NCBI GenBank assembly: GCA_001028815.1
Contig: LDJB01000001.1
Location: 577,634 to 641,633, forward strand
Length of the DNA stretch: 64,000 nt
DNA from: Peptococcaceae bacterium 1109
Lineage (GTDB): Bacteria; Bacillota; Limnochordia; Darwinibacteriales; Darwinibacteriaceae
Direction: 5' to 3'
In this document: piece by piece, positions 1-64,000 of the stretch
How positions within the stretch are numbered: position 1 is the first letter of the stretch
Layout of the letters: each line of letters begins with the position of its first letter
The notes under the pieces: generated by a model
Told to the model about the DNA's origin: nothing
The model's database searches: none
The model's input: the letters and a program-made list of their open reading frames with translations, nothing else
Made by a program: the position numbers and the translations under genes

Positions 1-368
1 ACCCGGCGCAGGTTTAGGCGGAGGAAGGCATATTTCAGCATGGTTTCCACTGCGTCAGTCCCGAGGCCGCGGTTCCAAAGGTCTTTACGTCCGATGCGGA
101 TCCGGAGTTCTGCATCTCCGCTCCGCCAAGCGATATGATCTAGTTCAATATCGCCAATGAGCTGATTTTCAAAGATGATGCCGAAGTACTTCCGGTAGCG
201 ATCGCCGGCGATGTCCCTCAGCCATTCCTCCCCCTCTGCAATGCTTTGGGGGTAGTCTCCATCTGCAAGCAGGCTGATTTCCTCATCGCTGCCCCACAGT
301 ATGATTTGGGGTAGGTCGTGGGATTGGATGGGCCGCAGAGATACCTTCTCACCGCGTAAGTTTGACAT
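1..368 (-). CDS. GNAT family N-acetyltransferase, C-terminus cut by window edge
   Basis: About 122 residues are visible, from an ATG at 368 preceded by AAGGAG; the rest lies beyond base 1. The protein opens MSNLRGEKVSLRPIQ, the usual first strand of RimJ/RimL-type acetyltransferases. Near residues 95-105 it has WNRGLGTDA, matching the acetyl-CoA pyrophosphate-binding motif (R/QxxGxG/A). The family moves an acetyl group from acetyl-CoA to an amine, for example a ribosomal protein N-terminus or a small molecule; the substrate cannot be told here. It is last in line behind the PHP gene, 113 bases downstream. The family call is firm, the substrate unknown. Confidence 0.8.
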   Translation of the reverse strand, partial: MSNLRGEKVSLRPIQSHDLPQIILWGSDEEISLLADGDYPQSIAEGEEWLRDIAGDRYRKYFGIIFENQLIGDIELDHIAWRSGDAELRIRIGRKDLWNRGLGTDAVETMLKYAFLRLNLRR

Positions 369-481
369 GTTGCTACAGCTCCTTCAGTTGGGGTCGTCGA
401 ACAGTGCTGTCATAGGCGGGCAAGTTCTCTTGCCTATTTCGAGATCAGCAATCTATACCCTGCAAGGAATTCCTTCCTGTT
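369..481. other. 113-bp intergenic spacer with small dyads
   Basis: This gap between the PHP gene and the GNAT gene holds a perfect 6-bp stem with a 4-base loop (419-424 with 429-434) and a 12-bp palindrome AAGGAATTCCTT at 464-475. Neither is followed by a T-run on the minus strand, so neither looks like an intrinsic terminator. I see no convincing -35/-10 pair. Confidence 0.4.
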
Positions 482-1300
482 CTATGCCTGTTTCCGCTCT
501 CTGAGGGCCTCAACCCAACTGATTGGAATGGTGTACTCCCCGAGGAAAAACGCATCCTTGCCCCCAGGCCCGTGGCAGTCAGAACCGCCGCTGGGGAGGA
601 GTTTCAGTTCTTGAGCCAATTCTTGGAAGTAGGCTACTTGCTGAGGAGTATGGGACGAGTGAACCACTTCCATCCCCACTAACGGTGAACGGGCTAGGCG
701 GTGCACTAGACTGAGATCGCCGAGAAGCCCCGGATGTGCTAGGACTGGCACTCCCTGGCACGCTATGATAAGCTCAATGGCTTCCTCTGGGTGCATCTTC
801 GGGCGGGGAACGTACGCCGGCCGCCCTGCACCGATCCATTCCTCGAAGGCTTGGTGCTTTGTTTTCACATACCCTGCCCGCTGCATTGCCGTGGCAATGT
901 GGCTGCGGCTCACCACCTCCCGGGGAGTGTGACGCAGCACGTCGTCGAATGAGATCATGATGCCCTGTTTGTTCAGGCGGGCTATGATGCGCTGTGCGCG
1001 GTGAATGCGGTACTCCCGCATAGTGGTGATGTATTCTTTCAGGCTAGGATGTTCTTGGTTGATCCAATACCCCAGAATGTGCACCTCTTCGGTGCTCCCC
1101 ACGCTTGTGCTGATTTCAATGCCTGGGACAACTTCTACCCCCTCGGGAGCATAGCGCAGGGCCGCAGGAATTGCCGCCACCGTATCGTGATCGGTAACGG
1201 CAATGATGCTGATTCCCCGGGCTTTAGCTTCTACACCAATTTCTTGCGGATGCCATGTTCCATCTGATTCCGTTGTGTGAATATGTAAGTCTGCTTTCAT
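482..1300 (-). CDS. PHP domain metal-dependent phosphoesterase (YciV/TrpH-like)
   Basis: This 272-residue protein carries the metal ligands of the PHP superfamily: DLHIH at residues 4-8, TDHD near 36-39, a Glu near 62 (PGIEIS), LAHPG near 190 and GGSDCHG near 238. Length and motif order fit stand-alone PHP enzymes such as E. coli YciV (RNase AM) and 3',5'-nucleotide bisphosphate phosphatases, which bind a trinuclear metal centre in the cytoplasm. The exact substrate (RNA 5' end, pAp or other phosphoester) is not shown by sequence. The ATG at 1300 has AAGGA about nine bases upstream. It follows sigF by 11 bases, so it may be co-transcribed, though its role is probably unrelated to sporulation. 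Confidence 0.85.
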   Translation of the reverse strand: MKADLHIHTTESDGTWHPQEIGVEAKARGISIIAVTDHDTVAAIPAALRYAPEGVEVVPGIEISTSVGSTEEVHILGYWINQEHPSLKEYITTMREYRIHRAQRIIARLNKQGIMISFDDVLRHTPREVVSRSHIATAMQRAGYVKTKHQAFEEWIGAGRPAYVPRPKMHPEEAIELIIACQGVPVLAHPGLLGDLSLVHRLARSPLVGMEVVHSSHTPQQVAYFQELAQELKLLPSGGSDCHGPGGKDAFFLGEYTIPISWVEALRERKQA

Positions 1301-1311
1301 TGTATCAATCC

Positions 1312-2007
1312 TTAAAGATGATGGCGCAGTTCTGCCACGATACGCTTTTCGATGCGGGAAACCTGAGCTTGGGATATGCCCAGCAGCTCCGCGACCTCAG
1401 TTTGGCTTTTTTCCGCGAAATAGCGCAGCAGGATTAGCTTCCGCTCATTAGGCTCCAGGCTCTCTAGGGCAGTGCGCAGAGCCAGCTTCTCATCGCTGGC
1501 GGGAGCTGGGAGGACGTGCTCTAGGCGGACGTCATCATCGTCCTCACCCATGCTTTCCTGGAGTGAGCGGACAGGTGAAACTGCATCTAGGGCAGTAACC
1601 AACTCTTCTACAGAGACTTGGAGATGTTCAGCCAGTTCCTGAACGGTAGGGCTCCTGCCCAACTCATGGCTTAACTGGTCTTTCGCGGCCATTGCCTTAA
1701 TGGCCAGCTCCCTTACGGAACGGGTTACGTGAATGGGAGCATCCTCACGTATGTAACGCTTAATCTCCCCGATAATCTTTGGCACCGCGTAAGTGGAAAA
1801 CTGCACATCGTAGCTTAGATCAAACCCCAAAATGGCTTTAAGAAGGCCCAAGGAGCCAACCTGAAATAGGTCATCGTAGTCAAAACCGCGGCTAAGAAAA
1901 CGCCTTACAACGCTTTTTACCAGCGGCAGGTTTTTCTCTACCAGCCGGGTCCGCGCGGTCATATCCCCCGCTTGGGCTCGGCGGATCAACTCCCGGGTTT
2001 GTTCCAT
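1312..2007 (-). CDS. sigF: RNA polymerase sporulation sigma factor SigF
   Basis: Sigma-70 family factor of 231 residues, close to B. subtilis SigF. Region 2 (YDDLFQVGSLGLLKA, about 44-58) is the core-binding and -10 segment. A region 4.2 helix-turn-helix (SQTEVAELLGISQAQVSRIE, about 200-219) would read the -35. SigF is the first forespore-specific sigma factor and is held inactive by SpoIIAB until SpoIIAA frees it. Its place directly behind spoIIAA and spoIIAB settles the assignment among the closely related SigF, SigG and SigB. Stop and start of neighbouring genes are 6 bases apart, so it is the third gene of the operon. Confidence 0.96.
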   Translation of the reverse strand: MEQTRELIRRAQAGDMTARTRLVEKNLPLVKSVVRRFLSRGFDYDDLFQVGSLGLLKAILGFDLSYDVQFSTYAVPKIIGEIKRYIREDAPIHVTRSVRELAIKAMAAKDQLSHELGRSPTVQELAEHLQVSVEELVTALDAVSPVRSLQESMGEDDDDVRLEHVLPAPASDEKLALRTALESLEPNERKLILLRYFAEKSQTEVAELLGISQAQVSRIEKRIVAELRHHL

Positions 2008-2013
2008 AGAGCA

Positions 2014-2442
2014 TCACCCTAGCTGCCGCTCGGGGATGTTCTTTACCATAACCACTTTGGTGCCCACGTTCACTTCCGAATAGAGGCGCAGCTCATCCAT
2101 GCATTCTCCCATAAATGTCAAGCCCAGGCCCATGCGCTCTTCTGGAAGGGTGGTGTAGCCAGTTTCCTGCGCGGTGGCGATGTCGGGAATACCGTGGCCG
2201 AAGTCTTCTACTATGATCTCCAGCCGTGGCCCTTCATAGGATGCTTCCACTACTACATTGCCTGACTTTTCCCGGTAGCCGTGGACCACGCAGTTTGACA
2301 CCGCTTCTGATACAGCCACCTTGATGTCTTCCAGTTCATCTAGGGTAATATCTAGTTGGGCCGCGAAGTGGGCAATAGCCGCTCGGGCAAAGCCAACGTT
2401 AACGGATGTGCCGGGAAACTCTATCTTGATCCAGTTTTTCAT
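2014..2442 (-). CDS. spoIIAB: Anti-sigma F factor and serine kinase SpoIIAB
   Basis: GHKL-fold kinase that binds SigF and phosphorylates SpoIIAA. Visible ATP-site parts are the N-box (SEAVSNCVVHGY, about 45-56), the G1 box (EDFGHGI, about 79-85) and the G2 lid (RMGLGL, about 103-108). I prefer the ATG at 2442 (MKNWIKIEF), 8 bases from AGGAGG, over the ATG at 2448, which is too near the ribosome-binding site; the protein is then 142 residues, like the B. subtilis homologue. It lies between spoIIAA and sigF with very short gaps, which supports balanced expression of the partner-switching trio. Confidence 0.96.
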   Translation of the reverse strand: MKNWIKIEFPGTSVNVGFARAAIAHFAAQLDITLDELEDIKVAVSEAVSNCVVHGYREKSGNVVVEASYEGPRLEIIVEDFGHGIPDIATAQETGYTTLPEERMGLGLTFMGECMDELRLYSEVNVGTKVVMVKNIPERQLG

Positions 2443-2454
2443 AGCCATCCCCTC

Positions 2455-2796
2455 CTACACTCGCTCAAGGGCTTCCTTGGTGGAGTCCACAAATCCCGCG
2501 ATGCGGTGCATGCCGGAAAGGCGCAGAACCCTTTGAATGTGCGGGTTTGCCTTGACGAAGAACAGCTTGCCTCCCCGAGCTTGAACAGCGCGATAGCGCC
2601 CCAAGATGACTCCCAGGCCGGAACTGTCAATGAAAGTGAGGTCTTTCACGTCCAGTACGAGGTGTTTCACATGAGGGTGCCCTTCCAGTGTTCGTTCTAG
2701 GGCATCTTTCAACTGCGGGCACGTGTGCAGATCTAGATCGCCATCGAGCGCGGCGACTAGTGCTTGTCCAATCACATCGATGCTGAATCGCACCAT
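2455..2796 (-). CDS. spoIIAA: Anti-sigma F factor antagonist SpoIIAA
   Basis: STAS-domain protein of 113 residues that, when unphosphorylated, binds SpoIIAB and releases SigF. The switch segment FIDSSGLGVILGRY contains the phospho-acceptor serine: counting from the ATG at 2796 the two serines are residues 58 and 59, matching the known Ser58 site of B. subtilis. A TTG at 2808 would add four residues, but those codons overlap the purine-rich GGGGGGAGA that serves as ribosome-binding site, so 2796 is preferred. First gene of the spoIIA operon, with a candidate sigma-H promoter just upstream. Confidence 0.95.
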   Translation of the reverse strand: MVRFSIDVIGQALVAALDGDLDLHTCPQLKDALERTLEGHPHVKHLVLDVKDLTFIDSSGLGVILGRYRAVQARGGKLFFVKANPHIQRVLRLSGMHRIAGFVDSTKEALERV

Positions 2797-2827
2797 TCTC
2801 CCCCCCAATTTGCGGCAGTTTAGTGAA

Positions 2828-2857
2828 AATTTCGGGTTTCATAGCGATTTTACCTGC
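2828..2857 (-). promoter_or_regulatory. Candidate sigma-H promoter of the spoIIA operon
   Basis: On the minus strand GCAGGTAAA (2849-2857) lies 12 bases before CCCGAAA (2830-2836). This resembles the sigma-H consensus RnAGGAwWW - 11 to 12 - RnnGAAT, with a mismatch at the fifth -35 consensus position and two in the -10. In B. subtilis the spoIIA operon is transcribed by sigma-H from this position. The match is by eye and not scored. Confidence 0.45.
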
Positions 2858-2882
2858 TACCTGTGAAAAAAAGGACGACCTT

Positions 2883-4046
2883 CTAGAAGGCCGCTTCGGC
2901 TAACTCCCTAATGGTGCGGTTCGTCAGGCTCCAAAAACCCGCCCGGCCCACCGTGGACGGGGCCACAAGGGGCGCGGCTGCTAGAGTCTCATTGTCGAGG
3001 AGCGCGTAGAGGGTCCCTACTTCCGTGCCTGGTTCTAAGGGTGCCCGTAAGGTTTGGGCAAGATCAGCTTCCAGGCGGATTTCTCCCTCCCTTCCCCGCT
3101 CCACGGTGACAGTGAAATCCTCGCCCAGGGCAGCTTCAACTTGGTGGGGGCTGCCGTTCCACACATAGATGCTGCCAAAAGCTTGCCCTTTGGCTGCCGC
3201 GAGGTAGCTGTGGTAGCGCCTGAAGCCGTAATCCAAAAGGGCCCGCACATCCTCTTCCCGGGCCGCTTCGCTGGGGCTGCCTAGCACTACAGCAATCAGG
3301 CGTAGGCCATCCCGCACCGCAGTGGCGGCCATACAATAGCCAGCGGCGGTGGTAAACCCAGTCTTGATCCCATCGACTCCGCTGTAGCGGCGGAGCAGTT
3401 TGTTGCTGTTCCACAGCACCGGGATGCGGGTTGTAGATTTGCGCATGGTGTATTCGTAGGTTGAAACGTAGTCCATCATGCCCGGGACGGACAAGACGTG
3501 ACGGGCAAGGGTTGCCGCATCGCGGGCGGTCATGGTGTGTTCTGGGCCATTTTCCGGGGGCAGGCCTGTAGAATTAAGAAAGTGGCTGTTGGCGAGGCCT
3601 AGCTCCTGAGCGCGCTGGTTCATACGGGCAACGAAGTCAAGCTCGGAGCCAGCGACGTACTCAGCTACTGCCACAGCGGCATCATTAGCAGAACCTACAG
3701 CGATGGCATAGAGCAGTTCTTCGAGAGTCATCTGCTCCCCTGCCTCCAACCAGATGCGGCTGCCTCGCTTCGAAGCGGCATACTCACTCGCTGTGATAAT
3801 ATCGCTTAGAGCGAGCTCGCCTCGCTCGACTGCCTCAAGCACAAGCGTGAGGGTCATCATCTTAGTGAGGCTGGCCACTGGCAAGGGAACCTCGCTGTTT
3901 TCCTCGTAAAGGATGCTGCCGGAGCTAGCGTCCATGAGCACTGCAGCCTGAGCCTTGAGCTCCAGAGCGTGCGCTTCGGCGGCCACAATCCCCAAGATAA
4001 TCATGGCAAGGCACAGACCGAGGGCGCAAAGGCCTTTGGTGTTCAC
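2883..4046 (-). CDS. dacF: D-alanyl-D-alanine carboxypeptidase DacF (penicillin-binding protein)
   Basis: Serine-type low-molecular-weight penicillin-binding protein of 387 residues that trims the terminal D-Ala from peptidoglycan stem peptides. The three active-site motifs are present: SLTK (59-62), SAN (119-121) and KTG (228-230). A signal peptide spans about residues 1-27, and a PBP5-type C-terminal beta domain follows. The GTG start at 4046 has GGGGGAG upstream. It sits just ahead of spoIIAA, as dacF does in B. subtilis, where the enzyme acts in the forespore to shape cortex peptidoglycan. The 3' end is followed by a T-run but only a weak hairpin, so readthrough into spoIIA is possible. 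Confidence 0.93.
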   Translation of the reverse strand: MNTKGLCALGLCLAMIILGIVAAEAHALELKAQAAVLMDASSGSILYEENSEVPLPVASLTKMMTLTLVLEAVERGELALSDIITASEYAASKRGSRIWLEAGEQMTLEELLYAIAVGSANDAAVAVAEYVAGSELDFVARMNQRAQELGLANSHFLNSTGLPPENGPEHTMTARDAATLARHVLSVPGMMDYVSTYEYTMRKSTTRIPVLWNSNKLLRRYSGVDGIKTGFTTAAGYCMAATAVRDGLRLIAVVLGSPSEAAREEDVRALLDYGFRRYHSYLAAAKGQAFGSIYVWNGSPHQVEAALGEDFTVTVERGREGEIRLEADLAQTLRAPLEPGTEVGTLYALLDNETLAAAPLVAPSTVGRAGFWSLTNRTIRELAEAAF

Positions 4047-4075
4047 AACACACTCCCCCTTCCCTTACAATGCAT

Positions 4076-4094
4076 ATGGGGCCAAAGGCCCCAT
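4076..4094. repeat. 8-bp perfect inverted repeat before dacF
   Basis: ATGGGGCC (4076-4083) and GGCCCCAT (4087-4094) form a perfect stem with a 3-base loop between deoB and dacF. No T-run follows on the minus strand, so it is not a standard terminator for deoB. It overlaps the last bases of the candidate dacF -10 box and would cover the transcription start, so it could be an operator or a 5' mRNA hairpin. Confidence 0.5.
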
Positions 4095-4120
4095 TATACA
4101 TCGTGGGAAGGGATTGTGTA
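4093..4120 (-). promoter_or_regulatory. Candidate vegetative promoter of dacF
   Basis: A perfect -10 TATAAT (4093-4098) is preceded, after 16 bases, by TACACA (4115-4120), four of six matches to the sigma-A -35. It lies about 50 bases upstream of the dacF GTG and overlaps an inverted repeat. I could not find a clearer sigma-F type promoter, which would be expected for forespore expression. Confidence 0.45.
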
Positions 4121-4129
4121 CTTAGCAGC

Positions 4130-5299
4130 TTAGCCCTTGACAATGTGTGCAAAGCTGCGGCCGGATGATGTGAAGCTTACGCCGAAGAGGTCTGCAATGG
4201 TCTGGGCTGTGTCAGCAAAGGTTTCCCTGATCCCGAGGTTTTCTGGCTCCACCTGGTCGCCAGTGACGAGGATGGGCACATACTCCCTGGAGTGGTCTGT
4301 ACTTGCCGTGGTGGGATCGCAGCCGTGATCTGCCAAGATGATCAGCACATCTTTGGGCCGCAGTTCCCTGAGCACTTCTGGAAGGCGTTGGTCAAACTCT
4401 TCGAGCCCCTGGGCATAACCCTGGGCGTTGTTGCGATGCCCCCACAGCATATCGAAGTCGACGCAGTTGGCAAAAATGAGGCAGGACTCGTTCTTAGTGC
4501 GCATGTGGTGGATGGTCCCATCCACTGTGGCGTGGTTGTTCTTCGTGGGTATGCCCTCCGTGATTCCCTTTGCTGCGAAGATATCCATGATCTTGCCCAC
4601 ACTGTACACGGGGATGCCGTTGTCCACAAGGACATCTAGAATGGTGGGGGCAGGAGGTTCCAGGCTGAAGTCCTTGCGGTTGGCCGTGCGGACAAAGTTG
4701 CCTGGCTCACCTAGGAAAGGCCTGGCGATCACCCGCCCTACCCCATGGTCTCCCTGCAAGAGGTTCCGGGCAATCCGGCACCATTCATACAGTGTTTCCA
4801 GTGGGACCACTTCTTCGTGGGCCGCGATTTGAAACACACTGTCTGCGGAGGTATAGACTATTGGGTATCCGGTCTTGACATGGTCTTCTCCCAGTTCTGC
4901 GATGATCTCTGTCCCAGAGGCGGGGTAGTTACCCAGGGCCTTGCGGCCGATGGCGGCCTCAAAGGCTTCCATGACCTCAGGTGGAAAGCCGTTGGGGTAT
5001 GTGGGGAATGGCTTGTCCAGGATTAGGCCAGCTATTTCCCAGTGGCCCGTGGTGGTATCCTTCCCCGCTGACTGTTCAGCCATTTTTCCCCAGGCCGCCT
5101 CAGGCGCGCTTGTAGGCGGCACTCCCTCAACGGGGATGATGTTTCCTAGCCCCAGTCTCCCCAAGTTCGGAAGGTTCAATCCCCCTACTGCTCGAGCCAG
5201 GTTCCCTAATGTATTACTGCCAGTATCGCCGTATAGTGCTGCATCGGGCAGCTCTCCTACCCCGACGCTGTCCAATACAATCATAATCACTCTTCTCAT
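4130..5299 (-). CDS. deoB: Phosphopentomutase
   Basis: Alkaline-phosphatase superfamily enzyme that interconverts ribose-1-phosphate or 2-deoxyribose-1-phosphate with the 5-phosphate, using two Mn ions, in nucleoside salvage. The 389-residue length is typical. It shows the N-terminal metal site ([14 protein letters not shown], Asp10), the phosphorylated threonine segment KDTTTGHWE (about 80-88) and late metal ligands ([19 protein letters not shown]). The ATG at 5299 has GGAGG 10 bases upstream. It follows xerD by two bases, in the order seen around spoIIA in B. subtilis, where the gene is called drm. Confidence 0.96.
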
Positions 5300-5301
5300 G
5301 C

Positions 5302-6207
5302 TTAGGTTTCCTCCTTAAGAGCCCGGGGGTGCGTTTTTAGGTACACGTCCCGGAGATGGCTCTTGGTTAAGTGTGTATAAATCTGTGTTGTGGATATGTC
5401 CACATGGCCCAGCATCTCTTGGACAGCCCGCAGGTCAGCGCCGTTTTGCAGAAGGTGTGTGGCGAACGAATGGCGGAGAGTATGGGGTGAGATAGTCTGC
5501 TTGATGCCGCACTGCCGGGCATAGCGCTTCATGATCTTCCACACCGCCTGGCGCGTCAGGCGGCTGCCCCGGGCGTTGACAAACAACGCAGTTTCTCGGC
5601 GGTTCTTCACCATCTTGGGCCGGGATCTTTCCACATAGGCCTCCACCGCCGCAAGAGCCGCCCTCCCCAAGGGCACAATGCGCTCTTTATCCCCCTTGCC
5701 CAGGCAGCGCACATAGCCAAGGGGATCCACATCGCCCATGTTCAGCTGGACAAGTTCAGACACTCGGAGCCCCGCGCCGTAGAGGACTTCCAGCATGGCC
5801 CTGTCTCTGCAGTCGGTGTGTTTACTCATGCCTGGTGCGGACAAGAGCTTGTCCACTTCCTCGGGGCTGAGGACATCTGGAAGGGTCATGGATACCTTAG
5901 GGGATTCCAGGTCCGCGGCGGGATCCCGGCGGATGAAGTTTTCGTCCACTAGATATTGAAAGAAACCCCGGAGAGCGGCCAGCTTCCGGGCTCTCGTACG
6001 AGGGCTTAACTGGCTCCCGCCGATGTGAGCGAGAAATTCGAGGATATGGTGATGAGAGACCTCCGCGAGGGTGAGGTTTGCCTCTTTGCGGAACTGGGCA
6101 AATTGCTCCAAATCCTTACGGTAAGCCGCAATGGTGTTTTCCGAGAGGCCTCGCTCCACTTGTAAATAAGTTAGGTACTCCATGAGGACACGGTCAGATA
6201 CAGCCAT
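5302..6207 (-). CDS. xerD: Site-specific tyrosine recombinase XerD
   Basis: Tyrosine recombinase of 301 residues that, with XerC, resolves chromosome dimers at dif. From the ATG at 6207 (AGGAG eight bases upstream) the catalytic set is complete: Arg148, Lys172, His242, Arg245, His268 and the nucleophile Tyr277. The N-terminal SAM-like domain fills residues 1-100. The reading frame stays open upstream to 6303 inside spoIIM, but that extension has no homology and no ribosome-binding site. I call XerD rather than XerC from its neighbours (spoIIM upstream, deoB downstream), which match the B. subtilis xerD locus. Confidence 0.93.
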
Positions 6208-6217
6208 GTTACCGCTC

Positions 6218-6868
6218 CTAGGTGAGCAGCCCCTTGCTGAGCTGCACAAATACAGGCGTGATGTAAACCTCCACAACCGCGGCCAAGGCAAGGAGAGAGG
6301 CACTGACTAATGCCAGCCCAGTGGTGGTGGCAAACTGTCCATAGATGCTTTCTTTACCCAGACCGAGCAGGGTCTTCAGTGCGGAGGCGGAAAAACTCAA
6401 GGCGCCCCCTGCTGCGAGGATTATGGCAGGGACAGCCACCAGGTTGTGGGGGAGTACAGAACTAAGAGATAAGATCAAGCCTCTAACATAGAGCTCGTCA
6501 ATGATAAACCCAATAGTAAAGCCTAACACGAACCCCCGCAAGAAGACAATGCCCAAGACTACGGGGGCGCCGATCACAGTTAAGCCTAGCAGCCACATGA
6601 GTCCGGTTGTCTTGAGAATGCTGTCGGTGAGGCCTTGCCAGGCCAGCTCTCCCCGGTTTGCCACGGTAAGGGAGTTCTTAGCCAGAGTTGAAAGGACGCT
6701 GCTGACATAGTCAGCCAGATCAGCCCTTTGGGCCTGGGATAAGCTCTGCGTTGCCATTGCCCCAAATCCGATTCCTATTGCAAACAAGATGAGCAGAGCC
6801 GTGTACAGGGCTAAGTGGCGCAGAAAGAACTCTTTGGCCACCTCTCCCAGCTTCCCTACCGCGTACAT
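6218..6868 (-). CDS. spoIIM: Stage II sporulation protein M
   Basis: Integral membrane protein of 216 residues with about five hydrophobic helices, matching SpoIIM. With SpoIID and SpoIIP it forms the septal peptidoglycan-degrading complex that drives engulfment of the forespore. The start MYAVGKLGE at 6868, with AAGGGGG about seven bases upstream, is preferred over the ATG at 6898, which has a poor ribosome-binding site. Residues near the middle (GAPVVLGIVFLRGFVLGF) are a family hallmark. It lies directly ahead of xerD. Confidence 0.93.
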   Translation of the reverse strand: MYAVGKLGEVAKEFFLRHLALYTALLILFAIGIGFGAMATQSLSQAQRADLADYVSSVLSTLAKNSLTVANRGELAWQGLTDSILKTTGLMWLLGLTVIGAPVVLGIVFLRGFVLGFTIGFIIDELYVRGLILSLSSVLPHNLVAVPAIILAAGGALSFSASALKTLLGLGKESIYGQFATTTGLALVSASLLALAAVVEVYITPVFVQLSKGLLT

Positions 6869-6921
6869 CCACCTGCCCCCTTCCTTCCTACCTACCATAT
6901 CCTATGAGCGGACAAGGGGCG

Positions 6922-7539
6922 TTATACCAGGAGATGGGCTGTACTGTTGATGCAGTGCGCCTGCCAGGGGCATTTGCCCCGCCGAGGGTAAGAACTGAGG
7001 TGTGAGATCCCCAAGTTGTCCATACGCAGGCAATAAGACCTTTCTAGAGGTATTCCCAGTAGGGCCGCGATTAGAAGCCTCAAGGAGCCGCCGTGGGACA
7101 CAGCAGCCACGTTCTCCTTCGGATGACGCTCCTCCAGTTCATGGACAAAGTCCAGCAGGCGTTCTGCCACTTCCCCAGGGAGCTCGCCGCCGGGGACCCG
7201 TACGTTCATGTGATCCCGGAACCGGGCGGCAAACAGTTCTGGGTACCGGGCTTCCACTTCTGAACGAGTGAGGCCCTCCCATTCGCCGAAGTTGATCTCC
7301 CGAAGCCGCTTATCTTCGATAGGCGTAAGCCCATGGGGGCGGGCGATGGCCTTTGCAGTCAGTTTAGCCCGAAGGAGATCACTTGTGTAAACCACATGGA
7401 TCTTCATACGAGCAAGAAAGGCAGCGGTTTTTTCTGCTTGCGCAATGCCCAACTCAGAGAGGGGGCTGTCCTGCTGCCCTTGATAGCGTTGTTCTAGATT
7501 CCAGCTTGTTTCACCGTGGCGAATCAGCAACAGGTTCAT
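6922..7539 (-). CDS. Histidine phosphatase family protein (phosphoglycerate mutase/CobC-like)
   Basis: 205-residue member of the phosphoglycerate mutase branch of histidine phosphatases. It has the catalytic RHGE at 7-10 (His8 takes the phosphate), the acidic REINFGEWEG segment near 81-90 typical of CobC/alpha-ribazole phosphatase and broad-specificity PhoE enzymes, and the second His in SHGGS (His149). No cobalamin genes are nearby, so I do not assign cobC. It overlaps the stop of the EndoQ-like gene by four bases, so the two are translationally coupled. Confidence 0.85.
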   Translation of the reverse strand: MNLLLIRHGETSWNLEQRYQGQQDSPLSELGIAQAEKTAAFLARMKIHVVYTSDLLRAKLTAKAIARPHGLTPIEDKRLREINFGEWEGLTRSEVEARYPELFAARFRDHMNVRVPGGELPGEVAERLLDFVHELEERHPKENVAAVSHGGSLRLLIAALLGIPLERSYCLRMDNLGISHLSSYPRRGKCPWQAHCINSTAHLLV

Positions 7540-8717
7540 GTATCACACCCCTTTTCCTGCCATTTCTGCACTGTCCCATATTTTCCTCCTCCGCCGGGAA
7601 TGAAGGCTAGCTTCCCTTCCCGGGCCCGGATGATCTGGCTAGCGCGGCCTTCGCCCACCGCATCAGCAAGCTCAGCAAAGGTCTTGTCATAGAGGATCTC
7701 GATTTCAGTACCCAACCCCTCAAGTTGCTGCAGGGATTTTGGGCCGATGCCAGGCATGAGGTTTAAGGGGACGTGGGGCACGTAGGGCGGACGCGCAGGC
7801 GGGAGCACATCCGGGGCAGCCAAGCTCATCACCCGATCCCAAACCCCTAGAACCACAGGGCCGCCGCATTTGGGGCACTTGAGGATGGGTGATTCCTCCG
7901 CTGCTGTAAGGTCACACACGGGGCAGAAGCTGCGGTGGTACTTGCCTAGGGCAGGCGCCATGCCGTGATTCGCACATATCCTCCCGTTCTCCCCTACTAG
8001 GGCAGCGCGCCAAGCGGCAAAGCTCATTTCTGGGAGATCGTAAACAGTAAACTCCCGCCCGATGTTGTCAAGGGAATGGGCATCAGAGGAACTGATATAA
8101 CTATATGAGTGTGTATCAGGAATGAGCTGGGCCATTTCCGTGTCGGCACTGAGGCCTAGTTCCAGCCCAGAGATGAGCTGGGGTTGGGTAAACATCTCCC
8201 CTAGGTGGGCGACGCAGTTCCCGTACACTCCCTTGTGGGGAGTAAAAGCATGCGCTGCCAAGGCAACCCCACCACTTTCCACCACAAGCTCCAGCCATTG
8301 ATCTGGAGAAAGCTGGATACGTTGGGTGCTGAGATCGGGGTTTGTCACATGTGGTTCCAGCCGTTGGGCGTACTTCTTGATCTTTGGTATGGTGGGAAAA
8401 TAGGCGAGGAAATGGGCGGACCCTCGGGATTGGGCGTGAGCAATCTCTATCTCGCTCCCGAGAAAAAGAGATGTCTTCCCTGTACTTAAGCCACCTCCTG
8501 AGAGGGGCTTGAGAACACCGTTATCCACTAGGGCCTCTAGGTCAGCAATGACCCCTGGGCAGGCTGCATCCACGATCCCTACCAGGTTGAGGCCTTTGAC
8601 CTTTTCGGCGGTGTGGAGAATGTTGATCAGCGTGAGGCGCCGGGAAGCGGTGATCTTCACCGGGCGGCCTGCTAGGGTACGGCCGATGTGGATGTGCAGA
8701 TCAGCAAGAACGCGCAT
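7536..8717 (-). CDS. Endonuclease Q family protein (YqxK-like PHP, zinc finger and HhH)
   Basis: 393 residues with the EndoQ layout: an N-terminal PHP domain (DLHIH, His8 and His10; GSEIEIAH near 88-95; AAHAFTPHKG; SSSDAHS near 209-215), a four-cysteine zinc site (Cys265, 268, 281, 284) and a helix-hairpin-helix stretch (LMPGIGPKSLQQLEG, from about 317). Studied members nick DNA 5' to deaminated bases such as uracil and hypoxanthine. Some PHP relatives are inactive, but the metal-binding histidines look kept here. AGGAGG precedes the ATG at 8717. DNA repair activity is inferred from the family. Confidence 0.85.
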   Translation of the reverse strand: MRVLADLHIHIGRTLAGRPVKITASRRLTLINILHTAEKVKGLNLVGIVDAACPGVIADLEALVDNGVLKPLSGGGLSTGKTSLFLGSEIEIAHAQSRGSAHFLAYFPTIPKIKKYAQRLEPHVTNPDLSTQRIQLSPDQWLELVVESGGVALAAHAFTPHKGVYGNCVAHLGEMFTQPQLISGLELGLSADTEMAQLIPDTHSYSYISSSDAHSLDNIGREFTVYDLPEMSFAAWRAALVGENGRICANHGMAPALGKYHRSFCPVCDLTAAEESPILKCPKCGGPVVLGVWDRVMSLAAPDVLPPARPPYVPHVPLNLMPGIGPKSLQQLEGLGTEIEILYDKTFAELADAVGEGRASQIIRAREGKLAFIPGGGGKYGTVQKWQEKGCDT

Positions 8718-8725
8718 GTTTCCTC

Positions 8726-9790
8726 CTATGTGGCAGTGATGTGCTGCGCCCCTTCTAAGCCGCCAGCCAAGGCTGCATGGAAAAACAGGGGATCCGTTTG
8801 GGGGCCCCTGCCCATGGTCGTGACCTTCAGCCCTGCTTCAAGCATTTCACGAAAGAGGGCCTCCGTATCGTGCCAGGTGAGAGTGTGATTTAGGTCCTGC
8901 AGCGTAGATACGACGTCCTTGTGTCCTCTGCAGCATGCAGGGAGGGGCACCACACAACCTGGCAGAGCAATCTGGCCCAGTACCGTAAGAGTGTGATGGC
9001 TTACACCTCGGTGCCGAGGCCTGGGGTCAGCCTCGCTCATGCGCACCAACGCAATGGGTGTGCCTTGAAGGTGATGCACAGCATTTAGGAAAACGCCCTG
9101 CTCCAAGGCTGTGGTGCCCCACTTGGTACCTGTCCCCACTACACCAGGCCCCATCAGTACAACTACTGCATCAGCACCGCAGGCATGCCTGGCCGCTACC
9201 AGGGCACTGTAGATGTTCACAGCTTCATAATCGCCCCCGAAGGCATGGCCAAAGGTAATAACCGCATCCACCAGGCCCCGCGCCTTTAGATCTGGGACTG
9301 TCCTGCTCAAGGCTAGGGGCAGTCCTGCCCCATCACTCATAAGATAGGCCAAGCGTTTTCCCGGATGCCTTGCTTTGAAGGCGAAGGCACAGGGGGCCAG
9401 CATACTGTGGAGGCTCCCCACCATGACCGGGGCCCCCTCCAGGCTCCAGTCGCCTTGAAAGAGGTGGTGGTACTCACTTGCTTCTTCTTCTACGCTGAGA
9501 ACCCTGCCCTGCATGGGGGTGTAGCGCAGTTTCATAATATGCCCCACCCCATGCAAGCTGGCACTTCTGCCCCAGATGGCCATCACAAAGTGCCAGCCGC
9601 CCGTTCCTAGCTTGAGGTCCACAGCAGTAGTGTTAATAACTACTTGGTCGCCTACGCGGCACGGCCCCGTAAGCTCCAGGAAATTAACGGCCTGGGCCTC
9701 CTCCCCATCGCACTCCACGATAAGTTCTTGGCGCAGGCCTTGTGCGGCCGTGGCCTTCAGCACCACGGCGGTCTTATACGCGAGGTCCAT
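8726..9790 (-). CDS. DUF3866 family protein
   Basis: About 354 residues matching the DUF3866 family, which has no assigned function and is common in Bacillota and Actinobacteria. The ATG at 9790 (MDLAYKTAVVLKA) is chosen over a GTG at 9799 that abuts the purine-rich upstream bases. The protein contains an N-terminal beta-rich stretch (residues 1-100) followed by alternating helices and glycine-rich loops (SDGAGLPLALS, VVVLMGPGVVGTGT), but no catalytic motif I can name and no membrane segment. It sits 8 bases ahead of the EndoQ-like gene and 19 bases behind the oxidoreductase gamma subunit. Confidence 0.8.
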   Translation of the reverse strand: MDLAYKTAVVLKATAAQGLRQELIVECDGEEAQAVNFLELTGPCRVGDQVVINTTAVDLKLGTGGWHFVMAIWGRSASLHGVGHIMKLRYTPMQGRVLSVEEEASEYHHLFQGDWSLEGAPVMVGSLHSMLAPCAFAFKARHPGKRLAYLMSDGAGLPLALSRTVPDLKARGLVDAVITFGHAFGGDYEAVNIYSALVAARHACGADAVVVLMGPGVVGTGTKWGTTALEQGVFLNAVHHLQGTPIALVRMSEADPRPRHRGVSHHTLTVLGQIALPGCVVPLPACCRGHKDVVSTLQDLNHTLTWHDTEALFREMLEAGLKVTTMGRGPQTDPLFFHAALAGGLEGAQHITAT

Positions 9791-9818
9791 GCATACCACC
9801 GCTCCAATTGAGATGGTA

Positions 9819-10349
9819 TTATTGGTATGCCCGGCCTCGCTCTAAAGCTTGCATATTAAGGGGGATAAGGTGATGGTGCCGTTGGGACAGGACTCTCTCC
9901 AGGGAACGGCTGATGCTCTCTGGAGATACCACTGGAGAGGCCTTGAGGAATGCTCCTAAGGCAACCATGTTAGCTATACGGCTATTCCCCAGCTCATCGG
10001 CAACGGCAGTAGCGGGGATGCCAATGGCCGTTATATCTGACCGCTCTGGCGCCCGGTCCACCAACGTGGTGTTGTAGACCAAGATTCCCCCTGGCTTGAC
10101 AGCAGGCTCAAAGCGGTCAAGGGACGGCCTATTCATCACGATTACAGCATCAGGCTCACTCACGATGGGAGAACCGATTTCTCCTGCACTGATCACAACG
10201 GAACAGTTACAGGTCCCCCCGCGCTGCTCTGGCCCATAAGAGGGGTACCACGAGACTTCCTTCCCTTCCAGCATTCCCGCATTAGCTAGGAGCTGACCCA
10301 TTACGAGTACTCCTTGGCCTCCAAATCCAGCAATGATAATCTCAGTCAT
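9819..10349 (-). CDS. vorC: 2-oxoacid:ferredoxin oxidoreductase, gamma subunit (VorC-type)
   Basis: 176-residue gamma domain of pyruvate/2-oxoacid ferredoxin oxidoreductases, with the typical opening [16 protein letters not shown] and the [14 protein letters not shown] segment (about 39-52). In this family the gamma domain completes the alpha-beta-gamma-delta complex that oxidatively decarboxylates 2-oxoacids to acyl-CoA and reduces ferredoxin. Its start overlaps the beta-subunit gene by eight bases, and GGAGG stands nine bases before the ATG. Substrate choice (branched-chain versus 2-oxoglutarate) is inferred from the ptb-buk context. Confidence 0.88.
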
Positions 10350-11103
10350 GCGCGGCTTCCTCCTTGCGGGCGCTATCCTTGTACACGCCCAGGGGGTAGT
10401 AAGGCACCATGTTATCCCGCATCCAGTCCAGGGCCTCTTGGGGAGTCATCCCCCAGTTTACAGAGCAAGTTGAGAGCACTTCGACTAAAGCAAAGCCCCT
10501 GCCCTCAAGCTGTGTCTGGAAGGCCTTCTTGATGGCGCGGCCCGCTTGCCGTACGTGCTTGGGATCGTGAGTAGAAACCCGCTCGATGTAGGCAGCTCCA
10601 TCTAAAGTGGCCAAGAGTTCGCTAACCCGGATGGGGTAGCCGTTAGCTTCGATAGAGCGGCCCTGAGGAGTTGTAGTGGTTTTCTGGCCCAAGAGAGTTG
10701 TGGGCGCCATCTGCCCGCTGGTCATGCCATAGATGGCATTGTTGATGAACACCACGGTGATGTTCTCACCCCGGGCAGCAGCATGAACAATTTCCGCCAT
10801 GCCTATGGAAGCTAAGTCTCCATCACCTTGATAGGTAAACACAATGCGATCGGGGAGCACCCGCTTTATTCCCGTTGCCACTGCAGGGGCCCGGCCGTGG
10901 GCCGCTTGCTGCATATCGCAGTTGAAATAGTCGTAGGCAAACACCGAACACCCTACGCTGGCCACGCCAATGGCTGATTCGCGAACACCCAGATCATCTA
11001 TGGCTTCCGCCACCAGGCGGTGAATGATTCCATGGGTACACCCAGGGCAGTAGTGCATCTGGACATCGGTGAGGCTTTCTGGACGCTGAAAAACCTGCTT
11101 CAC
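10342..11103 (-). CDS. vorA: 2-oxoacid:ferredoxin oxidoreductase, beta subunit (TPP-binding, VorA-type)
   Basis: 253-residue thiamine-pyrophosphate subunit. It has the CPGC pair (Cys19, Cys22) found at the start of many VOR/KOR beta subunits, the TPP/Mg motif [13 protein letters not shown] (about 88-100) and the downstream [18 protein letters not shown] loop. The start is GTG at 11103, overlapping the alpha-subunit stop by four bases, with GGGGGTGA six bases before it. It acts in the cytoplasm with the alpha, gamma and ferredoxin-like subunits encoded next to it. Confidence 0.9.
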
Positions 11104-12155
11104 TGGCCTTCACCCCCTAAGAGAATATCCTTGATCTTCACCAGTACTTCCCGGGGAGTGGGAACCATCCCCCCAAGGCGGTTATGGAAATGAACTGTCC
11201 CCTGCCCGTTAACCGCGAGGCGCACATCTTCCACCAGTTGGCCCATGCTCATCTCCACCACAAGGAACTCCTTCCCGTGGTGCCTCTCAAAGGGCTCAGA
11301 GGGGAAGGGCCATAGGGAAATGGGCCTGATTAGGCCAACTTTAAGGCCTTCTGCTCGCGCCATGTCAACCGCTGAGCGGGCTACCCGGGCTGATGTGCCA
11401 TACGCGGCCAACAACAGGTCCGCATCCTCTGTTTTGTACTCCTGCCAGCGGGTTTCAGATTGGGCAATGCGGCTGTATTTATCTGCCAGGGCGTAGTTGC
11501 GCCTTTCAAGGGATTCAGGGACAATGTCCAAGGTGTTTACAGTATTGGGGCGCCTCCCCCGGGCACCTGTGGTTGCCCAAGGCTTTTCTACGGCTAGGGG
11601 TTCCTTTTGGGAAAACTTCACCGGCTCCATCATCTGACCTAGGAGGCCGTCCGCAAGAATCATGACAGGGTTGCGCCACTTGTCGGCTAGATCAAAGGCC
11701 TCAAAGGTTAAGTCAGCCATCTCCTGCACTGAAGCGGGGGCTAAGACTATCAGCCGGTAATCGCCGTGCCCTCCGCCCTTCACTGCTTGGAAGTAGTCTC
11801 CTTGGCCGGGGTGGATTCCTCCGAGACCGGGCCCGCAGCGCATCACGTTCACAATTACACAGGGGAGCTCTGCTGCCGCGATGTAGGATATCCCTTCCAT
11901 TTTAAGGCTCAGGCCCGGGCTGGATGAGGATGTCATAACCCGGACTCCGCAACCTGCAGCACCGTAGACCATGTTTATGGCAGAGACTTCGCTTTCTGCC
12001 TGGAGGTATACACCGCCCCGCTCAGGGAGGTTCTGTGCCATATAGCTGGGCACTTCGTTTTGGGGTGTGATGGGGTAACCATAAAAGGCGCGGCAGCCGG
12101 CTCTTATGGCCGCTTCTGCCAGGGCCTCATTACCTTTCATTAAAACCTTTGCCAT
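11100..12155 (-). CDS. vorB: 2-oxoacid:ferredoxin oxidoreductase, alpha subunit (VorB-type)
   Basis: 351 residues covering the pyrimidine-binding domain and domain II of the oxidoreductase. The family signature [20 protein letters not shown] (about 19-38) and the [18 protein letters not shown] segment (about 74-91) are clear. The (2-oxoacid) substrate pocket cannot be read reliably by eye; 2-oxoisovalerate is preferred because ptb and buk are in the same operon. The gene lies 24 bases after the ferredoxin subunit and is followed by beta and gamma, the usual four-subunit order. Confidence 0.9.
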
Positions 12156-12179
12156 GGGTCATCTCCTCTCCCGCTTCCG

Positions 12180-12395
12180 CTATGATGCCCGTTCTACGGT
12201 AATCACCACATCGGGACACATGATTGCGCATAAGGTGCACCCAGTACATTTCTCAGGCACAGCAGCCTCTACGGGGTGGAACCCCCTGGAGTTAATCCGC
12301 TCCGAAATGCGCAGTACGCCAAAGGGGCAGGCATTTACACACAGCCTGCATTCTTTGCAGCGCTCAACCTCGATTAATACACGGCCTTTGGGCAT
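12180..12395 (-). CDS. 2x[4Fe-4S] ferredoxin-like delta subunit
   Basis: 71-residue protein with two complete CxxCxxCxxxCP clusters: Cys13, 16, 19, 23 and Cys50, 53, 56, 60. It would pass electrons from the TPP subunit to free ferredoxin. It is the separate delta subunit of the 2-oxoacid:ferredoxin oxidoreductase encoded just downstream. GAGGAGG precedes the ATG at 12395 by a normal distance. Position between buk and vorB ties the acyl-phosphate enzymes to the oxidoreductase in one transcript. Confidence 0.92.
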   Translation of the reverse strand: MPKGRVLIEVERCKECRLCVNACPFGVLRISERINSRGFHPVEAAVPEKCTGCTLCAIMCPDVVITVERAS

Positions 12396-12407
12396 GAAAC
12401 CACCTCC

Positions 12408-13481
12408 TCAAACCCTTTCATAGTGGCGGGGTTTTTCCAGCCCGCGCAGCACCCGGAGGGCTCCTTGGGCTAGAGCTTCAAGCTCGTTTTCGCCGGGAAG
12501 GACAATTACGGGGCCTAGATAGCTGATGTACTCTTCGATAATCGACGTGAGGCGTTTCGAATAGGCCATGCCGCCCGTCAACACCACAGCATCTACATCC
12601 CCGTGGAGCACTGCACTCGCCCGGCCAATCTCCTTGCAGACCTGGAGGGCCATGGCGCGGAAAACCACTTCTGCCTCGTGCCCGCCCGCCTCAATCTGCC
12701 CTTCCACTTCCCTAAGGTCATTGGTGCCAAGGTGGTCTACGAGCCCTCCCCGGCCCACAAAGTGCTTCAGTAAGCTTTCTGGGGCTTCCCCGATGCTAAA
12801 GAAATAGTGGATGAGTGCTGTCGTTGGCAAGCTGCCTGTCCTTTCCGGAGAAAAGGGCCCCTCTCCATGTAAGGCGTTGTTCACATCGACCACATGCCCA
12901 TAGCGGTGTGCACCCACGGAGATGCCGCCTCCCAGATGGACCACGATGAGTTTCAAGGCGGCGTAGGGTTTGCCCAACTGGTCCGCTGCTCGCCTGGCCA
13001 TGGCTTTGTGGTTCAGGGCGTGGAAGATGCTGATCCGGTTGATCTTCGGATGGCCGCTCACCCGGGCAACAGGCTGAAGTTCATCCACCACCACCGGGTC
13101 CACGATGTAGCAGGGAATACCCAGCTGTTTCCCGAGGCTAAACCCGATTAACCCACCCAAGTTGCTCGCGTGCTTGCCGTAGCGCCCGCTCCGCAGATCC
13201 TCGGTCATGTCCTCATTCACCATGTAGACGCCCCCTGGGATGGGCCTTAGCAGCCCGCCTCGGCACACCACTGCGGTAATGCTGTGGAGGTTCACGCCGA
13301 TTTCGGCCAGCCACTCTAGGAGGGCTTCTTTGCGGAAATCCAGTTGATCAACGATGTCCCCGAACTGGGCAAGGGACTGGGCGGAATGGTTGATTGCTGT
13401 AGAACGGTACTCGTCCTCGCCGTCATAGACAGCCAGTTTGGTGCTGGTTGACCCAGGGTTAATTACCAACAGCCTTTCCAA
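12408..13481 (-). CDS. buk: Butyrate kinase
   Basis: Acetokinase-family (ASKHA fold) kinase of 357 residues that makes ATP and butyrate or a branched-chain acid from the acyl-phosphate. All expected motifs are intact: the phosphate-1 loop INPGSTSTKLAV (7-18), CRGG near 73-76, the phosphate-2 loop VVHLGGGISVGAH, GPFSPERTGSLP with the catalytic arginine, and the adenosine motif VVLTGGMAYS. The start is TTG at 13481, eight bases from GGAGG. It follows ptb directly. Context with a VOR-type oxidoreductase suggests isobutyryl- or isovaleryl-phosphate as well as butyryl-phosphate. Confidence 0.95.
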   Translation of the reverse strand: MERLLVINPGSTSTKLAVYDGEDEYRSTAINHSAQSLAQFGDIVDQLDFRKEALLEWLAEIGVNLHSITAVVCRGGLLRPIPGGVYMVNEDMTEDLRSGRYGKHASNLGGLIGFSLGKQLGIPCYIVDPVVVDELQPVARVSGHPKINRISIFHALNHKAMARRAADQLGKPYAALKLIVVHLGGGISVGAHRYGHVVDVNNALHGEGPFSPERTGSLPTTALIHYFFSIGEAPESLLKHFVGRGGLVDHLGTNDLREVEGQIEAGGHEAEVVFRAMALQVCKEIGRASAVLHGDVDAVVLTGGMAYSKRLTSIIEEYISYLGPVIVLPGENELEALAQGALRVLRGLEKPRHYERV

Positions 13482-13499
13482 AGGCGTTACCTCCAGCTC

Positions 13500-14402
13500 C
13501 TACCCTTCCCGGGCCGCTAAGGCCGCGAGGGCGATCGAATTGAGCTTGCTCTCTTCCCCATCGGCCCTGGACGTGAGGACAATAGGGCATTGGGCCCCGA
13601 GGATCAGGCCCGCGGTTTTGAACCCTGCAGCATAGGTAAAGGCTTTATACAGGATGTTGCCCGCGGTGATCTCAGGAACTAGAAAGATATCCACTTCCCC
13701 TGCTACAGGGGAACTAATTCCTTTGTGGGCTGCTGCTTCCTTGGAGAACGCGTTATCAAAGGCGAGAGGGCCATCCACAACTGCTTCCCGGCTGAACTGG
13801 CCCCGGGCTCCCATCTGGGCAAGGGCAGCGGCATCCACTGTTTCTTGCATTTTTGGATTGACGGTCTCTACCGCAGCCAGGACTGCGACCTTGGGCTTGG
13901 CGAGGCCAATGGACCACGCAAACCGAATGGCGTTATCCAAGATCGCCACTTTTTGCTCCAGGTCTGGCCTGATATTCATAGCCCCGTCGGTCAAGGTGGT
14001 GAGGCGGCCATCGGCCAGCTCGATGACGGCTATGTGGCTCAGCAGAGAACTGCCCCGCAGTCCCCTTTCCTTATGGAGCACCGCCCGAAGAAGGTCTGCG
14101 GTGTTGAGCTTGCCCTTCATGAGAATGGCGCATTCCCCGCTCCTCACCAGCTCTACAGCTTGATAAGCGCTTTCCCCAGGACTGCTTGCCGCCTTAATGG
14201 TCCAGTTTGAAAGATCCAGCCCTGCCTGTTCCGCCGCTTGGGAAATGGCCCTTTCAGGCCCTGTGAGTGCGACGTGCCCGATAAGGCCCTCTACTAGTGC
14301 CTTCTGGCAGGCTTTAAGCACCGTGGGATCCGCTGCCCAGGCCACGGCTAGGCCCTGGGGGGCTGCTTTTTTGGCTTGCGCACGGAGTTCAGTAAATCCC
14401 AT
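13500..14402 (-). CDS. ptb: Phosphate butyryltransferase
   Basis: 300-residue member of the phosphate acetyl/butyryltransferase family. It converts acyl-CoA plus phosphate into acyl-phosphate, the substrate of the kinase encoded next. Family segments visible are LKGKLNTADLLRAVLHKERGLR split over about 115-134, the DGAMNIRPDL stretch near 158-167, and DIFLVPEITAGNILYK near 238-253. The ATG at 14402 lies inside the end of the upstream kinase-like gene (14-base overlap), which points to translational coupling with it. Confidence 0.95.
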   Translation of the reverse strand: MGFTELRAQAKKAAPQGLAVAWAADPTVLKACQKALVEGLIGHVALTGPERAISQAAEQAGLDLSNWTIKAASSPGESAYQAVELVRSGECAILMKGKLNTADLLRAVLHKERGLRGSSLLSHIAVIELADGRLTTLTDGAMNIRPDLEQKVAILDNAIRFAWSIGLAKPKVAVLAAVETVNPKMQETVDAAALAQMGARGQFSREAVVDGPLAFDNAFSKEAAAHKGISSPVAGEVDIFLVPEITAGNILYKAFTYAAGFKTAGLILGAQCPIVLTSRADGEESKLNSIALAALAAREG

Positions 14403-15336
14403 TTACCTCAAGCTCCTTTCCAGATTCCATCAGTCTCTGCCCTAGACGAAGAACAGCGTGGACGCTGTGATCACCAGGATAATTCAGGATGGCTGCCCCC
14501 CCGAGGTAAGCACTGAGGCCCCGGAGCCCATTGGGAGTAAGGTAAGGCCCAGTAAGCACCACAGCATCATGCTTGCCTCTTAGTACCGCGGCGTAGGCGC
14601 AGATTTCTTTCGCCAGCTGATAGACGAACGCGGTATAGATCCAGTCCGCCTCGTGCTTGGTCCAGGCTAAGGCATCGGCCTCCGCCAGGCTCCCTACGCC
14701 CAAGTAACCTCTAAAGCCGCTCCGTTCAGTCACTTCCCGGATTGCTTCCTCCCTGCTCCCCACATCCTGGCAAAAGGCAAGGAGCTGTGCAAAGGGAAGG
14801 CTGCCGCTGGTGGTTACGGAGAATGGCCCTTCATCGTAAGGGGTGCTCAGATCGATAATCTTCCCGCCTTGGACGGCCCCCGTAACCACTGCATCGCCGA
14901 TGTACGCCACCACGAACCGGCCTTCGCCTACAGGAAATGCCAGTTCTTCCCGGGCACGCTCTGCAGCATGCCACACAGCAAGGGCTGGGCCTTGCTGGGC
15001 GCGCTGAAAGGCTGAAAAGCCCGTGAGCCGGGATTCAGCCAGGAATTCCGTGTAGTGTTCTTTTGAGATGACCACTGCAGGTAGGCCCAGCCCCACGCGG
15101 AATAGCTGGGCCAGTTCTTGGAGGAACCCACGGCAAGCGGGAAGATCGCTGCCTAAAGCGACAGCTTGAAGGAGCGGTTTTGGGAAGGATAGGGCGTCGA
15201 GTGCTGCGGTGGTGAGTTGGAATACGTGCTGCGGAGTGAGATCGGACAGAGGCAGCTCACTTAAGCGAGCGTCGTGTTCGGAGCCGACAGCAAGCTTGAG
15301 TGAGGCGGCCTGGGGCACAACAGCCAGAATGCTCAT
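14389..15336 (-). CDS. Degenerate butyrate kinase-like protein (ASKHA paralogue lacking catalytic motifs)
   Basis: 315 residues that align along their length with the butyrate kinase two genes downstream, but with the active site changed. The phosphate-1 loop NPGSTSTK becomes VPQAASLK, HLGGG becomes YIGDA, the arginine of PERTGSLP becomes VTTSGSLP, and LTGGMAYS becomes LTGPYLTP; the CRGG region is missing. DEGPFS and the C-terminal helices are kept. The start is ATG at 15336 with AGGTGG eight bases upstream. The frame is intact and overlaps ptb by 14 bases, so it is probably made and not a pseudogene. Loss of kinase activity is inferred; a regulatory or scaffolding role with Ptb/Buk is one option. 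Confidence 0.8.
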   Translation of the reverse strand: MSILAVVPQAASLKLAVGSEHDARLSELPLSDLTPQHVFQLTTAALDALSFPKPLLQAVALGSDLPACRGFLQELAQLFRVGLGLPAVVISKEHYTEFLAESRLTGFSAFQRAQQGPALAVWHAAERAREELAFPVGEGRFVVAYIGDAVVTGAVQGGKIIDLSTPYDEGPFSVTTSGSLPFAQLLAFCQDVGSREEAIREVTERSGFRGYLGVGSLAEADALAWTKHEADWIYTAFVYQLAKEICAYAAVLRGKHDAVVLTGPYLTPNGLRGLSAYLGGAAILNYPGDHSVHAVLRLGQRLMESGKELEVNGIY

Positions 15337-15360
15337 GAACGCAACCACCTCTTGCTCTCT

Positions 15361-15398
15361 AAAAAGCACAAAAAGCAGGTATCGTTAGTACCTGCTTC
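15361..15398 (-). terminator. Rho-independent terminator downstream of pnp
   Basis: AAGCAGGTA (read on the minus strand from 15397 to 15389) pairs perfectly with TACCTGCTT (15381-15373) across a 7-base loop and is followed by TTTTTGTGCTTTTT. It closes the rpsO/pnp region and lies just ahead of the kinase-like gene. Confidence 0.88.
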
Positions 15399-15421
15399 CT
15401 TTTCAAGCATCGTTCATCAAA

Positions 15422-17542
15422 TTATTTCGACGCCTCAGGGGTGTGATCCTCTTTTGGAAGGAGCTCTTTCCGGGAAAGATTGATCCGGCCTTGGCGGTCG
15501 ATTTCGATCACTTTCACCATGATCTCATCACCGATGTTGACCACATCTTCCACCCGCTTGACTCTGTGGTGTGCCAGCTGGGAAATGTGGACAAGGCCTT
15601 CTTTTCCAGGAAGAATCTCCACGAAAGCGCCGAAGTTCATGATGCGCTTGACGGTCCCGAGATAAGAGGCTCCCACTTCCACGTCTTTCACATATCTCTC
15701 GATCATCAGCTTGGCCTGTTCCCCACCTGTGCCATCGGTGGAAGCAATGTATACCCGCCCGTCGTCTTCGATGTCAATGGCCACGCCTGTCTGCTCGATG
15801 ATCTTCCGGATGGTCTTCCCGCCTGGGCCGATCACATCTCTGATCTTGTCCACAGGGATCTCCATGGTGATGATTCGGGGGGCGAACGGTGACAGCTCTG
15901 CCCGAGGTTCTTGAATCGCTTCAGCCATCTTACCCAGGATGAACAGCCGTCCAAGACGGGCTTGCTCTAGGGCCTGCTGAAGGATGTCTCGGCTCACGCC
16001 ACTGATCTTAATGTCCATCTGCAGTGCGGTGATGCCGTCCCGGGTCCCTGCAACTTTGAAGTCCATATCTCCCAGGGCATCCTCGATTCCTTGGATGTCG
16101 GAGAGGATCGCAAAGTCATCGCCGTACTTAACCAAACCCATGGCAATACCTGCTACAGGCTTGCGAATGGGGACACCTGCATCCATCAGGGCAAGGGTGC
16201 TGCCGCACACACTGGCTTGGGAAGTGGAGCCATTTGACTCTAGGACTTCGGATACCAAGCGAATCGTGTATGGGAACTCCTCTTCTTTCGGTACCATGGG
16301 CAGCAATGCCCGCTCTGCCAGAGCACCGTGGCCGATCTCCCGCCGTCCCGGGCCTCGGATAGGCCGCACTTCACCAACGCTGTAGGCTGGGAAGTTGTAG
16401 TGGTGAATGTAGCGCTTCCGATCTTCATCGCTCAGGTTATCCAAGAGCTGTTCATCAGATTTCAGGCCTAGGGTACATACGGTTAGGACTTGGGTCTGCC
16501 CCCGGGTAAACAAGCCTGAGCCGTGGGTCCTGGGGAGGATCCCAGCCTTGCAGGTGATGGGGCGAATCTCGTCCAGTCTCCGCCCATCAGGCCTAATGCC
16601 GTCTTGGATAATCGAGCGCCGGACTTCGTCCTTCATGAGGGAGTCAAATACTACTCCAACATCCTTGGCTTTCTCTTCGAAAATTTGCTCGCCGAAGGCC
16701 TCGATGTACGCTTCGTTCAGCTGTTCCCGAACGGTGTCAATGGCTTGCTCCCGCTCTTGCTTGTCCGCAGCCCTGAGGGCAAGTTTCAGCCGCTCAGTGG
16801 CGAACTCCCGCACCCACTGCTCCATTTCCGGCTCAGGCTCAAAGAGAGGTACTTCGACCTTAGCTTTGCCAATCTCAGCTCTGATTTCCTCTTGCAGCAG
16901 GCACAGTTCCTTTATGTAATCATGGGCAAACATAATGGCACCCAATGCCTGCTCTTCCGTGACCTCTTCCGCACCTGCTTCCACCATCATAATGGCGTCT
17001 TTGGTACCTGCCACGGTGAGGTCCAAAACAGACTGTTCGCACTGCTCTAGGGTGGGGTTCACCACGTATTCCCCATTTACAAGTCCCATCTTAATGCCGG
17101 CAACTGGGCCTGCAAAGGGGATATCAGAGATGGTTAAGGCAGCGCTGGCCCCAATCAGTCCCGCAATGGTGGGTGAGTTGTTGTTGTCAACGGACATGAC
17201 CGTGACCACAACTTGCACATCATTGCGAAACCCATCAGGAAACAGAGGCCTCAAAGGACGGTCAATCATGCGAGCGGACAAAATCGCTTCTTCGCTGGGC
17301 CGTCCTTCCCGCCTGCCCCATCCGCCGGGGATTTTCCCCACGGCGTACATGCGCTCTTCGTAGTCTACCAGCAGGGGAAAGAAATCAATCCCTTGGCGGG
17401 GCTCTTTGCTCATGGTGGCGGTGACCAAGACTACTGTATCACCGTACCGCACCAGGACGGAGCCGTTGGCCTGCTTTGCTACTTCGCCAAATTCCAGGAC
17501 CAGGGGCCGCCCCCCCAGCTCTCGACGATACTCCAATGCCAT
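15422..17542 (-). CDS. pnp: Polyribonucleotide nucleotidyltransferase (PNPase)
   Basis: 706-residue 3'-to-5' phosphorolytic exoribonuclease. It has two RNase PH domains (about 1-220 and 310-545), an alpha-helical linker, a KH domain ([19 protein letters not shown], from about 556) and a C-terminal S1 domain ([20 protein letters not shown], from about 624). The start MALEYRREL at 17542 has GGAGG eight bases upstream; the longer frame to 17623 has no homology. It follows rpsO after a terminator, as in most bacteria, and ends at its own terminator. Confidence 0.97.
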
Positions 17543-17643
17543 ACTATAACCTCCAGTTATGCAATTCTTCTGGGCCGTATTAGTGTCCCAAGTCGAGGCC
17601 GCTAATAGTCCGGTCCAGTTCATGTTCCATCAATAGGATATTC

Positions 17644-17667
17644 AAAAAAGAGCGGGGTTTCCCGCTC
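17644..17667 (-). terminator. Rho-independent terminator downstream of rpsO
   Basis: On the minus strand GAGCGGG (17667-17661) pairs with CCCGCTC (17656-17650) across a 4-base loop, followed by six T. It begins a few bases after the rpsO stop. The next 100 bases to pnp form its leader, in which I see no strong promoter; readthrough may feed pnp. Confidence 0.9.
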
Positions 17668-17674
17668 ATGCTAC

Positions 17675-17941
17675 TTATCTGCGCAAACCTAAAGCCTCGA
17701 TCAGACTGCGATAACGCTCAATGTCCTTCTTGGCTAGATAGTTAAGGAGACCTCTGCGCTGGCCGATCATCTTGTAAAGCCCTCTCCGGGAATGGTGGTC
17801 ATTCTTGTGGACCTTGAGATGCTCGGTGAGCTCGGCAATGCGTGCGCTTAGAATGGCCACCTGAACCTCAGGGGACCCAGTATCTCCCTCATGGCGCTTA
17901 AACTGTTCAATAATAGCTGCTTTTTTGTCACTTGAAATCAC
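17675..17941 (-). CDS. rpsO: 30S ribosomal protein S15
   Basis: 88-residue S15, a primary binder of 16S rRNA in the 30S platform. The start is GTG at 17941 (giving [14 protein letters not shown]), seven bases from GGAGGTGA, and the length fits the family exactly. The conserved [11 protein letters not shown] and QRRGLLNYL segments contact rRNA. The frame is open upstream to 18034, but that part has no homology and overlaps the leader. A promoter lies inside the 3' end of ribF. Confidence 0.97.
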
Positions 17942-18030
17942 TTTGATTTCACCTCCAAGTATTTTCGAAACACCACTTCCCAAGAACTGCGCTGGAGCCA
18001 CGCTGTTCCTAGCAAAGGGTTTCCCAGGTA

Positions 18031-18972
18031 TCATTCTAACACAATTCGGTTTCCCTGTAAACGAAATCTGCCAATTAACTCCTTGGCGGCCACCACGTCG
18101 GTGGCGATCTGCTCCTTCAGGGCCGTGGTGGAACTGAAGCGCTCTATGGTACGGGTCTTGGCCAAAAACTGCAGCTCGATGCCTTGGTTGTACAAGTCAC
18201 CCGAATAGTCTAGAATGTACGCTTCCATCGTCTGCTTGTCCCCTGCAAAAGTGGGGTTCTTGCCCACAGATGTGACGGAGAGGTAACCCTTTCCGCCGCT
18301 CAGGATGGCCCAGGTTAGGTAGACGCCTTCCCCAGGGAGAACGATGCGGGGATCAACCTCTAAGTTCGCCGTGGGAAAGCCAAGGAGTTTACCCCTTCCC
18401 ATGCCCTTCACAACCGTTCCGTAGTAGCTGGGGTAACGTCCAAGAAGCTTAGCAGCTTCCCCTACCTCTCCATTGGCGATCAAGGCGCGGATGCGGGTGC
18501 TGCTAATGGCCTGTTCCCCATTGACTACCTCGGGCACTACGGTGACGCCGAAGCCTAGCTTGGGCCCGAGCTCTTGCAGCATGGCTACATTGCCTCTTCC
18601 CCTATGCCCGAAACGAAAGTTGAACCCGCACACTACGTGCGCGGCCTTTAGCCTCTTGACCAAGAGCTCTACAAATGCCTCCGCTTCCACCTGGGCTACC
18701 TCGTAGCTGAAGTGGGCCCAGGCCACTTCATCGATGCCGAACTCCCTGATGAGCTTGGCTTTGTGGTGGAATGAGCAAAGCATGCGGTAATCCTGCTGGA
18801 AGAACTGCTGCGGGGGAATATCAAAGGTAAAGACTGAGCTGCAACCACTATGGGGGCGGTTTTCCAGTGCCGCCTGGAGAAGCCTTTGATGGCCAAGGTG
18901 TACCCCATCAAAAGTCCCCAAGGCGATGCTGCGGGGAACGTCGCAGTGTGGATTGTTCCAAAATAGTTCCAG
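18031..18972 (-). CDS. ribF: Bifunctional riboflavin kinase/FAD synthetase
   Basis: Makes FMN and FAD from riboflavin. The FAD synthetase part carries the nucleotidyltransferase [11 protein letters not shown] motif; the C-terminal riboflavin kinase part shows [16 protein letters not shown]. No ATG fits: a TTG exists at 18921 immediately before GTFDG, but it has no ribosome-binding site and would delete the first strand. A CTG at 18972, seven bases after GGAGGG, gives [19 protein letters not shown] and about 313 residues, the family length. I therefore place the start at this CTG, right behind the truB stop. This is an inference from spacing and family length. Confidence 0.85.
18033..18061 (-). 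promoter_or_regulatory. Candidate sigma-A promoter of rpsO within the ribF 3' end
   Basis: TTTACA (18056-18061) and TAGAAT (18033-18038) are separated by exactly 17 bases, five of six matches each. It would start an rpsO transcript with a leader of roughly 85 bases, allowing expression independent of the long rimP-nusA operon. Confidence 0.65.
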
Positions 18973-18975
18973 TGT

Positions 18976-19908
18976 CTATCCCTCCATGAATACCCGAATC
19001 GGTTGGCATATTAGGCCGCCCGCTCTGCGGATCTGGCCAATGGCCAAGACGCTCCCGGTTACGTCCAGCAAGAACACCTGCTCATCCACATCGAGCTTGC
19101 GGGGCACGTCCACAAAATCCTCAGGCGTCACGGGGTTGCCATTTCGTACCCGTTCTTCCGCGATGGGGCTGATCTTAACCTGCGCCCAGTCAGGCAGGGC
19201 CCTGGTCATAGGTAGGAGAAAACTGAGGTCGCCAGTGCTGACCAAATCGGCAATCTCCTCTAGGGTGAAGCTATCCCCCAGGTCAAAGGGCCCAGAACGC
19301 ACCCGGGAGAGGAAGGACATGTGGGCCCCTACGCCCAGCTTTTCGCCGATATCATGGCAGAGGGTGCGGATGTACGTTCCCTTCGAGCATTCGACGTAAA
19401 GGAGTACGCGGCTCCCAAAGGTTAGCAGATCTTCGTGCTCGTTCCATACCTTGTTCACGTGGATAGTGCTGATGCGGACGTTCCGGGGCTTGCGCTCTAC
19501 TGTAACCCCTTCCCTGCTCAGTTCGTAAAGGCGCTTGCCCTTCATCCGTATCGCGGATGCCATGGGCGGAATCTGCTGAATTTCCCCGCGGAAGGCAGCA
19601 AGGGCCTCCGCTAGCTGGCTCGGGGTGATTTGGAAGTCCATGGTCAGCTTCTCTGTCTCCCCAGCAGCATCTTGGGTGGAAGTTGACAGTCCCACCGTCA
19701 TCTCTGCCACGTAGGCTTTATCATATTCCACCATGAATGGCATCAGTTTGGTAGCCTGGCCTACACAGACAGTGAGGAGGCCCCCTGCCCCTGGATCCAA
19801 GGTACCGGCATGGCCTACCCGGCGTGTCTTAAGCAAGCGGCGGAGGTGCGCAACTACCTGGTGGGAGCTCATTCCCATGGGTTTGATTACATTGATGATA
19901 CCGTTCAC
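18976..19908 (-). CDS. truB: tRNA pseudouridine(55) synthase TruB
   Basis: 310 residues. It changes U55 of the tRNA T-loop to pseudouridine. The catalytic aspartate is Asp38 in GHAGTLDPGAGGLL, and the conserved KAYVAEMTVGLSTSTQD segment (about 63-79) and SKGTYIRTLCHDIG (about 178-191) are present, followed by a PUA-like C-terminal region. It overlaps nrnA by four bases and its final codons hold the ribosome-binding site of ribF, so the genes are coupled. Confidence 0.96.
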   Translation of the reverse strand: MNGIINVIKPMGMSSHQVVAHLRRLLKTRRVGHAGTLDPGAGGLLTVCVGQATKLMPFMVEYDKAYVAEMTVGLSTSTQDAAGETEKLTMDFQITPSQLAEALAAFRGEIQQIPPMASAIRMKGKRLYELSREGVTVERKPRNVRISTIHVNKVWNEHEDLLTFGSRVLLYVECSKGTYIRTLCHDIGEKLGVGAHMSFLSRVRSGPFDLGDSFTLEEIADLVSTGDLSFLLPMTRALPDWAQVKISPIAEERVRNGNPVTPEDFVDVPRKLDVDEQVFLLDVTGSVLAIGQIRRAGGLICQPIRVFMEG

Positions 19909-20870
19909 GTCTGATCTTCCTCACCTAAGTACTCCCGGGCAGCCGCCAGTACCTTTTCCACAGCTTCATCCAGGGATCCGCTAAGCTTGGCCCCTGCGGC
20001 AAGCTTGTGCCCGCCTCCTCCAAATCTGGCGGCCAGCTTACCCACATCGATAGAATCTGAGCGGAAGCCGATGCGGATCTCCCTTGGCTTAACTTCCCGG
20101 AACAGTAGGGCAATCCGGGCAGTGTTCACCATGCGGGCATACTGAATTAACTGATCCGTTTCCGCAGGATCCGCGCCCCAGCGGACGAAGTCCTCATGGC
20201 TTACCTTGAGCCAGACGAGGCGGCCTTCTAGATCTGATTTAAGATTGCTCAAGGCGTAGCCCAAGAGCCTCAGGAACTCGATGGGCTTGGAGGCGAAAAT
20301 CTGCCTGGCGATAAGGGCATGATCGATCCCCAACTCCACTAGTTCCGCAGCGATGGTAAAGGTCTCTGGGGTGGTGTTGGCGTAGCGGAAACCGCCCGTA
20401 TCACCTACGATGCCGCCGTACAGAGCTGTAGCCATCGCCCTGTCTAAGCTTACGCCCATCTCTCTTAAGAGGCGGTAGACCATGACACTGGTGGATGGTT
20501 CCTCAGGGTTAATATAGGTATACGGGCCTTGGAACAAGTTTCCCTGATGGTGATCAATGTTGATTATCTTCCCCGCGGCCGCCCTGTCTTGGGAAATCAA
20601 CCCCGTCCGGGCCGGCTCGCAGTCAAGAACAACGATCCACGGGCCGTCCTCATCGGGAAGGGGTTGGGAAAGCACTTCGATCTTATCGAGCCCCGGCCAA
20701 TCTAGGTTGGCCGGAGGAGGGTCCGCGCTTACCATCCGGCATGATTTGCCTAACTGCTGAAGGCCGAAGTACAGGCCCAGCATGGAGCCGAGACTATCAG
20801 GATCAGGATGTTCGTGGGAAGTGATGATGAACTCCTCCTGGGCTTGCAGGGCCTGAATTACGCCTTTCAC
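19905..20870 (-). CDS. nrnA: DHH/DHHA1 phosphoesterase NrnA (nanoRNase/pAp phosphatase)
   Basis: 321 residues. It degrades very short RNAs and pAp. Metal-binding motifs of the DHH domain are HEHPDPDSLGS (19-29), VLDCEPART, the signature IDHHQGN (about 100-106) and GGIVGDTGGF; the DHHA1 domain ends with GGGGHKLAAG (about 287-296). The placement between rbfA and truB is the usual Bacillota order. It overlaps both neighbours by four bases. Confidence 0.94.
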   Translation of the reverse strand: MKGVIQALQAQEEFIITSHEHPDPDSLGSMLGLYFGLQQLGKSCRMVSADPPPANLDWPGLDKIEVLSQPLPDEDGPWIVVLDCEPARTGLISQDRAAAGKIINIDHHQGNLFQGPYTYINPEEPSTSVMVYRLLREMGVSLDRAMATALYGGIVGDTGGFRYANTTPETFTIAAELVELGIDHALIARQIFASKPIEFLRLLGYALSNLKSDLEGRLVWLKVSHEDFVRWGADPAETDQLIQYARMVNTARIALLFREVKPREIRIGFRSDSIDVGKLAARFGGGGHKLAAGAKLSGSLDEAVEKVLAAAREYLGEEDQT

Positions 20871-21235
20871 AAATCTTCTCCTCCATCGCTCTCAGGGGCA
20901 ACATTAAGCTCCCGCAAAATCGCATTGATGCGGGCACCCCGTTCCAGAGATTCATCGTACACAAACACGATTTCTGGCGTATGCCTCATTCTGACTCTCC
21001 TGGCCAGCTCCGTGCGGATGAAACCTTTCGCATTGTTCAAACCTGCCAGGCTGTCTTGAATTGCTTGCTCATCCCCGAGCACGCTGAAGAAAATCTTGGC
21101 CACGGAGAAATCGCGGCTGAGGTCCACATCGGTAATGCTCACCATACCCAGCCTTGGGTCCTTTACTTGTCTGCTGATTATATCACTAACAGCACGCTTG
21201 ATGTCTTCAGTGATCCGGCTGTGCTTGTTAGACAT
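20867..21235 (-). CDS. rbfA: Ribosome-binding factor A
   Basis: 122-residue KH-fold protein needed for late 30S maturation and 16S 5'-end processing. The start MSNKHSRITEDIKRA at 21235 has GGGGGTGA five bases upstream; the longer frame to 21271 has no homology. Conserved parts are KDPRLGMVSITDVDLSRDF and the C-terminal VRMRHTPEIVFVYD. It directly follows infB and overlaps nrnA. Confidence 0.95.
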   Translation of the reverse strand: MSNKHSRITEDIKRAVSDIISRQVKDPRLGMVSITDVDLSRDFSVAKIFFSVLGDEQAIQDSLAGLNNAKGFIRTELARRVRMRHTPEIVFVYDESLERGARINAILRELNVAPESDGGEDL

Positions 21236-21272
21236 ATTACTCACCCCCTGGGGCAGTGTTATGCCTCGCACT

Positions 21273-23366
21273 TTAGAGCGTTCGCTGGATTTTCTCCATG
21301 TAGAAGGCTTCGATTACGTCGCCATCTTTGATGTCATTGAACTTCTCCAAGCCGATGCCGCATTCATATCCGTGTGCAACTTCCCGCACGTCGTCCTTAA
21401 AGCGCCTCAGAGAAGAGATCTTGCCTTCGTGGACGATCACATTATCCCTGAGGACCCTGGCTTCTGCGTTTCGGGTAATCTTGCCTTCCTGCACGTAGCA
21501 ACCGGCAACGGTACCCAGGTTGGGAACGCGGAAGGTCTGGCGCACTTCTGCCCTACCCAGCACAACTTCCTTAAACTCTGGTTCAAGGAGGCCGGACATG
21601 GCTGCCTTTACATCATCGAGAAGGTCGTAAATAACCCGGTACAAGCGGATATCCACACCTTCACGCTCCGCTTCTTTACGAGCATTGGGCTCGGGGCGGA
21701 CGTTAAAGCCGATGATGACTGCATCAGCGGTTGCTGCAAGGTGTACATCAGATTCAGAAACAGCCCCTACGGCCTGGTGAATCACTTTCACCCGTACTTC
21801 ATCTGTGGAGAGCTTCTCCAGAGATGCCCGGATGGCTTCCGCAGAACCCTGTACATCCGCTTTGATAATCAGGTTGAGCTCCTTGACGTCCCCTTCACGG
21901 ATCCGCTCATAGAGATCTTCTAGGCTTACCCGGCTGGTCTTTGCCATCTTCTGTTCCCGGAGTTTCGCCTGTCGAATGGCGGCTACTTCTCGGGCTACTT
22001 GCTCGCTTTCCACCACTACCAGCTGATCACCGGCGGCAGGGACTTCACTGATGCCCAGAACCTCCACAGGTGTGGATGGGCCGGCCTCTTTGATGTTCTC
22101 CCCAGTGTCGCTGATCATGGCTCGCACTCTCCCAGAGTGATGGCCCACTACGAAGGAGTCACCCACTCGGAGCGTACCGTTGGAGATGAGTACCGTAGCC
22201 ACAGGGCCCCGTCCCTTATCAAGCTGCGCTTCGATGACTGTGCCGCGGGCTAGGCGGTTGGGGTTTGCCTTGAGTTCTTCCATCTCTGCAACCAAGAGGA
22301 TCATCTCTAGCAGCTCATCAATGCCTTCTCCCTTGAGGGCAGAAACGGGCACTGTGATGGTACTGCCACCCCATTCCTCCACAACGAGGCCGTGCTCGGT
22401 GAGTTCTTGTTTTACCCGATCTGGGTTGGCCGCGGCCAGGTCGATCTTGTTGATGGCCACAATGATGGGCACACCAGCAGCCTTGGCATGATTGATGGCT
22501 TCGACGGTCTGGGGCATCACTCCATCGTTAGCTGCTACGACTAAGATGGCAATGTCGGTCACCTTTGCACCCCGAGAGCGCATGGCAGTAAAGGCCTCGT
22601 GGCCAGGAGTGTCCAGGAAGGTGATCTCCTTACCCTTATACGTCACTTGATAGGCACCGATATGCTGGGTGATCCCACCTGCTTCGGTGGCAACAACCTT
22701 AGTCTTGCGGATTGAATCCAGCAAGGTGGTCTTGCCGTGGTCTACGTGCCCCATGATGGTCACAACAGGTGGACGGGTCTCAAGGTTTTCTGGATCGTCC
22801 ACCACTTCAGCAAAGACCTGATCCGCGAGATCCTGCTCGGGCTTTACTTCCACATTCAGCTCTCCGCAGATGATCTCGGCGATTTCATATTCAATGCTTT
22901 GGGTGAGCGATGCCATGACGCCCAGCCGCATGAGCCGTTTGATCAGCTCAGTGCCGCTGATAGACAGCTTTTCTGCCAGATCCTTCACAGTGACGGACTC
23001 AGGCAGGGTGAGTACCTTCTTTTCCACCTGAGACTGCTGGGACCCGTACTCTCTCCTGCCCCGGGGCTTGTGGCGCCTGTCTTTCTTACCCTTCTTCGCG
23101 CGGAAGTTCTTTTCAACTTCTTCGTCCCCAGAATGCCGCTTCACTTTGCGCTGGCGGGGAGTGTCGTCATCGTCGATCTTCTTCACGGGCAGGTCCACCA
23201 CATCGTCCTCTGGGCTATAATGCTCCCGGACCATATCCGCGATCTCCTCATCAATGGTACTCATATGGTTGCGGACATCAGCCCCCAGTTCAATGAGGAA
23301 GTCCACGAGGATTTTACTCTCTAAATCCAACTCCCGTGCCAGTTCATACACTCTTACTTTACTCAT
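21273..23366 (-). CDS. infB: Translation initiation factor IF-2
   Basis: 697 residues. It brings initiator tRNA to the 30S subunit using GTP. It has an N-terminal segment ([18 protein letters not shown]) with a basic linker (about 70-110), then IF2_N, the G domain with [18 protein letters not shown] and NKID, and domains II-IV. The linker is short compared with many homologues. The ATG at 23366 is eight bases from AGGAG; the ATG at 23372 is too close to that site. Confidence 0.97.
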
Positions 23367-23377
23367 CAGCATCACTC

Positions 23378-23683
23378 CTAGTTTTTCTCCTCCACCAGGC
23401 CCTTAATGAGGGCGGCAAAGCCTTTGTCCAACACCCCGATAACTGCTCGCTGGGCCTTGCCAACTGCCATTCCCAGCTGAGCTTTTTCTCCAGCTAAGAC
23501 GTAATCAATGTGGCGGTGCTTGGCCATGTTCACGAACTTTGCCCTGGTGTTTAAGGAAGCATCTTAGGCGACGATCAACAGACAGACTCGGCCGCGGCGA
23601 ACTGCTGATTCTACCGCCCCCTCACCGGAGGTGAGCTTACCAGCCCGCTGCGCCAGGCCAAGATAGCTATAGAGTTTGGTCAC
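23378..23683 (-). pseudogene. ylxQ: ylxQ, L7Ae-family K-turn RNA-binding protein, interrupted by in-frame TAA
   Basis: From a GTG at 23683 (overlapping rnpM by 17 bases) the frame reads a YlxQ/L7Ae-like protein: YLGLAQRAGKLTSGEGAV, then CLLIVA, a TAA stop (23564-23566), then DASLNTRAKFVNMAKH and a normal end at TAG 23378-23380. The full frame would give about 101 residues, the family length, and the reading frame is the same on both sides of the stop. In homologues the residue at the stop is commonly an acidic or small residue (the LxxEDAS region), so one base change would suffice. Position between rnpM and infB is canonical. Sequencing error cannot be excluded. Confidence 0.85.
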
Positions 23684-23945
23684 TAACGAGCTTCTCCATT
23701 TCTAATATTGCTGTTTGATCTATGGTGCAGCCTAAGGCCCGCTCTAATCTCCGTCCTGCAAGGGCAGCCTCAAGACATTGCTTGGAATAGCAGATATAGG
23801 CACCGCGCCCAGACTTTTTCCCAGTTGGATCAGGGAGGACTTCACCATCTGGGGTTCTGACGATGCGCAGCATGGCTCGTTTGGGCTGAGCTGTGCGGCA
23901 TCCGATACAGGTTCGTACAGGAACGTGTTTTTGGCGCACATTCAT
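23667..23945 (-). CDS. rnpM: RNase P modulator RnpM (YlxR, DUF448)
   Basis: 92-residue YlxR-family protein. It has the family opening HVPVRTCIGCRTAQPK (residues 7-22) and GRGAYICYSKQCLEAA near 47-62. B. subtilis YlxR has been described as binding RNase P RNA and modulating it, hence RnpM. The ATG at 23945 is six bases after AGAGGAG, inside the nusA stop region. It sits in the invariant nusA-ylxR-ylxQ-infB order. Confidence 0.94.
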   Translation of the reverse strand: MNVRQKHVPVRTCIGCRTAQPKRAMLRIVRTPDGEVLPDPTGKKSGRGAYICYSKQCLEAALAGRRLERALGCTIDQTAILEMEKLVSDQTL

Positions 23946-23948
23946 CAC

Positions 23949-25442
23949 CTACTCCTCTGAGCCGAACCCAAAGTCGCTCCAGTCAAGCTGACTCAGATCG
24001 GTGATAACCTTCTCTTTCTTCTTTCGCTTAGACTTGGTAGTCTCCTGCTTTTCCTTGGGTTGGCTGGAAGTTTCTGGCTGTTCTGAGGCGGAAAGGCCTG
24101 CGGCTCCAAACCGCTCTTCCCAGCTCTTCCGCTTCGTTATGTTAGTGAGGTTTGCCAGCTCCTCAGGGTCGATCTCCACCGGCTCAGGCTCTTTCTCGGG
24201 CCCTTTCTCAGGCTCAGCCGGGGTTTCTGGAGATTCCTCTGGGAGAATCGGGGCTTCTTTCTCCACTTCAGCCCCTTCTTCTGCTGTCTCCAGCTCAGGC
24301 TCTACCACCGCATCCAGTTCTTCCTCAGCCTCTTCTACAAGTTGCGCTTCCGGCTCAGCCTCGCGCCTTGCTTCTTCCTCCGCTTTCAGCTGTGCAAAGA
24401 ACTCTTCCGCTTGGCTAATACTCTTGATGTCAATCCGCCAACCAGTAAGGCGCGCGGCCAAGCGGGCGTTCTGCCCTTCTTTTCCGATAGCCAAAGAGAG
24501 CTGATCATCAGGAACTACCGTATGGGCCACCTTGTTTTCCTCGTCAATGCGCACATAGAAGACCTTTGCTGGGCTGAGGGCGTTCTTAATAAACTCTTCT
24601 GGATCGCTCACCCATTGCACCACGTCGATCTTTTCATTGCTTAGCTCCCCAACTACTGCCTGTACCCGTGAGCCCCGGGCACCCACGCACGCCCCTACTG
24701 GATCAATGTTCGGGTCACGGCTGTACACAGCAATCTTGGAGCGGTTACCCGCTTCTCTGGCCACTGCCTTGATTTCCACTTCGCCACTTTGGATCTCCGG
24801 CACTTCCAGCTCAAACAAGTTCCTGAGCAGCCCTGGGTGGGTGCGGGACAGGAAGATTTGTGGCCCTTTGGTGCTTTGCTTCACTTCGTTGATGTAGAAC
24901 TTCATCCGGGCATGCTGCGGGTATTCTTCCCGAGGAATCTGCTCGCTCACGGGCAGTACCGCTTCGACATTGCCCAGGTCCACGATGACGTTTCGGTACT
25001 CGTACCGCTGGACAATGCCGGTCACCACATCCCCGGCCCGGTTAGCATACTCATTGTAGATGATGGAGCGTTCCGCTTCTCTGATCTTTTGGATCACTAC
25101 CTGTTTGGCGTTTTGGGCAGCGATGCGCCCAAAATCTCTGGGAGTGACCTCTTCTTCAACAATATCTCCCACTGCATAGTTGGGATCGAGCTCCTGGGCC
25201 TCCGCAAGGGATACTTCTGTGGTCTCGTCAGTTACTTCCTCCACAACCACTTTCCTGGCATAGACTCGGATTGCCCCCGTCTGCTCGTTCAGCTCCACTC
25301 GGACATTAGCCGCAGAACTGGCACCATAGTTCTTCTTGTAAGCGGAAACAATGGCTGTCTCAATGGCGTCCAGGAGGATGTCCTTTGCTATCCCCCTTTC
25401 CTTCTCAAGCTCCGCAAGGGCTCTGAACAACTCTGAATTCAT
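23949..25442 (-). CDS. nusA: Transcription termination/antitermination factor NusA with long acidic C-terminal tail
   Basis: 497 residues, against about 350-380 for typical Bacillota NusA. The core is normal: N-terminal RNAP-binding domain (MNSELFRALAELEKERG), S1 domain, then KH1 and KH2 (IDPVGACVGARGSRVQAV; LAIGKEGQNARLAARLTG). From about residue 355 a roughly 140-residue tail follows, rich in Glu, Pro and Ala, then a basic KSKRKKKEK run and a final DLSQLDWSDFGFGSEE. NusA tunes pausing, termination and antitermination. The ATG at 25442 is preferred to a TTG at 25451. It follows rimP by 20 bases. Confidence 0.95.
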   Translation of the reverse strand: MNSELFRALAELEKERGIAKDILLDAIETAIVSAYKKNYGASSAANVRVELNEQTGAIRVYARKVVVEEVTDETTEVSLAEAQELDPNYAVGDIVEEEVTPRDFGRIAAQNAKQVVIQKIREAERSIIYNEYANRAGDVVTGIVQRYEYRNVIVDLGNVEAVLPVSEQIPREEYPQHARMKFYINEVKQSTKGPQIFLSRTHPGLLRNLFELEVPEIQSGEVEIKAVAREAGNRSKIAVYSRDPNIDPVGACVGARGSRVQAVVGELSNEKIDVVQWVSDPEEFIKNALSPAKVFYVRIDEENKVAHTVVPDDQLSLAIGKEGQNARLAARLTGWRIDIKSISQAEEFFAQLKAEEEARREAEPEAQLVEEAEEELDAVVEPELETAEEGAEVEKEAPILPEESPETPAEPEKGPEKEPEPVEIDPEELANLTNITKRKSWEERFGAAGLSASEQPETSSQPKEKQETTKSKRKKKEKVITDLSQLDWSDFGFGSEE

Positions 25443-25462
25443 TTCTCCCAATTCCTCCCGTA

Positions 25463-25924
25463 TTAGAACTCCACAGCTAAACGTGCTTTGGATATCATGT
25501 CCAAGGGGATTGCAGTAGCTTCCCCATCTATCTCGATCAGCACCTTGCCGTCCTCAATGCCCATCAAAGTCCCTTGAAAGTTCTTCTGGCCGTTGATGGC
25601 CTGGTATGTACGAATGTTCGCCAGCCGGCCTGCAAAGCGCACATAATCAGATTCCTTTTTTAAGGGGCGCTCTAGGCCCGGAGATGAAACCTCTAGGGAA
25701 TAGGGGCCAGGGATAGGATCTTCCCGGTCCAAAACATCGCTCAGCACTTCGCTCACAGACCGGCAGTCCTCCACGTCAATCCCCCCAGGTTTATCCAGAA
25801 AAACGCGGAGCACCCAACCGTGTGCTTCCTTGACGTACTCCACATCCACTAGTTCAATGGGTCCATCAGCAATTATTTCTTCCACCCACAGGGCAACCTG
25901 GGATACGAGGTTAGTCTTACGCAT
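25463..25924 (-). CDS. rimP: Ribosome maturation factor RimP
   Basis: 153 residues with the two RimP domains: an N-terminal alpha/beta part (IELVDVEYVKEAHGWVLRVF) with GGIDVEDCRSVSEVLSDVLD, and YSLEVSSPGLERPLKKESDY near 74-93, then an SH3-like C-terminal part. It assists assembly of the 30S 3' domain. First gene of the rimP-nusA-infB operon; ATG at 25924 with AAGGGGAT upstream. Confidence 0.94.
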   Translation of the reverse strand: MRKTNLVSQVALWVEEIIADGPIELVDVEYVKEAHGWVLRVFLDKPGGIDVEDCRSVSEVLSDVLDREDPIPGPYSLEVSSPGLERPLKKESDYVRFAGRLANIRTYQAINGQKNFQGTLMGIEDGKVLIEIDGEATAIPLDMISKARLAVEF

Positions 25925-25962
25925 AGGTTGATCCCCTTTCCATGATTGACTCCGTCCTGCTC

Positions 25963-25990
25963 AGTATAATCATGCCCGTTTCTTCATCAG
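25963..25990 (-). promoter_or_regulatory. Possible promoter of the rimP-nusA operon
   Basis: TATACT (25963-25968) is a good -10; the best -35 at a 16-base distance is CTGATG (25985-25990), only three of six matches. It lies about 40 bases before rimP and just after the polC terminator, where a promoter is expected. Confidence 0.4.
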
Positions 25991-25997
25991 ATACGGC

Positions 25998-26022
25998 AAA
26001 AGAGTGGGTCACACCCACTCTT
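25998..26022 (-). terminator. Hairpin terminator downstream of polC
   Basis: AAGAGTGGGT (26022-26013) pairs perfectly with ACCCACTCTT (26009-26000) with a 3-base loop, followed by two more T. The T-run is short but the stem is strong. It lies about 50 bases after the polC stop. Confidence 0.75.
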
Positions 26023-26069
26023 CGCCCAACGAAACATTCCCTTTCTCAACCTAGATTATAGCACAGGAA

Positions 26070-29000
26070 CTAGAAAAGTGTCAATTGATTAGTCTCAGGA
26101 AGCCCTTCCAAGCATCCGTGGAGCCTGAGAGTCTCGATCACTGCCTTGGTGATTCCCGCTCTTTGGCGCAGGTCCTCAATGGACTTAAACTCTCCGCCTT
26201 CCCGGGCGGCCACAATCCCGGCGGCAGCATTGACCCCCACCCCCTGTAGGGAGGCAAAGGGCGGCCTGAGGCTGCTGCCCTCAATGCGAAAATGCCTGTC
26301 TGCCGATCGGTACAGATCGACTCGCTCAAAGGTGACGCCCCGGGACATGGCTTCCACTACCATCTCCAGGCAAGTGAGGACGCTCCGTTCCTTCGCGGTG
26401 GCATCGTTACCCTTGGCTTCGATGGCGGCCATCTCGGCGCGCACCCGGCGTTCGCCCCCCGCGACCACATCTGCATCGAAGTCTCCCGCTCTGATGGAAA
26501 AGAGGGTCGCGTAGTAGGCCAAGGGGTAGTGTACCTTAAAGTATGCAATGCGAAAGGCCATGGTCACATAGGCTACTGCGTGGGCCTTAGGGAACATGTA
26601 GCTGATCTTGTTGCACGATTCGATGTACCAGTCGGGTACGCGGTGCTCCTTCATCAAGACCACATCACTTTCCTTAAGGCCCTTGCCCTTACGGACTTGC
26701 TCCATGATGCGGAAGGCTTCTCCCGCTTCCATCCCCTGCTGGATGAGGTACACCATGATGTCGTCCCGGCAAGCGATAGCGTTGCTCAGGTCGGTGATTC
26801 CTTCTCTGATCAGGTCTTGGGCATTGTTGTTCCACACGTTTGTCCCGTGGGAGAGGCCGCTTATCCGCACCAAGTCCCCGAATGTCTTGGGCCTAGTTTC
26901 GATGAGCATCTGCCGGACAAAGGGCGTCCCGAATTCGGGGATGCCGAGAGTGCCCACCGGGGTGCCGATCTGCTGTTCCGTCACTCCCAGCGCTTCCAAG
27001 GAGCTGAACAGGCTCATGGTGGCGGGGTCGTCTAGGGGGATCTCCTGGACATTTACTCCAGTTAGGTCCTCTAGCATCCGCAGCATGGTTGGGTCATCAT
27101 GGCCTAGAATATCCAGCTTGACCAGGCTGTCATGGATGGCGTGGTAGTCAAAATGGGTTGTTATGATGCCGCTAGAACCATCATTGGCTGGATACTGAAT
27201 AGGGGTAAAGTCGTGGATATCCATGTCCTCGGGGACCACCATCATGCCTCCTGGATGCTGGCCCGTGGTGCGCCGCACGCCTGTGATCTTGGTAACCAGG
27301 CGGTTGACCTCAGCACTGCGACGTGTTTCACCGATCTGCTCCAGGTACTTCATGACAAAGCCATAGGCAGTTTTTTCCGCGAGAGTGCCGATGGTCCCTG
27401 CCCGAAAGACGTGTTCCCGGCCAAAGAGCTCTTCTGTGTAGCGGTGGACAGCGGCCTGGTACTCGCCGCTGAAGTTGAGATCGATATCAGGTACCTTGTC
27501 GCCGTGGAAACCCATGAACACCTCAAAGGGGATGTCAAAGCCCAACTTGCGTGCGGGTGTACCGCAGTGAGGGCATTCCCGTTCCGGGAGATCGGGCCCG
27601 CTAGGGTATTCCCCCATGGTAAAGAACTGGCTCCACTGGCACTTGGGGCACGCATAGTGCGGCGGCAGAGGGTTTACCTCGGTAATACCGCACATGGTGG
27701 CCACTAGCGAAGACCCTACTGAACCCCGGGATCCCACCAGGTATCCATCATCAAGTGATTTCTTCACCAGCTTATGGGCGATCCAATAAAGCGAAGCGTA
27801 ACCGTTGCCAATGATGGAGTTGAGTTCTTTCTCCAGCCGCGCCTCGACAAGCTCAGGCAGGGGATTGCCATAGAGCTTATGTGCGTTTTCATAGGTCATC
27901 TCCCTAAGCATCTCTTCTGCCGCTTCAATCTTGGGAGGGTGCAGCCCTTGAGGCACAGGGGTCAAATCTTCGCACTGGTCCGCCACCCACTTGGTATTGG
28001 CCACAACCACCTGCTGCCGGTCTTCCGGTGTAAGGTAAGGGAACTCGGCGAGCATTTCTTCTGTGGTGCGGAAGTACAAGGGTGCTTGCCGTTCCGCATC
28101 CTCGAAACCATGCCCCGCGAGGAGGATACTGCGGTAGAGATTATCCTCGGGGCGCAGAAAGTGGACGTCCCCCGTGGCCACCACTGGCTTGTTCAGTTCC
28201 TTCCCTAACTGCAGGATCTGCTTGTTGATGGCAACAAGATCATCGTTGGTTCTGACATACTCCGTGCCCAGCAAGAACTCGTTGTTTCCGAGGGGTTGGA
28301 TTTCCAGGTAATCGTAGAAGGATGCGATCTCCCGTACCCTTGGATCCTTGCGCAACACCGCCTGAAATACTTCCCCCGCTTCACAGGCAGAACCCACCAA
28401 GAGCCCTTCCCGGTACTTCACTAGCTCTTTCCGAGGCATTCTCGGGCGGCGGTAGAAGTAGTCCATGTGTGAGAGAGACACTAAGCGGTAGAGGTTTTTC
28501 AACCCCACCCGGTTCTTGGCGATGAGTATCACGTGGTAACTGCGGCCCTTCTCTTCGTTGACCAGATAGCCTTCAACGCCGTAGAGGATCTTGATGTTGT
28601 GCTTTTTCCCCGACCAGTAGGCTTCGGGGAAGGCTTGGATTACCCCATGGTCAGTAATGGCTACCGCAGAGTGGCCCAGGGAAGCAGCCATAGCTACCGC
28701 ATCGCCGACATCGATGACGCCATCCAAACCGCTCATCTTGGTATGAAGGTGGAGCTCTACGCGCTTTGCGGTGGCATTATCCTTTAGGGGCTGCGGTGGG
28801 TCAACAGGCGCGAGTGAACTTACCCGCATCACCAGTTGGTTGTCATAGGACTGATACTGCACGCTCCCTTGCACCCGGTACCAGCTTCCCTTCTTGACGC
28901 CCAGCTCATCCCCTTCCTCCAGGAATACGATGCAGTTTATCGTATCGGTACCGTCGTATACCGCAAAGGTCAACACGGTGCTGCCGCTTCGGGTGAGGCG

Positions 29001-29462
29001 CGATTCAACCGCCACTACCTCGCCGGCGATCATCACTCCCCGTTCCTCTTCTTGGATTTCCTTGATGGGCCGGGGAGTACCGTTAATGCTTTCTTGCAGC
29101 AGTTTCCGCCTGCGGCCGTTCCTCCGGGGCCTCCCCTCCGGGGGGCTGCTAGGCGGTGAGTACTGCACTGGCTGCGGGGTAAACCCTTTCAACACTTGTT
29201 CCATGTACGCTTCTTCAGGGGAAGGCTGTTCCCAAGTGAACTCTACGAGGTCCACTTCAGGAATGGCCGCAGCGATCTTTTTGCCTAAATCATCCCAGAA
29301 CGCTTGAGTGCCTGGCCGTTGGCCCTGCATGTGGAAGGTCCATTTCCGGAGGGTTGGATCAATGGCGATTTTCTTGATCTGCACTTCTCTGAGGACAGGA
29401 TCGGGGGAAAGGGTTTGCAGGAAACCGGTATTCTCTGGTTCGATAAAGTACATTTCAGCCAA
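26070..29462 (-). CDS. polC: DNA polymerase III PolC-type alpha subunit lacking the inserted 3'-5' exonuclease
   Basis: 1130 residues, where PolC is usually about 1400-1450. Domains: N-terminal region (1-140); OB fold (about 143-220, GEVVAVESRLTRSGS); PHP (HLHTKMSG from 238, AITDHG 268-273, YGVEGYL 294-300, TGDVHFL 430-436); a PolC-type zinc site (Cys605, 608, 630, 633); polymerase acidic residues in PDIDLNF (658-664) and KLDILGHDD (782-790); and a C-terminal helix-hairpin-helix. The two halves of the PHP domain join at about residues 300-310 where other PolC proteins carry a DnaQ-like exonuclease of some 180-200 residues; no such motifs are present. The start is TTG at 29462, seven bases after GGAGG. 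Confidence 0.95.
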   Translation of the reverse strand: MAEMYFIEPENTGFLQTLSPDPVLREVQIKKIAIDPTLRKWTFHMQGQRPGTQAFWDDLGKKIAAAIPEVDLVEFTWEQPSPEEAYMEQVLKGFTPQPVQYSPPSSPPEGRPRRNGRRRKLLQESINGTPRPIKEIQEEERGVMIAGEVVAVESRLTRSGSTVLTFAVYDGTDTINCIVFLEEGDELGVKKGSWYRVQGSVQYQSYDNQLVMRVSSLAPVDPPQPLKDNATAKRVELHLHTKMSGLDGVIDVGDAVAMAASLGHSAVAITDHGVIQAFPEAYWSGKKHNIKILYGVEGYLVNEEKGRSYHVILIAKNRVGLKNLYRLVSLSHMDYFYRRPRMPRKELVKYREGLLVGSACEAGEVFQAVLRKDPRVREIASFYDYLEIQPLGNNEFLLGTEYVRTNDDLVAINKQILQLGKELNKPVVATGDVHFLRPEDNLYRSILLAGHGFEDAERQAPLYFRTTEEMLAEFPYLTPEDRQQVVVANTKWVADQCEDLTPVPQGLHPPKIEAAEEMLREMTYENAHKLYGNPLPELVEARLEKELNSIIGNGYASLYWIAHKLVKKSLDDGYLVGSRGSVGSSLVATMCGITEVNPLPPHYACPKCQWSQFFTMGEYPSGPDLPERECPHCGTPARKLGFDIPFEVFMGFHGDKVPDIDLNFSGEYQAAVHRYTEELFGREHVFRAGTIGTLAEKTAYGFVMKYLEQIGETRRSAEVNRLVTKITGVRRTTGQHPGGMMVVPEDMDIHDFTPIQYPANDGSSGIITTHFDYHAIHDSLVKLDILGHDDPTMLRMLEDLTGVNVQEIPLDDPATMSLFSSLEALGVTEQQIGTPVGTLGIPEFGTPFVRQMLIETRPKTFGDLVRISGLSHGTNVWNNNAQDLIREGITDLSNAIACRDDIMVYLIQQGMEAGEAFRIMEQVRKGKGLKESDVVLMKEHRVPDWYIESCNKISYMFPKAHAVAYVTMAFRIAYFKVHYPLAYYATLFSIRAGDFDADVVAGGERRVRAEMAAIEAKGNDATAKERSVLTCLEMVVEAMSRGVTFERVDLYRSADRHFRIEGSSLRPPFASLQGVGVNAAAGIVAAREGGEFKSIEDLRQRAGITKAVIETLRLHGCLEGLPETNQLTLF

Positions 29463-29474
29463 AAAACCACCTCC

Positions 29475-29504
29475 AAAAAAGAACTCCAGGCCTGAGCCAG
29501 GAGT
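29475..29504 (-). terminator. Terminator after the glycosyltransferase gene, abutting the polC ribosome-binding site
   Basis: ACTCCTGG (29504-29497) pairs perfectly with CCAGGAGT (29490-29483), loop of 6, followed by TC and six T. The T-run ends directly at the GGAGG of polC. polC therefore needs either readthrough or a promoter inside the upstream gene. Confidence 0.85.
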
Positions 29505-30131
29505 CTAGCTGCGGACGGACTTCATGATTTCCCAGTACATCCGCATGCGGTCGCGGAACCCTTTTACCACGCCCCGCTTTTCTTCTTTCATCACTTGGGA
29601 TAGGTCCCTAAGCTGAACCGTTTCTACGGGGACATGGTGCTTGTCCGCGTAGCGGGAAAGGGCCACCTCAATTCCGTAGCGCGTATCTTCAGGGTGCGGC
29701 AGGCCCTGGAACAGACGGCGGCGCACCGCGCGCTGTCCCGACAAAAACGGTGCAATCTTCTGGGCCAGGTCTGTGGCCAGGCGGCCCTCTTCAAAGACAC
29801 CCACGGTCATATCTGCCCGGCCCGCATGGATTGGAGCCAGCAAAGCCTGGATGTGCTCCTGTTTGAGGCCAACTAAGTCTGCATCCACGAACAAGATGAT
29901 CTCGTGCCTGGCTTGCTCCACTCCCGCCTTCATTGCCCCGCCCTTGCCCACATTGTCTGTGAGTTCCACGACCCGAATGGGGTAAGTCCTGGCAATCTCT
30001 GCGGTGCGGTCACTGGATCCATCACTTACTACGACTATCTCGTGTATCTCAGGGCAGTGGAGCAGAGTCTCAATGACTCGCCCCACTGTGGCTTCTTCGT
30101 TATATGCAGGTACGACTGCAGTGACTCCCAT
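29505..30131 (-). CDS. Glycosyltransferase family 2 protein
   Basis: 208 residues of a GT-A fold: VVPAYNEEATVGRVIETL (about 6-23), VVVSDGSSDRTAE (about 33-45) and the metal-binding FVDADLVGL (DxD, about 81-89). No membrane helices, so it is a soluble transferase. The pattern resembles small GT2 enzymes of the dolichyl-phosphate-mannose or glucosyl-3-phosphoglycerate type; the donor and acceptor cannot be read. AGGGG precedes the ATG at 30131. It is the last gene of the block that starts with rpsB. Confidence 0.85.
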   Translation of the reverse strand: MGVTAVVPAYNEEATVGRVIETLLHCPEIHEIVVVSDGSSDRTAEIARTYPIRVVELTDNVGKGGAMKAGVEQARHEIILFVDADLVGLKQEHIQALLAPIHAGRADMTVGVFEEGRLATDLAQKIAPFLSGQRAVRRRLFQGLPHPEDTRYGIEVALSRYADKHHVPVETVQLRDLSQVMKEEKRGVVKGFRDRMRMYWEIMKSVRS

Positions 30132-30140
30132 ATTAATCCC

Positions 30141-31847
30141 CTAGCCTTTGCTGATGATGTTCACCACATATTCAGTGATCTGATGAACGGGGACCTCTGT
30201 TCGGTCACCAGTTTTGCGCAAGGTAACCTCCACATTGCCCTGGCTCAAAGATTTCGGGCCAACAGTGATGCGAATTGGGAAGCCGATCAAGTCTGCATCC
30301 TTGAACTTCACCCCAGGGCGCTCATCCCGGTCATCGAGGACCACTTCCACCTGAGCATCCTGCAGCGCTTTGTAGATCGCTTGCGCTGTTTCCCACTGCT
30401 GTTCATCCTTGACGCTTACCGGCACCACAATGACGTGGTAAGGAGCAATACTCATAGGCCAGCAAATGCCGTGTTCATCGTGGTTTTGCTCGATCACAGC
30501 GGCTGCGGTCCGCCCAACGCCAATCCCGTAGCAGCCCATGATCAGAGGCTGTTCTTTGCCGTTCTCGTCAAGGAAGGTTGCTTTCAGGGCGGCAGAGTAC
30601 TTCGTCCCGAGCTTAAAGACTTGGCCCACTTCAATTCCCCAGGCGCTCGTTAAGGGGGCGCCGCACGTCGGGCACGGATCCCCTGGCTGAGCGGCCCTGA
30701 TGTCCGCGGCCTTGTCTGCATTAAAGTCACGGCCCACGTTGACGTTTTTCACGTGGTAATCAGCTTTGTTGGCCCCAGTTACCGCATTAACCATCTCCAA
30801 CACCGCGTGGTCTGCCACGATTGGTACTGCAAGCCCCACTGGCCCAGCGAATCCCACGGGGGCATTGGTCACCTGTGCGATGGTCTCAGGGTCAGCCAGC
30901 TCGAGTTGGGAACAGCCTAGCAAGCGTTGGAGCTTAACCTCATTCAGTTCGTGATCTCCCCGCACGAGAGCTGCCACAGGTTCCCCATCTGCAAGGTAGA
31001 TCATGGTCTTGATGCACTGGGTGGCCTCAACTCCCAGGAAAGCGGTGATTTCCTGGATGGTAGTTGTGCCGGGGGTAGCCACTTCTTCCATGGGCAGCTG
31101 TTCTCCTGCTGCCTTTGCACTTGCCACAGGGCCTGCTTCTGCCCGTTCTACGTTCGCAGCATACTCACAGGAAGTGCAGTACAGTACAAGGTCTTCCCCA
31201 GCATCGGCAAGGACCATAAACTCGTGGGTGACGTCTCCACCGATGGCTCCCGAATCTGCTTCTACGGGGCGGGCATCTAGGCCGCAGCGGGCGAAAATGC
31301 GCTCATAGGCATGGTAGCATGCCCAGTAGCTTTCGTCCAGCCCTTGCTCGTCCCGATCAAAGGAGTACATATCTTTCATGATGAACTCCCGGCCCCGGAT
31401 CAGGCCGAACCTGGGGCGGATCTCATCACGGTACTTATTCTGAATTTGATACAGCCTGAGGGGCAGCTGCCGGTAGGAGCGGACCTCAGAGCGGATCAAG
31501 TCGGTAATAAGTTCCTCGTGGGTGGGCCCGAGGCAGAACTGGCGGTTGTGCCGGTCTACCAGGCGGAACATTTCATCGCCGTAATCGTTCCAGCGGCCTG
31601 TAGCGTGCCACAGCTCTGCGGGCTGGACGATGGGCATGAGCACTTCCTGCCCCCCGATTTTGCTCATCTCTTCCCGGATAATGGCTTCTACTTTACGAAT
31701 CACCCTCAGGCCAAGGGGAAGAAATGAATAAACGCCCGCAGCAGATCTGCGGATTAGGCCTGCTCTAAGCATGAACCGGTGGCTGGCCAGTTCTGCCTCG
31801 GCAGGTGTTTCCCTAAGCGTGGGTGCGTATAACTGTGACATCAACAT
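30141..31847 (-). CDS. proS: Prolyl-tRNA synthetase (bacterial type with editing domain)
   Basis: 568 residues, the length of class II bacterial-type ProRS with the inserted INS editing domain (about 230-390, removing mischarged alanine). Class II motifs visible are motif 1 ([17 protein letters not shown], about 38-54), motif 2 ([23 protein letters not shown] near 137-152) and motif 3 (CYGIGVGRT near 441-449). It charges tRNA-Pro in the cytoplasm. Both ATG 31847 and ATG 31841 are possible starts; the second is better spaced from GGAG. It follows ispG by 15 bases. Confidence 0.96.
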
Positions 31848-31862
31848 CGATCTCCGCCTCCA

Positions 31863-32924
31863 TCAATTCCGTTCTTCCAGATAAAGTTGGGCTTCTTGGA
31901 CAATGGCGTCCACCAGCTCGCTCTCGGCTACGCGCCGCACGATCTTGCCGCTGCGGAACACCAGCCCCACGCCTTTGCCGCCAGCGATGCCGATCTCAGC
32001 ATGGCTGGCTTCACCAGGCCCATTTACCACACAGCCCATGATGGCGATGGTAATGGGCAGGGGGTAGTCTTTCAGGCGTTCTTCTACTTCTGCTGTTATT
32101 CGCTCCAGGTCTATCTCAGTCCTGCCACAAGTTGGGCACGAAATAAAAAGGGGCCCCCGCCGGCGCAAGTCCATCGCGGATAGAATAGCCCAGGCCACAC
32201 GCACTTCCTCCACAGGGTCAGCAGTGAGGGAAACACGGAGTGTATCCCCAATTCCCCTGCTGAGGAGCGCACCCAGGCCGCAGGCGGACTTGATGGTCCC
32301 GAACCATGTAGTTCCAGCCTCGGTGATCCCTAAATGGAGCGGATAATCAACCTTTTCACTGAGCATTTCATAGGCGGCCACGGTCATCTGGATGTCCGTG
32401 GCTTTCAAGGACACTACTATATCCTCAAAGCCGAGTTTCTCCAAAATCGCGATGTGCTCAAGGGCGCTTTCGACCATGGCTTGGGGAGTGCGGCCTAGCC
32501 GCTCCAACAAGTGCTTGGCGATGGAGCCAGAGTTCACGCCGATGCGGATGGGGACTTGACGATCCTTCGCAGCCTTAACTACCTCTCTCACCTTATGCTC
32601 CGCTCCGATGTTTCCCGGATTCAGGCGCAGCTTATGCACCCCTGCCTCCAGAGCTGCGAGTGCTAGGCGGTGGTCAAAGTGGATGTCGGCCACCACAGGG
32701 ATGGGGCTGTGCCGTACGATCTCAGGCAATGCGGCTGCCGCATCCCGGTTCACAACCGCAACCCGCACGATTTCACATCCTGCCTCTGCCAATGCCCGGA
32801 TTTGCCTTAATGTGGCTTCTATGTTGCGTGTGTCGGTGTTGGTCATCGATTGGACCACAATCGGGGCCCCGCCCCCTATGGTTACGTTACCTACCCGCAC
32901 GGGGCGGGTCTGATCGCGCTGCAT
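31863..32924 (-). CDS. ispG: 4-hydroxy-3-methylbut-2-en-1-yl diphosphate synthase (flavodoxin/ferredoxin)
   Basis: 353 residues. Next-to-last step of the MEP isoprenoid pathway, turning MEcPP into HMBPP with electrons from a [4Fe-4S] cluster. The TIM-barrel domain starts VRVGNVTIGGG and IVVQSMTNTDT. The cluster ligands are in FISCPTCGR (two cysteines, about 260) and MGCVVNGPGE (Cys and Glu, about 296-304). The neighbours dxr (same pathway), uppS and cdsA make this an isoprenoid and lipid block. Confidence 0.97.
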   Translation of the reverse strand: MQRDQTRPVRVGNVTIGGGAPIVVQSMTNTDTRNIEATLRQIRALAEAGCEIVRVAVVNRDAAAALPEIVRHSPIPVVADIHFDHRLALAALEAGVHKLRLNPGNIGAEHKVREVVKAAKDRQVPIRIGVNSGSIAKHLLERLGRTPQAMVESALEHIAILEKLGFEDIVVSLKATDIQMTVAAYEMLSEKVDYPLHLGITEAGTTWFGTIKSACGLGALLSRGIGDTLRVSLTADPVEEVRVAWAILSAMDLRRRGPLFISCPTCGRTEIDLERITAEVEERLKDYPLPITIAIMGCVVNGPGEASHAEIGIAGGKGVGLVFRSGKIVRRVAESELVDAIVQEAQLYLEERN

Positions 32925-32938
32925 TCTATCGTACCTCT

Positions 32939-33967
32939 CTATGAAAACCAGTTAAGCCTGGAAATATCTTGGAATGTGGCAAACAGCATCAAGAGGATCA
33001 GGACCGCCAGCCCCACAAACTGGGCAATTCCCCGGGACTCAGGAGCCAGGGGTTTGCCCCGCAAGGCTTCCACAATGAGAATTACGAGCCAACCCCCGTC
33101 TAATATGGGAACGGGCAACAGGTTAAGGAGCCCTAGGTTTACGTTGAGGACAACCGCTAGAATGAGGAGGCTGGCCAGGCCTTGCCGAGCGGACTGCCCT
33201 ACAATCTGGGCAATACCGATGGGCCCGGAAAGGTTTGGTTCGACCTTGCCCGTGACCATGTGGACTAAGCCCGTGATAAGCTGGCCTGCCATCTGCCATG
33301 TCTGGGTAAAGCCTGCCTGGAGTGAAACGCCCAGAGGGAAGCGGGGCTTATAGTCTATGGCCACTCCGATGACACCTTTGCCGTCGGCTTCTTTTGGCGT
33401 AACAGGAATGGTCAGGAACTGGCCACTCCGCTTTACCAACACACTCAGTTCCTCGCCGGGATGGGCTTGGATGATGGCCACCACATCTTCGGAAGTCTTT
33501 ACGGGCTTGCCGTTGATCTCCACAAACTCGTCTCCAGGATGGAGCCCTGCCTGGTATGCGGGGGCGTGCTGCTCAATTTGGGTGATAGTAGGCGGAACCA
33601 CCGCCAATGAGAAGTAGATGGTGAACAGCAAAATCGCAAGGACGAAGTTCATGAAGGGGCCAGCGGCAATTGTACTCAAACGCCACGGCAGAGACTTGTT
33701 TGCAAAACTGCGCGGATCATCTTGATCCACATCATCTCGGATGTCTTCCGCTTCATCCATCCCTGCCATTTTCACGAAACCACCTAGGGGAAACAAACGC
33801 AGCGAATAAGTGGTCTCCCCCCACCTAACCCCGGCGACTTTCGGGCCAAACCCGATGGCAAATTCGAAGACACGAATCCCCGCCAGTTTGGCTACCAGAA
33901 AGTGCCCCAACTCGTGGAAGAGCACAATGGTTCCGAAAACCACCACAAAAGCAGCTAGAGTCAGCAT
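32939..33967 (-). CDS. rseP: RIP metalloprotease RseP (site-2 protease)
   Basis: 342-residue intramembrane zinc protease. It has the HELGH site (His18-His22) in the first membrane helix, one PDZ domain (about 115-190, HPGDEFVEINGKPV) and the second metal motif NLLPVPILDGG near 289-299. Family members cut anti-sigma factors, signal peptide remnants or pheromones in the membrane. It is placed between dxr and ispG, as in many bacteria. GAGGTGA precedes the ATG at 33967. Confidence 0.95.
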   Translation of the reverse strand: MLTLAAFVVVFGTIVLFHELGHFLVAKLAGIRVFEFAIGFGPKVAGVRWGETTYSLRLFPLGGFVKMAGMDEAEDIRDDVDQDDPRSFANKSLPWRLSTIAAGPFMNFVLAILLFTIYFSLAVVPPTITQIEQHAPAYQAGLHPGDEFVEINGKPVKTSEDVVAIIQAHPGEELSVLVKRSGQFLTIPVTPKEADGKGVIGVAIDYKPRFPLGVSLQAGFTQTWQMAGQLITGLVHMVTGKVEPNLSGPIGIAQIVGQSARQGLASLLILAVVLNVNLGLLNLLPVPILDGGWLVILIVEALRGKPLAPESRGIAQFVGLAVLILLMLFATFQDISRLNWFS

Positions 33968-33973
33968 AAATGA

Positions 33974-35119
33974 TCACCTCTTCGTATGGGGCTCCCCGCT
34001 TGATACCCATTCGTGGGCAAACTGGCGGGCGCGACTGTCAACATCTAGTATTCGCTCCAGGGAGAGAAAAGCATGCCCAGTAAAGGATTGCAAAACCTCT
34101 TCCACCATGCGGGGAATGTCCGTGAAGTTGATCCTGCCAGCCAGGAACATCTCCACCGCCACTTCATTGGCCGCGTTAAGGGCAACTGGCAGTTCTCCAC
34201 CAGCTTTTCCTGCCTGGTAAGCCAGGTCCAAGCAGGGAAAGCGCTCGCGATCTACTTTCTCAAAGGTCAGCTTTCCCACCTCTACCAAGTCCAGAGGTTT
34301 TACCGGTGAGGGCACTACCTCAGGGTAGGTCAGGGCATACTGGATAGGAATGCGCATATCTGTTGGGCCTAGCTGGGCAATGTACGATCCGTCTTTGAGC
34401 CTGATTAGGGAGTGGACAATGCTCTCGGGATGGATTACTACCTCAATTCTATCGTATGGGAAGCCAAACAGCCAGTGGGCTTCCATTACTTCCAGCCCTT
34501 TATTCATTAGAGTGGCGGAATCAATGCTGATCTTGCCACCCATCTTCCAGCGGGGATGGTTTAGGGCCTCAGCAATGGTGACATCCTCCAAGGAACCCGA
34601 GTAAGCTCGGAAGGGGCCGCCGGAGGCCGTTAAGACAATGCTGTCCACATGCTCGCGGTCTCGGCCGTAGAAACACTGCCAGAGGGCGCTGTGTTCCGAA
34701 TCGATGGGAATTATCTGGTGGAGGTACTTCTCCACCAAGTGCCCGGCAATCACCAAAGTCTCCTTGTTTGCTAAGGCGACGCGCTTACCCGCTTCTAGGG
34801 CTGCCAGCGTAGGACGGACTCCTGCCGCGCCTACCAGAGCCACCACTACCACATCTGCTTCTGGCAGGGCAGCTAGCTCGACTAGGGCTTCTTCCCCATA
34901 CCCCACTGGGATGCCGCAGCCTTTCTCAAGCTCAGCTGCGGCTTCTTTCTCTGCCATTGCAGCCCGGACGGGCTGAAACCGCTGGATTTGAGCTTGCAGC
35001 AAAGTGGCGTTTCGCCCTGCAGCCAGTGCCAAGACCTTGTATCCAGGGAGATGCTCCAATACCTGTAAGGTTTGAGTCCCGATGGAACCAGTAGAGCCGA
35101 GTATGACAACGTTTGGCAT
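33974..35119 (-). CDS. dxr: 1-deoxy-D-xylulose 5-phosphate reductoisomerase
   Basis: 381 residues. Makes MEP from DXP with NADPH, the second step of the MEP pathway. It has the NADPH motif VVILGSTGSIGTQTL (4-18), ANKETLVIAG near 122-131, the substrate and metal segment DSEHSALWQC near 148-157, and the conserved HPRWKMGGKISIDSATLMNK (about 207-226). The ATG at 35119 has AAAGGA eight bases upstream. The open frame extends to 35332 over the preceding membrane protein gene but without homology. Confidence 0.96.
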   Translation of the reverse strand: MPNVVILGSTGSIGTQTLQVLEHLPGYKVLALAAGRNATLLQAQIQRFQPVRAAMAEKEAAAELEKGCGIPVGYGEEALVELAALPEADVVVVALVGAAGVRPTLAALEAGKRVALANKETLVIAGHLVEKYLHQIIPIDSEHSALWQCFYGRDREHVDSIVLTASGGPFRAYSGSLEDVTIAEALNHPRWKMGGKISIDSATLMNKGLEVMEAHWLFGFPYDRIEVVIHPESIVHSLIRLKDGSYIAQLGPTDMRIPIQYALTYPEVVPSPVKPLDLVEVGKLTFEKVDRERFPCLDLAYQAGKAGGELPVALNAANEVAVEMFLAGRINFTDIPRMVEEVLQSFTGHAFLSLERILDVDSRARQFAHEWVSSGEPHTKR

Positions 35120-35121
35120 AG

Positions 35122-36124
35122 CTATTTCCTTTCTAAGCGTACTGTCTGCAGCAAGGCCTGAGCCACCACGGCCGATAAGGGGCCGAGAAGGAGGCCCACT
35201 ACTCCCAGCAGGCGAAAGCCGATGTACAGGGCAAAGATCGTGGCCAGGGGATGGACTCCCAGCTGGGAGCGGAGGAGCTGCGGTTCCCAGACCTGTCTCA
35301 CAAGGAACAAGATGAGCCCTCCTGCCGCGCAAGCTATCGCCCGATCATACCTTCCCCCTACTGCTTCCACGATCACCAGGGGGATATACACACCGCTAGG
35401 CCCAACGCCTGGCATCAGGTCCAAAAGGCCGGCGACCATCCCTAGGACGACCGCAAAGGGAATTCCCACCAGGTTCAAAAACACAATGGTCAAGCCGGTG
35501 GTGAGGGCCACTAAACTGAGCTGGATGCGGAGGTACCCGAGTACGCCTTGGGAAACCTCCCGCTTAAGCCGCCTGATCCAGGCGTTCCAGCGGGGAGGCA
35601 AAAGGCGTGCTGCCCCATGCCCCAGCTGGGCCTTGTCTTTACAGATAAAAAAACGCGCTCATTGCGGCAACCAACCAAACAAACAGGCCGTCAGGTATGG
35701 CCGTCACTAAGCGCACCAGCCCATCACTAATCTGGGCTAACATGGCTCGGATTCGCTCGGTCAAGAGAGGACCCGTTTCGGACAGCGGATATGGTAGTTC
35801 CGCAATGAGGGCCTGATAACGGACAACAAGATCGGAGGATGCTTGGAGCCAGTCCGATGCCTGCTGCAGGCTGTTCACTTCTTCCCACAGGGCCGTTAAT
35901 AAAAGGGAGAGAAGGCCGATAGCTCCCGCAAAGAAGCAAAAAACAAGGGCAAAGGAAGCTGCGGCCCGGTTGACTCCGTGCATTTCTAAGCGAGTGATGA
36001 TGGGATCTAGGATAACAACTGCAATGAGAGCGATAATAAAGGGCGCTGCATAGGGGAGGATTACTTTGGCCCCAATCAGCGCGATGATAAACACTACGGC
36101 CGCCACTATCAGCTGCCGCTGCAC
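35122..36124 (-). pseudogene. AI-2E/YtvI family membrane protein gene, split by a T7 frameshift
   Basis: The first part (36124 to 35639, 161 codons) has four or five hydrophobic helices and runs GLFVWLVAAMSAFFYL, then TAA. The second part (frame ending at 35122) has the family's conserved C-terminal half: SQGVLGYLRIQLSLVAL, GVPFAVVLGMV-like, LMPGVGPSGVY. On the minus strand seven T (35653-35647) lie at the join. Dropping one T gives AFFICKDKAQLGHGAARLLPPRW and restores one protein of about 334 residues, the family length. PF01594 members include B. subtilis YtvI. Either a real frameshift, slippage at the homopolymer, or a sequencing error. It lies between cdsA and dxr. Confidence 0.87.
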
Positions 36125-36138
36125 TAACCCTCATCCCC

Positions 36139-36921
36139 TTAAGGGCCAGTGGGAACGTTGATTACGGTTAAAATGATGTAGAGAAGCGGCATTACAAAGG
36201 CTAAGGAGTCACATCGGTCCAGGATGCCCCCATGGCCCGGCAGTATCGAACCAGTGTCCTTGACGGACTTCTCTCGCTTGAGCGCCGACTCGCTCAGATC
36301 TCCAAGCTGGCCTGCGATGGACAGCAGAAAAGATACAACCACCGCAAAACCCAGGGGCTGCCCAAGCCATAGGGCTAGCCCACCGCCGCATACGGTTCCG
36401 GCGACACATCCAGAAATTGCCCCTTCTACGGACTTGTTCGGGCTGATGGTAGGTGCTAGCTTGGTCTTGCCAAAGCGCATGCCGCCAAAATAGGCAAAGG
36501 TATCTGTGGCCCAGGTGATGGCCAAGCCGTAGACAGACCACCACAGGCCGAAATGGTCTCGTACCAACCACATGAAGCTGAACGGCACAGCGACGTACAG
36601 GGCTCCCAGGATGTTCTCTGCTGCCGCGAAAGGTTTGTGGGCGAACACAGTGTTCCGCACCAAGAAGTAGAAGAGCTGTACAAACAGCCAGATGGCGATC
36701 TTGGTATCGCTCAGTTCACCATATGTGAGTAACACAAAAGATAGTCCCGCGGCAAAGAGGTACTCATACTGTACTTTGGGGCCAAGCAGGCGGGAAAACT
36801 CTACCAGGCCAACGATGACCGCGGCCAGAATTAGTCCTTGGAGGAGCAGCCCTCCATAATACAGGCAAATCCCCAGGAGGGGAATGCCGAACACAGCTGT
36901 GAGTATCCTAACTCGTAACAT
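36139..36921 (-). CDS. cdsA: Phosphatidate cytidylyltransferase
   Basis: 260-residue membrane enzyme that makes CDP-diacylglycerol from phosphatidate and CTP. It has about seven or eight hydrophobic helices and the C-terminal signature, read here as SALKREKSVKDTGSILPGHG then GILDRCDSL (about 212-240), which holds the metal-binding aspartates. It begins one base after the uppS stop region and the order uppS-cdsA-dxr-rseP matches many Bacillota. Confidence 0.95.
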   Translation of the reverse strand: MLRVRILTAVFGIPLLGICLYYGGLLLQGLILAAVIVGLVEFSRLLGPKVQYEYLFAAGLSFVLLTYGELSDTKIAIWLFVQLFYFLVRNTVFAHKPFAAAENILGALYVAVPFSFMWLVRDHFGLWWSVYGLAITWATDTFAYFGGMRFGKTKLAPTISPNKSVEGAISGCVAGTVCGGGLALWLGQPLGFAVVVSFLLSIAGQLGDLSESALKREKSVKDTGSILPGHGGILDRCDSLAFVMPLLYIILTVINVPTGP

Positions 36922-36922
36922 A

Positions 36923-37660
36923 CTAACCTTCCGATCCCTTCTGCGGTACTCGGCCGAATCGCCGCTCCCGCCCTGCGTAAGCCTTCAGGGCCGCTTCAAA
37001 CTCTTCCTCGCCGAAATCAGGCCACAATGTCTCTGTGACGTAGATTTCTGTATATGCCGACTGCCAGAGTAGGAAGTTACTTAGGCGCAGTTCGCCCCCG
37101 GTCCTGATCAAAAGGTCAGGGTCAGGGCAGTGACTGGTGTAGAGGTGCTGAGCAAACAAGGCATCGTCAATGGCCTCGGGGTCCAGTTCTCCTGCGGCAG
37201 CTTTTGCCGCGAGGCGCCGGGCCGCGGTGACTATTTCTGTGCGGCTGCCGTAGTTGAACGCCACGTTCAACGTTAAGGCGCTGTTGCCTGCGGTGCGGGC
37301 TTCAGCCCGTTCCCACAACTGTTGAACCCCAGCAGAAAGGGAGCCCCTGTCGCCTACGAGGACTACTTTGACCCCTTCCTTCTCCAGCTCATCGATTTCC
37401 TTGAAAAATGTCTCGTGCATTAAGTTCATGAGAAACTGCACTTCTTCAGCAGGCCGGGCCCAGTTCTCAGTGCTGAAGGCATAGACGGTCAAGGTTTTTA
37501 TGCCGCGGCGCTTAGCAAACCGCACCGCAGTTTTAAGGGCGGCGACGCCCTTGCGGTGGCCCATGACCCGGGGCAGGGACCGCCTCTGGGCCCACCGCCC
37601 GTTTCCATCCATGATAATGGCGACATGAGCCGGTATTGCTGCCTGTTCTATTTCCACCAA
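36923..37660 (-). CDS. uppS: Isoprenyl transferase (undecaprenyl diphosphate synthase)
   Basis: 245-residue cis-prenyltransferase that builds the C55 carrier for cell-wall synthesis. The pyrophosphate-binding signature HVAIIMDGNGRWAQRR (about 12-27, Asp18) and the C-terminal DLLIRTGGELRLSNFLLWQ segment split across about 178-196 are present. The start is TTG at 37660, eight bases after GGAGG (a GTG follows immediately). It lies 12 bases after a 73-residue unknown gene. Confidence 0.95.
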   Translation of the reverse strand: MVEIEQAAIPAHVAIIMDGNGRWAQRRSLPRVMGHRKGVAALKTAVRFAKRRGIKTLTVYAFSTENWARPAEEVQFLMNLMHETFFKEIDELEKEGVKVVLVGDRGSLSAGVQQLWERAEARTAGNSALTLNVAFNYGSRTEIVTAARRLAAKAAAGELDPEAIDDALFAQHLYTSHCPDPDLLIRTGGELRLSNFLLWQSAYTEIYVTETLWPDFGEEEFEAALKAYAGRERRFGRVPQKGSEG

Positions 37661-37672
37661 TGGGCTTCCCTC

Positions 37673-37890
37673 CTAGTTGACTGACCAATCGGGCGTACCT
37701 ACGATCAACCGAAGCTTGTCGTTGGTTTGCACCGCGATGACACGCAGTTCTTCTGGATCAGCAGTCTTCCGAGGAGGGGCGGTGACAACTATTTCGTAGC
37801 TTACCGCCTCCTCTTGCAGGATTTCCTCTGCTTCCTCCCTGGAATAGCCTACTAGAAGGGTCCAATCGACGGAATCTAAGGGTTTAATGC

Positions 37891-37894
<4 letters not shown>
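37673..37894 (-). CDS. Conserved-looking small protein of unknown function, between frr and uppS
   Basis: 73 residues from a TTG at 37894 that overlaps the frr stop by four bases, with AAGGAG about 11 bases upstream. The frame opens [20 protein letters not shown] and ends [12 protein letters not shown]. Tight packing and coupling to frr argue for a real gene. It has no membrane helix or cysteine motif; the alternating strand-helix pattern ([46 protein letters not shown]) suggests a small alpha/beta fold. I do not recognise the family. Confidence 0.75.
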
Positions 37895-39184
<1,290 letters not shown>

Positions 39185-39224
39185 CTATTTATTCTTCCTG
39201 AACTTAATTTTCCCTTTTCATGGC

Positions 39225-39252
39225 AAAAAAAGAGAACACCGAGGTGTCCTCT
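39225..39252 (-). terminator. Rho-independent terminator at the end of tsf
   Basis: AGAGGACACC (39252-39243) pairs with GGTGTTCTCT (39240-39231), one G-T pair, followed by six T. It begins in the tsf stop codon, so it would cut most rpsB-tsf transcripts before pyrH. Confidence 0.88.
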
Positions 39253-39905
39253 TATTGCCCCATTTGAGCTTGAACTTCAGCTGCGAAATCCTCTTGCCGC
39301 TTCTCGATGCCTTCTCCCCGTTCAAAACGGGCAAAGCGCCGCACGGCAATGTTTTCACCGATCTTCGCAATCTTGGCGGTGATGAGGTCGCCCACTGTGA
39401 TATCTGGATCCTTTACAAACGGCTGGTCTAAGAGGCAGATTTCCTTCACGAAGCGCTCGATCTTACCTTCCACGATCTTGTCGATGATCTTCTCGGGCTT
39501 GCCTTCGTTCAGTGCAATCTGTCTGTAGAGCTTGCGCTCGTGCTCCAGGACTTCCTCAGGAATTTCGTCCCGCTTGACGTACTCGGGGCGAGATGCGGCG
39601 ATGTGCATCGCGATGTCTTTCGCAAGTTCTTTAAACTCATCTGTTTTGGCGACGAAATCGGTCTCACAGTTAACTTCCACCAAGACACCAATCCGTCCGC
39701 CCATGTGAATGTACGATTCTACTAAGCCTTCTGCAGCGATGCGGCCGGCTTTTTTAGAAGCTGCAGCCAAGCCCTTTTCTCGTAAGTAGTCGACGGCCTT
39801 TTCCATATCGCCGTTCGTCTCGGAAAGGGCCTTCTTGCAGTCCATCATGCCCGCGCCGGTCTTTTCACGGAGTTCCTTGACCATTGCGGCAGTGATATTT
39901 GCCAT
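39252..39905 (-). CDS. tsf: Elongation factor Ts
   Basis: 217 residues. It is the nucleotide exchange factor for EF-Tu. It has the N-terminal UBA-like domain ([20 protein letters not shown], about 10-29) and the core [17 protein letters not shown] (about 74-90). The ATG at 39905 (MANITAAMV) has GAGGAGGGA upstream; the longer frame lacks homology. It follows rpsB with a 73-base gap that holds a hairpin. Confidence 0.96.
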
Positions 39906-39933
39906 GGGATCCCTCCTCTGGTTTTGGTAACGA

Positions 39934-39967
39934 AAAGGGGAAGAGAGCTCTCCTCTCACTCCCCTTT
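39934..39967 (-). terminator. Hairpin between rpsB and tsf, possible attenuator
   Basis: AAAGGGG (39967-39961, minus strand) pairs with CCCCTTT (39940-39934), with an inner GAGAG/CTCTC stem, giving a long hairpin followed by TC and few T. The T-run is weak, so partial termination between rpsB and tsf is more likely than a full stop. Confidence 0.6.
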
Positions 39968-39978
39968 ATGTCTGTTGC

Positions 39979-40737
39979 TTACGCCTCTACACCGGCTTCT
40001 TCAGTTTCGGAATAATCCACAGCCGCCTCTGCTTCCTGAATAGGAGCTTCGCTGTGGCCTTCCCGTGCTTCAACCACCGCATCAGCGATGATGCCTGTGA
40101 GAAGCTTTACGGCCCGAATAGCATCATCGTTTCCGGGAATGATGTAATCAACTTCATCTGGGTCGCAGTTGGTGTCAACGATGGCTACGATGGGAATACC
40201 CAACTTGCGTGCTTCAGCAACCGCAATCCGTTCCTTGCGTGGGTCAACCACAAACACGGCTCCTGGGAGCGTCTTCATGCCCCGGATGCCGCCGAGGAAT
40301 CGGTTCAAGCGGTCTCTTTCCTTCCGCAGCCCGATAACTTCCTTCTTGGGCAGCACATCAAAGGAACCATCTTCCTCCATGCGTTCGATTTCATCCAGGC
40401 GAGCGATCCGGGAAGCGATGGTTTTGAAGTTCGTCAGCGTTCCACCAAGCCAGCGCTGGTTCACATAGAACATTCCGCACCGTTCAGCTTCTTCTTTGAT
40501 GGTCTCCTGGGCTTGCTTCTTGGTGCCCACAAAGAGGATTCTCTCCCCATTAGCCACCAAATCCCGGACGAACCGATAGGCCTCATCAACTTTGCGCACT
40601 GTCTTCTGCAGGTCGATGATGTAGATGCCGTTCCTCTCGGTGAAAATGTACTCAGCCATTTTCGGGTTCCATCTGCGGGTTTGATGACCAAAGTGAACGC
40701 CGGCCTCCAATAGCTGCTTCATTGTAACAACGGCCAA
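39979..40737 (-). CDS. rpsB: 30S ribosomal protein S2
   Basis: 252 residues. The start is TTG at 40737, eight bases after AGGAGG, giving [19 protein letters not shown], the normal S2 N-terminus; a GTG at 40746 overlaps the ribosome-binding site. Conserved segments: [12 protein letters not shown] and [13 protein letters not shown]. The last 25 residues are acidic. Transcribed from its own promoter and followed by tsf. Confidence 0.97.
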
Positions 40738-40757
40738 GTCGTCCACCTCCTTTCTGT

Positions 40758-40811
40758 GTTAGTTCCTCCGCTTCCTTCCTCTACTAACGGGACCCCTTGC
40801 GGCACCACCGC
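40758..40811 (-). promoter_or_regulatory. Structured leader of rpsB
   Basis: The roughly 100-base leader contains GTTAGT/ACTAAC (40788-40783 with 40763-40758, 19-base loop) and GCGGTGGTGCCGC (40811-40799), which can fold by itself (GCGG/CCGC). S2 often represses its own mRNA through leader structure; that role is possible here but not shown. Confidence 0.35.
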
Positions 40812-40847
40812 TCGTATCGGGAAGCGTGTGTTTTTACACCAATGTTT

Positions 40848-40876
40848 AATATACCACAAGTTGGGCAGGACATCAA
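40848..40876 (-). promoter_or_regulatory. Sigma-A promoter of rpsB
   Basis: TTGATG (40871-40876) and TATATT (40848-40853) are 17 bases apart, a strong match to the vegetative consensus. The -35 overlaps the stop codon of the SwrB-like gene, which separates the flagellar cluster from the translation block. Confidence 0.75.
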
Positions 40877-41271
40877 GGGGAAATGCTGTCATTTAGCGCC
40901 AAAATCAGCTGTACCTCCCCCACACCTACGCCCAGCTGTTTGGCAATGGCGAGGTCGTCCAAGCCCTGCTCCTTGAGTTCTAAGACGGCCTTCACCTTTG
41001 GAGAGGCGAGATCGCCGTTCTTAAAGGCTTTGACCACATCTTCCGAGAGGCGCAGCAGGCGCTGTTCCCCTTGGTTGATGGCTTCTAGGATCGCCTGGTA
41101 CTTCTGGTCTAGCTCGGCTTCACGCTCTTCGATGCGGCCCATGAGCTCTTCCGCCATCTCCTCTAGGAGAGAGAAGTCTGGTGTAGGTTTGACCAGCATA
41201 CCAGGGCGCAACAAGACTAGCGCCACCACAGCCAGCATGGCGCCAAGCAAAAAAACCACGAAAAACTCCAT
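40873..41271 (-). CDS. SwrB-like / DUF6115-type membrane-anchored protein (assigned by position and layout)
   Basis: 132 residues from an ATG at 41271 with AGGAGG upstream. One N-terminal membrane helix (EFFVVFLLGAMLAVVALVLL, residues 2-21), a charged coiled coil (about 34-75, EEMAEELMGRIEEREAEL) and a C-terminal helix-turn-helix-like end (KVKAVLELKEQGLDDLAIAK then QLGVGVGEV). In B. subtilis the gene between sigD and rpsB is swrB, a single-pass protein that promotes flagellar assembly. Layout and place agree, but sequence similarity to SwrB cannot be judged by eye. The frame upstream to 41424 is spurious. Confidence 0.7.
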   Translation of the reverse strand: MEFFVVFLLGAMLAVVALVLLRPGMLVKPTPDFSLLEEMAEELMGRIEEREAELDQKYQAILEAINQGEQRLLRLSEDVVKAFKNGDLASPKVKAVLELKEQGLDDLAIAKQLGVGVGEVQLILALNDSISP

Positions 41272-41284
41272 GTTGGGTGCCTCC

Positions 41285-41545
41285 TCAGGCCCGAATGTCG
41301 ATCCCGCGCTTGGGCGAACCCTTTTTCTTCTTCTGTCCCCGCCCTTGGCCTTCTTGGCCTTCCTTACGGGGCCGGACCTTGACGTCTGTAGGAGCGCGCT
41401 CAATGCGCTGCTGACGCCGGTCAAACTCTTGGCTCACTTGGGGGGCAAGCCTTCCCGCGGCATCTGGGTCGGTTGCCCGCTGGTAGCGGTTTACCTGATC
41501 TGTGCGGGTCACAAGGACCTGAAAATCCGGGAACTTTATGGACAT
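41285..41545 (-). CDS. Small basic protein of unknown function behind the flagellar sigma factor
   Basis: 86 residues from an ATG at 41545 with GAGGAGGG nine bases before it. The N-terminal part (MSIKFPDFQVLVTRTDQVN) looks folded; the C-terminal half is disordered and very basic (KVRPRKEGQEGQGRGQKKKK). I do not recognise it by name, although small genes of this kind often follow sigD in clostridial flagellar clusters. No membrane helix. It sits between the sigma factor and the SwrB-like gene with gaps of 13-20 bases. Confidence 0.7.
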   Translation of the reverse strand: MSIKFPDFQVLVTRTDQVNRYQRATDPDAAGRLAPQVSQEFDRRQQRIERAPTDVKVRPRKEGQEGQGRGQKKKKGSPKRGIDIRA

Positions 41546-41565
41546 AAGATCCCTCCTCTGGGCGC

Positions 41566-42336
41566 TTAGAACCACTGGAGCTTGGTGCGTAGGTTCATAA
41601 TGGCCTTAGTATGGATCTGGGATACCCGGGACTCGGTAACTCCTAAGACGTGCCCAATCTCCTTCAGTGTAAGCCCATCGTGGTAATACAGGGATAGCAC
41701 GAGCCGTTCCCGCTCACTTAGCTGTTCTACCGCTGCAGTGAGTTCCGCTAAGGATTCGGTTTGGATCAAGTCATGGTCAACGGGTTGCTCGTCGTTGACC
41801 ACAAGGTCGGCAATCCGCACTGCTTCATCTGGGGATTCCCCGCCCACTAGGTCGTCTAAGGAGATCAGCACGGTGCCCCGTACTTCATCAAGCATTTGGT
41901 AGTAGCGCTCCATAGGGACTTCTAGGGCTGCAGCCACTTCGTCATCACTAGGCGAACGCCCCAGTCTGTTTGTGAGGACTTGAATGGTCTCCTCGAGTGC
42001 TTTCGCCTTTGCCCTAGTGCTCCGGGGTACCCAATCTGCGGACCTGAGCCCATCGATTATTGCTCCGCGGATTCTGGTGGTTGCATAGGTCTCGAATTTT
42101 ACATCCCGTTCCGGGTCGAACTTATCTACCGCATCCAGCAAGCCAAAGGCACCGTAGCTCTCTAGATCTTCTAGTTCCACGTTATTTGGCATGTGCATGG
42201 CTAAACGGCCGGCGACATACTTCACTAGAGGTGCATATAGTTCGATTAGGGCTTGGCGGGCCTGTTTGTCTTGTTTTGCTTTATATCTTTCCCAAAGCCG
42301 ATCCGCATGTGCGGTATGGTTTGTCAAATCCCTCAA
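41566..42336 (-). CDS. sigD: RNA polymerase sigma factor for flagellar genes (FliA/SigD/WhiG family)
   Basis: 256 residues. Sigma-28 type: region 2 (DLESYGAFGLLDAVDKFDPE near 57-76, KFETYATTRIRGAIIDGLRS), region 3 and a region 4 helix-turn-helix (LTLKEIGHVLGVTESRVSQI, about 223-242). It transcribes late flagellar genes once FlgM is exported. The start is TTG at 42336 overlapping the PilZ stop; a second TTG at 42327 is also possible. Its place in the flagellar cluster just ahead of rpsB matches sigD of B. subtilis. Confidence 0.93.
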   Translation of the reverse strand: MRDLTNHTAHADRLWERYKAKQDKQARQALIELYAPLVKYVAGRLAMHMPNNVELEDLESYGAFGLLDAVDKFDPERDVKFETYATTRIRGAIIDGLRSADWVPRSTRAKAKALEETIQVLTNRLGRSPSDDEVAAALEVPMERYYQMLDEVRGTVLISLDDLVGGESPDEAVRIADLVVNDEQPVDHDLIQTESLAELTAAVEQLSERERLVLSLYYHDGLTLKEIGHVLGVTESRVSQIHTKAIMNLRTKLQWF

Positions 42337-42992
42337 CTCCCACCTGCGTGCGGCTGAATCAGCCCCTTGCGGCGCAGCTCAAGCTGGCGCTGATAGACGT
42401 ATTGGATGATGGCTTTTCGATCCCGTTCAGGGAGATTGACAAAGGAGACACCGTAACCAAAGCCTTCTTCTCCGTCCTCTACACGCACGATTTCGCCATA
42501 GGCTTGAATAGAGCCTTGCTCAAGGGGCAGGCAAAGCCAGATTATGTCCCCTGCAGCCAATGCTTCTTGGGCCAGCATCCACAGGCCGCCCCCGCTCAGG
42601 TTGAGGATCGAACACTGGCTAACGGCCTGGATTTGGCCGTCCAGTACCGGCGCATACGTGGTTTCCAGGAGCACATCGACGCGGACAAACATGCGCTCTT
42701 GGATTTTCTGCCACGGTTCAAAGAGGCGTACCTCCAACATGGGCACTTGACCCCGCACTCTGCGGATCACAATCCCCTTGGCTATGTAACGCCCTTGACC
42801 GGTGAGGCTAGTATCCTTATACTCCAACTGGACTCTGCTCCCGATGCCTATGGGTACAAGAGTGCGCCGCTCAATGGGCGCTGCCACCAGCACCACATCA
42901 TCTTGCACATCTTCGATCTTGGTGATGTGGATGGATGAGCCGTGGGCAGTCTCTACGTACAATGTGATCTTCTGGTTTGGCAGTACTGACAT
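42333..42992 (-). CDS. PilZ domain protein, YcgR-like flagellar brake
   Basis: 219 residues. N-terminal YcgR-like barrel (about 1-95, ITLYVETAHGSSIHITKIED) and C-terminal PilZ domain. The c-di-GMP motifs are intact: RMFVR (RxxxR) and NLSGGG (NxSxxG), so ligand binding is likely. Such proteins slow or stop the motor when c-di-GMP is high; B. subtilis MotI/YpfA acts on MotA. The ATG at 42992 is preceded by GGGGGGT. It lies between flhG and the sigma factor, where B. subtilis has the che genes. Confidence 0.9.
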   Translation of the reverse strand: MSVLPNQKITLYVETAHGSSIHITKIEDVQDDVVLVAAPIERRTLVPIGIGSRVQLEYKDTSLTGQGRYIAKGIVIRRVRGQVPMLEVRLFEPWQKIQERMFVRVDVLLETTYAPVLDGQIQAVSQCSILNLSGGGLWMLAQEALAAGDIIWLCLPLEQGSIQAYGEIVRVEDGEEGFGYGVSFVNLPERDRKAIIQYVYQRQLELRRKGLIQPHAGGS

Positions 42993-43002
42993 CCTTACCC
43001 CC

Positions 43003-43863
43003 CTAGGCCCGCAATAGGCGGTGGATCCTGTTAAAAAAGCGCTGGATGCCGTTCTCTGCGACCTGTTCTCCCTGGTTTGTCCCTGCAAGGCTCTGTCCGA
43101 TCCGGCGGATCGCCCGGCTGGCCAGAGATGAAGGGTACGCCAGCAACACAGGGCGCTGCTCGCTCACTGCGCTCACCACGTGGTGGTCGTAGAGGATATA
43201 ACCGGCATAGCGCAGCTCTTGGTCAAGGAACTGCCGCACTACCATCCCCAGCTTATCTGCGGCCAGTCCCGCTTCTTGAGGGCTGTGGGCCATGTTCACC
43301 ACCAAGTGGATGGGTGTAAGGGGGCTTTGTTGCAGTATTACCTTGATGATCCCATAGGCGTCAGTGATCGCTGTTGGTTCAGGGGTAGTCACAACAACCA
43401 CTTCTGTGGCTGCCAGTGCAAAGCTTATTACATTCCGGTGGATGCCCGCACCAGTATCAAGGAGAATAAAATCGAACTCATTCAGCTCGTCTAAGGCCTT
43501 CGCAAAGGCATCCAAGCGAGGCACGCTCAAGTTAGCAATTTCGTACAGACCAGCTCCGCCTGCTAAGACCTTCAAGCCATTGGGCCCGTCCACCAGTATT
43601 TCACTCACGAGCTTTGTGCCTGTTAAGACGTGAGTGAGGTTGTACGTTGGGGAGATCCCCAGCACAATATCGGCGTTTGCCATACCCAGATCCACATCCA
43701 CCAGCAAGACCCGAAAGCCTTGCTCTAGAAGGGCCAGGGAAAGGTTGACCGAGACATTGGTCTTTCCCACCCCGCCTTTACCGCTGGTGATCGCAACAAT
43801 CCTTGGCCCCGACGTGCCGCTTCGGTTCACCATTCTCCGCAGAGCTTGAGCCTGATTAATCAT
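43003..43863 (-). CDS. flhG: MinD/ParA-type ATPase FlhG
   Basis: 286 residues. Deviant Walker A SGKGGVGKT (27-35), Walker A' DVDLGMANADIVLG (about 56-69) and a DTGAG switch near 135. FlhG counts and places flagella with FlhF and contacts FliY/FliM in Bacillota. The C-terminal amphipathic membrane helix is expected but not clear by eye. It overlaps flhF by four bases. Confidence 0.94.
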   Translation of the reverse strand: MINQAQALRRMVNRSGTSGPRIVAITSGKGGVGKTNVSVNLSLALLEQGFRVLLVDVDLGMANADIVLGISPTYNLTHVLTGTKLVSEILVDGPNGLKVLAGGAGLYEIANLSVPRLDAFAKALDELNEFDFILLDTGAGIHRNVISFALAATEVVVVTTPEPTAITDAYGIIKVILQQSPLTPIHLVVNMAHSPQEAGLAADKLGMVVRQFLDQELRYAGYILYDHHVVSAVSEQRPVLLAYPSSLASRAIRRIGQSLAGTNQGEQVAENGIQRFFNRIHRLLRA

Positions 43864-44897
43864 AGAAAGTCCCCCAAAATCAACTTTGCTATATACTGCC
43901 CATCCGCGACTTCAATGTCATCTGGGACCCCCTGTCCAGTGGTGACAAACGAAATAGGCGCCTTTGCCAGCTTACTAACATGCAGGATAATGCCGTAAGT
44001 GGTTGTCTCATCAAGCTTTGTGATGATAACCCGGTCGATGGGAATCTCGCCAAAGACCTCCACCAATCTGGGGACATCTGCTTCTTTCGTAGTGGCACTG
44101 ACAACAAGATGGACTTCAACGGGCATGTCGTTGAAATAGTTCCGCAGTTCGTTGATGTGCAGCTGGTTGTTGGGGCTGCGGCCCGCGGTATCGATGAGGA
44201 TCAAGTCGCGGTCCTGCAACCTGCCCGCGGCAGCGTGGAGCTCCTTCGGGCTGAAAACCACCTCAAACGGTATACCTATAATATCGGCATAAGTCCTTAG
44301 CTGATCAACCGCAGCGATGCGGTATGTATCGGTTGTGATAACTCCCACTTTCTTCCCCGCTACTAAAGCGAAGTTTGCCGCCAGCTTGGCGATGGTGGTA
44401 GTCTTCCCCACGCCCGTTGGTCCAATGAAGACGGCGATTCCCTGCCCATCCTCAAAGGTCCACGGCTCCACAGTGGACACCTGGCGGGCGATGTGGTTGG
44501 CCAGCTCATGCCAGATCCGCTGTTCATTGCTCCAGGCCTGCTCGGGCAGGCCGCGGAGTACTTCTCCTAGGAGGCCGTTGGCCGTATCACGGGGGATGCC
44601 AGTAGCCAGCAGTGCTTGGTAGATGGAAGCGATGTCTTCGGGCCAGATGTGGCTCTTAGGCGCTGGGGCGGCCGGCGGCCGTTCCGGGACAGTTTTCACT
44701 TCAGGTTTTGGCTCCCTGGCCGTGTTTGATTCAGGGTCCACTGCCCCGATTATCTCATAAAGAGGGCGCCCAAAGAGACCGAAGAAACCCCGCCGTTTCT
44801 GCCTCGTATGGAGGATGACAGCGTCGCGGCCAAATTCGGCCCGAAGCTGAGCCACCGCCTCTTGCATTGTTTGTCCGGTAAAGCGTTTAACCCTCAT
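43860..44897 (-). CDS. flhF: SRP-type GTPase FlhF
   Basis: 345 residues. N-terminal basic B domain (MRVKRFTGQTMQEAVAQL), short linker with proline-rich segment (about 67-85), N domain and the SRP-family G domain: IGPTGVGKTTTIAKLAA (G1), DTYRIAAVDQLRTYA, DTAGRSPNN and TKLDET. FlhF recruits early flagellar parts to the assembly site. It overlaps the flhA 3' end by 11 bases. Confidence 0.95.
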   Translation of the reverse strand: MRVKRFTGQTMQEAVAQLRAEFGRDAVILHTRQKRRGFFGLFGRPLYEIIGAVDPESNTAREPKPEVKTVPERPPAAPAPKSHIWPEDIASIYQALLATGIPRDTANGLLGEVLRGLPEQAWSNEQRIWHELANHIARQVSTVEPWTFEDGQGIAVFIGPTGVGKTTTIAKLAANFALVAGKKVGVITTDTYRIAAVDQLRTYADIIGIPFEVVFSPKELHAAAGRLQDRDLILIDTAGRSPNNQLHINELRNYFNDMPVEVHLVVSATTKEADVPRLVEVFGEIPIDRVIITKLDETTTYGIILHVSKLAKAPISFVTTGQGVPDDIEVADGQYIAKLILGDFL

Positions 44898-46956
44898 TGT
44901 TGATCCATTTCACCACCCCGTGGGCTTGAACCTCGACGTCAGGTGCAACTTCATTATAGGATAAGACAACAAGTTTCGGAATAGCCCGCTGAGTTAAGTG
45001 CTTCAATGCGGCCCGGATTTGCGGTGCTACCAGAACAACTGGATGGGGCAGCGGGTGTTCCTCTAGAGCCTGGCCTAGCCGCACATAGAGCGACTGGAGC
45101 AGCCGGGGATCAAGGGAGATGGTCGCGCCGTGTTCTGTATACTCAACGGCTGAGCTTATGGCATCTTCCCATTCTGGGCTCAAGGTCAGTACATGGAGGA
45201 CATCCTGTTCGAGATAGAGCATGGTAATCTGCCGCCCTAAGGCTTCCCGGACATACTCAGTCAGATAATCAGGGTCCTTGGTGAGGGGTGCGGTATCAGC
45301 GAGCGTTTCCAAGATAGTGACTAAGTTGCGGATGGGCACCCCTTCCCGCAGTAGGTTTTGGAGCACTTTCTGCACTTCTCCTAAGGACATTAGATTGGGA
45401 ATGAGCTCGTCGATTACTGCGGAGTAGTTCTCCCGGAGGCTGTCAACGAGCGTCTTTGTTTCTTGGCGGCCCAAGAGGTCTGGCGCGTGGGAACGGATGA
45501 TCTCTGTCAAATGGGTAGCCAAGACCGTGGGCGCATCCACCACTGTGTAGCCTGCATATTCTGCGTGCTCCCGCACTGCGGCGCTGACCCAGAGCGCATC
45601 CAGGCCAAAAGCTGGTTCGGTGGTGGGAATCCCCTCCACCTCTTCCGTCACTCCACCTGCATCCATTGCGAGGTAATGGTTAGTCATTAGTTCGCCCTTT
45701 GCTACTTGGATTCCTTTGATTTTAACCACATAAGCACCTGGGGCGAGCTGGAGATTGTCCCGAATGCGAATTACGGGCACGATCAGCCCTAACTCCAAGG
45801 CACACTGCCTCCGGATCATACTGATGCGGTCTAGCATATCTCCACCCTGGGCTGAATCAACTAAGGGAATAAGGCCGTAGCCGATTTCCAGTTCGATGGG
45901 ATCCACTTGCAGTAAGGATACAAGCTTCTCAGGGCTGCGGGCTTCCTCAGCGACAGCCTGCTCCTCGGCCAGTTCCTGTTCCTCTGTGGAGACAGGAGCT
46001 GGCCCTGTGTAGTAGGCCAAGGTCGCGCACAAGCCTGCAATGGCCAAGAAAGGCACAGTGGGCAGGCCTGGGACCAGCCCAAACACTCCGATGATCCCAC
46101 TTGCAGTGAAGAGCACCTTTTTGCTGGACAGCATCTGGTGGGCAAGCTCGTGTCCTAAGTTGTTTTCGGAGGCAGCCCTGGTAATGATAATACCGGTGGC
46201 AGTGGAGATGAGCAGAGCAGGGATCTGGGATACAAGGCCATCGCCCACGCTGAGCAAAGTATAGCGAGTTAAGGCCTGTGAGAGATCGAGCCCCTTCTGC
46301 CCTACTCCTACCGCAAAACCGCCGATCAAGTTGATGAGCGTGATGATAATCGATGCGATGGCATCACCTTTGACAAACTTCGACGCACCGTCCATGGAAC
46401 CGTAAAAATCTGCTTCCCGCTCCACTGCCCGGCGGCGGGCCCTCGCTTCCGATTCTGTGATGAGCCCGGAGTTGAGGTCTGCATCGATGCTCATCTGCTT
46501 TCCAGGCATAGCATCCAAGGTGAAGCGAGCGGCCACCTCTGCAACTCGTTCAGAACCGCGAGTAATTACCATGAACTGTACGATTACCAAGATCAAGAAG
46601 ATGACAAAGCCTACAATGTAGTTGCCGCCCACCACAAACTGGCCAAAGGCGGTAATGATTTTCCCTGGATTACCAGTTAAAAGGATGAGGCGGGTTGAAG
46701 AGATGTTCAAAGCCACCCGGAAAAGAGTCATAATCAAGATGATTGATGGAAAGGCGGAGATTTCCAAGGGCTCAACCACATTCATGGTGAGAAGGATGAG
46801 AAGCAGCGATAGGCTGATGTTAAGAGCCAAGAGCAGGTCCAGGATGGCCGGGGGCAACGGCAGAACCATCATGACCACCACTAATACCACAGCCACGATT
46901 ACATATAAGTCGCTAAACTGAAACGCTTTACCCAAAAGCGATGCAGGTTTTGCCAT
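44887..46956 (-). CDS. flhA: Flagellar export gate protein FlhA
   Basis: 689 residues. N-terminal half with about eight membrane helices and the conserved FHIPEP-region loop (here RFTLDAMPGKQMSIDADLNS, about 144-163, a hallmark of FlhA), C-terminal cytoplasmic domain from about 340. It forms the nonameric ring that receives export substrates. Lies between flhB and flhF. Confidence 0.96.
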   Translation of the reverse strand: MAKPASLLGKAFQFSDLYVIVAVVLVVVMMVLPLPPAILDLLLALNISLSLLLILLTMNVVEPLEISAFPSIILIMTLFRVALNISSTRLILLTGNPGKIITAFGQFVVGGNYIVGFVIFLILVIVQFMVITRGSERVAEVAARFTLDAMPGKQMSIDADLNSGLITESEARARRRAVEREADFYGSMDGASKFVKGDAIASIIITLINLIGGFAVGVGQKGLDLSQALTRYTLLSVGDGLVSQIPALLISTATGIIITRAASENNLGHELAHQMLSSKKVLFTASGIIGVFGLVPGLPTVPFLAIAGLCATLAYYTGPAPVSTEEQELAEEQAVAEEARSPEKLVSLLQVDPIELEIGYGLIPLVDSAQGGDMLDRISMIRRQCALELGLIVPVIRIRDNLQLAPGAYVVKIKGIQVAKGELMTNHYLAMDAGGVTEEVEGIPTTEPAFGLDALWVSAAVREHAEYAGYTVVDAPTVLATHLTEIIRSHAPDLLGRQETKTLVDSLRENYSAVIDELIPNLMSLGEVQKVLQNLLREGVPIRNLVTILETLADTAPLTKDPDYLTEYVREALGRQITMLYLEQDVLHVLTLSPEWEDAISSAVEYTEHGATISLDPRLLQSLYVRLGQALEEHPLPHPVVLVAPQIRAALKHLTQRAIPKLVVLSYNEVAPDVEVQAHGVVKWINNEG

Positions 46957-46975
46957 CTACAACATCCCTTCCCGT

Positions 46976-48064
46976 TTAAAGCTGGGCCTCTCTCTGCCGC
47001 AGCCGGTAGACAAAGGCTAAGAGCTCTGCTACGGCAGGATAAAGGTCTGGAGGGATCTCCTGCCCCACCTCAGTGGTTTTGTAAAGGGCCCTGGCCAGCT
47101 CAGGCTTGGACAATATACTAACACCGTGTTCCGCAGCAAGGGCCTTAATCCGCTGTGCAACATGCCCCATGCCCTTGGCTACTACCTGGGGTGCCTGCAT
47201 GTTCTCTGCGTCATAGCGCAGCGCCACAGCATAGTGGGTGGGGTTTGTCACCACTACATCCGCAGTGGGAATGGCGGCCATCATGCGGCTGGCAGCCATC
47301 TGGCGCTGCCTCTGCCTGATCTTCGAGCGCACCAAGGGATCTCCTTCTGTCTGGCGCAGCTCTTCCTTGATCTCCTCTTTGGACATCATAATGCTCTGTT
47401 CAAACTCCCAGCGCTGGTAGAGGTAGTCTGCGGCAGCCAGGACTAAGAGGAAGATCCCAACCCTGGTGGCCATGTTTATGATGGTGCCTCCGATGAGCTG
47501 GAAAGCATGGCGCTGATCGGTGAGTCCTAAGCCTACTACCCAGGTAGCCGCACCTTGGAGCTGCCTGTACACCAAGAACCCTACTATACTGACCTTAAAA
47601 AGAGACTTGACAAACTCCACCAGTGCCCGCTTTGAAAAGATCCGCTTAAATCCCTCGATGGGGTTGATGCGGGAAAACTTCGGGACAATGGATTCGCCTG
47701 TGAACATGAAACCCACTTGGATGGCTTGGGACGCGAAGGCGAAGATGAGCAGAGCCCCTAATATGGGAAGTACGGCAATGCTCCCCTCTATTAGGGCGGT
47801 GATGAAGATGCCCTGCAGGCTAGCTATGGTCCCATCCCACTCGTGGGCGGTCCGTAGAAAATGGCTCATGAGAGACTGGGCCCTCTCCATCAGAAAGGGT
47901 GCCAAGACGTCCAAGATGAGGAAGCCCACCAAGACCATGACAGCAACCCCCACCTCGCCGCTCTTGGCTACTTGGCCCTTCTTGCGGGCCTCTTCCCGGC
48001 GCCTTGGGGTTGCTGGCTCAGTTTTCTCCCCTGCAAATAGCTGCAGGTCAAAGCGTATCCTCAC
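46976..48064 (-). CDS. flhB: Flagellar export specificity protein FlhB
   Basis: 362 residues with four membrane helices and a C-terminal cytoplasmic domain holding the autocleavage site NPTH (within VVTNPTHYAVALRYD, about 268-282). Cleavage switches export from rod/hook to filament parts. The start is GTG at 48064, with GGAGG upstream overlapping the fliR end. The N-terminus (LQLFAGEKTEPATPRRREEA) is typical. Confidence 0.96.
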   Translation of the reverse strand: MRIRFDLQLFAGEKTEPATPRRREEARKKGQVAKSGEVGVAVMVLVGFLILDVLAPFLMERAQSLMSHFLRTAHEWDGTIASLQGIFITALIEGSIAVLPILGALLIFAFASQAIQVGFMFTGESIVPKFSRINPIEGFKRIFSKRALVEFVKSLFKVSIVGFLVYRQLQGAATWVVGLGLTDQRHAFQLIGGTIINMATRVGIFLLVLAAADYLYQRWEFEQSIMMSKEEIKEELRQTEGDPLVRSKIRQRQRQMAASRMMAAIPTADVVVTNPTHYAVALRYDAENMQAPQVVAKGMGHVAQRIKALAAEHGVSILSKPELARALYKTTEVGQEIPPDLYPAVAELLAFVYRLRQREAQL

Positions 48065-48067
48065 AGC

Positions 48068-48847
48068 TTACTGTCCTCCTGCTGTCAGCAACGCTCGCAG
48101 GTATGTCATGAGCAGGCCGTCGTATGCAAAGAGTCTGCTGATGATGGCCACCATCGCCGCAAGAGCGGCCGCGATGGCTGCCATGCCTACTGTTACTTTG
48201 ATGGGAAATCCGATAACAAACACATTGATCTGAGGCACTGCCCGGACAACAATACCCAGGCCAACATCTACCAAGAGAATCGTGGCGATGACAGGCAGTG
48301 CTAGCTGAATGCCGATGGAGAACATCTCCCCAGTCAGCGAAAGAATTGTCTGGTAAGTCACGTCCATGCCGATAAATCCGGCAAAAGGTATAGCCTCGTA
48401 GCTTTGGGCAAGAGCTCGAAACAGCCATAGGTGGCCGTCCAGCCCGAAAAACACCAAGGCTGCGAGAATGAAGTAAAACTGTGAAAAGACAGGCGTCTGT
48501 GCCCCGGTGTTTGGATCAAGGACAGTGGCCATACCAAAACCGATGGGCACGTCCGTTAACTGGCCCGCAAACTGCACCGCCGCAAAGGCTAAAACTACCA
48601 AGAAACCGAGGATGAGGCCAACTACAACTTCATGGAACACCAGTAACAACAGCGCGGCCAAGGATTGGGCTGCCTGAGGCACATCTAAGGGAGGCAAAAC
48701 CAGTAGTGCCGCCGTGGAAGCAAGCCCAATTGTGGTCGCCGCTGGTATGTTCCGCATGCTGAAGATCGGGGTCACCATCAAGAACGTGGTAAACCGGACT
48801 AGGGCTAGAGCAAACCGCACCAGGGCTTCAGGTGAAAGCACGGCCAT
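48068..48847 (-). CDS. fliR: Flagellar export protein FliR
   Basis: 259 residues with about six to eight hydrophobic helices, part of the FliPQR export gate. Starts MAVLSPEALVRFALALVRF at 48847, with GAGGGGGG just upstream; the open frame continues to 48940 across fliQ but without homology. The GLDGHLWLFRALAQSYEAIP stretch is a family feature. Order fliP-fliQ-fliR is canonical. Confidence 0.94.
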   Translation of the reverse strand: MAVLSPEALVRFALALVRFTTFLMVTPIFSMRNIPAATTIGLASTAALLVLPPLDVPQAAQSLAALLLLVFHEVVVGLILGFLVVLAFAAVQFAGQLTDVPIGFGMATVLDPNTGAQTPVFSQFYFILAALVFFGLDGHLWLFRALAQSYEAIPFAGFIGMDVTYQTILSLTGEMFSIGIQLALPVIATILLVDVGLGIVVRAVPQINVFVIGFPIKVTVGMAAIAAALAAMVAIISRLFAYDGLLMTYLRALLTAGGQ

Positions 48848-48854
48848 CCCCCCT

Positions 48855-49124
48855 CTACTGGATAAAGGTGTGCAGGTTCCCCAGCAGCCTCTGGGCGAAG
48901 TCCACCAACACCCTGAGCATCCACGGCCCGAAGGCCACAATGGCCAACAAGACTGTGAAAATCTTGGGGACGAAAGTTAGGGTTTGCTCTTGAATCTGAG
49001 TAGTGGCCTGGAAAATGCTGACCAACAAGCCCACTAGAAGGCCTAAGCCCAGCGCTGGGCCAGAAACCAAAAGCACTGTCATGAGTGCTTCCCGGGCAAG
49101 ACTGATCACCATCGTATCGGTCAT
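48855..49124 (-). CDS. fliQ: Flagellar export protein FliQ
   Basis: 89 residues, two membrane helices separated by the conserved SIFQATTQIQEQTLTFVPKI segment (about 36-55). Part of the FliPQR gate. It lies 7 bases before fliR and 17 after fliP. Confidence 0.95.
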   Translation of the reverse strand: MTDTMVISLAREALMTVLLVSGPALGLGLLVGLLVSIFQATTQIQEQTLTFVPKIFTVLLAIVAFGPWMLRVLVDFAQRLLGNLHTFIQ

Positions 49125-49141
49125 TTTCTACACATCCTTGT

Positions 49142-49843
49142 CTACAAAAAGCTGGACAACAGTGATCGCACCACCAGGTGCCACCCGTCCACCAAGACAA
49201 AAAGGAGGATTTTAAAGGGTAAGGAGATCATGACCGGCGGCAGCATCAGCATACCCATGGCCATAAGCGTACTAGCCACGATCATGTCGATCACTAAGAA
49301 AGGCACGAAGATCACGAAACCTAGTTGAAAAGCGGTTTTAAGCTCAGAAATGACGAAGGCAGGGATTACGGTGAAGGTATCTACGTCGGCACGTGTAGCC
49401 GGCCGTTCCTCTCCCCTTAGGTCGACAAACATTTCTAGGTCCTTTTCTCGGGTGTGGGTAAACATAAACTCCCGAATCGGTTCCAAGCCTGCGGAAAGGG
49501 CTTCTTCGAAGGCAAGCTCACCGTTAAGATAGGGCACCACTGCTTCGCTGTAGACCGCACTAAATGTGGGTGCCATAATAAAGGCTGTGAGAAACAGGGC
49601 CAAACCGATCAGAACCTGATTGGGAGGTACCTGGTTGGTTCCCAAGGCGTTTCTCAGCAGAGAAAGGACGATCACTGTCCGGGTAAAAGACGTGAGCAGA
49701 GTCAGGATGGCAGGGGCCAGGGTCAAAATGGTGAGCACCAGGAGAATCTGTAAGCTGGCTGCTACATCTCCTGGGCTCTCCGCAAGCCCTACTCCGATAT
49801 CGATACGTGGAATTGGAATGGTTGTCTGCAGAAAAAAAGTCAC
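49142..49843 (-). CDS. fliP: Flagellar export protein FliP
   Basis: 233 residues with the family's LTLAPAILTLLTSFTRTVIV (about 38-57), RNALGTNQVPPNQVLIGLAL and C-terminal LMLPPVMISLPFKILLFVL. Core of the FliPQR gate in the membrane. GTG start at 49843, overlapping the fliO stop by four bases. The N-terminal segment before the first helix is short; a cleaved signal peptide is not obvious. Confidence 0.95.
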   Translation of the reverse strand: MTFFLQTTIPIPRIDIGVGLAESPGDVAASLQILLVLTILTLAPAILTLLTSFTRTVIVLSLLRNALGTNQVPPNQVLIGLALFLTAFIMAPTFSAVYSEAVVPYLNGELAFEEALSAGLEPIREFMFTHTREKDLEMFVDLRGEERPATRADVDTFTVIPAFVISELKTAFQLGFVIFVPFLVIDMIVASTLMAMGMLMLPPVMISLPFKILLFVLVDGWHLVVRSLLSSFL

Positions 49844-50121
49844 TCTGGTTCCTCTCCGTTCGTAGACTCCGCTGCAGCAGTGTCGATGAGATTAATGGCT
49901 TGTGGGCCTACACCGAGGAGGTAGCGGCGCCCCTCCCACTCCACAACATATAGAGCCCTGTTTGTCCCTAAGGGAAGCACCTCATGAACTTGGATGCTTT
50001 TCCCACGCACCTGATGCTTGCCGTACCAACGGGTGATGAAGTACACAGCAGGTGCTGTAACTGCCAGTACCAGAGCGACGCGCACCAAGCCGTAAACAAG
50101 TTCCAGGTCCAATGCCTCCAC
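49840..50121 (-). CDS. fliO: Flagellar biosynthesis protein FliO
   Basis: 93 residues: one N-terminal membrane helix (about 8-28) followed by a small soluble domain with IQVHEVLPLGTNRALYVVEW, typical of the FliO/FliZ family. FliO helps assemble FliP. It is shorter than many homologues but complete. It starts four bases after the switch-protein gene ends and overlaps fliP. Confidence 0.88.
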   Translation of the reverse strand: MEALDLELVYGLVRVALVLAVTAPAVYFITRWYGKHQVRGKSIQVHEVLPLGTNRALYVVEWEGRRYLLGVGPQAINLIDTAAAESTNGEEPE

Positions 50122-50125
50122 CCGC

Positions 50126-51082
50126 CTAAGTCTCCGTATTGTTCAGCAAGCGATCCTTTTCTGGTACGATGTCCAGAATGCGGATTCCGAAATTGTCGTT
50201 AACTACTGTAACCTCTGCCTTGGCAATGGAACGACCGCTCACCAAGACGTCCACTGGGTCCCCTGCTGGTTTCTCCAGGGCAAAGGTTGTGTTAGGCTCC
50301 AAGTCCATGAGCTCTTCCAGAGTCATGATGGTTTTACCCAGTTCCACCACAACTTCTAGGCTCAGGTCTTCCACCAGATCGAGGGGGAGATCCCCTTTTG
50401 CCTGGTCCGGGCTTCGCAGCTCTGTGAAGATTGCAGTTTTCACCGGAGGCGGCTGTGAGATGACCGCTTTTCCAGCCCGCTGCGGGCTGGGATGTGCGCC
50501 CTTGTAAGCCGGAGGGTTCTGCATCGGAGCTTGGATTAGCCTGGTAAGGTTTGCTTTGGGTATGAAGAAGCTCACCTCCATGCAGTCCTTGCTCCAGCAC
50601 ACTGCGTGGCGCACTAAGACACTGCCCTTTTCCACGGACAGCTGACTGAGCTGGACACGGCTCATCCGGATAGGATCACTTAGCTTATAGGGCATAAAAA
50701 CACCGTTTATGGCTGAAAGGCTGTCCGCCAGGTACCGGGCCCAACCCTCAAAAATGGTCTGGACCGCCCACTTCATGCTTCCGCCTAGCTTCTCTCCAAA
50801 GAGCTGTGCCTCTGATGCCCCCAGCACGGCGAAAAGCGTACCGCTGCCCATGGAAACAGGCATTACCACGACGTCTTCCATGAAGAGGATATCGAGGGGC
50901 TGCTGCACCTGCTCCACATACGGGCCCTCAATCTGCACCCGCTGGGGCATCAGGGCCTGGAAGTGGTTCGCGGCGCCGTCAAGGGCTGCGGCGAAGGCTG
51001 CGGTAAGGTGTGTATGTGGTTCCGCTGACCCTCCCTTACTTAGGAGAGCATTGATTTCCGCTTGAGATAAAATGGATTCCAT
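50126..51082 (-). CDS. Flagellar motor switch protein, FliN/FliY type with FliM/FliY N-terminal peptide
   Basis: 318 residues. It opens ESILSQAEINALLSKG, the CheY-binding style peptide shared by FliM and FliY. The middle (about 25-180) is a diverged FliM/CheC-like domain; I do not find the CheC phosphatase signature (ExxN). After a proline-rich linker (about 188-215) comes a clear FliN/SpoA domain (DLSLEVVVELGKTIMTLEEL to IRILDIV). In B. subtilis separate fliM and fliY lie here between fliL and fliO; this is the only gene in that place. FliY is my best label, but it may also serve in place of FliM. Confidence 0.8.
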   Translation of the reverse strand: MESILSQAEINALLSKGGSAEPHTHLTAAFAAALDGAANHFQALMPQRVQIEGPYVEQVQQPLDILFMEDVVVMPVSMGSGTLFAVLGASEAQLFGEKLGGSMKWAVQTIFEGWARYLADSLSAINGVFMPYKLSDPIRMSRVQLSQLSVEKGSVLVRHAVCWSKDCMEVSFFIPKANLTRLIQAPMQNPPAYKGAHPSPQRAGKAVISQPPPVKTAIFTELRSPDQAKGDLPLDLVEDLSLEVVVELGKTIMTLEELMDLEPNTTFALEKPAGDPVDVLVSGRSIAKAEVTVVNDNFGIRILDIVPEKDRLLNNTET

Positions 51083-51106
51083 AGCAGCTCCCTTCTACCC
51101 AAGGCC

Positions 51107-51571
51107 TCATTGAATTACTAAGTCGACGAAATACACATCAACCACGTGGCCTTGGAGCAGTAGGCTGTTGATCTTCTCGATAATCTGGGTCCTCAGGATA
51201 TCTACCCCATCAGTAGTGCGCAGCTCTTCAGCGGTGGTGAGGCGCAGGAGGCTGATGATCAGATCCCGGATTTGCGGTGTCCGCCTCTCTAGCTCTGTCA
51301 CCACATTTGTGGATGACCCTTCCACCATGATCTCAGTCCGGATAAAGCGAGGCTGCATCCCAGCGGTCATGAGGTTCACTGTAAATTCCCCCGCTTCGAA
51401 AATAGGGCCGATGTCTCGCTTCTGTACATTGGCAGCCTCCGTGGCCTCCATGCCCGTATTACCCCGCTGGAAAATGAGGTACGTTGAATAGGCACTGCCT
51501 GCGGTGGCGATGATCACTAACGCAATGATTCCAATGATGACCTTAAAGTCCACTTCTACCTTTCTCGCCAT
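51107..51571 (-). CDS. fliL: Flagellar basal body-associated protein FliL
   Basis: About 154 residues: one membrane helix near the N-terminus (VIIGIIALVIIATAGSAYST) and a periplasmic-side stomatin-like domain ending RTQIIEKINSLLLQGHVVDV then YFVDLVIQ. FliL rings support the stator units. MARKVEVDF at 51571 is the likely start; an ATG at 51583 is also open. It follows motB directly. Confidence 0.92.
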   Translation of the reverse strand: MARKVEVDFKVIIGIIALVIIATAGSAYSTYLIFQRGNTGMEATEAANVQKRDIGPIFEAGEFTVNLMTAGMQPRFIRTEIMVEGSSTNVVTELERRTPQIRDLIISLLRLTTAEELRTTDGVDILRTQIIEKINSLLLQGHVVDVYFVDLVIQ

Positions 51572-51585
51572 AGCGCTCACCATCC

Positions 51586-52293
51586 TCAGTTCGGTTCTTC
51601 ATCCCAGAGTTCAATGCTCATAATCACTATGTCAACCCGGCGGTTTAGAGCCCGGTTTTCAGCGCTGTCGTTGGGCCGCAGAGGCCTGTACTCTGAATAA
51701 CCCACCGCGGAGAGCTTGCGGGGATCAAAGCCCTGTTCCTCGATGAGGTAGCGTATCACGTTAGTAGCCCGGTGGACGCTCAGCTCCCAGTTAGAAGGAA
51801 ACTGGGCGGTGCTGATGGGCAGGTTGTCTGTGTGCCCTTCCACCCGGATGGGATTGGGAAGTTCGCGGAGGATTGGGCCCACGTCCTTGAGAATCCCGAT
51901 GGCTTCGGGTTTGAGTTCGGCCCGGCCCAGGTCGAAAAACACCTGATCCGAAAAGCGGATGGTAACTCCCCGTTCGTCCATCTCCAGGCCGATCCCGGGA
52001 ATGGGCTGTTCCACTAGATGCGCTGCCAGGCGTTCATAGATCTCGTTCAGCTGCCTGCCCGCGAGATCCTCTGGGGAAATGATGGCTGCGTCTTGGCCGA
52101 TCACTGCAGTTCCCCCAGGCATAATACCTAGGCCTCGCTGCAGAGATTGGATGATGGACTGAAACTGGCCCGTATCCACCTCAGAAAAAGCAAACATGAG
52201 TACGAAGAAGGCCAAAAGGAGGGTAACCATATCCGCGTAGGTGTTGAGCCAGGTACCTCCCTGGACCCCTTCATCTCTCCTTCTTCTACGCAC
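51586..52293 (-). CDS. motB: Flagellar motor protein MotB
   Basis: 235 residues. A basic N-terminus, then one membrane helix with the proton/sodium-binding aspartate in WLNTYADMVTLLLAFFVL (Asp21), a plug region, and an OmpA-like peptidoglycan-binding domain (VEGHTDNLPI near 152-161, NWELSVHRATNVIRYL). It overlaps motA by eight bases. The ion used cannot be decided reliably by eye. Confidence 0.94.
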   Translation of the reverse strand: MRRRRRDEGVQGGTWLNTYADMVTLLLAFFVLMFAFSEVDTGQFQSIIQSLQRGLGIMPGGTAVIGQDAAIISPEDLAGRQLNEIYERLAAHLVEQPIPGIGLEMDERGVTIRFSDQVFFDLGRAELKPEAIGILKDVGPILRELPNPIRVEGHTDNLPISTAQFPSNWELSVHRATNVIRYLIEEQGFDPRKLSAVGYSEYRPLRPNDSAENRALNRRVDIVIMSIELWDEEPN

Positions 52294-53095
52294 GGACGGT
52301 CACTCCCTCTGCTCCAGCTTCCACTTCACTCCTCCCTGGTTGCGCCAGCTGATTGGCGGGGAAAAACGACTTCAGCTTTTCCTCTACGATCCGGGGGTTT
52401 TCCCCTGCTTGGATAGACAGGATGCCCTCAATCATGATTTGCTTCATCAAGATCTCTTCTTCGGTTTTGATCCGCAGTTTTCCGGCAATGGGCAGGAAAA
52501 TCAAGTTGGATGCTACAGAACCGTAGAAAGTGGTGATCAGAGCCACCGCCATGCCGCTGCCAATGAGATCAGGGTTGTCAAGCTCCGACAGCATGACGAT
52601 GAGGCCGATCAGGGTCCCGATCATGCCGTAGGCGGGGGCCCATGCACCCATCTGGTCGAACATGCGGTGCCCGATACGGTGCCGCTCCTCAATGGAAACC
52701 AGCTCAATCTCGAGGATGCTTCTGACAAGTTCCGGGTCTGTGCCATCAACCACCAGCTGAATACCTTTTTGCAGGAAAGGCTCGTCCACCGTCTGGGCCC
52801 GTTCCTCCAGAGACAACAGGCCTTCCCGCCGGGACACCTCTGCAAAATTCACCAGCGTGGAAATAATCTCCTGGCTTCTGCCCGCTGCCTTGCTGGAAAA
52901 AGCGATCCTAACCAGGGAGAAAACAGACCTTACTTGATCCATGGAGAAGTTGATCATAACGGAGGCAAAAGTGCCGCCAAACACGATTAAGATACTGGAA
53001 AAGCTCCAAAATATCCGTAGATCTCCCTCCAGAATCATGCCCACAAGCAGGAGTATCGTGCCCATCAAAATGCCTAGCATTGAGGAAGTATCCAT
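52286..53095 (-). CDS. motA: Flagellar motor protein MotA
   Basis: 269 residues, four membrane helices. The cytoplasmic loop holds the charged residues that work against FliG (RREGLLSLEERAQTVDEPFL near 93-112), and the third and fourth helices show the conserved GMIGTLIGLIVMLSEL and YGSVASNLIFLPIAGKL segments. Forms the stator with MotB. It is separated from flgE by a hairpin. Confidence 0.95.
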   Translation of the reverse strand: MDTSSMLGILMGTILLLVGMILEGDLRIFWSFSSILIVFGGTFASVMINFSMDQVRSVFSLVRIAFSSKAAGRSQEIISTLVNFAEVSRREGLLSLEERAQTVDEPFLQKGIQLVVDGTDPELVRSILEIELVSIEERHRIGHRMFDQMGAWAPAYGMIGTLIGLIVMLSELDNPDLIGSGMAVALITTFYGSVASNLIFLPIAGKLRIKTEEEILMKQIMIEGILSIQAGENPRIVEEKLKSFFPANQLAQPGRSEVEAGAEGVTVRA

Positions 53096-53122
53096 GAGCT
53101 CGCCCTCTCCGTCTTCATAGTT

Positions 53123-53148
53123 AAAAGGGGCCGCAGGGCACGGCCCCT
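53123..53148 (-). terminator. Hairpin terminator or attenuator between flgE and motA
   Basis: AGGGGCCG (53148-53141) pairs perfectly with CGGCCCCT (53133-53126), loop of 7, followed by TTTAA. It starts six bases after the flgE stop. The strong GC stem with a short T-run suggests that part of the transcription stops here, lowering motor-gene expression relative to hook genes. Confidence 0.75.
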
Positions 53149-53154
53149 AAGAGA

Positions 53155-54666
53155 CTACCGCTTCAAATTCACCAGTTCCTGGAGCATTTCATCGGACGAT
53201 GTAATGACCCGTGAATTGGCCTGGAATCCCCGTTGAGTAATGATCAGGTCCGTGAACTCTTCGCTCAAGTCCACGTTGGACATCTCCAGGGAACTTGGTG
53301 AGATGCTGCCGTACCCAGGCAGGCCCGCCGCACCAATCTGTGGATTGCCCGAGTTGGCCGATTCCACAAACATGGTTGAACCAACCCGCTCCAGGCCCCC
53401 CGTGTTGGCAAACCGAGCCAATGCGATCTGCCCGAGGTTGCGGGTAAGCCCGTTGGAGAAGCTGCCCACAATGCGGCCGTTTTGGTCAATGGAGAAGCTT
53501 TCCAAAGTACCGTTGGCATAGCCGTTCTGATGCAGGAACCGGGCGGTCATTGTGTCAGCAAACTGGGTAAAGGAGCTGAAATCAAGCTCAATAGCCATGG
53601 GATCTGCCAGCTCCGGGTTGAGGCTGATGGCCATGCTCCCATCGGGAGCGTTAGAGACTGCTCGGTTAAAACTGCCGTCTGCGTTGAAGTAGATGCTGCC
53701 CTGTTCTGCCAGTGCGAGGTTTCCCACAAGCTTGATTTGGGTACTATCCCCTGCGGCCCGCACGGTGAAGCCTTCGGTCAGGGCAGTCTCAAACTCAATA
53801 CTCTGGTTCGTGTCTTGGCCGCTAGGATCGACTAAGGTCCACAGACGGCCTTCGGTGCTGCGGGCGATGATCTTAGTATTGTCATCCACATCGACTAACT
53901 GAAAGCCGCCGGCACCGTCATCAACGACGACGTATTCCCGGTTCATTTCTACAGCCAGGTCTTCGCTGCGGGAGAATTGGCTGCTTTCCAGCACCCACTC
54001 GGCCCGCCAATCCCATTGGTTTGAGCCAGGCACCCGGTCAATAATCACGTTGATCGTATGCTCTTTGCCCCGGGAGTCGAAAACCTGTACAGATCGGGAA
54101 ATGGACTCAGGATCGCTGTACCGCACGTCCAAGTTTCCGGCGAAGCTCACTCTAGTTGTTGCCCGTGGGCGGATTGTCTCAGACGTGGAGATATGCAGCG
54201 TTTGAATAGGGGCGTTGAGGTCAATTTTGCCATCCATATCCGCCTTATAGCCCAGTACCCGGGCACCGGTAATCAGAGACACTAAGTTGCCATCTGTGCC
54301 GTTGTCCAGTCCGAAGGCGCCTGCCCGGGTGTAAACCCGCTGATCTCCTTGGGCAAGGACGAAGAATCCATCTCCCTCAATGGCCAGGTCGGTGATGTAA
54401 CCTGTGGCCTGTGTATTTCCCTGGGTGTGCCTCACATCAATGGAGCCTAAGGTAACCCCCAGCCCAATTTGCTGAGGATTGGTGCCTCCACGAGTGTCAG
54501 TGGGAGCTGTGGCCCCAGAAAGCTGTTGGTAAAGCATGTCTTTAAAGGTGACCCGTGCAGCTTTGTAGCCCACGGTATTGACATTTGCGATATTGTTGCC
54601 GATTACGTCCATTCGGGTCTGGTGTGTTTTCAGCCCTGAGACGCCGGCAAACATCGAACGCATCAT
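53155..54666 (-). CDS. flgE: Flagellar hook protein FlgE
   Basis: 503 residues. Axial-family N-terminus (MFAGVSGLKTHQTRMDVIGN then NIANVNTVGYKAARVTFKDM), central variable D1-D2 domains, and C-terminal LEMSNVDLSEEFTDLIITQR then GFQANSRVITSSDEMLQELV. These coiled-coil ends pack into the hook. It follows flgD and the TIGR02530 gene. Ninth-position GGAGG precedes the ATG at 54666. Confidence 0.95.
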   Translation of the reverse strand: MMRSMFAGVSGLKTHQTRMDVIGNNIANVNTVGYKAARVTFKDMLYQQLSGATAPTDTRGGTNPQQIGLGVTLGSIDVRHTQGNTQATGYITDLAIEGDGFFVLAQGDQRVYTRAGAFGLDNGTDGNLVSLITGARVLGYKADMDGKIDLNAPIQTLHISTSETIRPRATTRVSFAGNLDVRYSDPESISRSVQVFDSRGKEHTINVIIDRVPGSNQWDWRAEWVLESSQFSRSEDLAVEMNREYVVVDDGAGGFQLVDVDDNTKIIARSTEGRLWTLVDPSGQDTNQSIEFETALTEGFTVRAAGDSTQIKLVGNLALAEQGSIYFNADGSFNRAVSNAPDGSMAISLNPELADPMAIELDFSSFTQFADTMTARFLHQNGYANGTLESFSIDQNGRIVGSFSNGLTRNLGQIALARFANTGGLERVGSTMFVESANSGNPQIGAAGLPGYGSISPSSLEMSNVDLSEEFTDLIITQRGFQANSRVITSSDEMLQELVNLKR

Positions 54667-54685
54667 GTTCCCATTCCTCCTTCTA

Positions 54686-54737
54686 ATCCACGTCCGTCAT
54701 TCAGTGGATGAAGGGCCTCCCGAAAAGGTCCAGCCCT
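54686..54737 (-). repeat. Two small hairpins in the flgE leader
   Basis: In the 80-base gap before flgE, AGGGC/GCCCT (54737-54733 with 54716-54712) and ATCCAC/GTGGAT (54709-54704 with 54691-54686) can each fold. Neither is followed by a T-run. They may affect processing or translation of flgE; no known riboswitch is recognised. Confidence 0.35.
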
Positions 54738-54746
54738 CTGTAGTGC

Positions 54747-55151
54747 CTAGTTTACGATGGCACTGTCGATGTTGGTGAAGACGTTCTCTTTCATGGACTC
54801 ACTATCAACCGCGGTGATAACGGTCCGGTTCTTGACGCTCACGACGAAGGCCACATCCCCAAGGATCACAAGGGACTCCCTGCCTCCCTTTGCCTGCAGG
54901 CGGTCTACTGCCTGTTCCAAGGTGGCAATTTGGCCAGGGGTTAGCTTGATATCCCTCGCTGCCAAGCGCTTTTCAGCATGGGCGGAAAACTTGATGGTGC
55001 TTTGCTGGATCTCCTTTCGGAGTAGCGCAGCAAAATCTGGTGTACTTTCCTGAGTCGTTGGCCTTTGGGGGCTGCGCCTGACTTGCCCTGGCCTACTCGG
55101 CGGGGTGATTGGTAGGTTGTTTGGAATCTGAAAGCGCTCTGCCATCGTCAT
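54747..55151 (-). CDS. TIGR02530-type flagellar operon protein
   Basis: 134 residues of the small family found between flgD and flgE in many Bacillota. The hallmark is IKFSAHAEKRLAARDIKLTP (about 53-72), followed by VDRLQAKGGRESLVILGDVA and a C-terminal FVVSVKNRTVITAVD strand pair. Function unknown. The ATG at 55151 overlaps the flgD stop; an ATG at 55145 has better spacing to GGGGAG. Confidence 0.88.
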   Translation of the reverse strand: MTMAERFQIPNNLPITPPSRPGQVRRSPQRPTTQESTPDFAALLRKEIQQSTIKFSAHAEKRLAARDIKLTPGQIATLEQAVDRLQAKGGRESLVILGDVAFVVSVKNRTVITAVDSESMKENVFTNIDSAIVN

Positions 55152-55588
55152 TCTCCCCCCTTCAGGATTGACACGACTTCATCGAAGCCATAGAGCTTTC
55201 CATCTACGATGAGCTGCGGCCAACCGTCTTTAAACTGCACGCCTGTGACTTCCCCAAACAATTGCTCTCCGTTCGCGGTGCGGAGTTCCACCTGCTTGCC
55301 GATCATGCGAGTCGCCTCGCCTAAGGCGGTGAGCCTTTGCTGAGACATCATCAGCGCGACCATGTTAGTGTTAAGATTTTGCATTTGCTCCAAACTGCTG
55401 AACTGCGCAAGCTGGGCGATGAACTCTTGATCACTTAAGGGTTGGAACGGATCCTGGTACTTTAGCTGAGTGATGAGGAGGTTGAGGAACTGGTCCTTGC
55501 CAAGCTCATTTCGTCCGGCTGTCTGGGACTTGTTTTCTGTGGCTGCTTGCTGCACTGTGCCTACTGGATTGAAGTAGATGGCTATCAC
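55148..55588 (-). CDS. flgD: Flagellar hook capping protein FlgD
   Basis: 146 residues. The N-terminal FlgD region is clear (LGKDQFLNLLITQLKYQDPF then QPLSDQEFIAQLAQFSSLEQ, about 29-70) and a short C-terminal segment resembles the TIGR02530-linked form (GEVTGVQFKDGWPQLIVDGK). It caps the growing hook. The GTG at 55588 touches AGGAGG directly, so initiation may use another codon close by. Confidence 0.9.
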   Translation of the reverse strand: MIAIYFNPVGTVQQAATENKSQTAGRNELGKDQFLNLLITQLKYQDPFQPLSDQEFIAQLAQFSSLEQMQNLNTNMVALMMSQQRLTALGEATRMIGKQVELRTANGEQLFGEVTGVQFKDGWPQLIVDGKLYGFDEVVSILKGGE

Positions 55589-55596
55589 CCTCCTTT

Positions 55597-57288
55597 CTAT
55601 GCTTTCAGGTCAATCTGGCTCCATCCGTCCCGGCCGTAAGCCGTTACTGCAGTGCTGGAATCCACCGGGGTGCGTGCGCTTTTCCTGGGCCCACGCCAGT
55701 GCGGCCGTTCGCTGGGCTGGCGGTCCTGCCCTGGGCGTTCTTGGGTCCCTACATGGACAGCGAGCTCAGCAACGTTTGTGCCCAAATCTTGCAGGGCTGA
55801 CCGGAGTTCAGGGAGATGAGCCTCGATGATGCTCTTTACTGCTGCGGTTTCTGCTACAAACTCAGCGGACACCACACCATGTTCCACCGCAACTTTGATC
55901 TTCAACTCGCCAAGGTGCTCGGGCTTGAGCTGGATCCTGATTTCACTGCGTTCTCTCGAGAGCGATGCCTGCATCCGCTCGGCGATCTCCATCCCTGTAT
56001 CAGCTGCTTTTGTGAGGTCCAGTGGCTCGCTGGCTGAAGGCTGTGCCTTTGCTGTGGGTTTTAGCGTTTCTAGCCTTTGGGCTTCCTGGTTAGGCGGCGC
56101 TGCGGCATGAGGTGCCTCTCCTGCGGGCCTGCCCTCATCTACGGGTTGCTCAGAGACTGTACGCCTCTGGGGTGTGCTCTCTTTCGCTGTCACCACGGGA
56201 CGTTCCTCAGGTTCATGCTGGGCCGGGCTGAGCTCGAGCGGTTCGCCTTGCTCAGTCTCTGGTTCTAGTACTTCTGCGAATGCTGGTTCGGCCAGAGCTG
56301 CTAGTTCGGCTCCCTCTCCATGCTCTACTGCCCCTTCACCGGCATCATAGAGCCGCTGGAAACCTCTTGGCTCTGACTTCCTAGTGCTAATGCTCTCCAC
56401 TGTAAGCGCCAGCTCTTCCTGGAGGCCTGGCTCAACTAGCGGAGGCAGGGCTTGCTCGGGCTGGGTTCTGAGCTCTCTTGGGATGCCTCTCACAGGGAAT
56501 CGGTGTACCTCGCCCTTGGTCGGCACTCCCTTCAGCGGCCCCACTTCTTCCACAGGAAGAGCTGTTGGGAGCTTAACTTCCGCTTGTCCTAGGGGTTCTG
56601 GTAGTTCCACTGGAGCCTTCCCTAAGGTTTGCCGCATATCGCCCACGGGCCCCTCCGGTGCCGCAATTGGCTTCGCCGTCTCGTCTCTGGGGACGATCAT
56701 GAATCCGGGGAGAGTGCCATCTGGCGCTTCTCGTTGCCTTAACGGCCCGAAGTGTTGGGCCAGGTAGTTGTGGGATACAGGCTGCCTAAAGGCATGGACC
56801 AATGCATCGCGCTTTCCTGCAGGCATTTCTGGTTCGGCATCGCTTATCGGTGCATTTCTCGGCGTAGCTGCCGCTGCAGCCCCTTGGACATGGATGTCGT
56901 GAGCATGGCCTCCGAGGGATGCTGTTTCCCAGGGTAAAGGTTGTGGGCGGTTGTCTTTACGCCCTGGCCTCTCACCCTCTCTGGGGTGAACCTCTTGCTC
57001 CGGATTGGGGCCCAACTCTTCTTGCCTTGTTTCCTCTGGGAGAGTGTACTCTGGCCCCTCTAGTAGTGGGCCTTGTTCTCCTTCCATGTCTGGGGCAGAT
57101 GCCTCCATGGGGGAGCCTTCCCCATCATGTGCAACAAGGGGTCTATCCCCGAGGAACAGGCTGAGTAAGCTGTCAAAGGACTCGCCGTTTTCCCCTTGAG
57201 CAATGGGCCTGCCCTCTGCTGCAGTTGGCTTGGGGGCTGAGGCGAGCATGGTAGCAAGCAACATTCCTGACTGCACTAACTTCATCAC
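55597..57288 (-). CDS. fliK: Flagellar hook-length control protein FliK
   Basis: 563 residues. The first 430 are low-complexity and rich in Pro, Glu and Ala, as usual for FliK rulers. The conserved C-terminal domain is RSEIRIQLKPEHLGELKIKV then AVEHGVVSAEFVAETAAVKS (about 440-480), which switches FlhB specificity. A variable length and sequence in the N-terminal part are normal. It lies between the MotE-like gene and flgD. Confidence 0.9.
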   Translation of the reverse strand: MMKLVQSGMLLATMLASAPKPTAAEGRPIAQGENGESFDSLLSLFLGDRPLVAHDGEGSPMEASAPDMEGEQGPLLEGPEYTLPEETRQEELGPNPEQEVHPREGERPGRKDNRPQPLPWETASLGGHAHDIHVQGAAAAATPRNAPISDAEPEMPAGKRDALVHAFRQPVSHNYLAQHFGPLRQREAPDGTLPGFMIVPRDETAKPIAAPEGPVGDMRQTLGKAPVELPEPLGQAEVKLPTALPVEEVGPLKGVPTKGEVHRFPVRGIPRELRTQPEQALPPLVEPGLQEELALTVESISTRKSEPRGFQRLYDAGEGAVEHGEGAELAALAEPAFAEVLEPETEQGEPLELSPAQHEPEERPVVTAKESTPQRRTVSEQPVDEGRPAGEAPHAAAPPNQEAQRLETLKPTAKAQPSASEPLDLTKAADTGMEIAERMQASLSRERSEIRIQLKPEHLGELKIKVAVEHGVVSAEFVAETAAVKSIIEAHLPELRSALQDLGTNVAELAVHVGTQERPGQDRQPSERPHWRGPRKSARTPVDSSTAVTAYGRDGWSQIDLKA

Positions 57289-57317
57289 CTCCTTTCTCTG
57301 ATTCTTATGTTAACTGC

Positions 57318-57863
57318 TTAGAAGCTACCAAGCCGCCGGCTAAGGGAGGCGGCGCGCTCTGTGGGAAGGGATTCTAGGATGCGGGCAGCAGTGCGTACAT
57401 CCATCACAGCCAGTATCTCTAAGACTTCCCCTTCGTTCATCTTTTCGAGAATACGGGCAGCTTCCACAGTATCCATCTCAGTGTAGATTTCCGCGAGGTG
57501 CTGGACGTTTAGGCGCTCAGCTCGAGCTTGAGCAAGGGCTCGGGCCTGAGCTTCAAGATCAGCTTCCCGCCTGTCCAGGGCCTGGGACCTTTGTTCTAGT
57601 TCATCCGCGAGTGCTTCCAGGGCACGTTCCCGTTCCGCAAGGCCATTGCGGATATCTTCTAACTCACCCAACTGCTCCTTCTGCCAATCCTCCGCAGCTT
57701 TCCCAACTTCGTAAACCTCCACATGGGGCTTGAGCCAGTCGATGGAACGGGCCGCTCGAAGGGCCAAGGCTGGAGCGTCTATCACACCGGTAACGGCGAA
57801 CACCACAAAGGCAGTGACTATAGCTACTATGAGAAAAATCGAAACGAGCACCCACTTACCCAC
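57318..57863 (-). CDS. MotE/YlxF-like protein with MgtE_N domain
   Basis: 181 residues: N-terminal membrane helix (VLVSIFLIVAIVTAFVVFAV), long coiled coil (about 60-115, AERERALEALADELEQRSQA) and a C-terminal MgtE N-domain-like repeat (MDTVEAARILEKMNEGEVLE, then ILAVMDVRTAARILESLPTE). In B. subtilis the equivalent ylxF gene lies between fliJ and fliK. Homologues (MotE, FlbB) support stator or rod assembly. Confidence 0.85.
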   Translation of the reverse strand: MGKWVLVSIFLIVAIVTAFVVFAVTGVIDAPALALRAARSIDWLKPHVEVYEVGKAAEDWQKEQLGELEDIRNGLAERERALEALADELEQRSQALDRREADLEAQARALAQARAERLNVQHLAEIYTEMDTVEAARILEKMNEGEVLEILAVMDVRTAARILESLPTERAASLSRRLGSF

Positions 57864-57873
57864 GTTGTACCTC

Positions 57874-58293
57874 CTACGCTCTTACCCTGGAGCCCATCTC
57901 GTCGAGGGATTTTTGCTCCGCTCGCTGTTGTTCCAGGCGATACTCATCGTAACGTTTCTCCCGCAGGTTTTCCAGGACCTCCCTGCGCTGCCTGGCAGCA
58001 AGCCATTGGGCCTTGGCTTGGGTCAGCTTCTCCTGGCGGTCCGAGACAACTTGCCTCTGCCGGTCAATGCGGCCATCCAAGCGCTCCAGATACTTATACA
58101 TAGCCGCTCTGAGCTGCACATCAGGTTGGGAATGCCCGAATGCCACAACATCCTGGCGCTGTACCTGGAGGCTCTGCAAGTGCTCCTCCGCTTCGCGCAG
58201 TTCCTGCTGCCGATGAAGGAGTCTGTGCCGGGTTTGATCTTCTTCCAATCTGCGGACCCTAAGTACCTTTTCTAGGCGAAACTTGAACTTCAT
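57874..58293 (-). CDS. fliJ: Flagellar export protein FliJ
   Basis: 139 residues forming one long coiled coil (KFKFRLEKVLRVRRLEEDQT onward), rich in Arg, Glu and Gln. FliJ is the central stalk of the FliI ATPase and a chaperone escort. It overlaps fliI by four bases, a standard order. Confidence 0.9.
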   Translation of the reverse strand: MKFKFRLEKVLRVRRLEEDQTRHRLLHRQQELREAEEHLQSLQVQRQDVVAFGHSQPDVQLRAAMYKYLERLDGRIDRQRQVVSDRQEKLTQAKAQWLAARQRREVLENLREKRYDEYRLEQQRAEQKSLDEMGSRVRA

Positions 58294-59636
58294 CTGTTAC
58301 CATCCTCGCCGGGAGGCTGGAGAACCAGCTTCAACTGTTGGTATGTGGAATTCCAATCGGCCTTTTCCATCGTTTCCTGCTGGAGATAACTGCGAAAACC
58401 ATCGATCAGTTTGATCGCGAGGTCGATCCGAGGGTTACTCCCGTGGGCATAGGCACCGATGTTGATCAGGTCCTCTGCATCCTTATAGACGGCTAGGAGA
58501 GAACGGAACTTCCCTGCTAGCTGAAGGTGTTCTGGCCCGACCACTTCCGTCATTAACCGGCTTACGCTGGCTAAGACATCGATGGCAGGGTAATGCTGCT
58601 GCTCCGCGAGATCTCGGGAGAGGACAATGTGCCCATCGAGGATACCGCGGACCGTGTCGGCCACCGGCTCGTTCATGTCATCTCCTTCCACAAGCACCGT
58701 GTAAAAAGCAGTGATGGTGCCCCTGGATCCTGGCCCGCTGCGCTCCAAGAGCCGGGGCAGAGTGGCGAATACCGAGGGTGTATAACCCCGGGTGGCAGGT
58801 GGCTCCCCAATGGCCAGCCCTACTTCCCGCTGGGCGATGGCAAACCGGGTAACCGAATCCATCATGAACAGTACATCTGCCCCCTGATCTCGGAAGTATT
58901 CTGCAATGGTCGAGGCAACCATGGCACCTTTGATACGGATTAGGGCAGGTTGATCGGAGGTGGCTACCACCACCACAGAACGGCGCAGTCCTTCGGGGCC
59001 TAGGTCTCGCTCGAGGAATTCTCGCACTTCCCTCCCCCGCTCCCCCACTAAGGCAATGACGTTCACATCTGCTTTGGTGTTCCGGGCCATCATGCCTAAC
59101 AGGGTGCTCTTGCCCACGCCGCTTCCAGCAAAAATGCCGATCCGCTGGCCTTTGCCGCAGGTTAACAGGCCGTCAATGGCCCGTACGCCTAGTTCCAGCG
59201 GTTCACTGATGCGCTGCCTCTCCAAGGGGGATGGGATGCTGCCATCGATGGAGTAGAATCCTTCCGCCAGTGGGGGAGCTCCTCCATCCATGGGCTGGCC
59301 TAGGCCGTCCAGGATTCTCCCTAGAAGGCCTGGCCCAACCCCAACCATGAGGGGCCGGCCCGTTCCTGTGACAAGGCTCCCTGGCCCAATCCCAGAAAGC
59401 TCCCCAAGGGGCATCAACAGTACTCGGTCTTCCCTAAAGCCCACTACTTCGCAGGGAATCGCCTCCCCTTCCCTGGGGGTCACCCAGCACAAGTCGCCGA
59501 TGTTCGCAGTGGGCCCATTTGACTCCAGGGTAAGGCCTATGATCTGGGTAATCCTGCCTAAGTGGACATAGTCGTCGAAACCTGTAATACGGCTCGCGTA
59601 ATAGCTTACTCTGGGGGAAAGGGCATTATTGGCCAT
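58290..59636 (-). CDS. fliI: Flagellar export ATPase FliI
   Basis: 448 residues, related to the F1 beta subunit. Walker A GIFAGSGVGKSTLLG (about 168-182), Walker B VLFMMDSVTRFA (about 254-265) and the export-ATPase GEPPATRGYTPSVFA segment (about 277-291). Energises export with FliH and FliJ. Overlaps fliH by 11 bases and fliJ by four. Confidence 0.96.
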   Translation of the reverse strand: MANNALSPRVSYYASRITGFDDYVHLGRITQIIGLTLESNGPTANIGDLCWVTPREGEAIPCEVVGFREDRVLLMPLGELSGIGPGSLVTGTGRPLMVGVGPGLLGRILDGLGQPMDGGAPPLAEGFYSIDGSIPSPLERQRISEPLELGVRAIDGLLTCGKGQRIGIFAGSGVGKSTLLGMMARNTKADVNVIALVGERGREVREFLERDLGPEGLRRSVVVVATSDQPALIRIKGAMVASTIAEYFRDQGADVLFMMDSVTRFAIAQREVGLAIGEPPATRGYTPSVFATLPRLLERSGPGSRGTITAFYTVLVEGDDMNEPVADTVRGILDGHIVLSRDLAEQQHYPAIDVLASVSRLMTEVVGPEHLQLAGKFRSLLAVYKDAEDLINIGAYAHGSNPRIDLAIKLIDGFRSYLQQETMEKADWNSTYQQLKLVLQPPGEDGNR

Positions 59637-60390
59637 CGTATATCACTTCCAGGAGATGTTCAGCGAGCTTACCCAGACGTTTTTCCAGACTAGCATCGAC
59701 GGTACCGCTCTCTGTTTCGATGACACAGTCCCCTGGCTTCAGCGTTGGATCAGGCCGTAACGAAAGGCGCTCCACTCTCGCTCCACCGAGCCTGAGTTCC
59801 TGGTCTTTGAGGGCTTCATACTCTACTGGACTAAGGCGGACAATGCATTCGTCCACTGTGCCCAGCTTCTGGCATGCCTCTTCAATTACTGGCTTGAGCC
59901 AAGCAGGGTCATCCTTGATAGTATTCCTCACTATCTTTTCGGCAAGAATGAGGCTCAACTTTAGGAAATCCTCTTCTAGCTTGGCCAAGGCATTGGCCCG
60001 ATCCGCTGCGGCTTTGTCCACGAAGTCTCGGAGTAAGTTCAAAAGACGCGCTGCTTCCTGATCAGCGCGTGCCTTCCCTTCCGCCAAACCTGCCTTATAA
60101 CCTTCTTCATACCCTTCCAAAGCTGCATGCTGCCGCAGCTCCTCTGCGTCTAGCAGCGACTGGGAGCGGAGGGCCTCCCCTTCCTCTTCTGCAGCCTTGA
60201 CGATGGCCTCTGCCTTGGCCTTCGCCTGGGAGATGAGATCCGATGCCTCCAAGATCGTCCCTTCCTGGGCTACTGCTTGAAAGCTTGGTTCCTTGCTTGA
60301 GGACTCAAGATCCACCACCGGGCGGATAACCTCGGAAGCTTCCTCCGGGACAAGCACCTTCAGATCAGCGGCCTTGATGATCTTACACAA
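59626..60390 (-). CDS. fliH: Flagellar export regulator FliH
   Basis: 254 residues. A glycine/alanine-poor coiled coil in the middle (AKAKAEAIVKAAEEEGEALR, about 55-74) and a V-type-ATPase subunit-E-like C-terminal domain (LSLILAEKIVRNTIKDDPAW, about 150-169). FliH is the peripheral stator of FliI. TTG start at 60390 with GAGG nine bases before it, overlapping fliG by eight bases. Confidence 0.9.
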   Translation of the reverse strand: MCKIIKAADLKVLVPEEASEVIRPVVDLESSSKEPSFQAVAQEGTILEASDLISQAKAKAEAIVKAAEEEGEALRSQSLLDAEELRQHAALEGYEEGYKAGLAEGKARADQEAARLLNLLRDFVDKAAADRANALAKLEEDFLKLSLILAEKIVRNTIKDDPAWLKPVIEEACQKLGTVDECIVRLSPVEYEALKDQELRLGGARVERLSLRPDPTLKPGDCVIETESGTVDASLEKRLGKLAEHLLEVIYDGQ

Positions 60391-61384
60391 CTATCTCATC
60401 CTCCCCACCACGGGAGATAATGATCTCTCCCGCCTCCTCTAAGCGGCGAATGGTCGAGACAATCTTCTGTTGGGCTTCTTCAATATCCCGAAGGCGCACA
60501 GGGCCCATAAACTCGATATCTTCTTTGAGCATATCTGCTGCCCGCTTTGACATGTTCTTGTAGATTCGGCCGGCCACCTCTTCGCTCGCGGTTTTCAGAG
60601 CCAAAGCCAGATCCCGCGTGTCAATTTCACGGAGCACCTTTTGAATGGCCCTGTCATCTAAAGTGATGATATCCTCAAAGACGAACATCCGTTTCAGGAT
60701 GGCCTCTGCCAGTTCAGGATCATCTTCTTCTAAAGCATCCAGGATTGTCTTTTCCGTGGTCCGGTCAACCAGAGAGAGGATTTCCACGGCGGAGTCAATC
60801 CCGCCGGCCATGGTATAGTCCTCAATTGCGAATGCAGACAGCCGCTGCTCTAAGGTGTCTTCGATTTCTTTCAAGATCTCAGGAGTGGTCCGATCGAGCA
60901 TGGCAATGCGCTTGGCCACATCTACCTGAGTCTCAGGGGGCAGCGCGGAAAGAATCATGCCTGCCTGTTCAGGATTGAGGTAGGCTAGGATCAAGGCGAT
61001 AGTCTGGGGATGTTCATTTTGAATGAAGTTGAGCAGCTGATTGGGGTCAGTCTTGCGCGCGAAGCTGAAGGGGCGGGCCTTCAGCGTGGAGACTAGCCGG
61101 GCGAGAATGGCTTCGGCCCTGGCTGCCCCGAGGGCTTTCTCCAACAGCTCTCGGGCATAGTCAATGCCCCCCTGCTCCACATATTCCCGGGCAATGTACA
61201 TATCGTAGAACTCGCTGAATACCTCATCCCGAATGCCTGAACGGATGTTGCCCGTGTTAGCAATTTCTCTAGTTAGAATCTCGATCTCCTCATCCCGGAG
61301 GTGACGGTATATTTGAGCCGAGAGCTCAGGGCCGAGGGATACTAACAACACCGCTGCCTTCTGTTTGCCGTCCATTTCCACCAT
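60383..61384 (-). CDS. fliG: Flagellar motor switch protein FliG
   Basis: 333 residues. All three domains are visible, including the EHPQTIALILAYLNPEQAG segment (about 115-133) and the charged C-terminal torque helix (LDDRAIQKVLREIDTRDLAL, about 242-261). It couples stator and rotor. The ATG at 61384 (MVEMDGKQKAAVLL) has GGGGGAG upstream; the longer frame has no homology. Confidence 0.95.
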   Translation of the reverse strand: MVEMDGKQKAAVLLVSLGPELSAQIYRHLRDEEIEILTREIANTGNIRSGIRDEVFSEFYDMYIAREYVEQGGIDYARELLEKALGAARAEAILARLVSTLKARPFSFARKTDPNQLLNFIQNEHPQTIALILAYLNPEQAGMILSALPPETQVDVAKRIAMLDRTTPEILKEIEDTLEQRLSAFAIEDYTMAGGIDSAVEILSLVDRTTEKTILDALEEDDPELAEAILKRMFVFEDIITLDDRAIQKVLREIDTRDLALALKTASEEVAGRIYKNMSKRAADMLKEDIEFMGPVRLRDIEEAQQKIVSTIRRLEEAGEIIISRGGEDEIVV

Positions 61385-61395
61385 CTCGCTCCCCC

Positions 61396-62919
61396 TTACT
61401 CTTCCGCCAGCCAAGTTCTGATAAGCTGCGCAACATCCCTAGGCTTTTCTTGGGCGATGTTAGCCACTTTATTGCGGAGCTCTCGCAGCTCTTTATCGGC
61501 TTCGGATAGTTCTGGGGCCAGTTCATCCCCTACAGTAATATCTAACCCTGCTGCTGCAGGAGCCAGGACAGCCTCTTCTTTCCGCCGGGGGCTGCGCCGG
61601 ATGAGCGCCACAACCAGCACTAACAGCAAGATGGCACCAAGTATGATGTACGGCAGGTAATCAGGAGACTCCACGTACTGAACGATCGGCCCATCAGCCC
61701 ACATCTCGCTCGTTTCAAAGGGGATTGCATCCACATAGATGCTGTCACCGCGGCTAGGCTGAAGGCCGATGGCACGGGTGATTGATTGTTCAACTGAAGC
61801 TAATTGGTTGGGGCTGTACTGCCCGTTCAGCCAGACTGCCACGCTTAAGTGGGATACTTTGCCTGGCGATGCAGTGAAATGGCTCTCAGTCCTGTTGAGT
61901 TCGTAATTAACAACTGCTTCGTTCCGTGAATATTCTGAGCTTGTCCCATCAGCACCTACATAGCCGGGGATGTTGGAATCTACCCCTGGTACTCCTCCCC
62001 CGAGGCTGGTCCCAGAATACTGCTCCGTAATTGTCTCTTGGCTGCGAACCAGGCCGCCATCGCGGGTGATGGGGGTGAATGTCTCGCTGTACACCTGATG
62101 GGAGTCAAAATCTAGGGTAGCACTTACCCGCGCGACTACATTGCCATACCCATAGATTCGCTCAAGCATGGCTACGATGTTATCTTCTAGCTGTTTCTCG
62201 TAAGCCCGCTCCAGCTCAAACCGGGCAGCAAACGCCTCACCGTTAAGCTGCTGAGGATCGGGGCTGCTCAACACATTGCCTCGACTGTCTACGATGGTCA
62301 CATTATCGCTGGTGAGCCCCTCGACGCTGGCAGCAACTAGGTTGGCGATGGCCCTAACCTGGGAGCTGGTGAGGGTGTTCCCTGGCCGTAGGTGCAGAAG
62401 TACTGAGGCACTCGCGGGCCGGGACTCCCTGATAAACAGCGAACGCTGGGGTAGGACGATATGTATGCGGGCATCCTGTACTGCGTTAATCTGGCGAATG
62501 GTGCGGGTTAGTTCCCCTTGCAGTGCCCACTGGTAGCGCAGTTGGCGGTCAGCTTCTGTCTCACCGATGCGGGTGCTGTTAAAAATCTCAAAGCCAACCA
62601 CCCCTCCTGCAGGAAGCCCCCCGGAAGCCAGGGCGATCCTAGTCTCCAGGACTTGATCAGCAGGAACCAGCACAGCGGTTCCGTTTTCGGCCAACTGATA
62701 TGGGGTGCCCCGCTCCTGGAGGGCTGTCACCACAGCCGCGGCATCCTCCGGCTGAAGGTTCGCAAAGAGAACCTCATAATCCACATTGGAAAACAATGTA
62801 ATAAAGACCAATAAGGCAAAAACACCGAGAACAAGAGTAATCGCCCCTATCTGCATGGGCCTTGACAGCTTGCCCCAGGTGTCTCTGAGAGATGAGAGAA
62901 CTGTGCTCATAGTCACCAC
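61396..62919 (-). CDS. fliF: Flagellar MS-ring protein FliF
   Basis: 507 residues. Two membrane helices (IGAITLVLGVFALLVFITLF near 25-44; YIILGAILLLVLVVALI near 427-443) flank the ring-building motifs and a long periplasmic domain; the C-terminal tail that binds FliG is present (PRDVAQLIRTWLAEE). First platform of the basal body. It precedes fliG. Confidence 0.95.
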   Translation of the reverse strand: MVTMSTVLSSLRDTWGKLSRPMQIGAITLVLGVFALLVFITLFSNVDYEVLFANLQPEDAAAVVTALQERGTPYQLAENGTAVLVPADQVLETRIALASGGLPAGGVVGFEIFNSTRIGETEADRQLRYQWALQGELTRTIRQINAVQDARIHIVLPQRSLFIRESRPASASVLLHLRPGNTLTSSQVRAIANLVAASVEGLTSDNVTIVDSRGNVLSSPDPQQLNGEAFAARFELERAYEKQLEDNIVAMLERIYGYGNVVARVSATLDFDSHQVYSETFTPITRDGGLVRSQETITEQYSGTSLGGGVPGVDSNIPGYVGADGTSSEYSRNEAVVNYELNRTESHFTASPGKVSHLSVAVWLNGQYSPNQLASVEQSITRAIGLQPSRGDSIYVDAIPFETSEMWADGPIVQYVESPDYLPYIILGAILLLVLVVALIRRSPRRKEEAVLAPAAAGLDITVGDELAPELSEADKELRELRNKVANIAQEKPRDVAQLIRTWLAEE

Positions 62920-62923
62920 CTAG

Positions 62924-63208
62924 CTAAACCTGCATGCGCATGATTTCTTGGTATGCTTCAATGAGTTTACTGCGAATTGCTATGGTAAGCTGTAACGCCA
63001 GGTTTGCTTGTTCGGCGATGATCATGGCATCATGGAACTCCATTTCGCCTGAAATCAGTTGTTGATACGCGACGTCAGACTGAATCTGCATGTCATTAAC
63101 TCGCCTCAGAGCATTGCTGAGGACGTCACGGAACGCCGCCTCACTAGAAGCCGTGCTAGTTGGCTTGGCTTGCGGTCTGGCCAGGGGAGCAGCACCGTCA
63201 ATCCGCAT
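62924..63208 (-). CDS. fliE: Flagellar hook-basal body protein FliE
   Basis: 94 residues with the two FliE helices: FRDVLSNALRRVNDMQIQSD (about 26-45) and SGEMEFHDAMIIAEQANLAL then QLTIAIRSKLIEAYQEIMRM. It links the MS ring to the rod. Stands between flgC and fliF, four bases before the latter. Confidence 0.93.
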   Translation of the reverse strand: MRIDGAAPLARPQAKPTSTASSEAAFRDVLSNALRRVNDMQIQSDVAYQQLISGEMEFHDAMIIAEQANLALQLTIAIRSKLIEAYQEIMRMQV

Positions 63209-63233
63209 TTGGAACCCTCCTTATCACCAATGG

Positions 63234-63665
63234 TTAGCGGCCGATCTCTAAGGCTCTTTGCGCCATCTGCTTGGCGGCGTTTAGAGCAGTGATGTTGGCC
63301 TCATAGGCCCGCGTCGCTGATACTAGGTCTACCATTTCCCGCACCACATTCACATTAGGCATGGCAACATAGCCATCCCCATTTGCATCAGGATGCTGTG
63401 GATCGTAGACCAGGCGTGGCTCAGAATCATCACTGATAATGCCCACAACCCGTACCCCCTGGCCGGCTTGTCCCGTCCGGGAAAAGCCTGGTCGCATTGC
63501 CCCCTCGAGCAGCGGTGCAAAAACTGGTACTTGCCTGCGGTAAGGGCCACCTTCCGGAGTACGCGTCGTTTCCGCATTTGCGAGATTGTTCGCGATGGTG
63601 TCCATTCGCAGGCGCTCAGCGGTTAATCCTGAAGCGCTGATACGAAAAGCCCGAAATGTCGACAT
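63234..63665 (-). CDS. flgC: Flagellar rod protein FlgC
   Basis: 143 residues, standard for the proximal rod protein. Axial N-terminus FRISASGLTAERLRMDTIAN then NLANAETTRTPEGGPYRRQV; C-terminus EMVDLVSATRAYEANITALN then AAKQMAQRALEI. Lies between flgB and fliE. Confidence 0.95.
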   Translation of the reverse strand: MSTFRAFRISASGLTAERLRMDTIANNLANAETTRTPEGGPYRRQVPVFAPLLEGAMRPGFSRTGQAGQGVRVVGIISDDSEPRLVYDPQHPDANGDGYVAMPNVNVVREMVDLVSATRAYEANITALNAAKQMAQRALEIGR

Positions 63666-63667
63666 TC

Positions 63668-64000
63668 CTAACCTCTCCCTTCGGTGATGGCACTCCGCAG
63701 CGAACGCAATTTGCGGCTAACAGCTTCAACGAGAGCCTGGTAGTACAGCTGATTTTCCGCAACCAAAGCCATTTCCCGATCGGGATCAACATTGTTCCCA
63801 TCGTTCCGCATGGTTGTGCTGTTATCCTGCACAACTCGCCACGCTACCCCCGTTGTGCGGCGGAACTCCAGGTGTTTTCGGTGGGTGCGCGCTGCCCCGG
63901 GCCGTCGCAGGCGGGCGTTGTACTCGTCCGAGAACGAGGTTGTGATGACAACATCCGAGCGCTTAAAGCCGGGCGTGTTGGCGTTGGCCAAGTTGTTGCT
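63668..64000 (-). CDS. flgB: Flagellar rod protein FlgB, N-terminus beyond window
   Basis: About 110 residues of the C-terminal part are visible; the frame runs off the window at base 64000. The last codons in view read SNNLANANTPGFKRSDV, the conserved axial NNxANxxTPG motif, and the end is ENQLYYQALVEAVSRKLRSL followed by RSAITEG. FlgB is the rod protein nearest the MS ring. It is followed by flgC two bases later, the normal fla-cluster opening. Confidence 0.92.
   Translation of the reverse strand, partial: SNNLANANTPGFKRSDVVITTSFSDEYNARLRRPGAARTHRKHLEFRRTTGVAWRVVQDNSTTMRNDGNNVDPDREMALVAENQLYYQALVEAVSRKLRSLRSAITEGRG

Follow-up and report, generated by a model that had tools for sequence, protein, structure and literature searches.

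A butyrate kinase paralogue encoded directly 5' of the phosphate butyryltransferase gene ptb has lost the catalytic residues of its family and is maintained by purifying selection across a family of anaerobic bacteria. We propose, at a probability of about one half, that this pseudoenzyme is kept for a non-catalytic role, most likely that of binding the intact butyrate kinase (Buk) through the ancestral dimer surface and so setting its function.

The paralogue and its operon

In the window, the whole stretch of 64,000 nucleotides analysed, the paralogue is the first gene after the hairpin that follows pnp (Table 1). Its frame comprises 315 codons and a stop, with the TGA lying inside the start of ptb in a 14-base overlap, and this frame, the overlap and a good ribosome-binding site, all reported in the original prediction, were confirmed in the sequence. 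The protein belongs to the acetokinase family, scoring 37.2 bits against Pfam Acetate_kinase PF00871 (cut-off 22), but lies below the butyrate kinase cut-offs of TIGR02707 (91.9 bits versus 289.1) and NF002834 (117.3 versus 222). The end-to-end alignment with Buk that had been claimed holds for the family profile, of which positions 4-319 align to residues 3-350 of 1x9j (E = 1.4e-54), but not for pairwise BLASTP against the neighbouring Buk, in which only residues 83-303 aligned (E = 8e-24, 29% identity). An AlphaFold monomer model (mean pLDDT 83) matched the ASKHA fold of Thermotoga maritima Buk2 (1x9j) in Foldseek (E = 5.9e-17, TM 0.73). Loss of part of domain I accounts for the approximately 42 residues by which the paralogue is shorter than Buk. 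A domain search found no DNA-binding or other extra domain in it, a single-sequence scan and viral contigs yielded no close relatives, and no RNA families were detected across the window. Besides the Buk and an acetate kinase, the source genome encodes a single copy of the paralogue.

Table 1. Features of the operon and its upstream flank (positions are those of the window)
Feature	Position	Strand	Remarks
DUF3866 gene	8726..9799	-	last conserved gene of block
vorG, gamma subunit	9819..10349	-	
vorA, TPP-binding beta-type subunit	10342..11103	-	
vorB, 2-oxoacid (ketoisovalerate-type):ferredoxin oxidoreductase alpha-type subunit	11100..12155	-	
buk, intact butyrate kinase	12408..13481	-	TTG start; NF002834 503 bits, cut-off 222
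ptb, phosphate butyryltransferase	13500..14402	-	overlaps paralogue by 14 bases; own ribosome-binding site inside paralogue
Putative pseudo-butyrate kinase (upstream buk paralogue)	14389..15336	-	315 aa, catalytic residues lost
Paralogue ribosome-binding site	15345..15353	-	AAGAGGTGG; AGAGGTGG 5' of ATG; from the sequence
Terminator-like hairpin between pnp and paralogue	15370..15400	-	AAGCAGGT..ACCTGCTTTTT; belongs to pnp in wider class
pnp, polynucleotide phosphorylase	15422..17623	-	conserved upstream neighbour of paralogue

The pnp hairpin (AGCAGGT..ACCTGCTTTT) has a near-invariant stem and a variable loop across several families of the class, usually occurs once per genome and is present also where DUF3866 directly follows pnp. 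Such constancy of the stem sequence is unusual for a plain terminator. A role as an operon-specific attenuator was rejected, since genomes that lack the buk cassette have the hairpin 3' of pnp as well.

Loss of the active site

In the alignment with Buk, NPGSTSTK is replaced by VPQAASLK, HLGGG by YIGDA and PERTGS by VTTSGS, whilst CRGG and the GKHASN region that follows it are deleted; the three motif replacements and the missing CRGG region had been described correctly beforehand. Among the 20 eroded copies, the Buk residues N8, G10, K15, R74, H154, G185, G186, R214 and E331 are each kept in none or one, and of these nine motif positions the window copy retains only the lysine of the phosphate-1 loop. 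With residue roles taken from the structure paper on Salmonella AckA (PMC3475010), the equivalents of AckA R91, H182, N213, G214, R243 and E387 are kept in none of the 20. Positions invariant in Buk are kept in the paralogue at a frequency of 0.12 in the active site versus 0.38 elsewhere (p = 0.006). The paralogue therefore does not qualify as a butyrate kinase by its loops, its catalytic His and Arg or its metal-binding Asp/Glu; catalytic motifs are absent while an active paralogue exists, as expected of a pseudoenzyme, and we infer that it has no kinase activity. Homology-based annotation would label it a butyrate kinase, though ATP making is not to be expected.

It is very improbable that the paralogue still catalyses a reaction, whether by changed chemistry or from an active site that has moved. 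Relocated catalytic residues have been described in other pseudoenzymes (PMC10211241), and some cleft residues are strongly conserved in one subclade of 17 genomes, but hardly any eroded copy retains the two phosphate loops, the metal ligands or either catalytic arginine; most such positions are kept in at most one of the 20, and the replacements differ between subclades.

Conserved linkage to ptb and buk

A homologue search covering 61 related genomes returned matches in the same family (f1), which consists of uncultured anaerobic bacteria, and in a sister family (f5); within 73 genomes of the class, the paralogue lineage is confined to these two. Where f1 contigs are long enough, the gene order is rpsO-pnp-[paralogue]-ptb-buk-vorB-vorA-vorG-DUF3866. 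The ptb gene was found in 21 of 23 f1 genomes, and the paralogue in all 21; of the two exceptions, one is cut by a contig end (G008) and the other is without paralogue, ptb, buk or a close vorB (G017). Paralogue and ptb are neighbours in every case where both lie on one contig (the G020 contig ends inside the paralogue), and their spacing ranges from an overlap of 47 bases to a gap of 15. The paralogue also stands between pnp and ptb in f5. Thus the three-gene order, which the original prediction had named as a check, is kept in the f1 genomes with ptb, a conserved coupling to ptb and buk.

This arrangement also bears on the suggestion that the partner is Ptb, for which the paralogue would act as scaffold or chaperone, or from which it would channel acyl phosphate to Buk. 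The position directly 5' of ptb in all genomes favours it, as does the spacing, which suggests translational coupling. We regard it as improbable, given that the rate covariation between paralogue and Ptb described below is not significant and that the retained residues match a Buk-type dimer surface.

In relatives without the buk cassette (L182, L183, L187-L189), DUF3866 stands directly after pnp, and because of this direct adjacency the paralogue-ptb-buk-vor block looks inserted. Loss in the cassette-free relatives is an alternative, because ptb-buk-vor occupies the same slot in other Bacillota (L126, L091, L101).

Graded erosion and phylogeny

Copies of the paralogue form a graded series from enzyme to pseudoenzyme. 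The upstream copy in f5 is intact, retaining NPGSTSTK, RGG, H(L/M)GxG and ERxG, which are all of the kinase motifs. The copy of one f1 genome (G007) is half eroded, with both phosphate loops lost (YPEAACTK, YLSTE) and the Arg of RGG, the His of GxH, His-154 and the Arg of ER still present. Catalytic residues are gone in 20 f1 genomes, which comprise the window subclade (G000, G001, G005) and the 17-genome subclade. The replacements are YIGDA and VTTSG in the former versus HLDEE and ALRQSG in the latter; on this point the original prediction, which had proposed looking for the same substitutions in relatives, did not hold.

In a tree of all copies, the paralogue lineage forms a single clade apart from the downstream Buks (support 100/99). 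A recent duplication of the neighbouring buk is rejected by this separation, and also by the position of upstream Buks elsewhere, which lie outside the downstream group. Clusters of the form buk-ptb-buk, with both copies intact, occur in other Bacillota (Caloramator, ADurb.Bin153 and Yes71-24); this and the placement of their upstream copies point to an ancestor with two working-looking kinases flanking ptb.

In a tree of the operon genes (pnp, ptb, vor and buk proteins), G007 joins the 17-genome subclade (support 100/99), and its alternative placement is rejected (AU p = 0.0001). Because G007 thereby falls inside the eroded group, the catalytic residues that it retains were probably lost in parallel, at least twice. 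A single loss of activity is disfavoured by this tree, whereas the tree built from the paralogue itself favours a position of G007 outside (96/90), with the operon topology not rejected at 5% (AU p = 0.07). Parallel losses would indicate that a non-catalytic role predates the loss of the active site.

Altered butyrate kinases in other lineages

Buk homologues with altered motifs were also observed elsewhere. Brochothrix campestris (L083:9080-10201) carries an independent degenerate Buk with an intact frame (NTGIQSLK, SNTG and catalytic His replaced by Asn), which occupies the place of ptb-buk in a recN-[buk]-lpd-bkd operon; its 15-kb contig contains no ptb and no second buk. In a Coriobacteriales contig (L097), ptb is followed by two adjacent Buk homologues (843-2219 and 2254-3360), the catalytic His being replaced in both (TQTLN, WQPLS), and judging by these motifs the two could possibly form a complementary pair. 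Buks of WOR-3/Stahlbacteria (L071, L075, L090, L092, L104) have the phosphate-1 loop NPGGGSTK or NPGAGSTK and the second loop HLGTG; those of L071, L075, L090 and L092 lie beside or near vor genes.

Selection on the paralogue

No copy of the paralogue contains a frameshift or internal stop. Maximum-likelihood estimates of omega were 0.16-0.19 for the paralogue, 0.04-0.09 for buk and 0.06-0.08 for ptb. Most genome pairs are near synonymous saturation; in the least saturated pair (G012/G016, dS 0.6-0.8), omega was 0.21-0.28 for the paralogue versus 0.06-0.07 for buk, amino acid identity of the paralogue was 74% versus 24-33% in neutral simulation, and no stops were observed versus approximately 10 simulated. 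More than 20 residues are invariant among the 20 eroded sequences. The paralogue is the fastest-evolving gene among its neighbours (tree length 11.6 versus 6.1 for buk). It is thus under real constraint, although buk is constrained some two to four times more strongly. The dN/dS test named in the original prediction bears out its claim that selection keeps the gene, and the neutral decay in relatives that would have spoken against it was looked for and is absent.

A decaying pseudogene, or a translated leader whose frame is kept only for translational coupling to ptb, is scarcely credible. The faster evolution than any neighbour, the loss of the active site and the deletions in domain I are what such decay could produce, but because dN/dS is approximately 0.16-0.19 the paralogue is neither pseudogene nor merely translated leader; the invariant columns, the simulation and the lack of stops, where about 10 or more would accumulate under neutral drift, likewise reject both.

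Retained residues and a proposed role

Residues kept in the eroded copies are R112, D162, E169-G-P-F172, G178-x-L-P-F182, Q240, K243, E244 and I245. The dimer-pocket residues D227, R309, K312 and Y313 of Salmonella AckA (roles from PMC3475010) correspond to D162, Q240, K243 and E244 of the paralogue, where the Buk residue is kept in 19 of 20 copies at D162 and in all 20 at each of the other three. R112, likewise invariant, corresponds to the leading Arg of RRYGxH in AckA, next to R178 of the pocket. The EGPF and SGxLPF segments, neighbours of the pocket residues, are invariant too. The EGPF-SG segment (residues 161-180) is the weakest internal part of the monomer model (pLDDT ~49-71), as expected if a partner orders it. 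In AckA the equivalent stretch, residues 230-300, contacts the other subunit and adopts a different conformation when citrate is bound (PMC3475010). The strongest covariation of branch rates was that between paralogue and Buk (residual rho 0.40, p = 0.018, without correction for six tests); VorG gave 0.33 (p = 0.05) and Ptb 0.18 (p = 0.29).

These observations suggest the following model. The paralogue would descend from the upstream kinase gene of an ancient buk-ptb-buk arrangement, would have lost phosphotransfer between ATP and carboxylate in f1 and would have been kept by selection for a non-catalytic role. Its proposed partner is the intact Buk encoded two genes downstream, which it would contact via the dimer surface inherited from the acetokinases; as a subunit without catalysis of its own, it would determine how active or stable Buk is or how Buk responds to ligands. 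The step affected would be the last, ATP-forming one of branched-chain 2-oxoacid fermentation, in which 2-oxoacid is converted to acyl-CoA (Vor), then to acyl phosphate (Ptb) and finally to acid and ATP (Buk). We favour Buk as the partner on four grounds: the interface to which the retained residues belong is of Buk type, the paralogue is never separated from the ptb-buk operon, its branch rates follow those of Buk most closely, and TsaB offers a precedent in the same superfamily (PMC4330362). For the partnership with Buk or Ptb that the original prediction proposed, the support is indirect and consists of the conserved dimer-pocket residues, the constant linkage and a weak rate correlation with Buk.

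The main rival, which we consider unlikely, is a stand-alone ligand-binding protein, a sensor or carrier that forms homodimers without Buk and whose ATP/acyl cleft has been rebuilt for another metabolite. Conservation of the old cleft in the 17-genome subclade is on a par with that of the remaining protein (0.65 versus 0.62), and the cleft has new residues (Y7 88%, L13 94%, D117 94%, D147 88%, N289 88% and Q290 100%), a pattern that would fit a new ligand role equally well, and the AckA dimer pocket can itself bind a ligand (PMC3475010). The window subclade differs at these positions (V7, P117, G147, D289, H290), however, so that no single new site is common to both, the linkage to ptb-buk is never broken and the paralogue has no DNA-binding or other extra domain. 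Two further points speak against binding to Buk: the pocket residues may serve the fold or a pseudoenzyme homodimer, because Buk conserves them too, and the degenerate Buk of Brochothrix campestris, with no other buk on its 15-kb contig, raises the possibility of a pseudo-Buk that has no Buk to pair with.

More tentatively, the working butyrate kinase of f1 may be a heteromer of catalytic Buk and dead paralogue, in which the dimer pocket would provide allosteric control of the ATP-forming step. If so, the ASKHA superfamily would hold a second and independent example, after TsaB, of a dead paralogue turned subunit, and here living species would still carry intermediate stages of the dismantling. 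The finding is relevant to the control of substrate-level phosphorylation in anaerobes.

Comparison with known systems

The paralogue resembles Buk (EC 2.7.2.7; T. maritima Buk2, PDB 1SAZ/1X9J) in fold, descent, dimer-pocket residues and an operon setting with ptb and 2-oxoacid:ferredoxin oxidoreductase genes, but has lost both phosphate loops, the catalytic His and Arg, the metal ligands and part of domain I. It shares the upstream Buk position, outside the downstream Buk group, with the buk-ptb-buk clusters of Caloramator (L115/L125), ADurb.Bin153 (L126) and f5, which differ in keeping all kinase motifs in both copies. No published pseudo-butyrate kinase was found in the open literature, with subscription journals largely outside this scope.

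Among dead paralogues with a partner, the prozyme of trypanosome AdoMet decarboxylase activates its enzyme by heterodimerisation (PMC5201418) and likewise stands beside an active relative; it differs in being eukaryotic and of unrelated fold. In the ASKHA superfamily itself, YeaZ/TsaB, a truncated paralogue of YgjD/TsaD, heterodimerises via the region of its homodimer (PMC4330362). Like the Buk paralogue, TsaB is a shortened copy of an active ASKHA protein that bacteria have retained; unlike it, TsaB belongs to the TsaD family rather than the acetokinases, and the dead Buk paralogue, whose heterodimer is only proposed, is confined to one bacterial family. Dead paralogues turned partners are therefore already known, TsaB within ASKHA included, and the butyrate kinase case appears, from the open literature, to be new.

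Follow-up and report, generated by a model that had tools for sequence, protein, structure and literature searches.

The window, that is, the whole stretch of 64,000 nucleotides from Peptococcaceae bacterium 1109 that was analysed (C1:577634-641633), carries a tightly packed series of flagellar genes in the order motA-motB-fliL-X-fliO-fliP-fliQ-fliR. In this series X is a single open reading frame (50126-51082, reverse strand) encoding a FliN-type SpoA protein of FliY architecture with 318 amino acids. Its upstream neighbour fliL (51107-51583, reverse strand) is separated from it by 24 bases and its downstream neighbour fliO (49840-50121, reverse strand) by 4 bases. An initial annotation of this DNA had seen one gene directly between fliL and fliO, as the reading frames confirm; its fliL (51107-51571) is the right gene with the wrong start, 51571 being the second ATG.

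In 30 loci, of which 29 belong to relatives and one is that of the window, fliO lies next to X in all 30 and fliL does so in 24; the remaining six comprise five in which the contig ends on the fliL side and one (L027) without fliL. Since the same neighbours recur over 30 loci, the combination of slot and gene is not due to chance. Within the order, a slot protein was found in 33 of 36 genomes, most of the genomes compared being draft MAGs (the exceptions are G009, G013 and G022).

X begins with a head (residues 1-17; 51032-51082, reverse strand), a peptide of the CheY-P-binding type that presumably binds CheY-P. The N-terminal LSQAEINALL peptide read earlier is there, as ILSQAEINALL at residues 4-14. 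There follow a middle domain with the predicted fold of FliM, FliY and CheC (residues 19-188; 50519-51028, reverse strand), a linker that is mostly of low confidence in the structural model and has a P-V-x-x-A-x-F segment before the SpoA domain (residues 189-232; 50387-50518, reverse strand), and a FliN-type SpoA domain (residues 233-312; 50147-50386, reverse strand). The last was already recognized as a FliN domain and is matched by Pfam FliMN_C at residues 236-306 (E 1.3e-20). The head, the CheC/FliM-fold middle (predicted) and the FliN-type SpoA domain together give X the architecture of FliY.

The head pattern is found in the window's X and in 22 of the 23 full-length rows overall, an argument for X being more than a bare FliN. 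Its description as FliM-style did not stand, because the head is not special to FliM: it occurs in all 23 che-type FliM when a widened head pattern is used (0/23 with the narrower one) and also in 20 of 23 che-cluster FliY. The FliY of the window's own genome is among the three misses; another of them, L063, has a variant head outside the pattern. FliY shows no head in the window's genome, in G001 and in G005; of these three genomes, the start of X was read in the window's, where the head is present. None of the six slot proteins of families f10 and f14 has a head.

That there is no fliM, as the initial annotation had it, is true for the window alone. A search of the whole genome for FliM, which had been recommended there, found a separate, normal fliM, so that of the options offered the one placing fliM elsewhere turned out to be right. 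The gene (C1:568198-569199, 333 amino acids, GGPG loop present; Pfam FliM match at C1:568510-569079, E 1.8e-51) adjoins a gene for FliY (C1:567197-568228, 343 amino acids) with two CheC matches (E 1.1e-14 and 5.4e-13), both on the contig of the window about 8.4 kb to the left of its first base. They are part of a cluster in the order cheW-fliM-fliY-cheA-cheY-cheC-cheD-cheB-cheR, in which matches to Pfam CheW support CheW and CheA, a match to Pfam CheC (E 2.0e-6) supports CheC, and CheY, CheD, CheB and CheR were named by eye. Annotators could easily be misled here, since a slot without fliM does not imply a genome without it. Across the class a FliM match was obtained in 65 of 72 genomes.

At E values up to 0.1 the genome has three FliMN_C matches, namely FliM, FliY and X, and a single FliG_C match, the C-terminal domain of FliG at 60416-60736 of the window (C1:638049-638369, reverse strand). 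With only one FliG_C match the C-ring is probably single, and three FliMN_C matches beside it point to three SpoA proteins for one rotor. The motor therefore has one switch part more than usual, not one fewer.

By phmmer, the SpoA domain of X matches FliN chains at E values of about 1e-17 and Salmonella FliM at 0.3; it is 38-46% identical to FliN from Salmonella and Thermotoga maritima over the aligned part. In a tree of 101 SpoA domains FliM is split off at 100/96 and X lies on the FliN/FliY side, so that by tree and by phmmer its SpoA domain is not of the FliM type. The tree, which has few columns (105) and a bootstrap that had not settled, divides X into two groups, 16 rows at 98/91 and 12 rows at 93/86, that are not joined, and does not place X inside the slot FliY. 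With NCBIfam fliN (TIGR02480) X narrowly misses the cut-off, scoring 82.4 bits where 84.05 are required; with the NCBIfam FliY model NF005995 it scores 93 bits, below the cut-off of 218, with residues 199-312 as the best stretch. With 318 amino acids and a middle domain that is folded in the model, X does not have the bare-FliN form, which is short and without a FliM-like domain.

An AlphaFold2 model made from 25 aligned X rows gives residues 19-188 at a pLDDT of about 95 and residues 191-249 at less than 50; the linker and the SpoA part are poorly placed, and the pTM of the whole model is 0.57. The predicted middle domain matches FliM from Helicobacter pylori (4gc8, Z 17.5), FliY from T. maritima (4hyn, Z 16.9) and CheC (1xkr, Z 16.0); a Foldseek comparison agrees with this fold. 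As a means of deciding between a FliM and a FliY ancestry the fold comparison was discarded, the Z values being tied. The possibility raised earlier that the middle is an ordinary CheC/FliY domain is borne out as far as the fold goes, which is that of CheC, FliM and FliY, and fails at the level of Pfam: at E values of up to 10, neither CheC nor FliM (PF02154) matched the X of the window or any of the 25 X proteins.

The GGxG loop, which we take to be the contact of FliM with FliG, is present in 23 of 23 che FliM and in none of the middle domains of 23 full-length X rows, the window's included. The two CheC motifs are found in 22 of 23 che FliY and are both absent from the X of the window, where the earlier reading of a middle domain without the CheC ExxN signature is upheld for the first 190 residues. 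A bare E-x-x-N does occur within the middle domain in L016, L031, L034, L035 and L038, five of the 23 full-length X, which weakens the case for a clean loss of the CheC motif in X; a stricter CheC-like pattern matches one of the 23. In the X proteins of family f3 (L031, L034, L035 and L038) the E-x-x-N is located at residues 117-118 in the second long helix, where the X of the window has none; it may be due to chance or a remnant of one CheC motif.

When the profile of the X middle domain was aligned by hhalign (with an X set that excluded L036 and partial rows and an f10 set that excluded L077), the slot FliY of other families gave a weak match with a probability of 34.5 (pairwise E 7e-5, 181 columns), the che-type FliY one of 1.9 and both FliM sets 0.1-0.2. 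The failure to match FliM says little, because the slot FliY set of f11 aligned to che FliM likewise reaches 0.1. By profile the middle domain of X appears weakly to be nearest to slot FliY.

With the X proteins of seven relatives selected from its own family, the X of the window shares 65-75% of the residues in the head, 19-25% of those in the middle domain and 46-52% of those in the SpoA domain. In the same genomes the values for FliM are 62-66% (middle) and 58-67% (SpoA), and those for FliY 62-68% (middle) and 74-80% (SpoA). The middle domain of X is fast-evolving. Between the window and G001 of the same genus, residues 103-190 of X differ with a dN of 0.27 and a dS of 1.4, the latter near saturation, and the middle domain of FliM with a dN of 0.07 and a dS of 2.1, also near saturation. 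By these substitution rates, residues 103-190 of X are still under purifying selection.

In genus g4 of the window's family the slot gene directly after fliL starts near the linker and has the FliN part only (L182); this bare form is one record, L104, with a contig of equal length, being apparently the same. Genus g15 of family f5 has bare-FliN open frames of 149-153 amino acids in two genomes (L041 and L089), and its family mate g13 has kept the middle domain without the head (L036). Slot frames of 115-163 amino acids are found in families f8 and f9. Head and middle domain thus appear to have been lost on two or more occasions from slot genes whose relatives retain the middle domain, a loss that the FliN part does not show. 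With bare FliN domains in the slot of two separate lineages, it is the FliN part that persists.

Among the best 30 FliM loci of the class the order is fliL-fliM-fliY in 8 (families f7, f11 and f12) and cheW-fliM-fliY in 22; family f15 likewise has the slot type of FliM. In a FliM tree built from a selection of 26 non-slot, 9 slot and 16 reference rows by a quick method with SH-aLRT only, the 9 slot rows (97) and the 26 non-slot rows (98) each lie on one side of a branch; three strongly diverged FliM-like slot rows (f6, f13 and f16) had been left out. Three of the non-slot rows (one from f8, two from f13) have neither cheW nor cheA in the stretch examined. FliM in the class, as grouped by sequence, is of two kinds, a slot type and a mostly che-cluster type. 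Where the non-slot FliM exists, the slot contains X in f1, f3, f4 and genus g13 of f5, another single protein in f10 and f14, a bare FliN in f8, f9 and genus g15 of f5, and a decayed FliM-like protein together with a FliY/FliN-like protein in f6, f13 and f16; in f2 the slot was not found.

Slot pairs of a strongly diverged FliM-like and a FliY/FliN-like protein were seen at L083:2593-4967, L084:1420-3713 and L078/L079, in genomes that have a second FliM-FliY pair; they are possibly intermediate stages or second rotor sets. The slot protein of f10 (L072-L076) has an N-terminal part of about 230 amino acids and no head; this part gave no clear match to the profiles of X, FliM and FliY (best probability 1.0).

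From this distribution it looks as if the slot pair was displaced by a second pair and its FliY-like member kept as a FliN. A second fliM-fliY pair, whether from duplication or from transfer, would have made the ancestral slot pair redundant, whereupon the slot fliM would have been lost and the slot fliY would have shrunk to a FliN-like protein. A search by regular expression found the CheC-like ExxN pattern in none of nine slot FliY of f7, f11, f12 and f15 (L042-L049 and L085), so that the phosphatase motif may already have been lost before X arose. As the SpoA tree neither puts X within slot FliY nor joins its two groups, X is no more than likely to descend from slot FliY, or even to have arisen only once.

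Taken as a whole, the best explanation, to which we assign a probability of about 0.77, is that X is the third SpoA protein of one C-ring, does the job of FliN and was formerly the FliY of the slot. We infer a FliY demoted to a FliN-like part of ring and export docking. X would fill the FliN role in the lower ring, where its SpoA domain would bind both its own kind and those of FliM and FliY and would offer a docking site to FliH and the export ATPase. The hold on FliG would fall to FliM and the dephosphorylation of CheY-P to FliY. In X the middle domain would be a non-catalytic remnant or a spacer, and the conserved head would add a CheY-P tether. For the sublineage of the window we consider, tentatively and with more doubt than belief, that in this Limnochordia ring of FliM, phosphatase-type FliY and pseudo-FliY the tether has moved from FliY to X, because FliY is headless in the three genomes named above and the X of the window has a head. 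If true, one protein of the ring would tether CheY-P and another would dephosphorylate it.

A catalytically dead FliY that mainly holds CheY-P by its head, with ring-building as a secondary task, would agree with the head being the best-conserved part of X (65-75%, vs. 46-52% for SpoA) and with its retention in the window's genome, where FliY is headless. We think this improbable, however, since the slot proteins of f8, of f9 and, in part, of f5 and g4 are headless, and since FliM keeps a head of its own in all 23 che-type rows. Still less probable, and indeed quite unlikely, is that X is a diverged paralogue of FliM, in that the slot FliM rather than the slot FliY was kept. The tied Z values would allow it and diverged FliM-like proteins do occupy the slot in f6, f13 and f16, but X has a SpoA domain of the FliN/FliY type and GGxG is missing from all 23 full-length middle domains; the hhalign probabilities of 0.1-0.2 with the FliM sets point the same way, weakly, as the slot FliY set of f11 likewise failed to match che FliM.

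The other option of the initial annotation was that X is the sole FliM/FliN-type protein and covers both switch roles in a reduced C-ring. It had in its favour that a single such gene lies between fliL and fliO, and the lack of a FliM match in four of the 33 order members with a slot protein (G017, G019, G034 and G035) could be added. For the genome of the window it is refuted by the FliM at C1:568198-569199; the genome also has a FliY with CheC motifs, and a single FliG was found in it. A FliM role for X is also contradicted by the lack of GGxG and by its grouping with FliN/FliY and not with FliM. As to the four genomes, the contig of G017 begins just before FliY and that of G034 stops inside CheA, which is where the missing genes would lie; G019 has no CheA match and G035 neither a FliG nor a CheW match, and in these two the absence of FliM is likely a gap in the assembly. 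We give a reduced ring hardly any credence.

C-rings with three SpoA proteins are already known, and this combination in its genomic setting would be a new form of them. Of FliN and FliY, the excerpts of PMC6946799 state that most bacteria have one or the other, Leptospira and the Epsilonproteobacteria being exceptions. The FliY of Campylobacter jejuni is described in parts of PMC6946799 and PMC8809382 as acting as a classical FliN-like protein. For H. pylori FliY, parts of PMC8809382 report that the C-terminal domain alone restores C-ring, export apparatus, hook and filament, and they contrast it with B. subtilis FliY, which has the CheY-binding motif as its trait. As far as these excerpts go, the ring proposed here resembles those of Helicobacter/Campylobacter and Leptospira in having three SpoA proteins, one of them of FliY-like architecture without phosphatase sites. 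It differs in that there FliY is partnered by FliM and FliN, whereas the partners of X are FliM and a CheC-motif FliY; in that X stands alone in the fliL-fliO slot with FliM and FliY in a che cluster; and, compared with the H. pylori protein as the excerpts depict it, in that X keeps its head.

With the FliY of Bacillus and Thermotoga, X shares the head, the predicted CheC/FliM-fold middle and the FliN-type SpoA domain. Unlike these, the X of the window lacks the CheC motif and is added beside a motif-bearing FliY. The gene for FliY of B. subtilis occupies the same operon slot as X. The likeness to FliN of Salmonella and T. maritima lies in the identity of the SpoA domains given above and in the bare FliN form of some relatives of X; the difference is about 230 extra N-terminal residues in X. 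In SctQ proteins (YscQ/SpaO) a C-terminal SpoA domain follows a divergent N-terminal part, as in X. X is in a flagellar operon, however, and scores 54.4 bits with the NCBIfam model TIGR02551, below the family cut-off of 100.8. An injectisome SctQ was rejected because of this operon context and because the three FliMN_C matches of the genome are FliM, FliY and X.

Among titles and abstract openings, no published report of such an arrangement was found, and none on Limnochorda together with FliM. X looks like a further exception to the exclusivity of FliN and FliY, in a class of Bacillota, in which a motif-bearing FliY is combined with a protein that is FliN-like but built as a FliY. Canonical, two-set, long-X and bare-FliN states coexist in the class, and these four states could show a ring gaining a part by displacement rather than by simple duplication.

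Outside the window, genes resembling spoVAC, spoVAD and spoVAE by eye (L002:11278-11727, 10256-11263 and 9883-10392; C1 at about 570-572 kb) lie directly beside the cheW-fliM-fliY cluster. An extra protein of the CheC/CheX type (G000:C4:173604-173711; Pfam CheC, E 3.7e-9) is encoded away from the che cluster. Genes similar by eye to those of ExbB, ExbD and TonB are found at L002:15238-17306, and a coiled-coil protein of the SLH type is encoded in their vicinity (11846-13168); the bacterium may be a sporulating member of the Bacillota with outer-membrane features.
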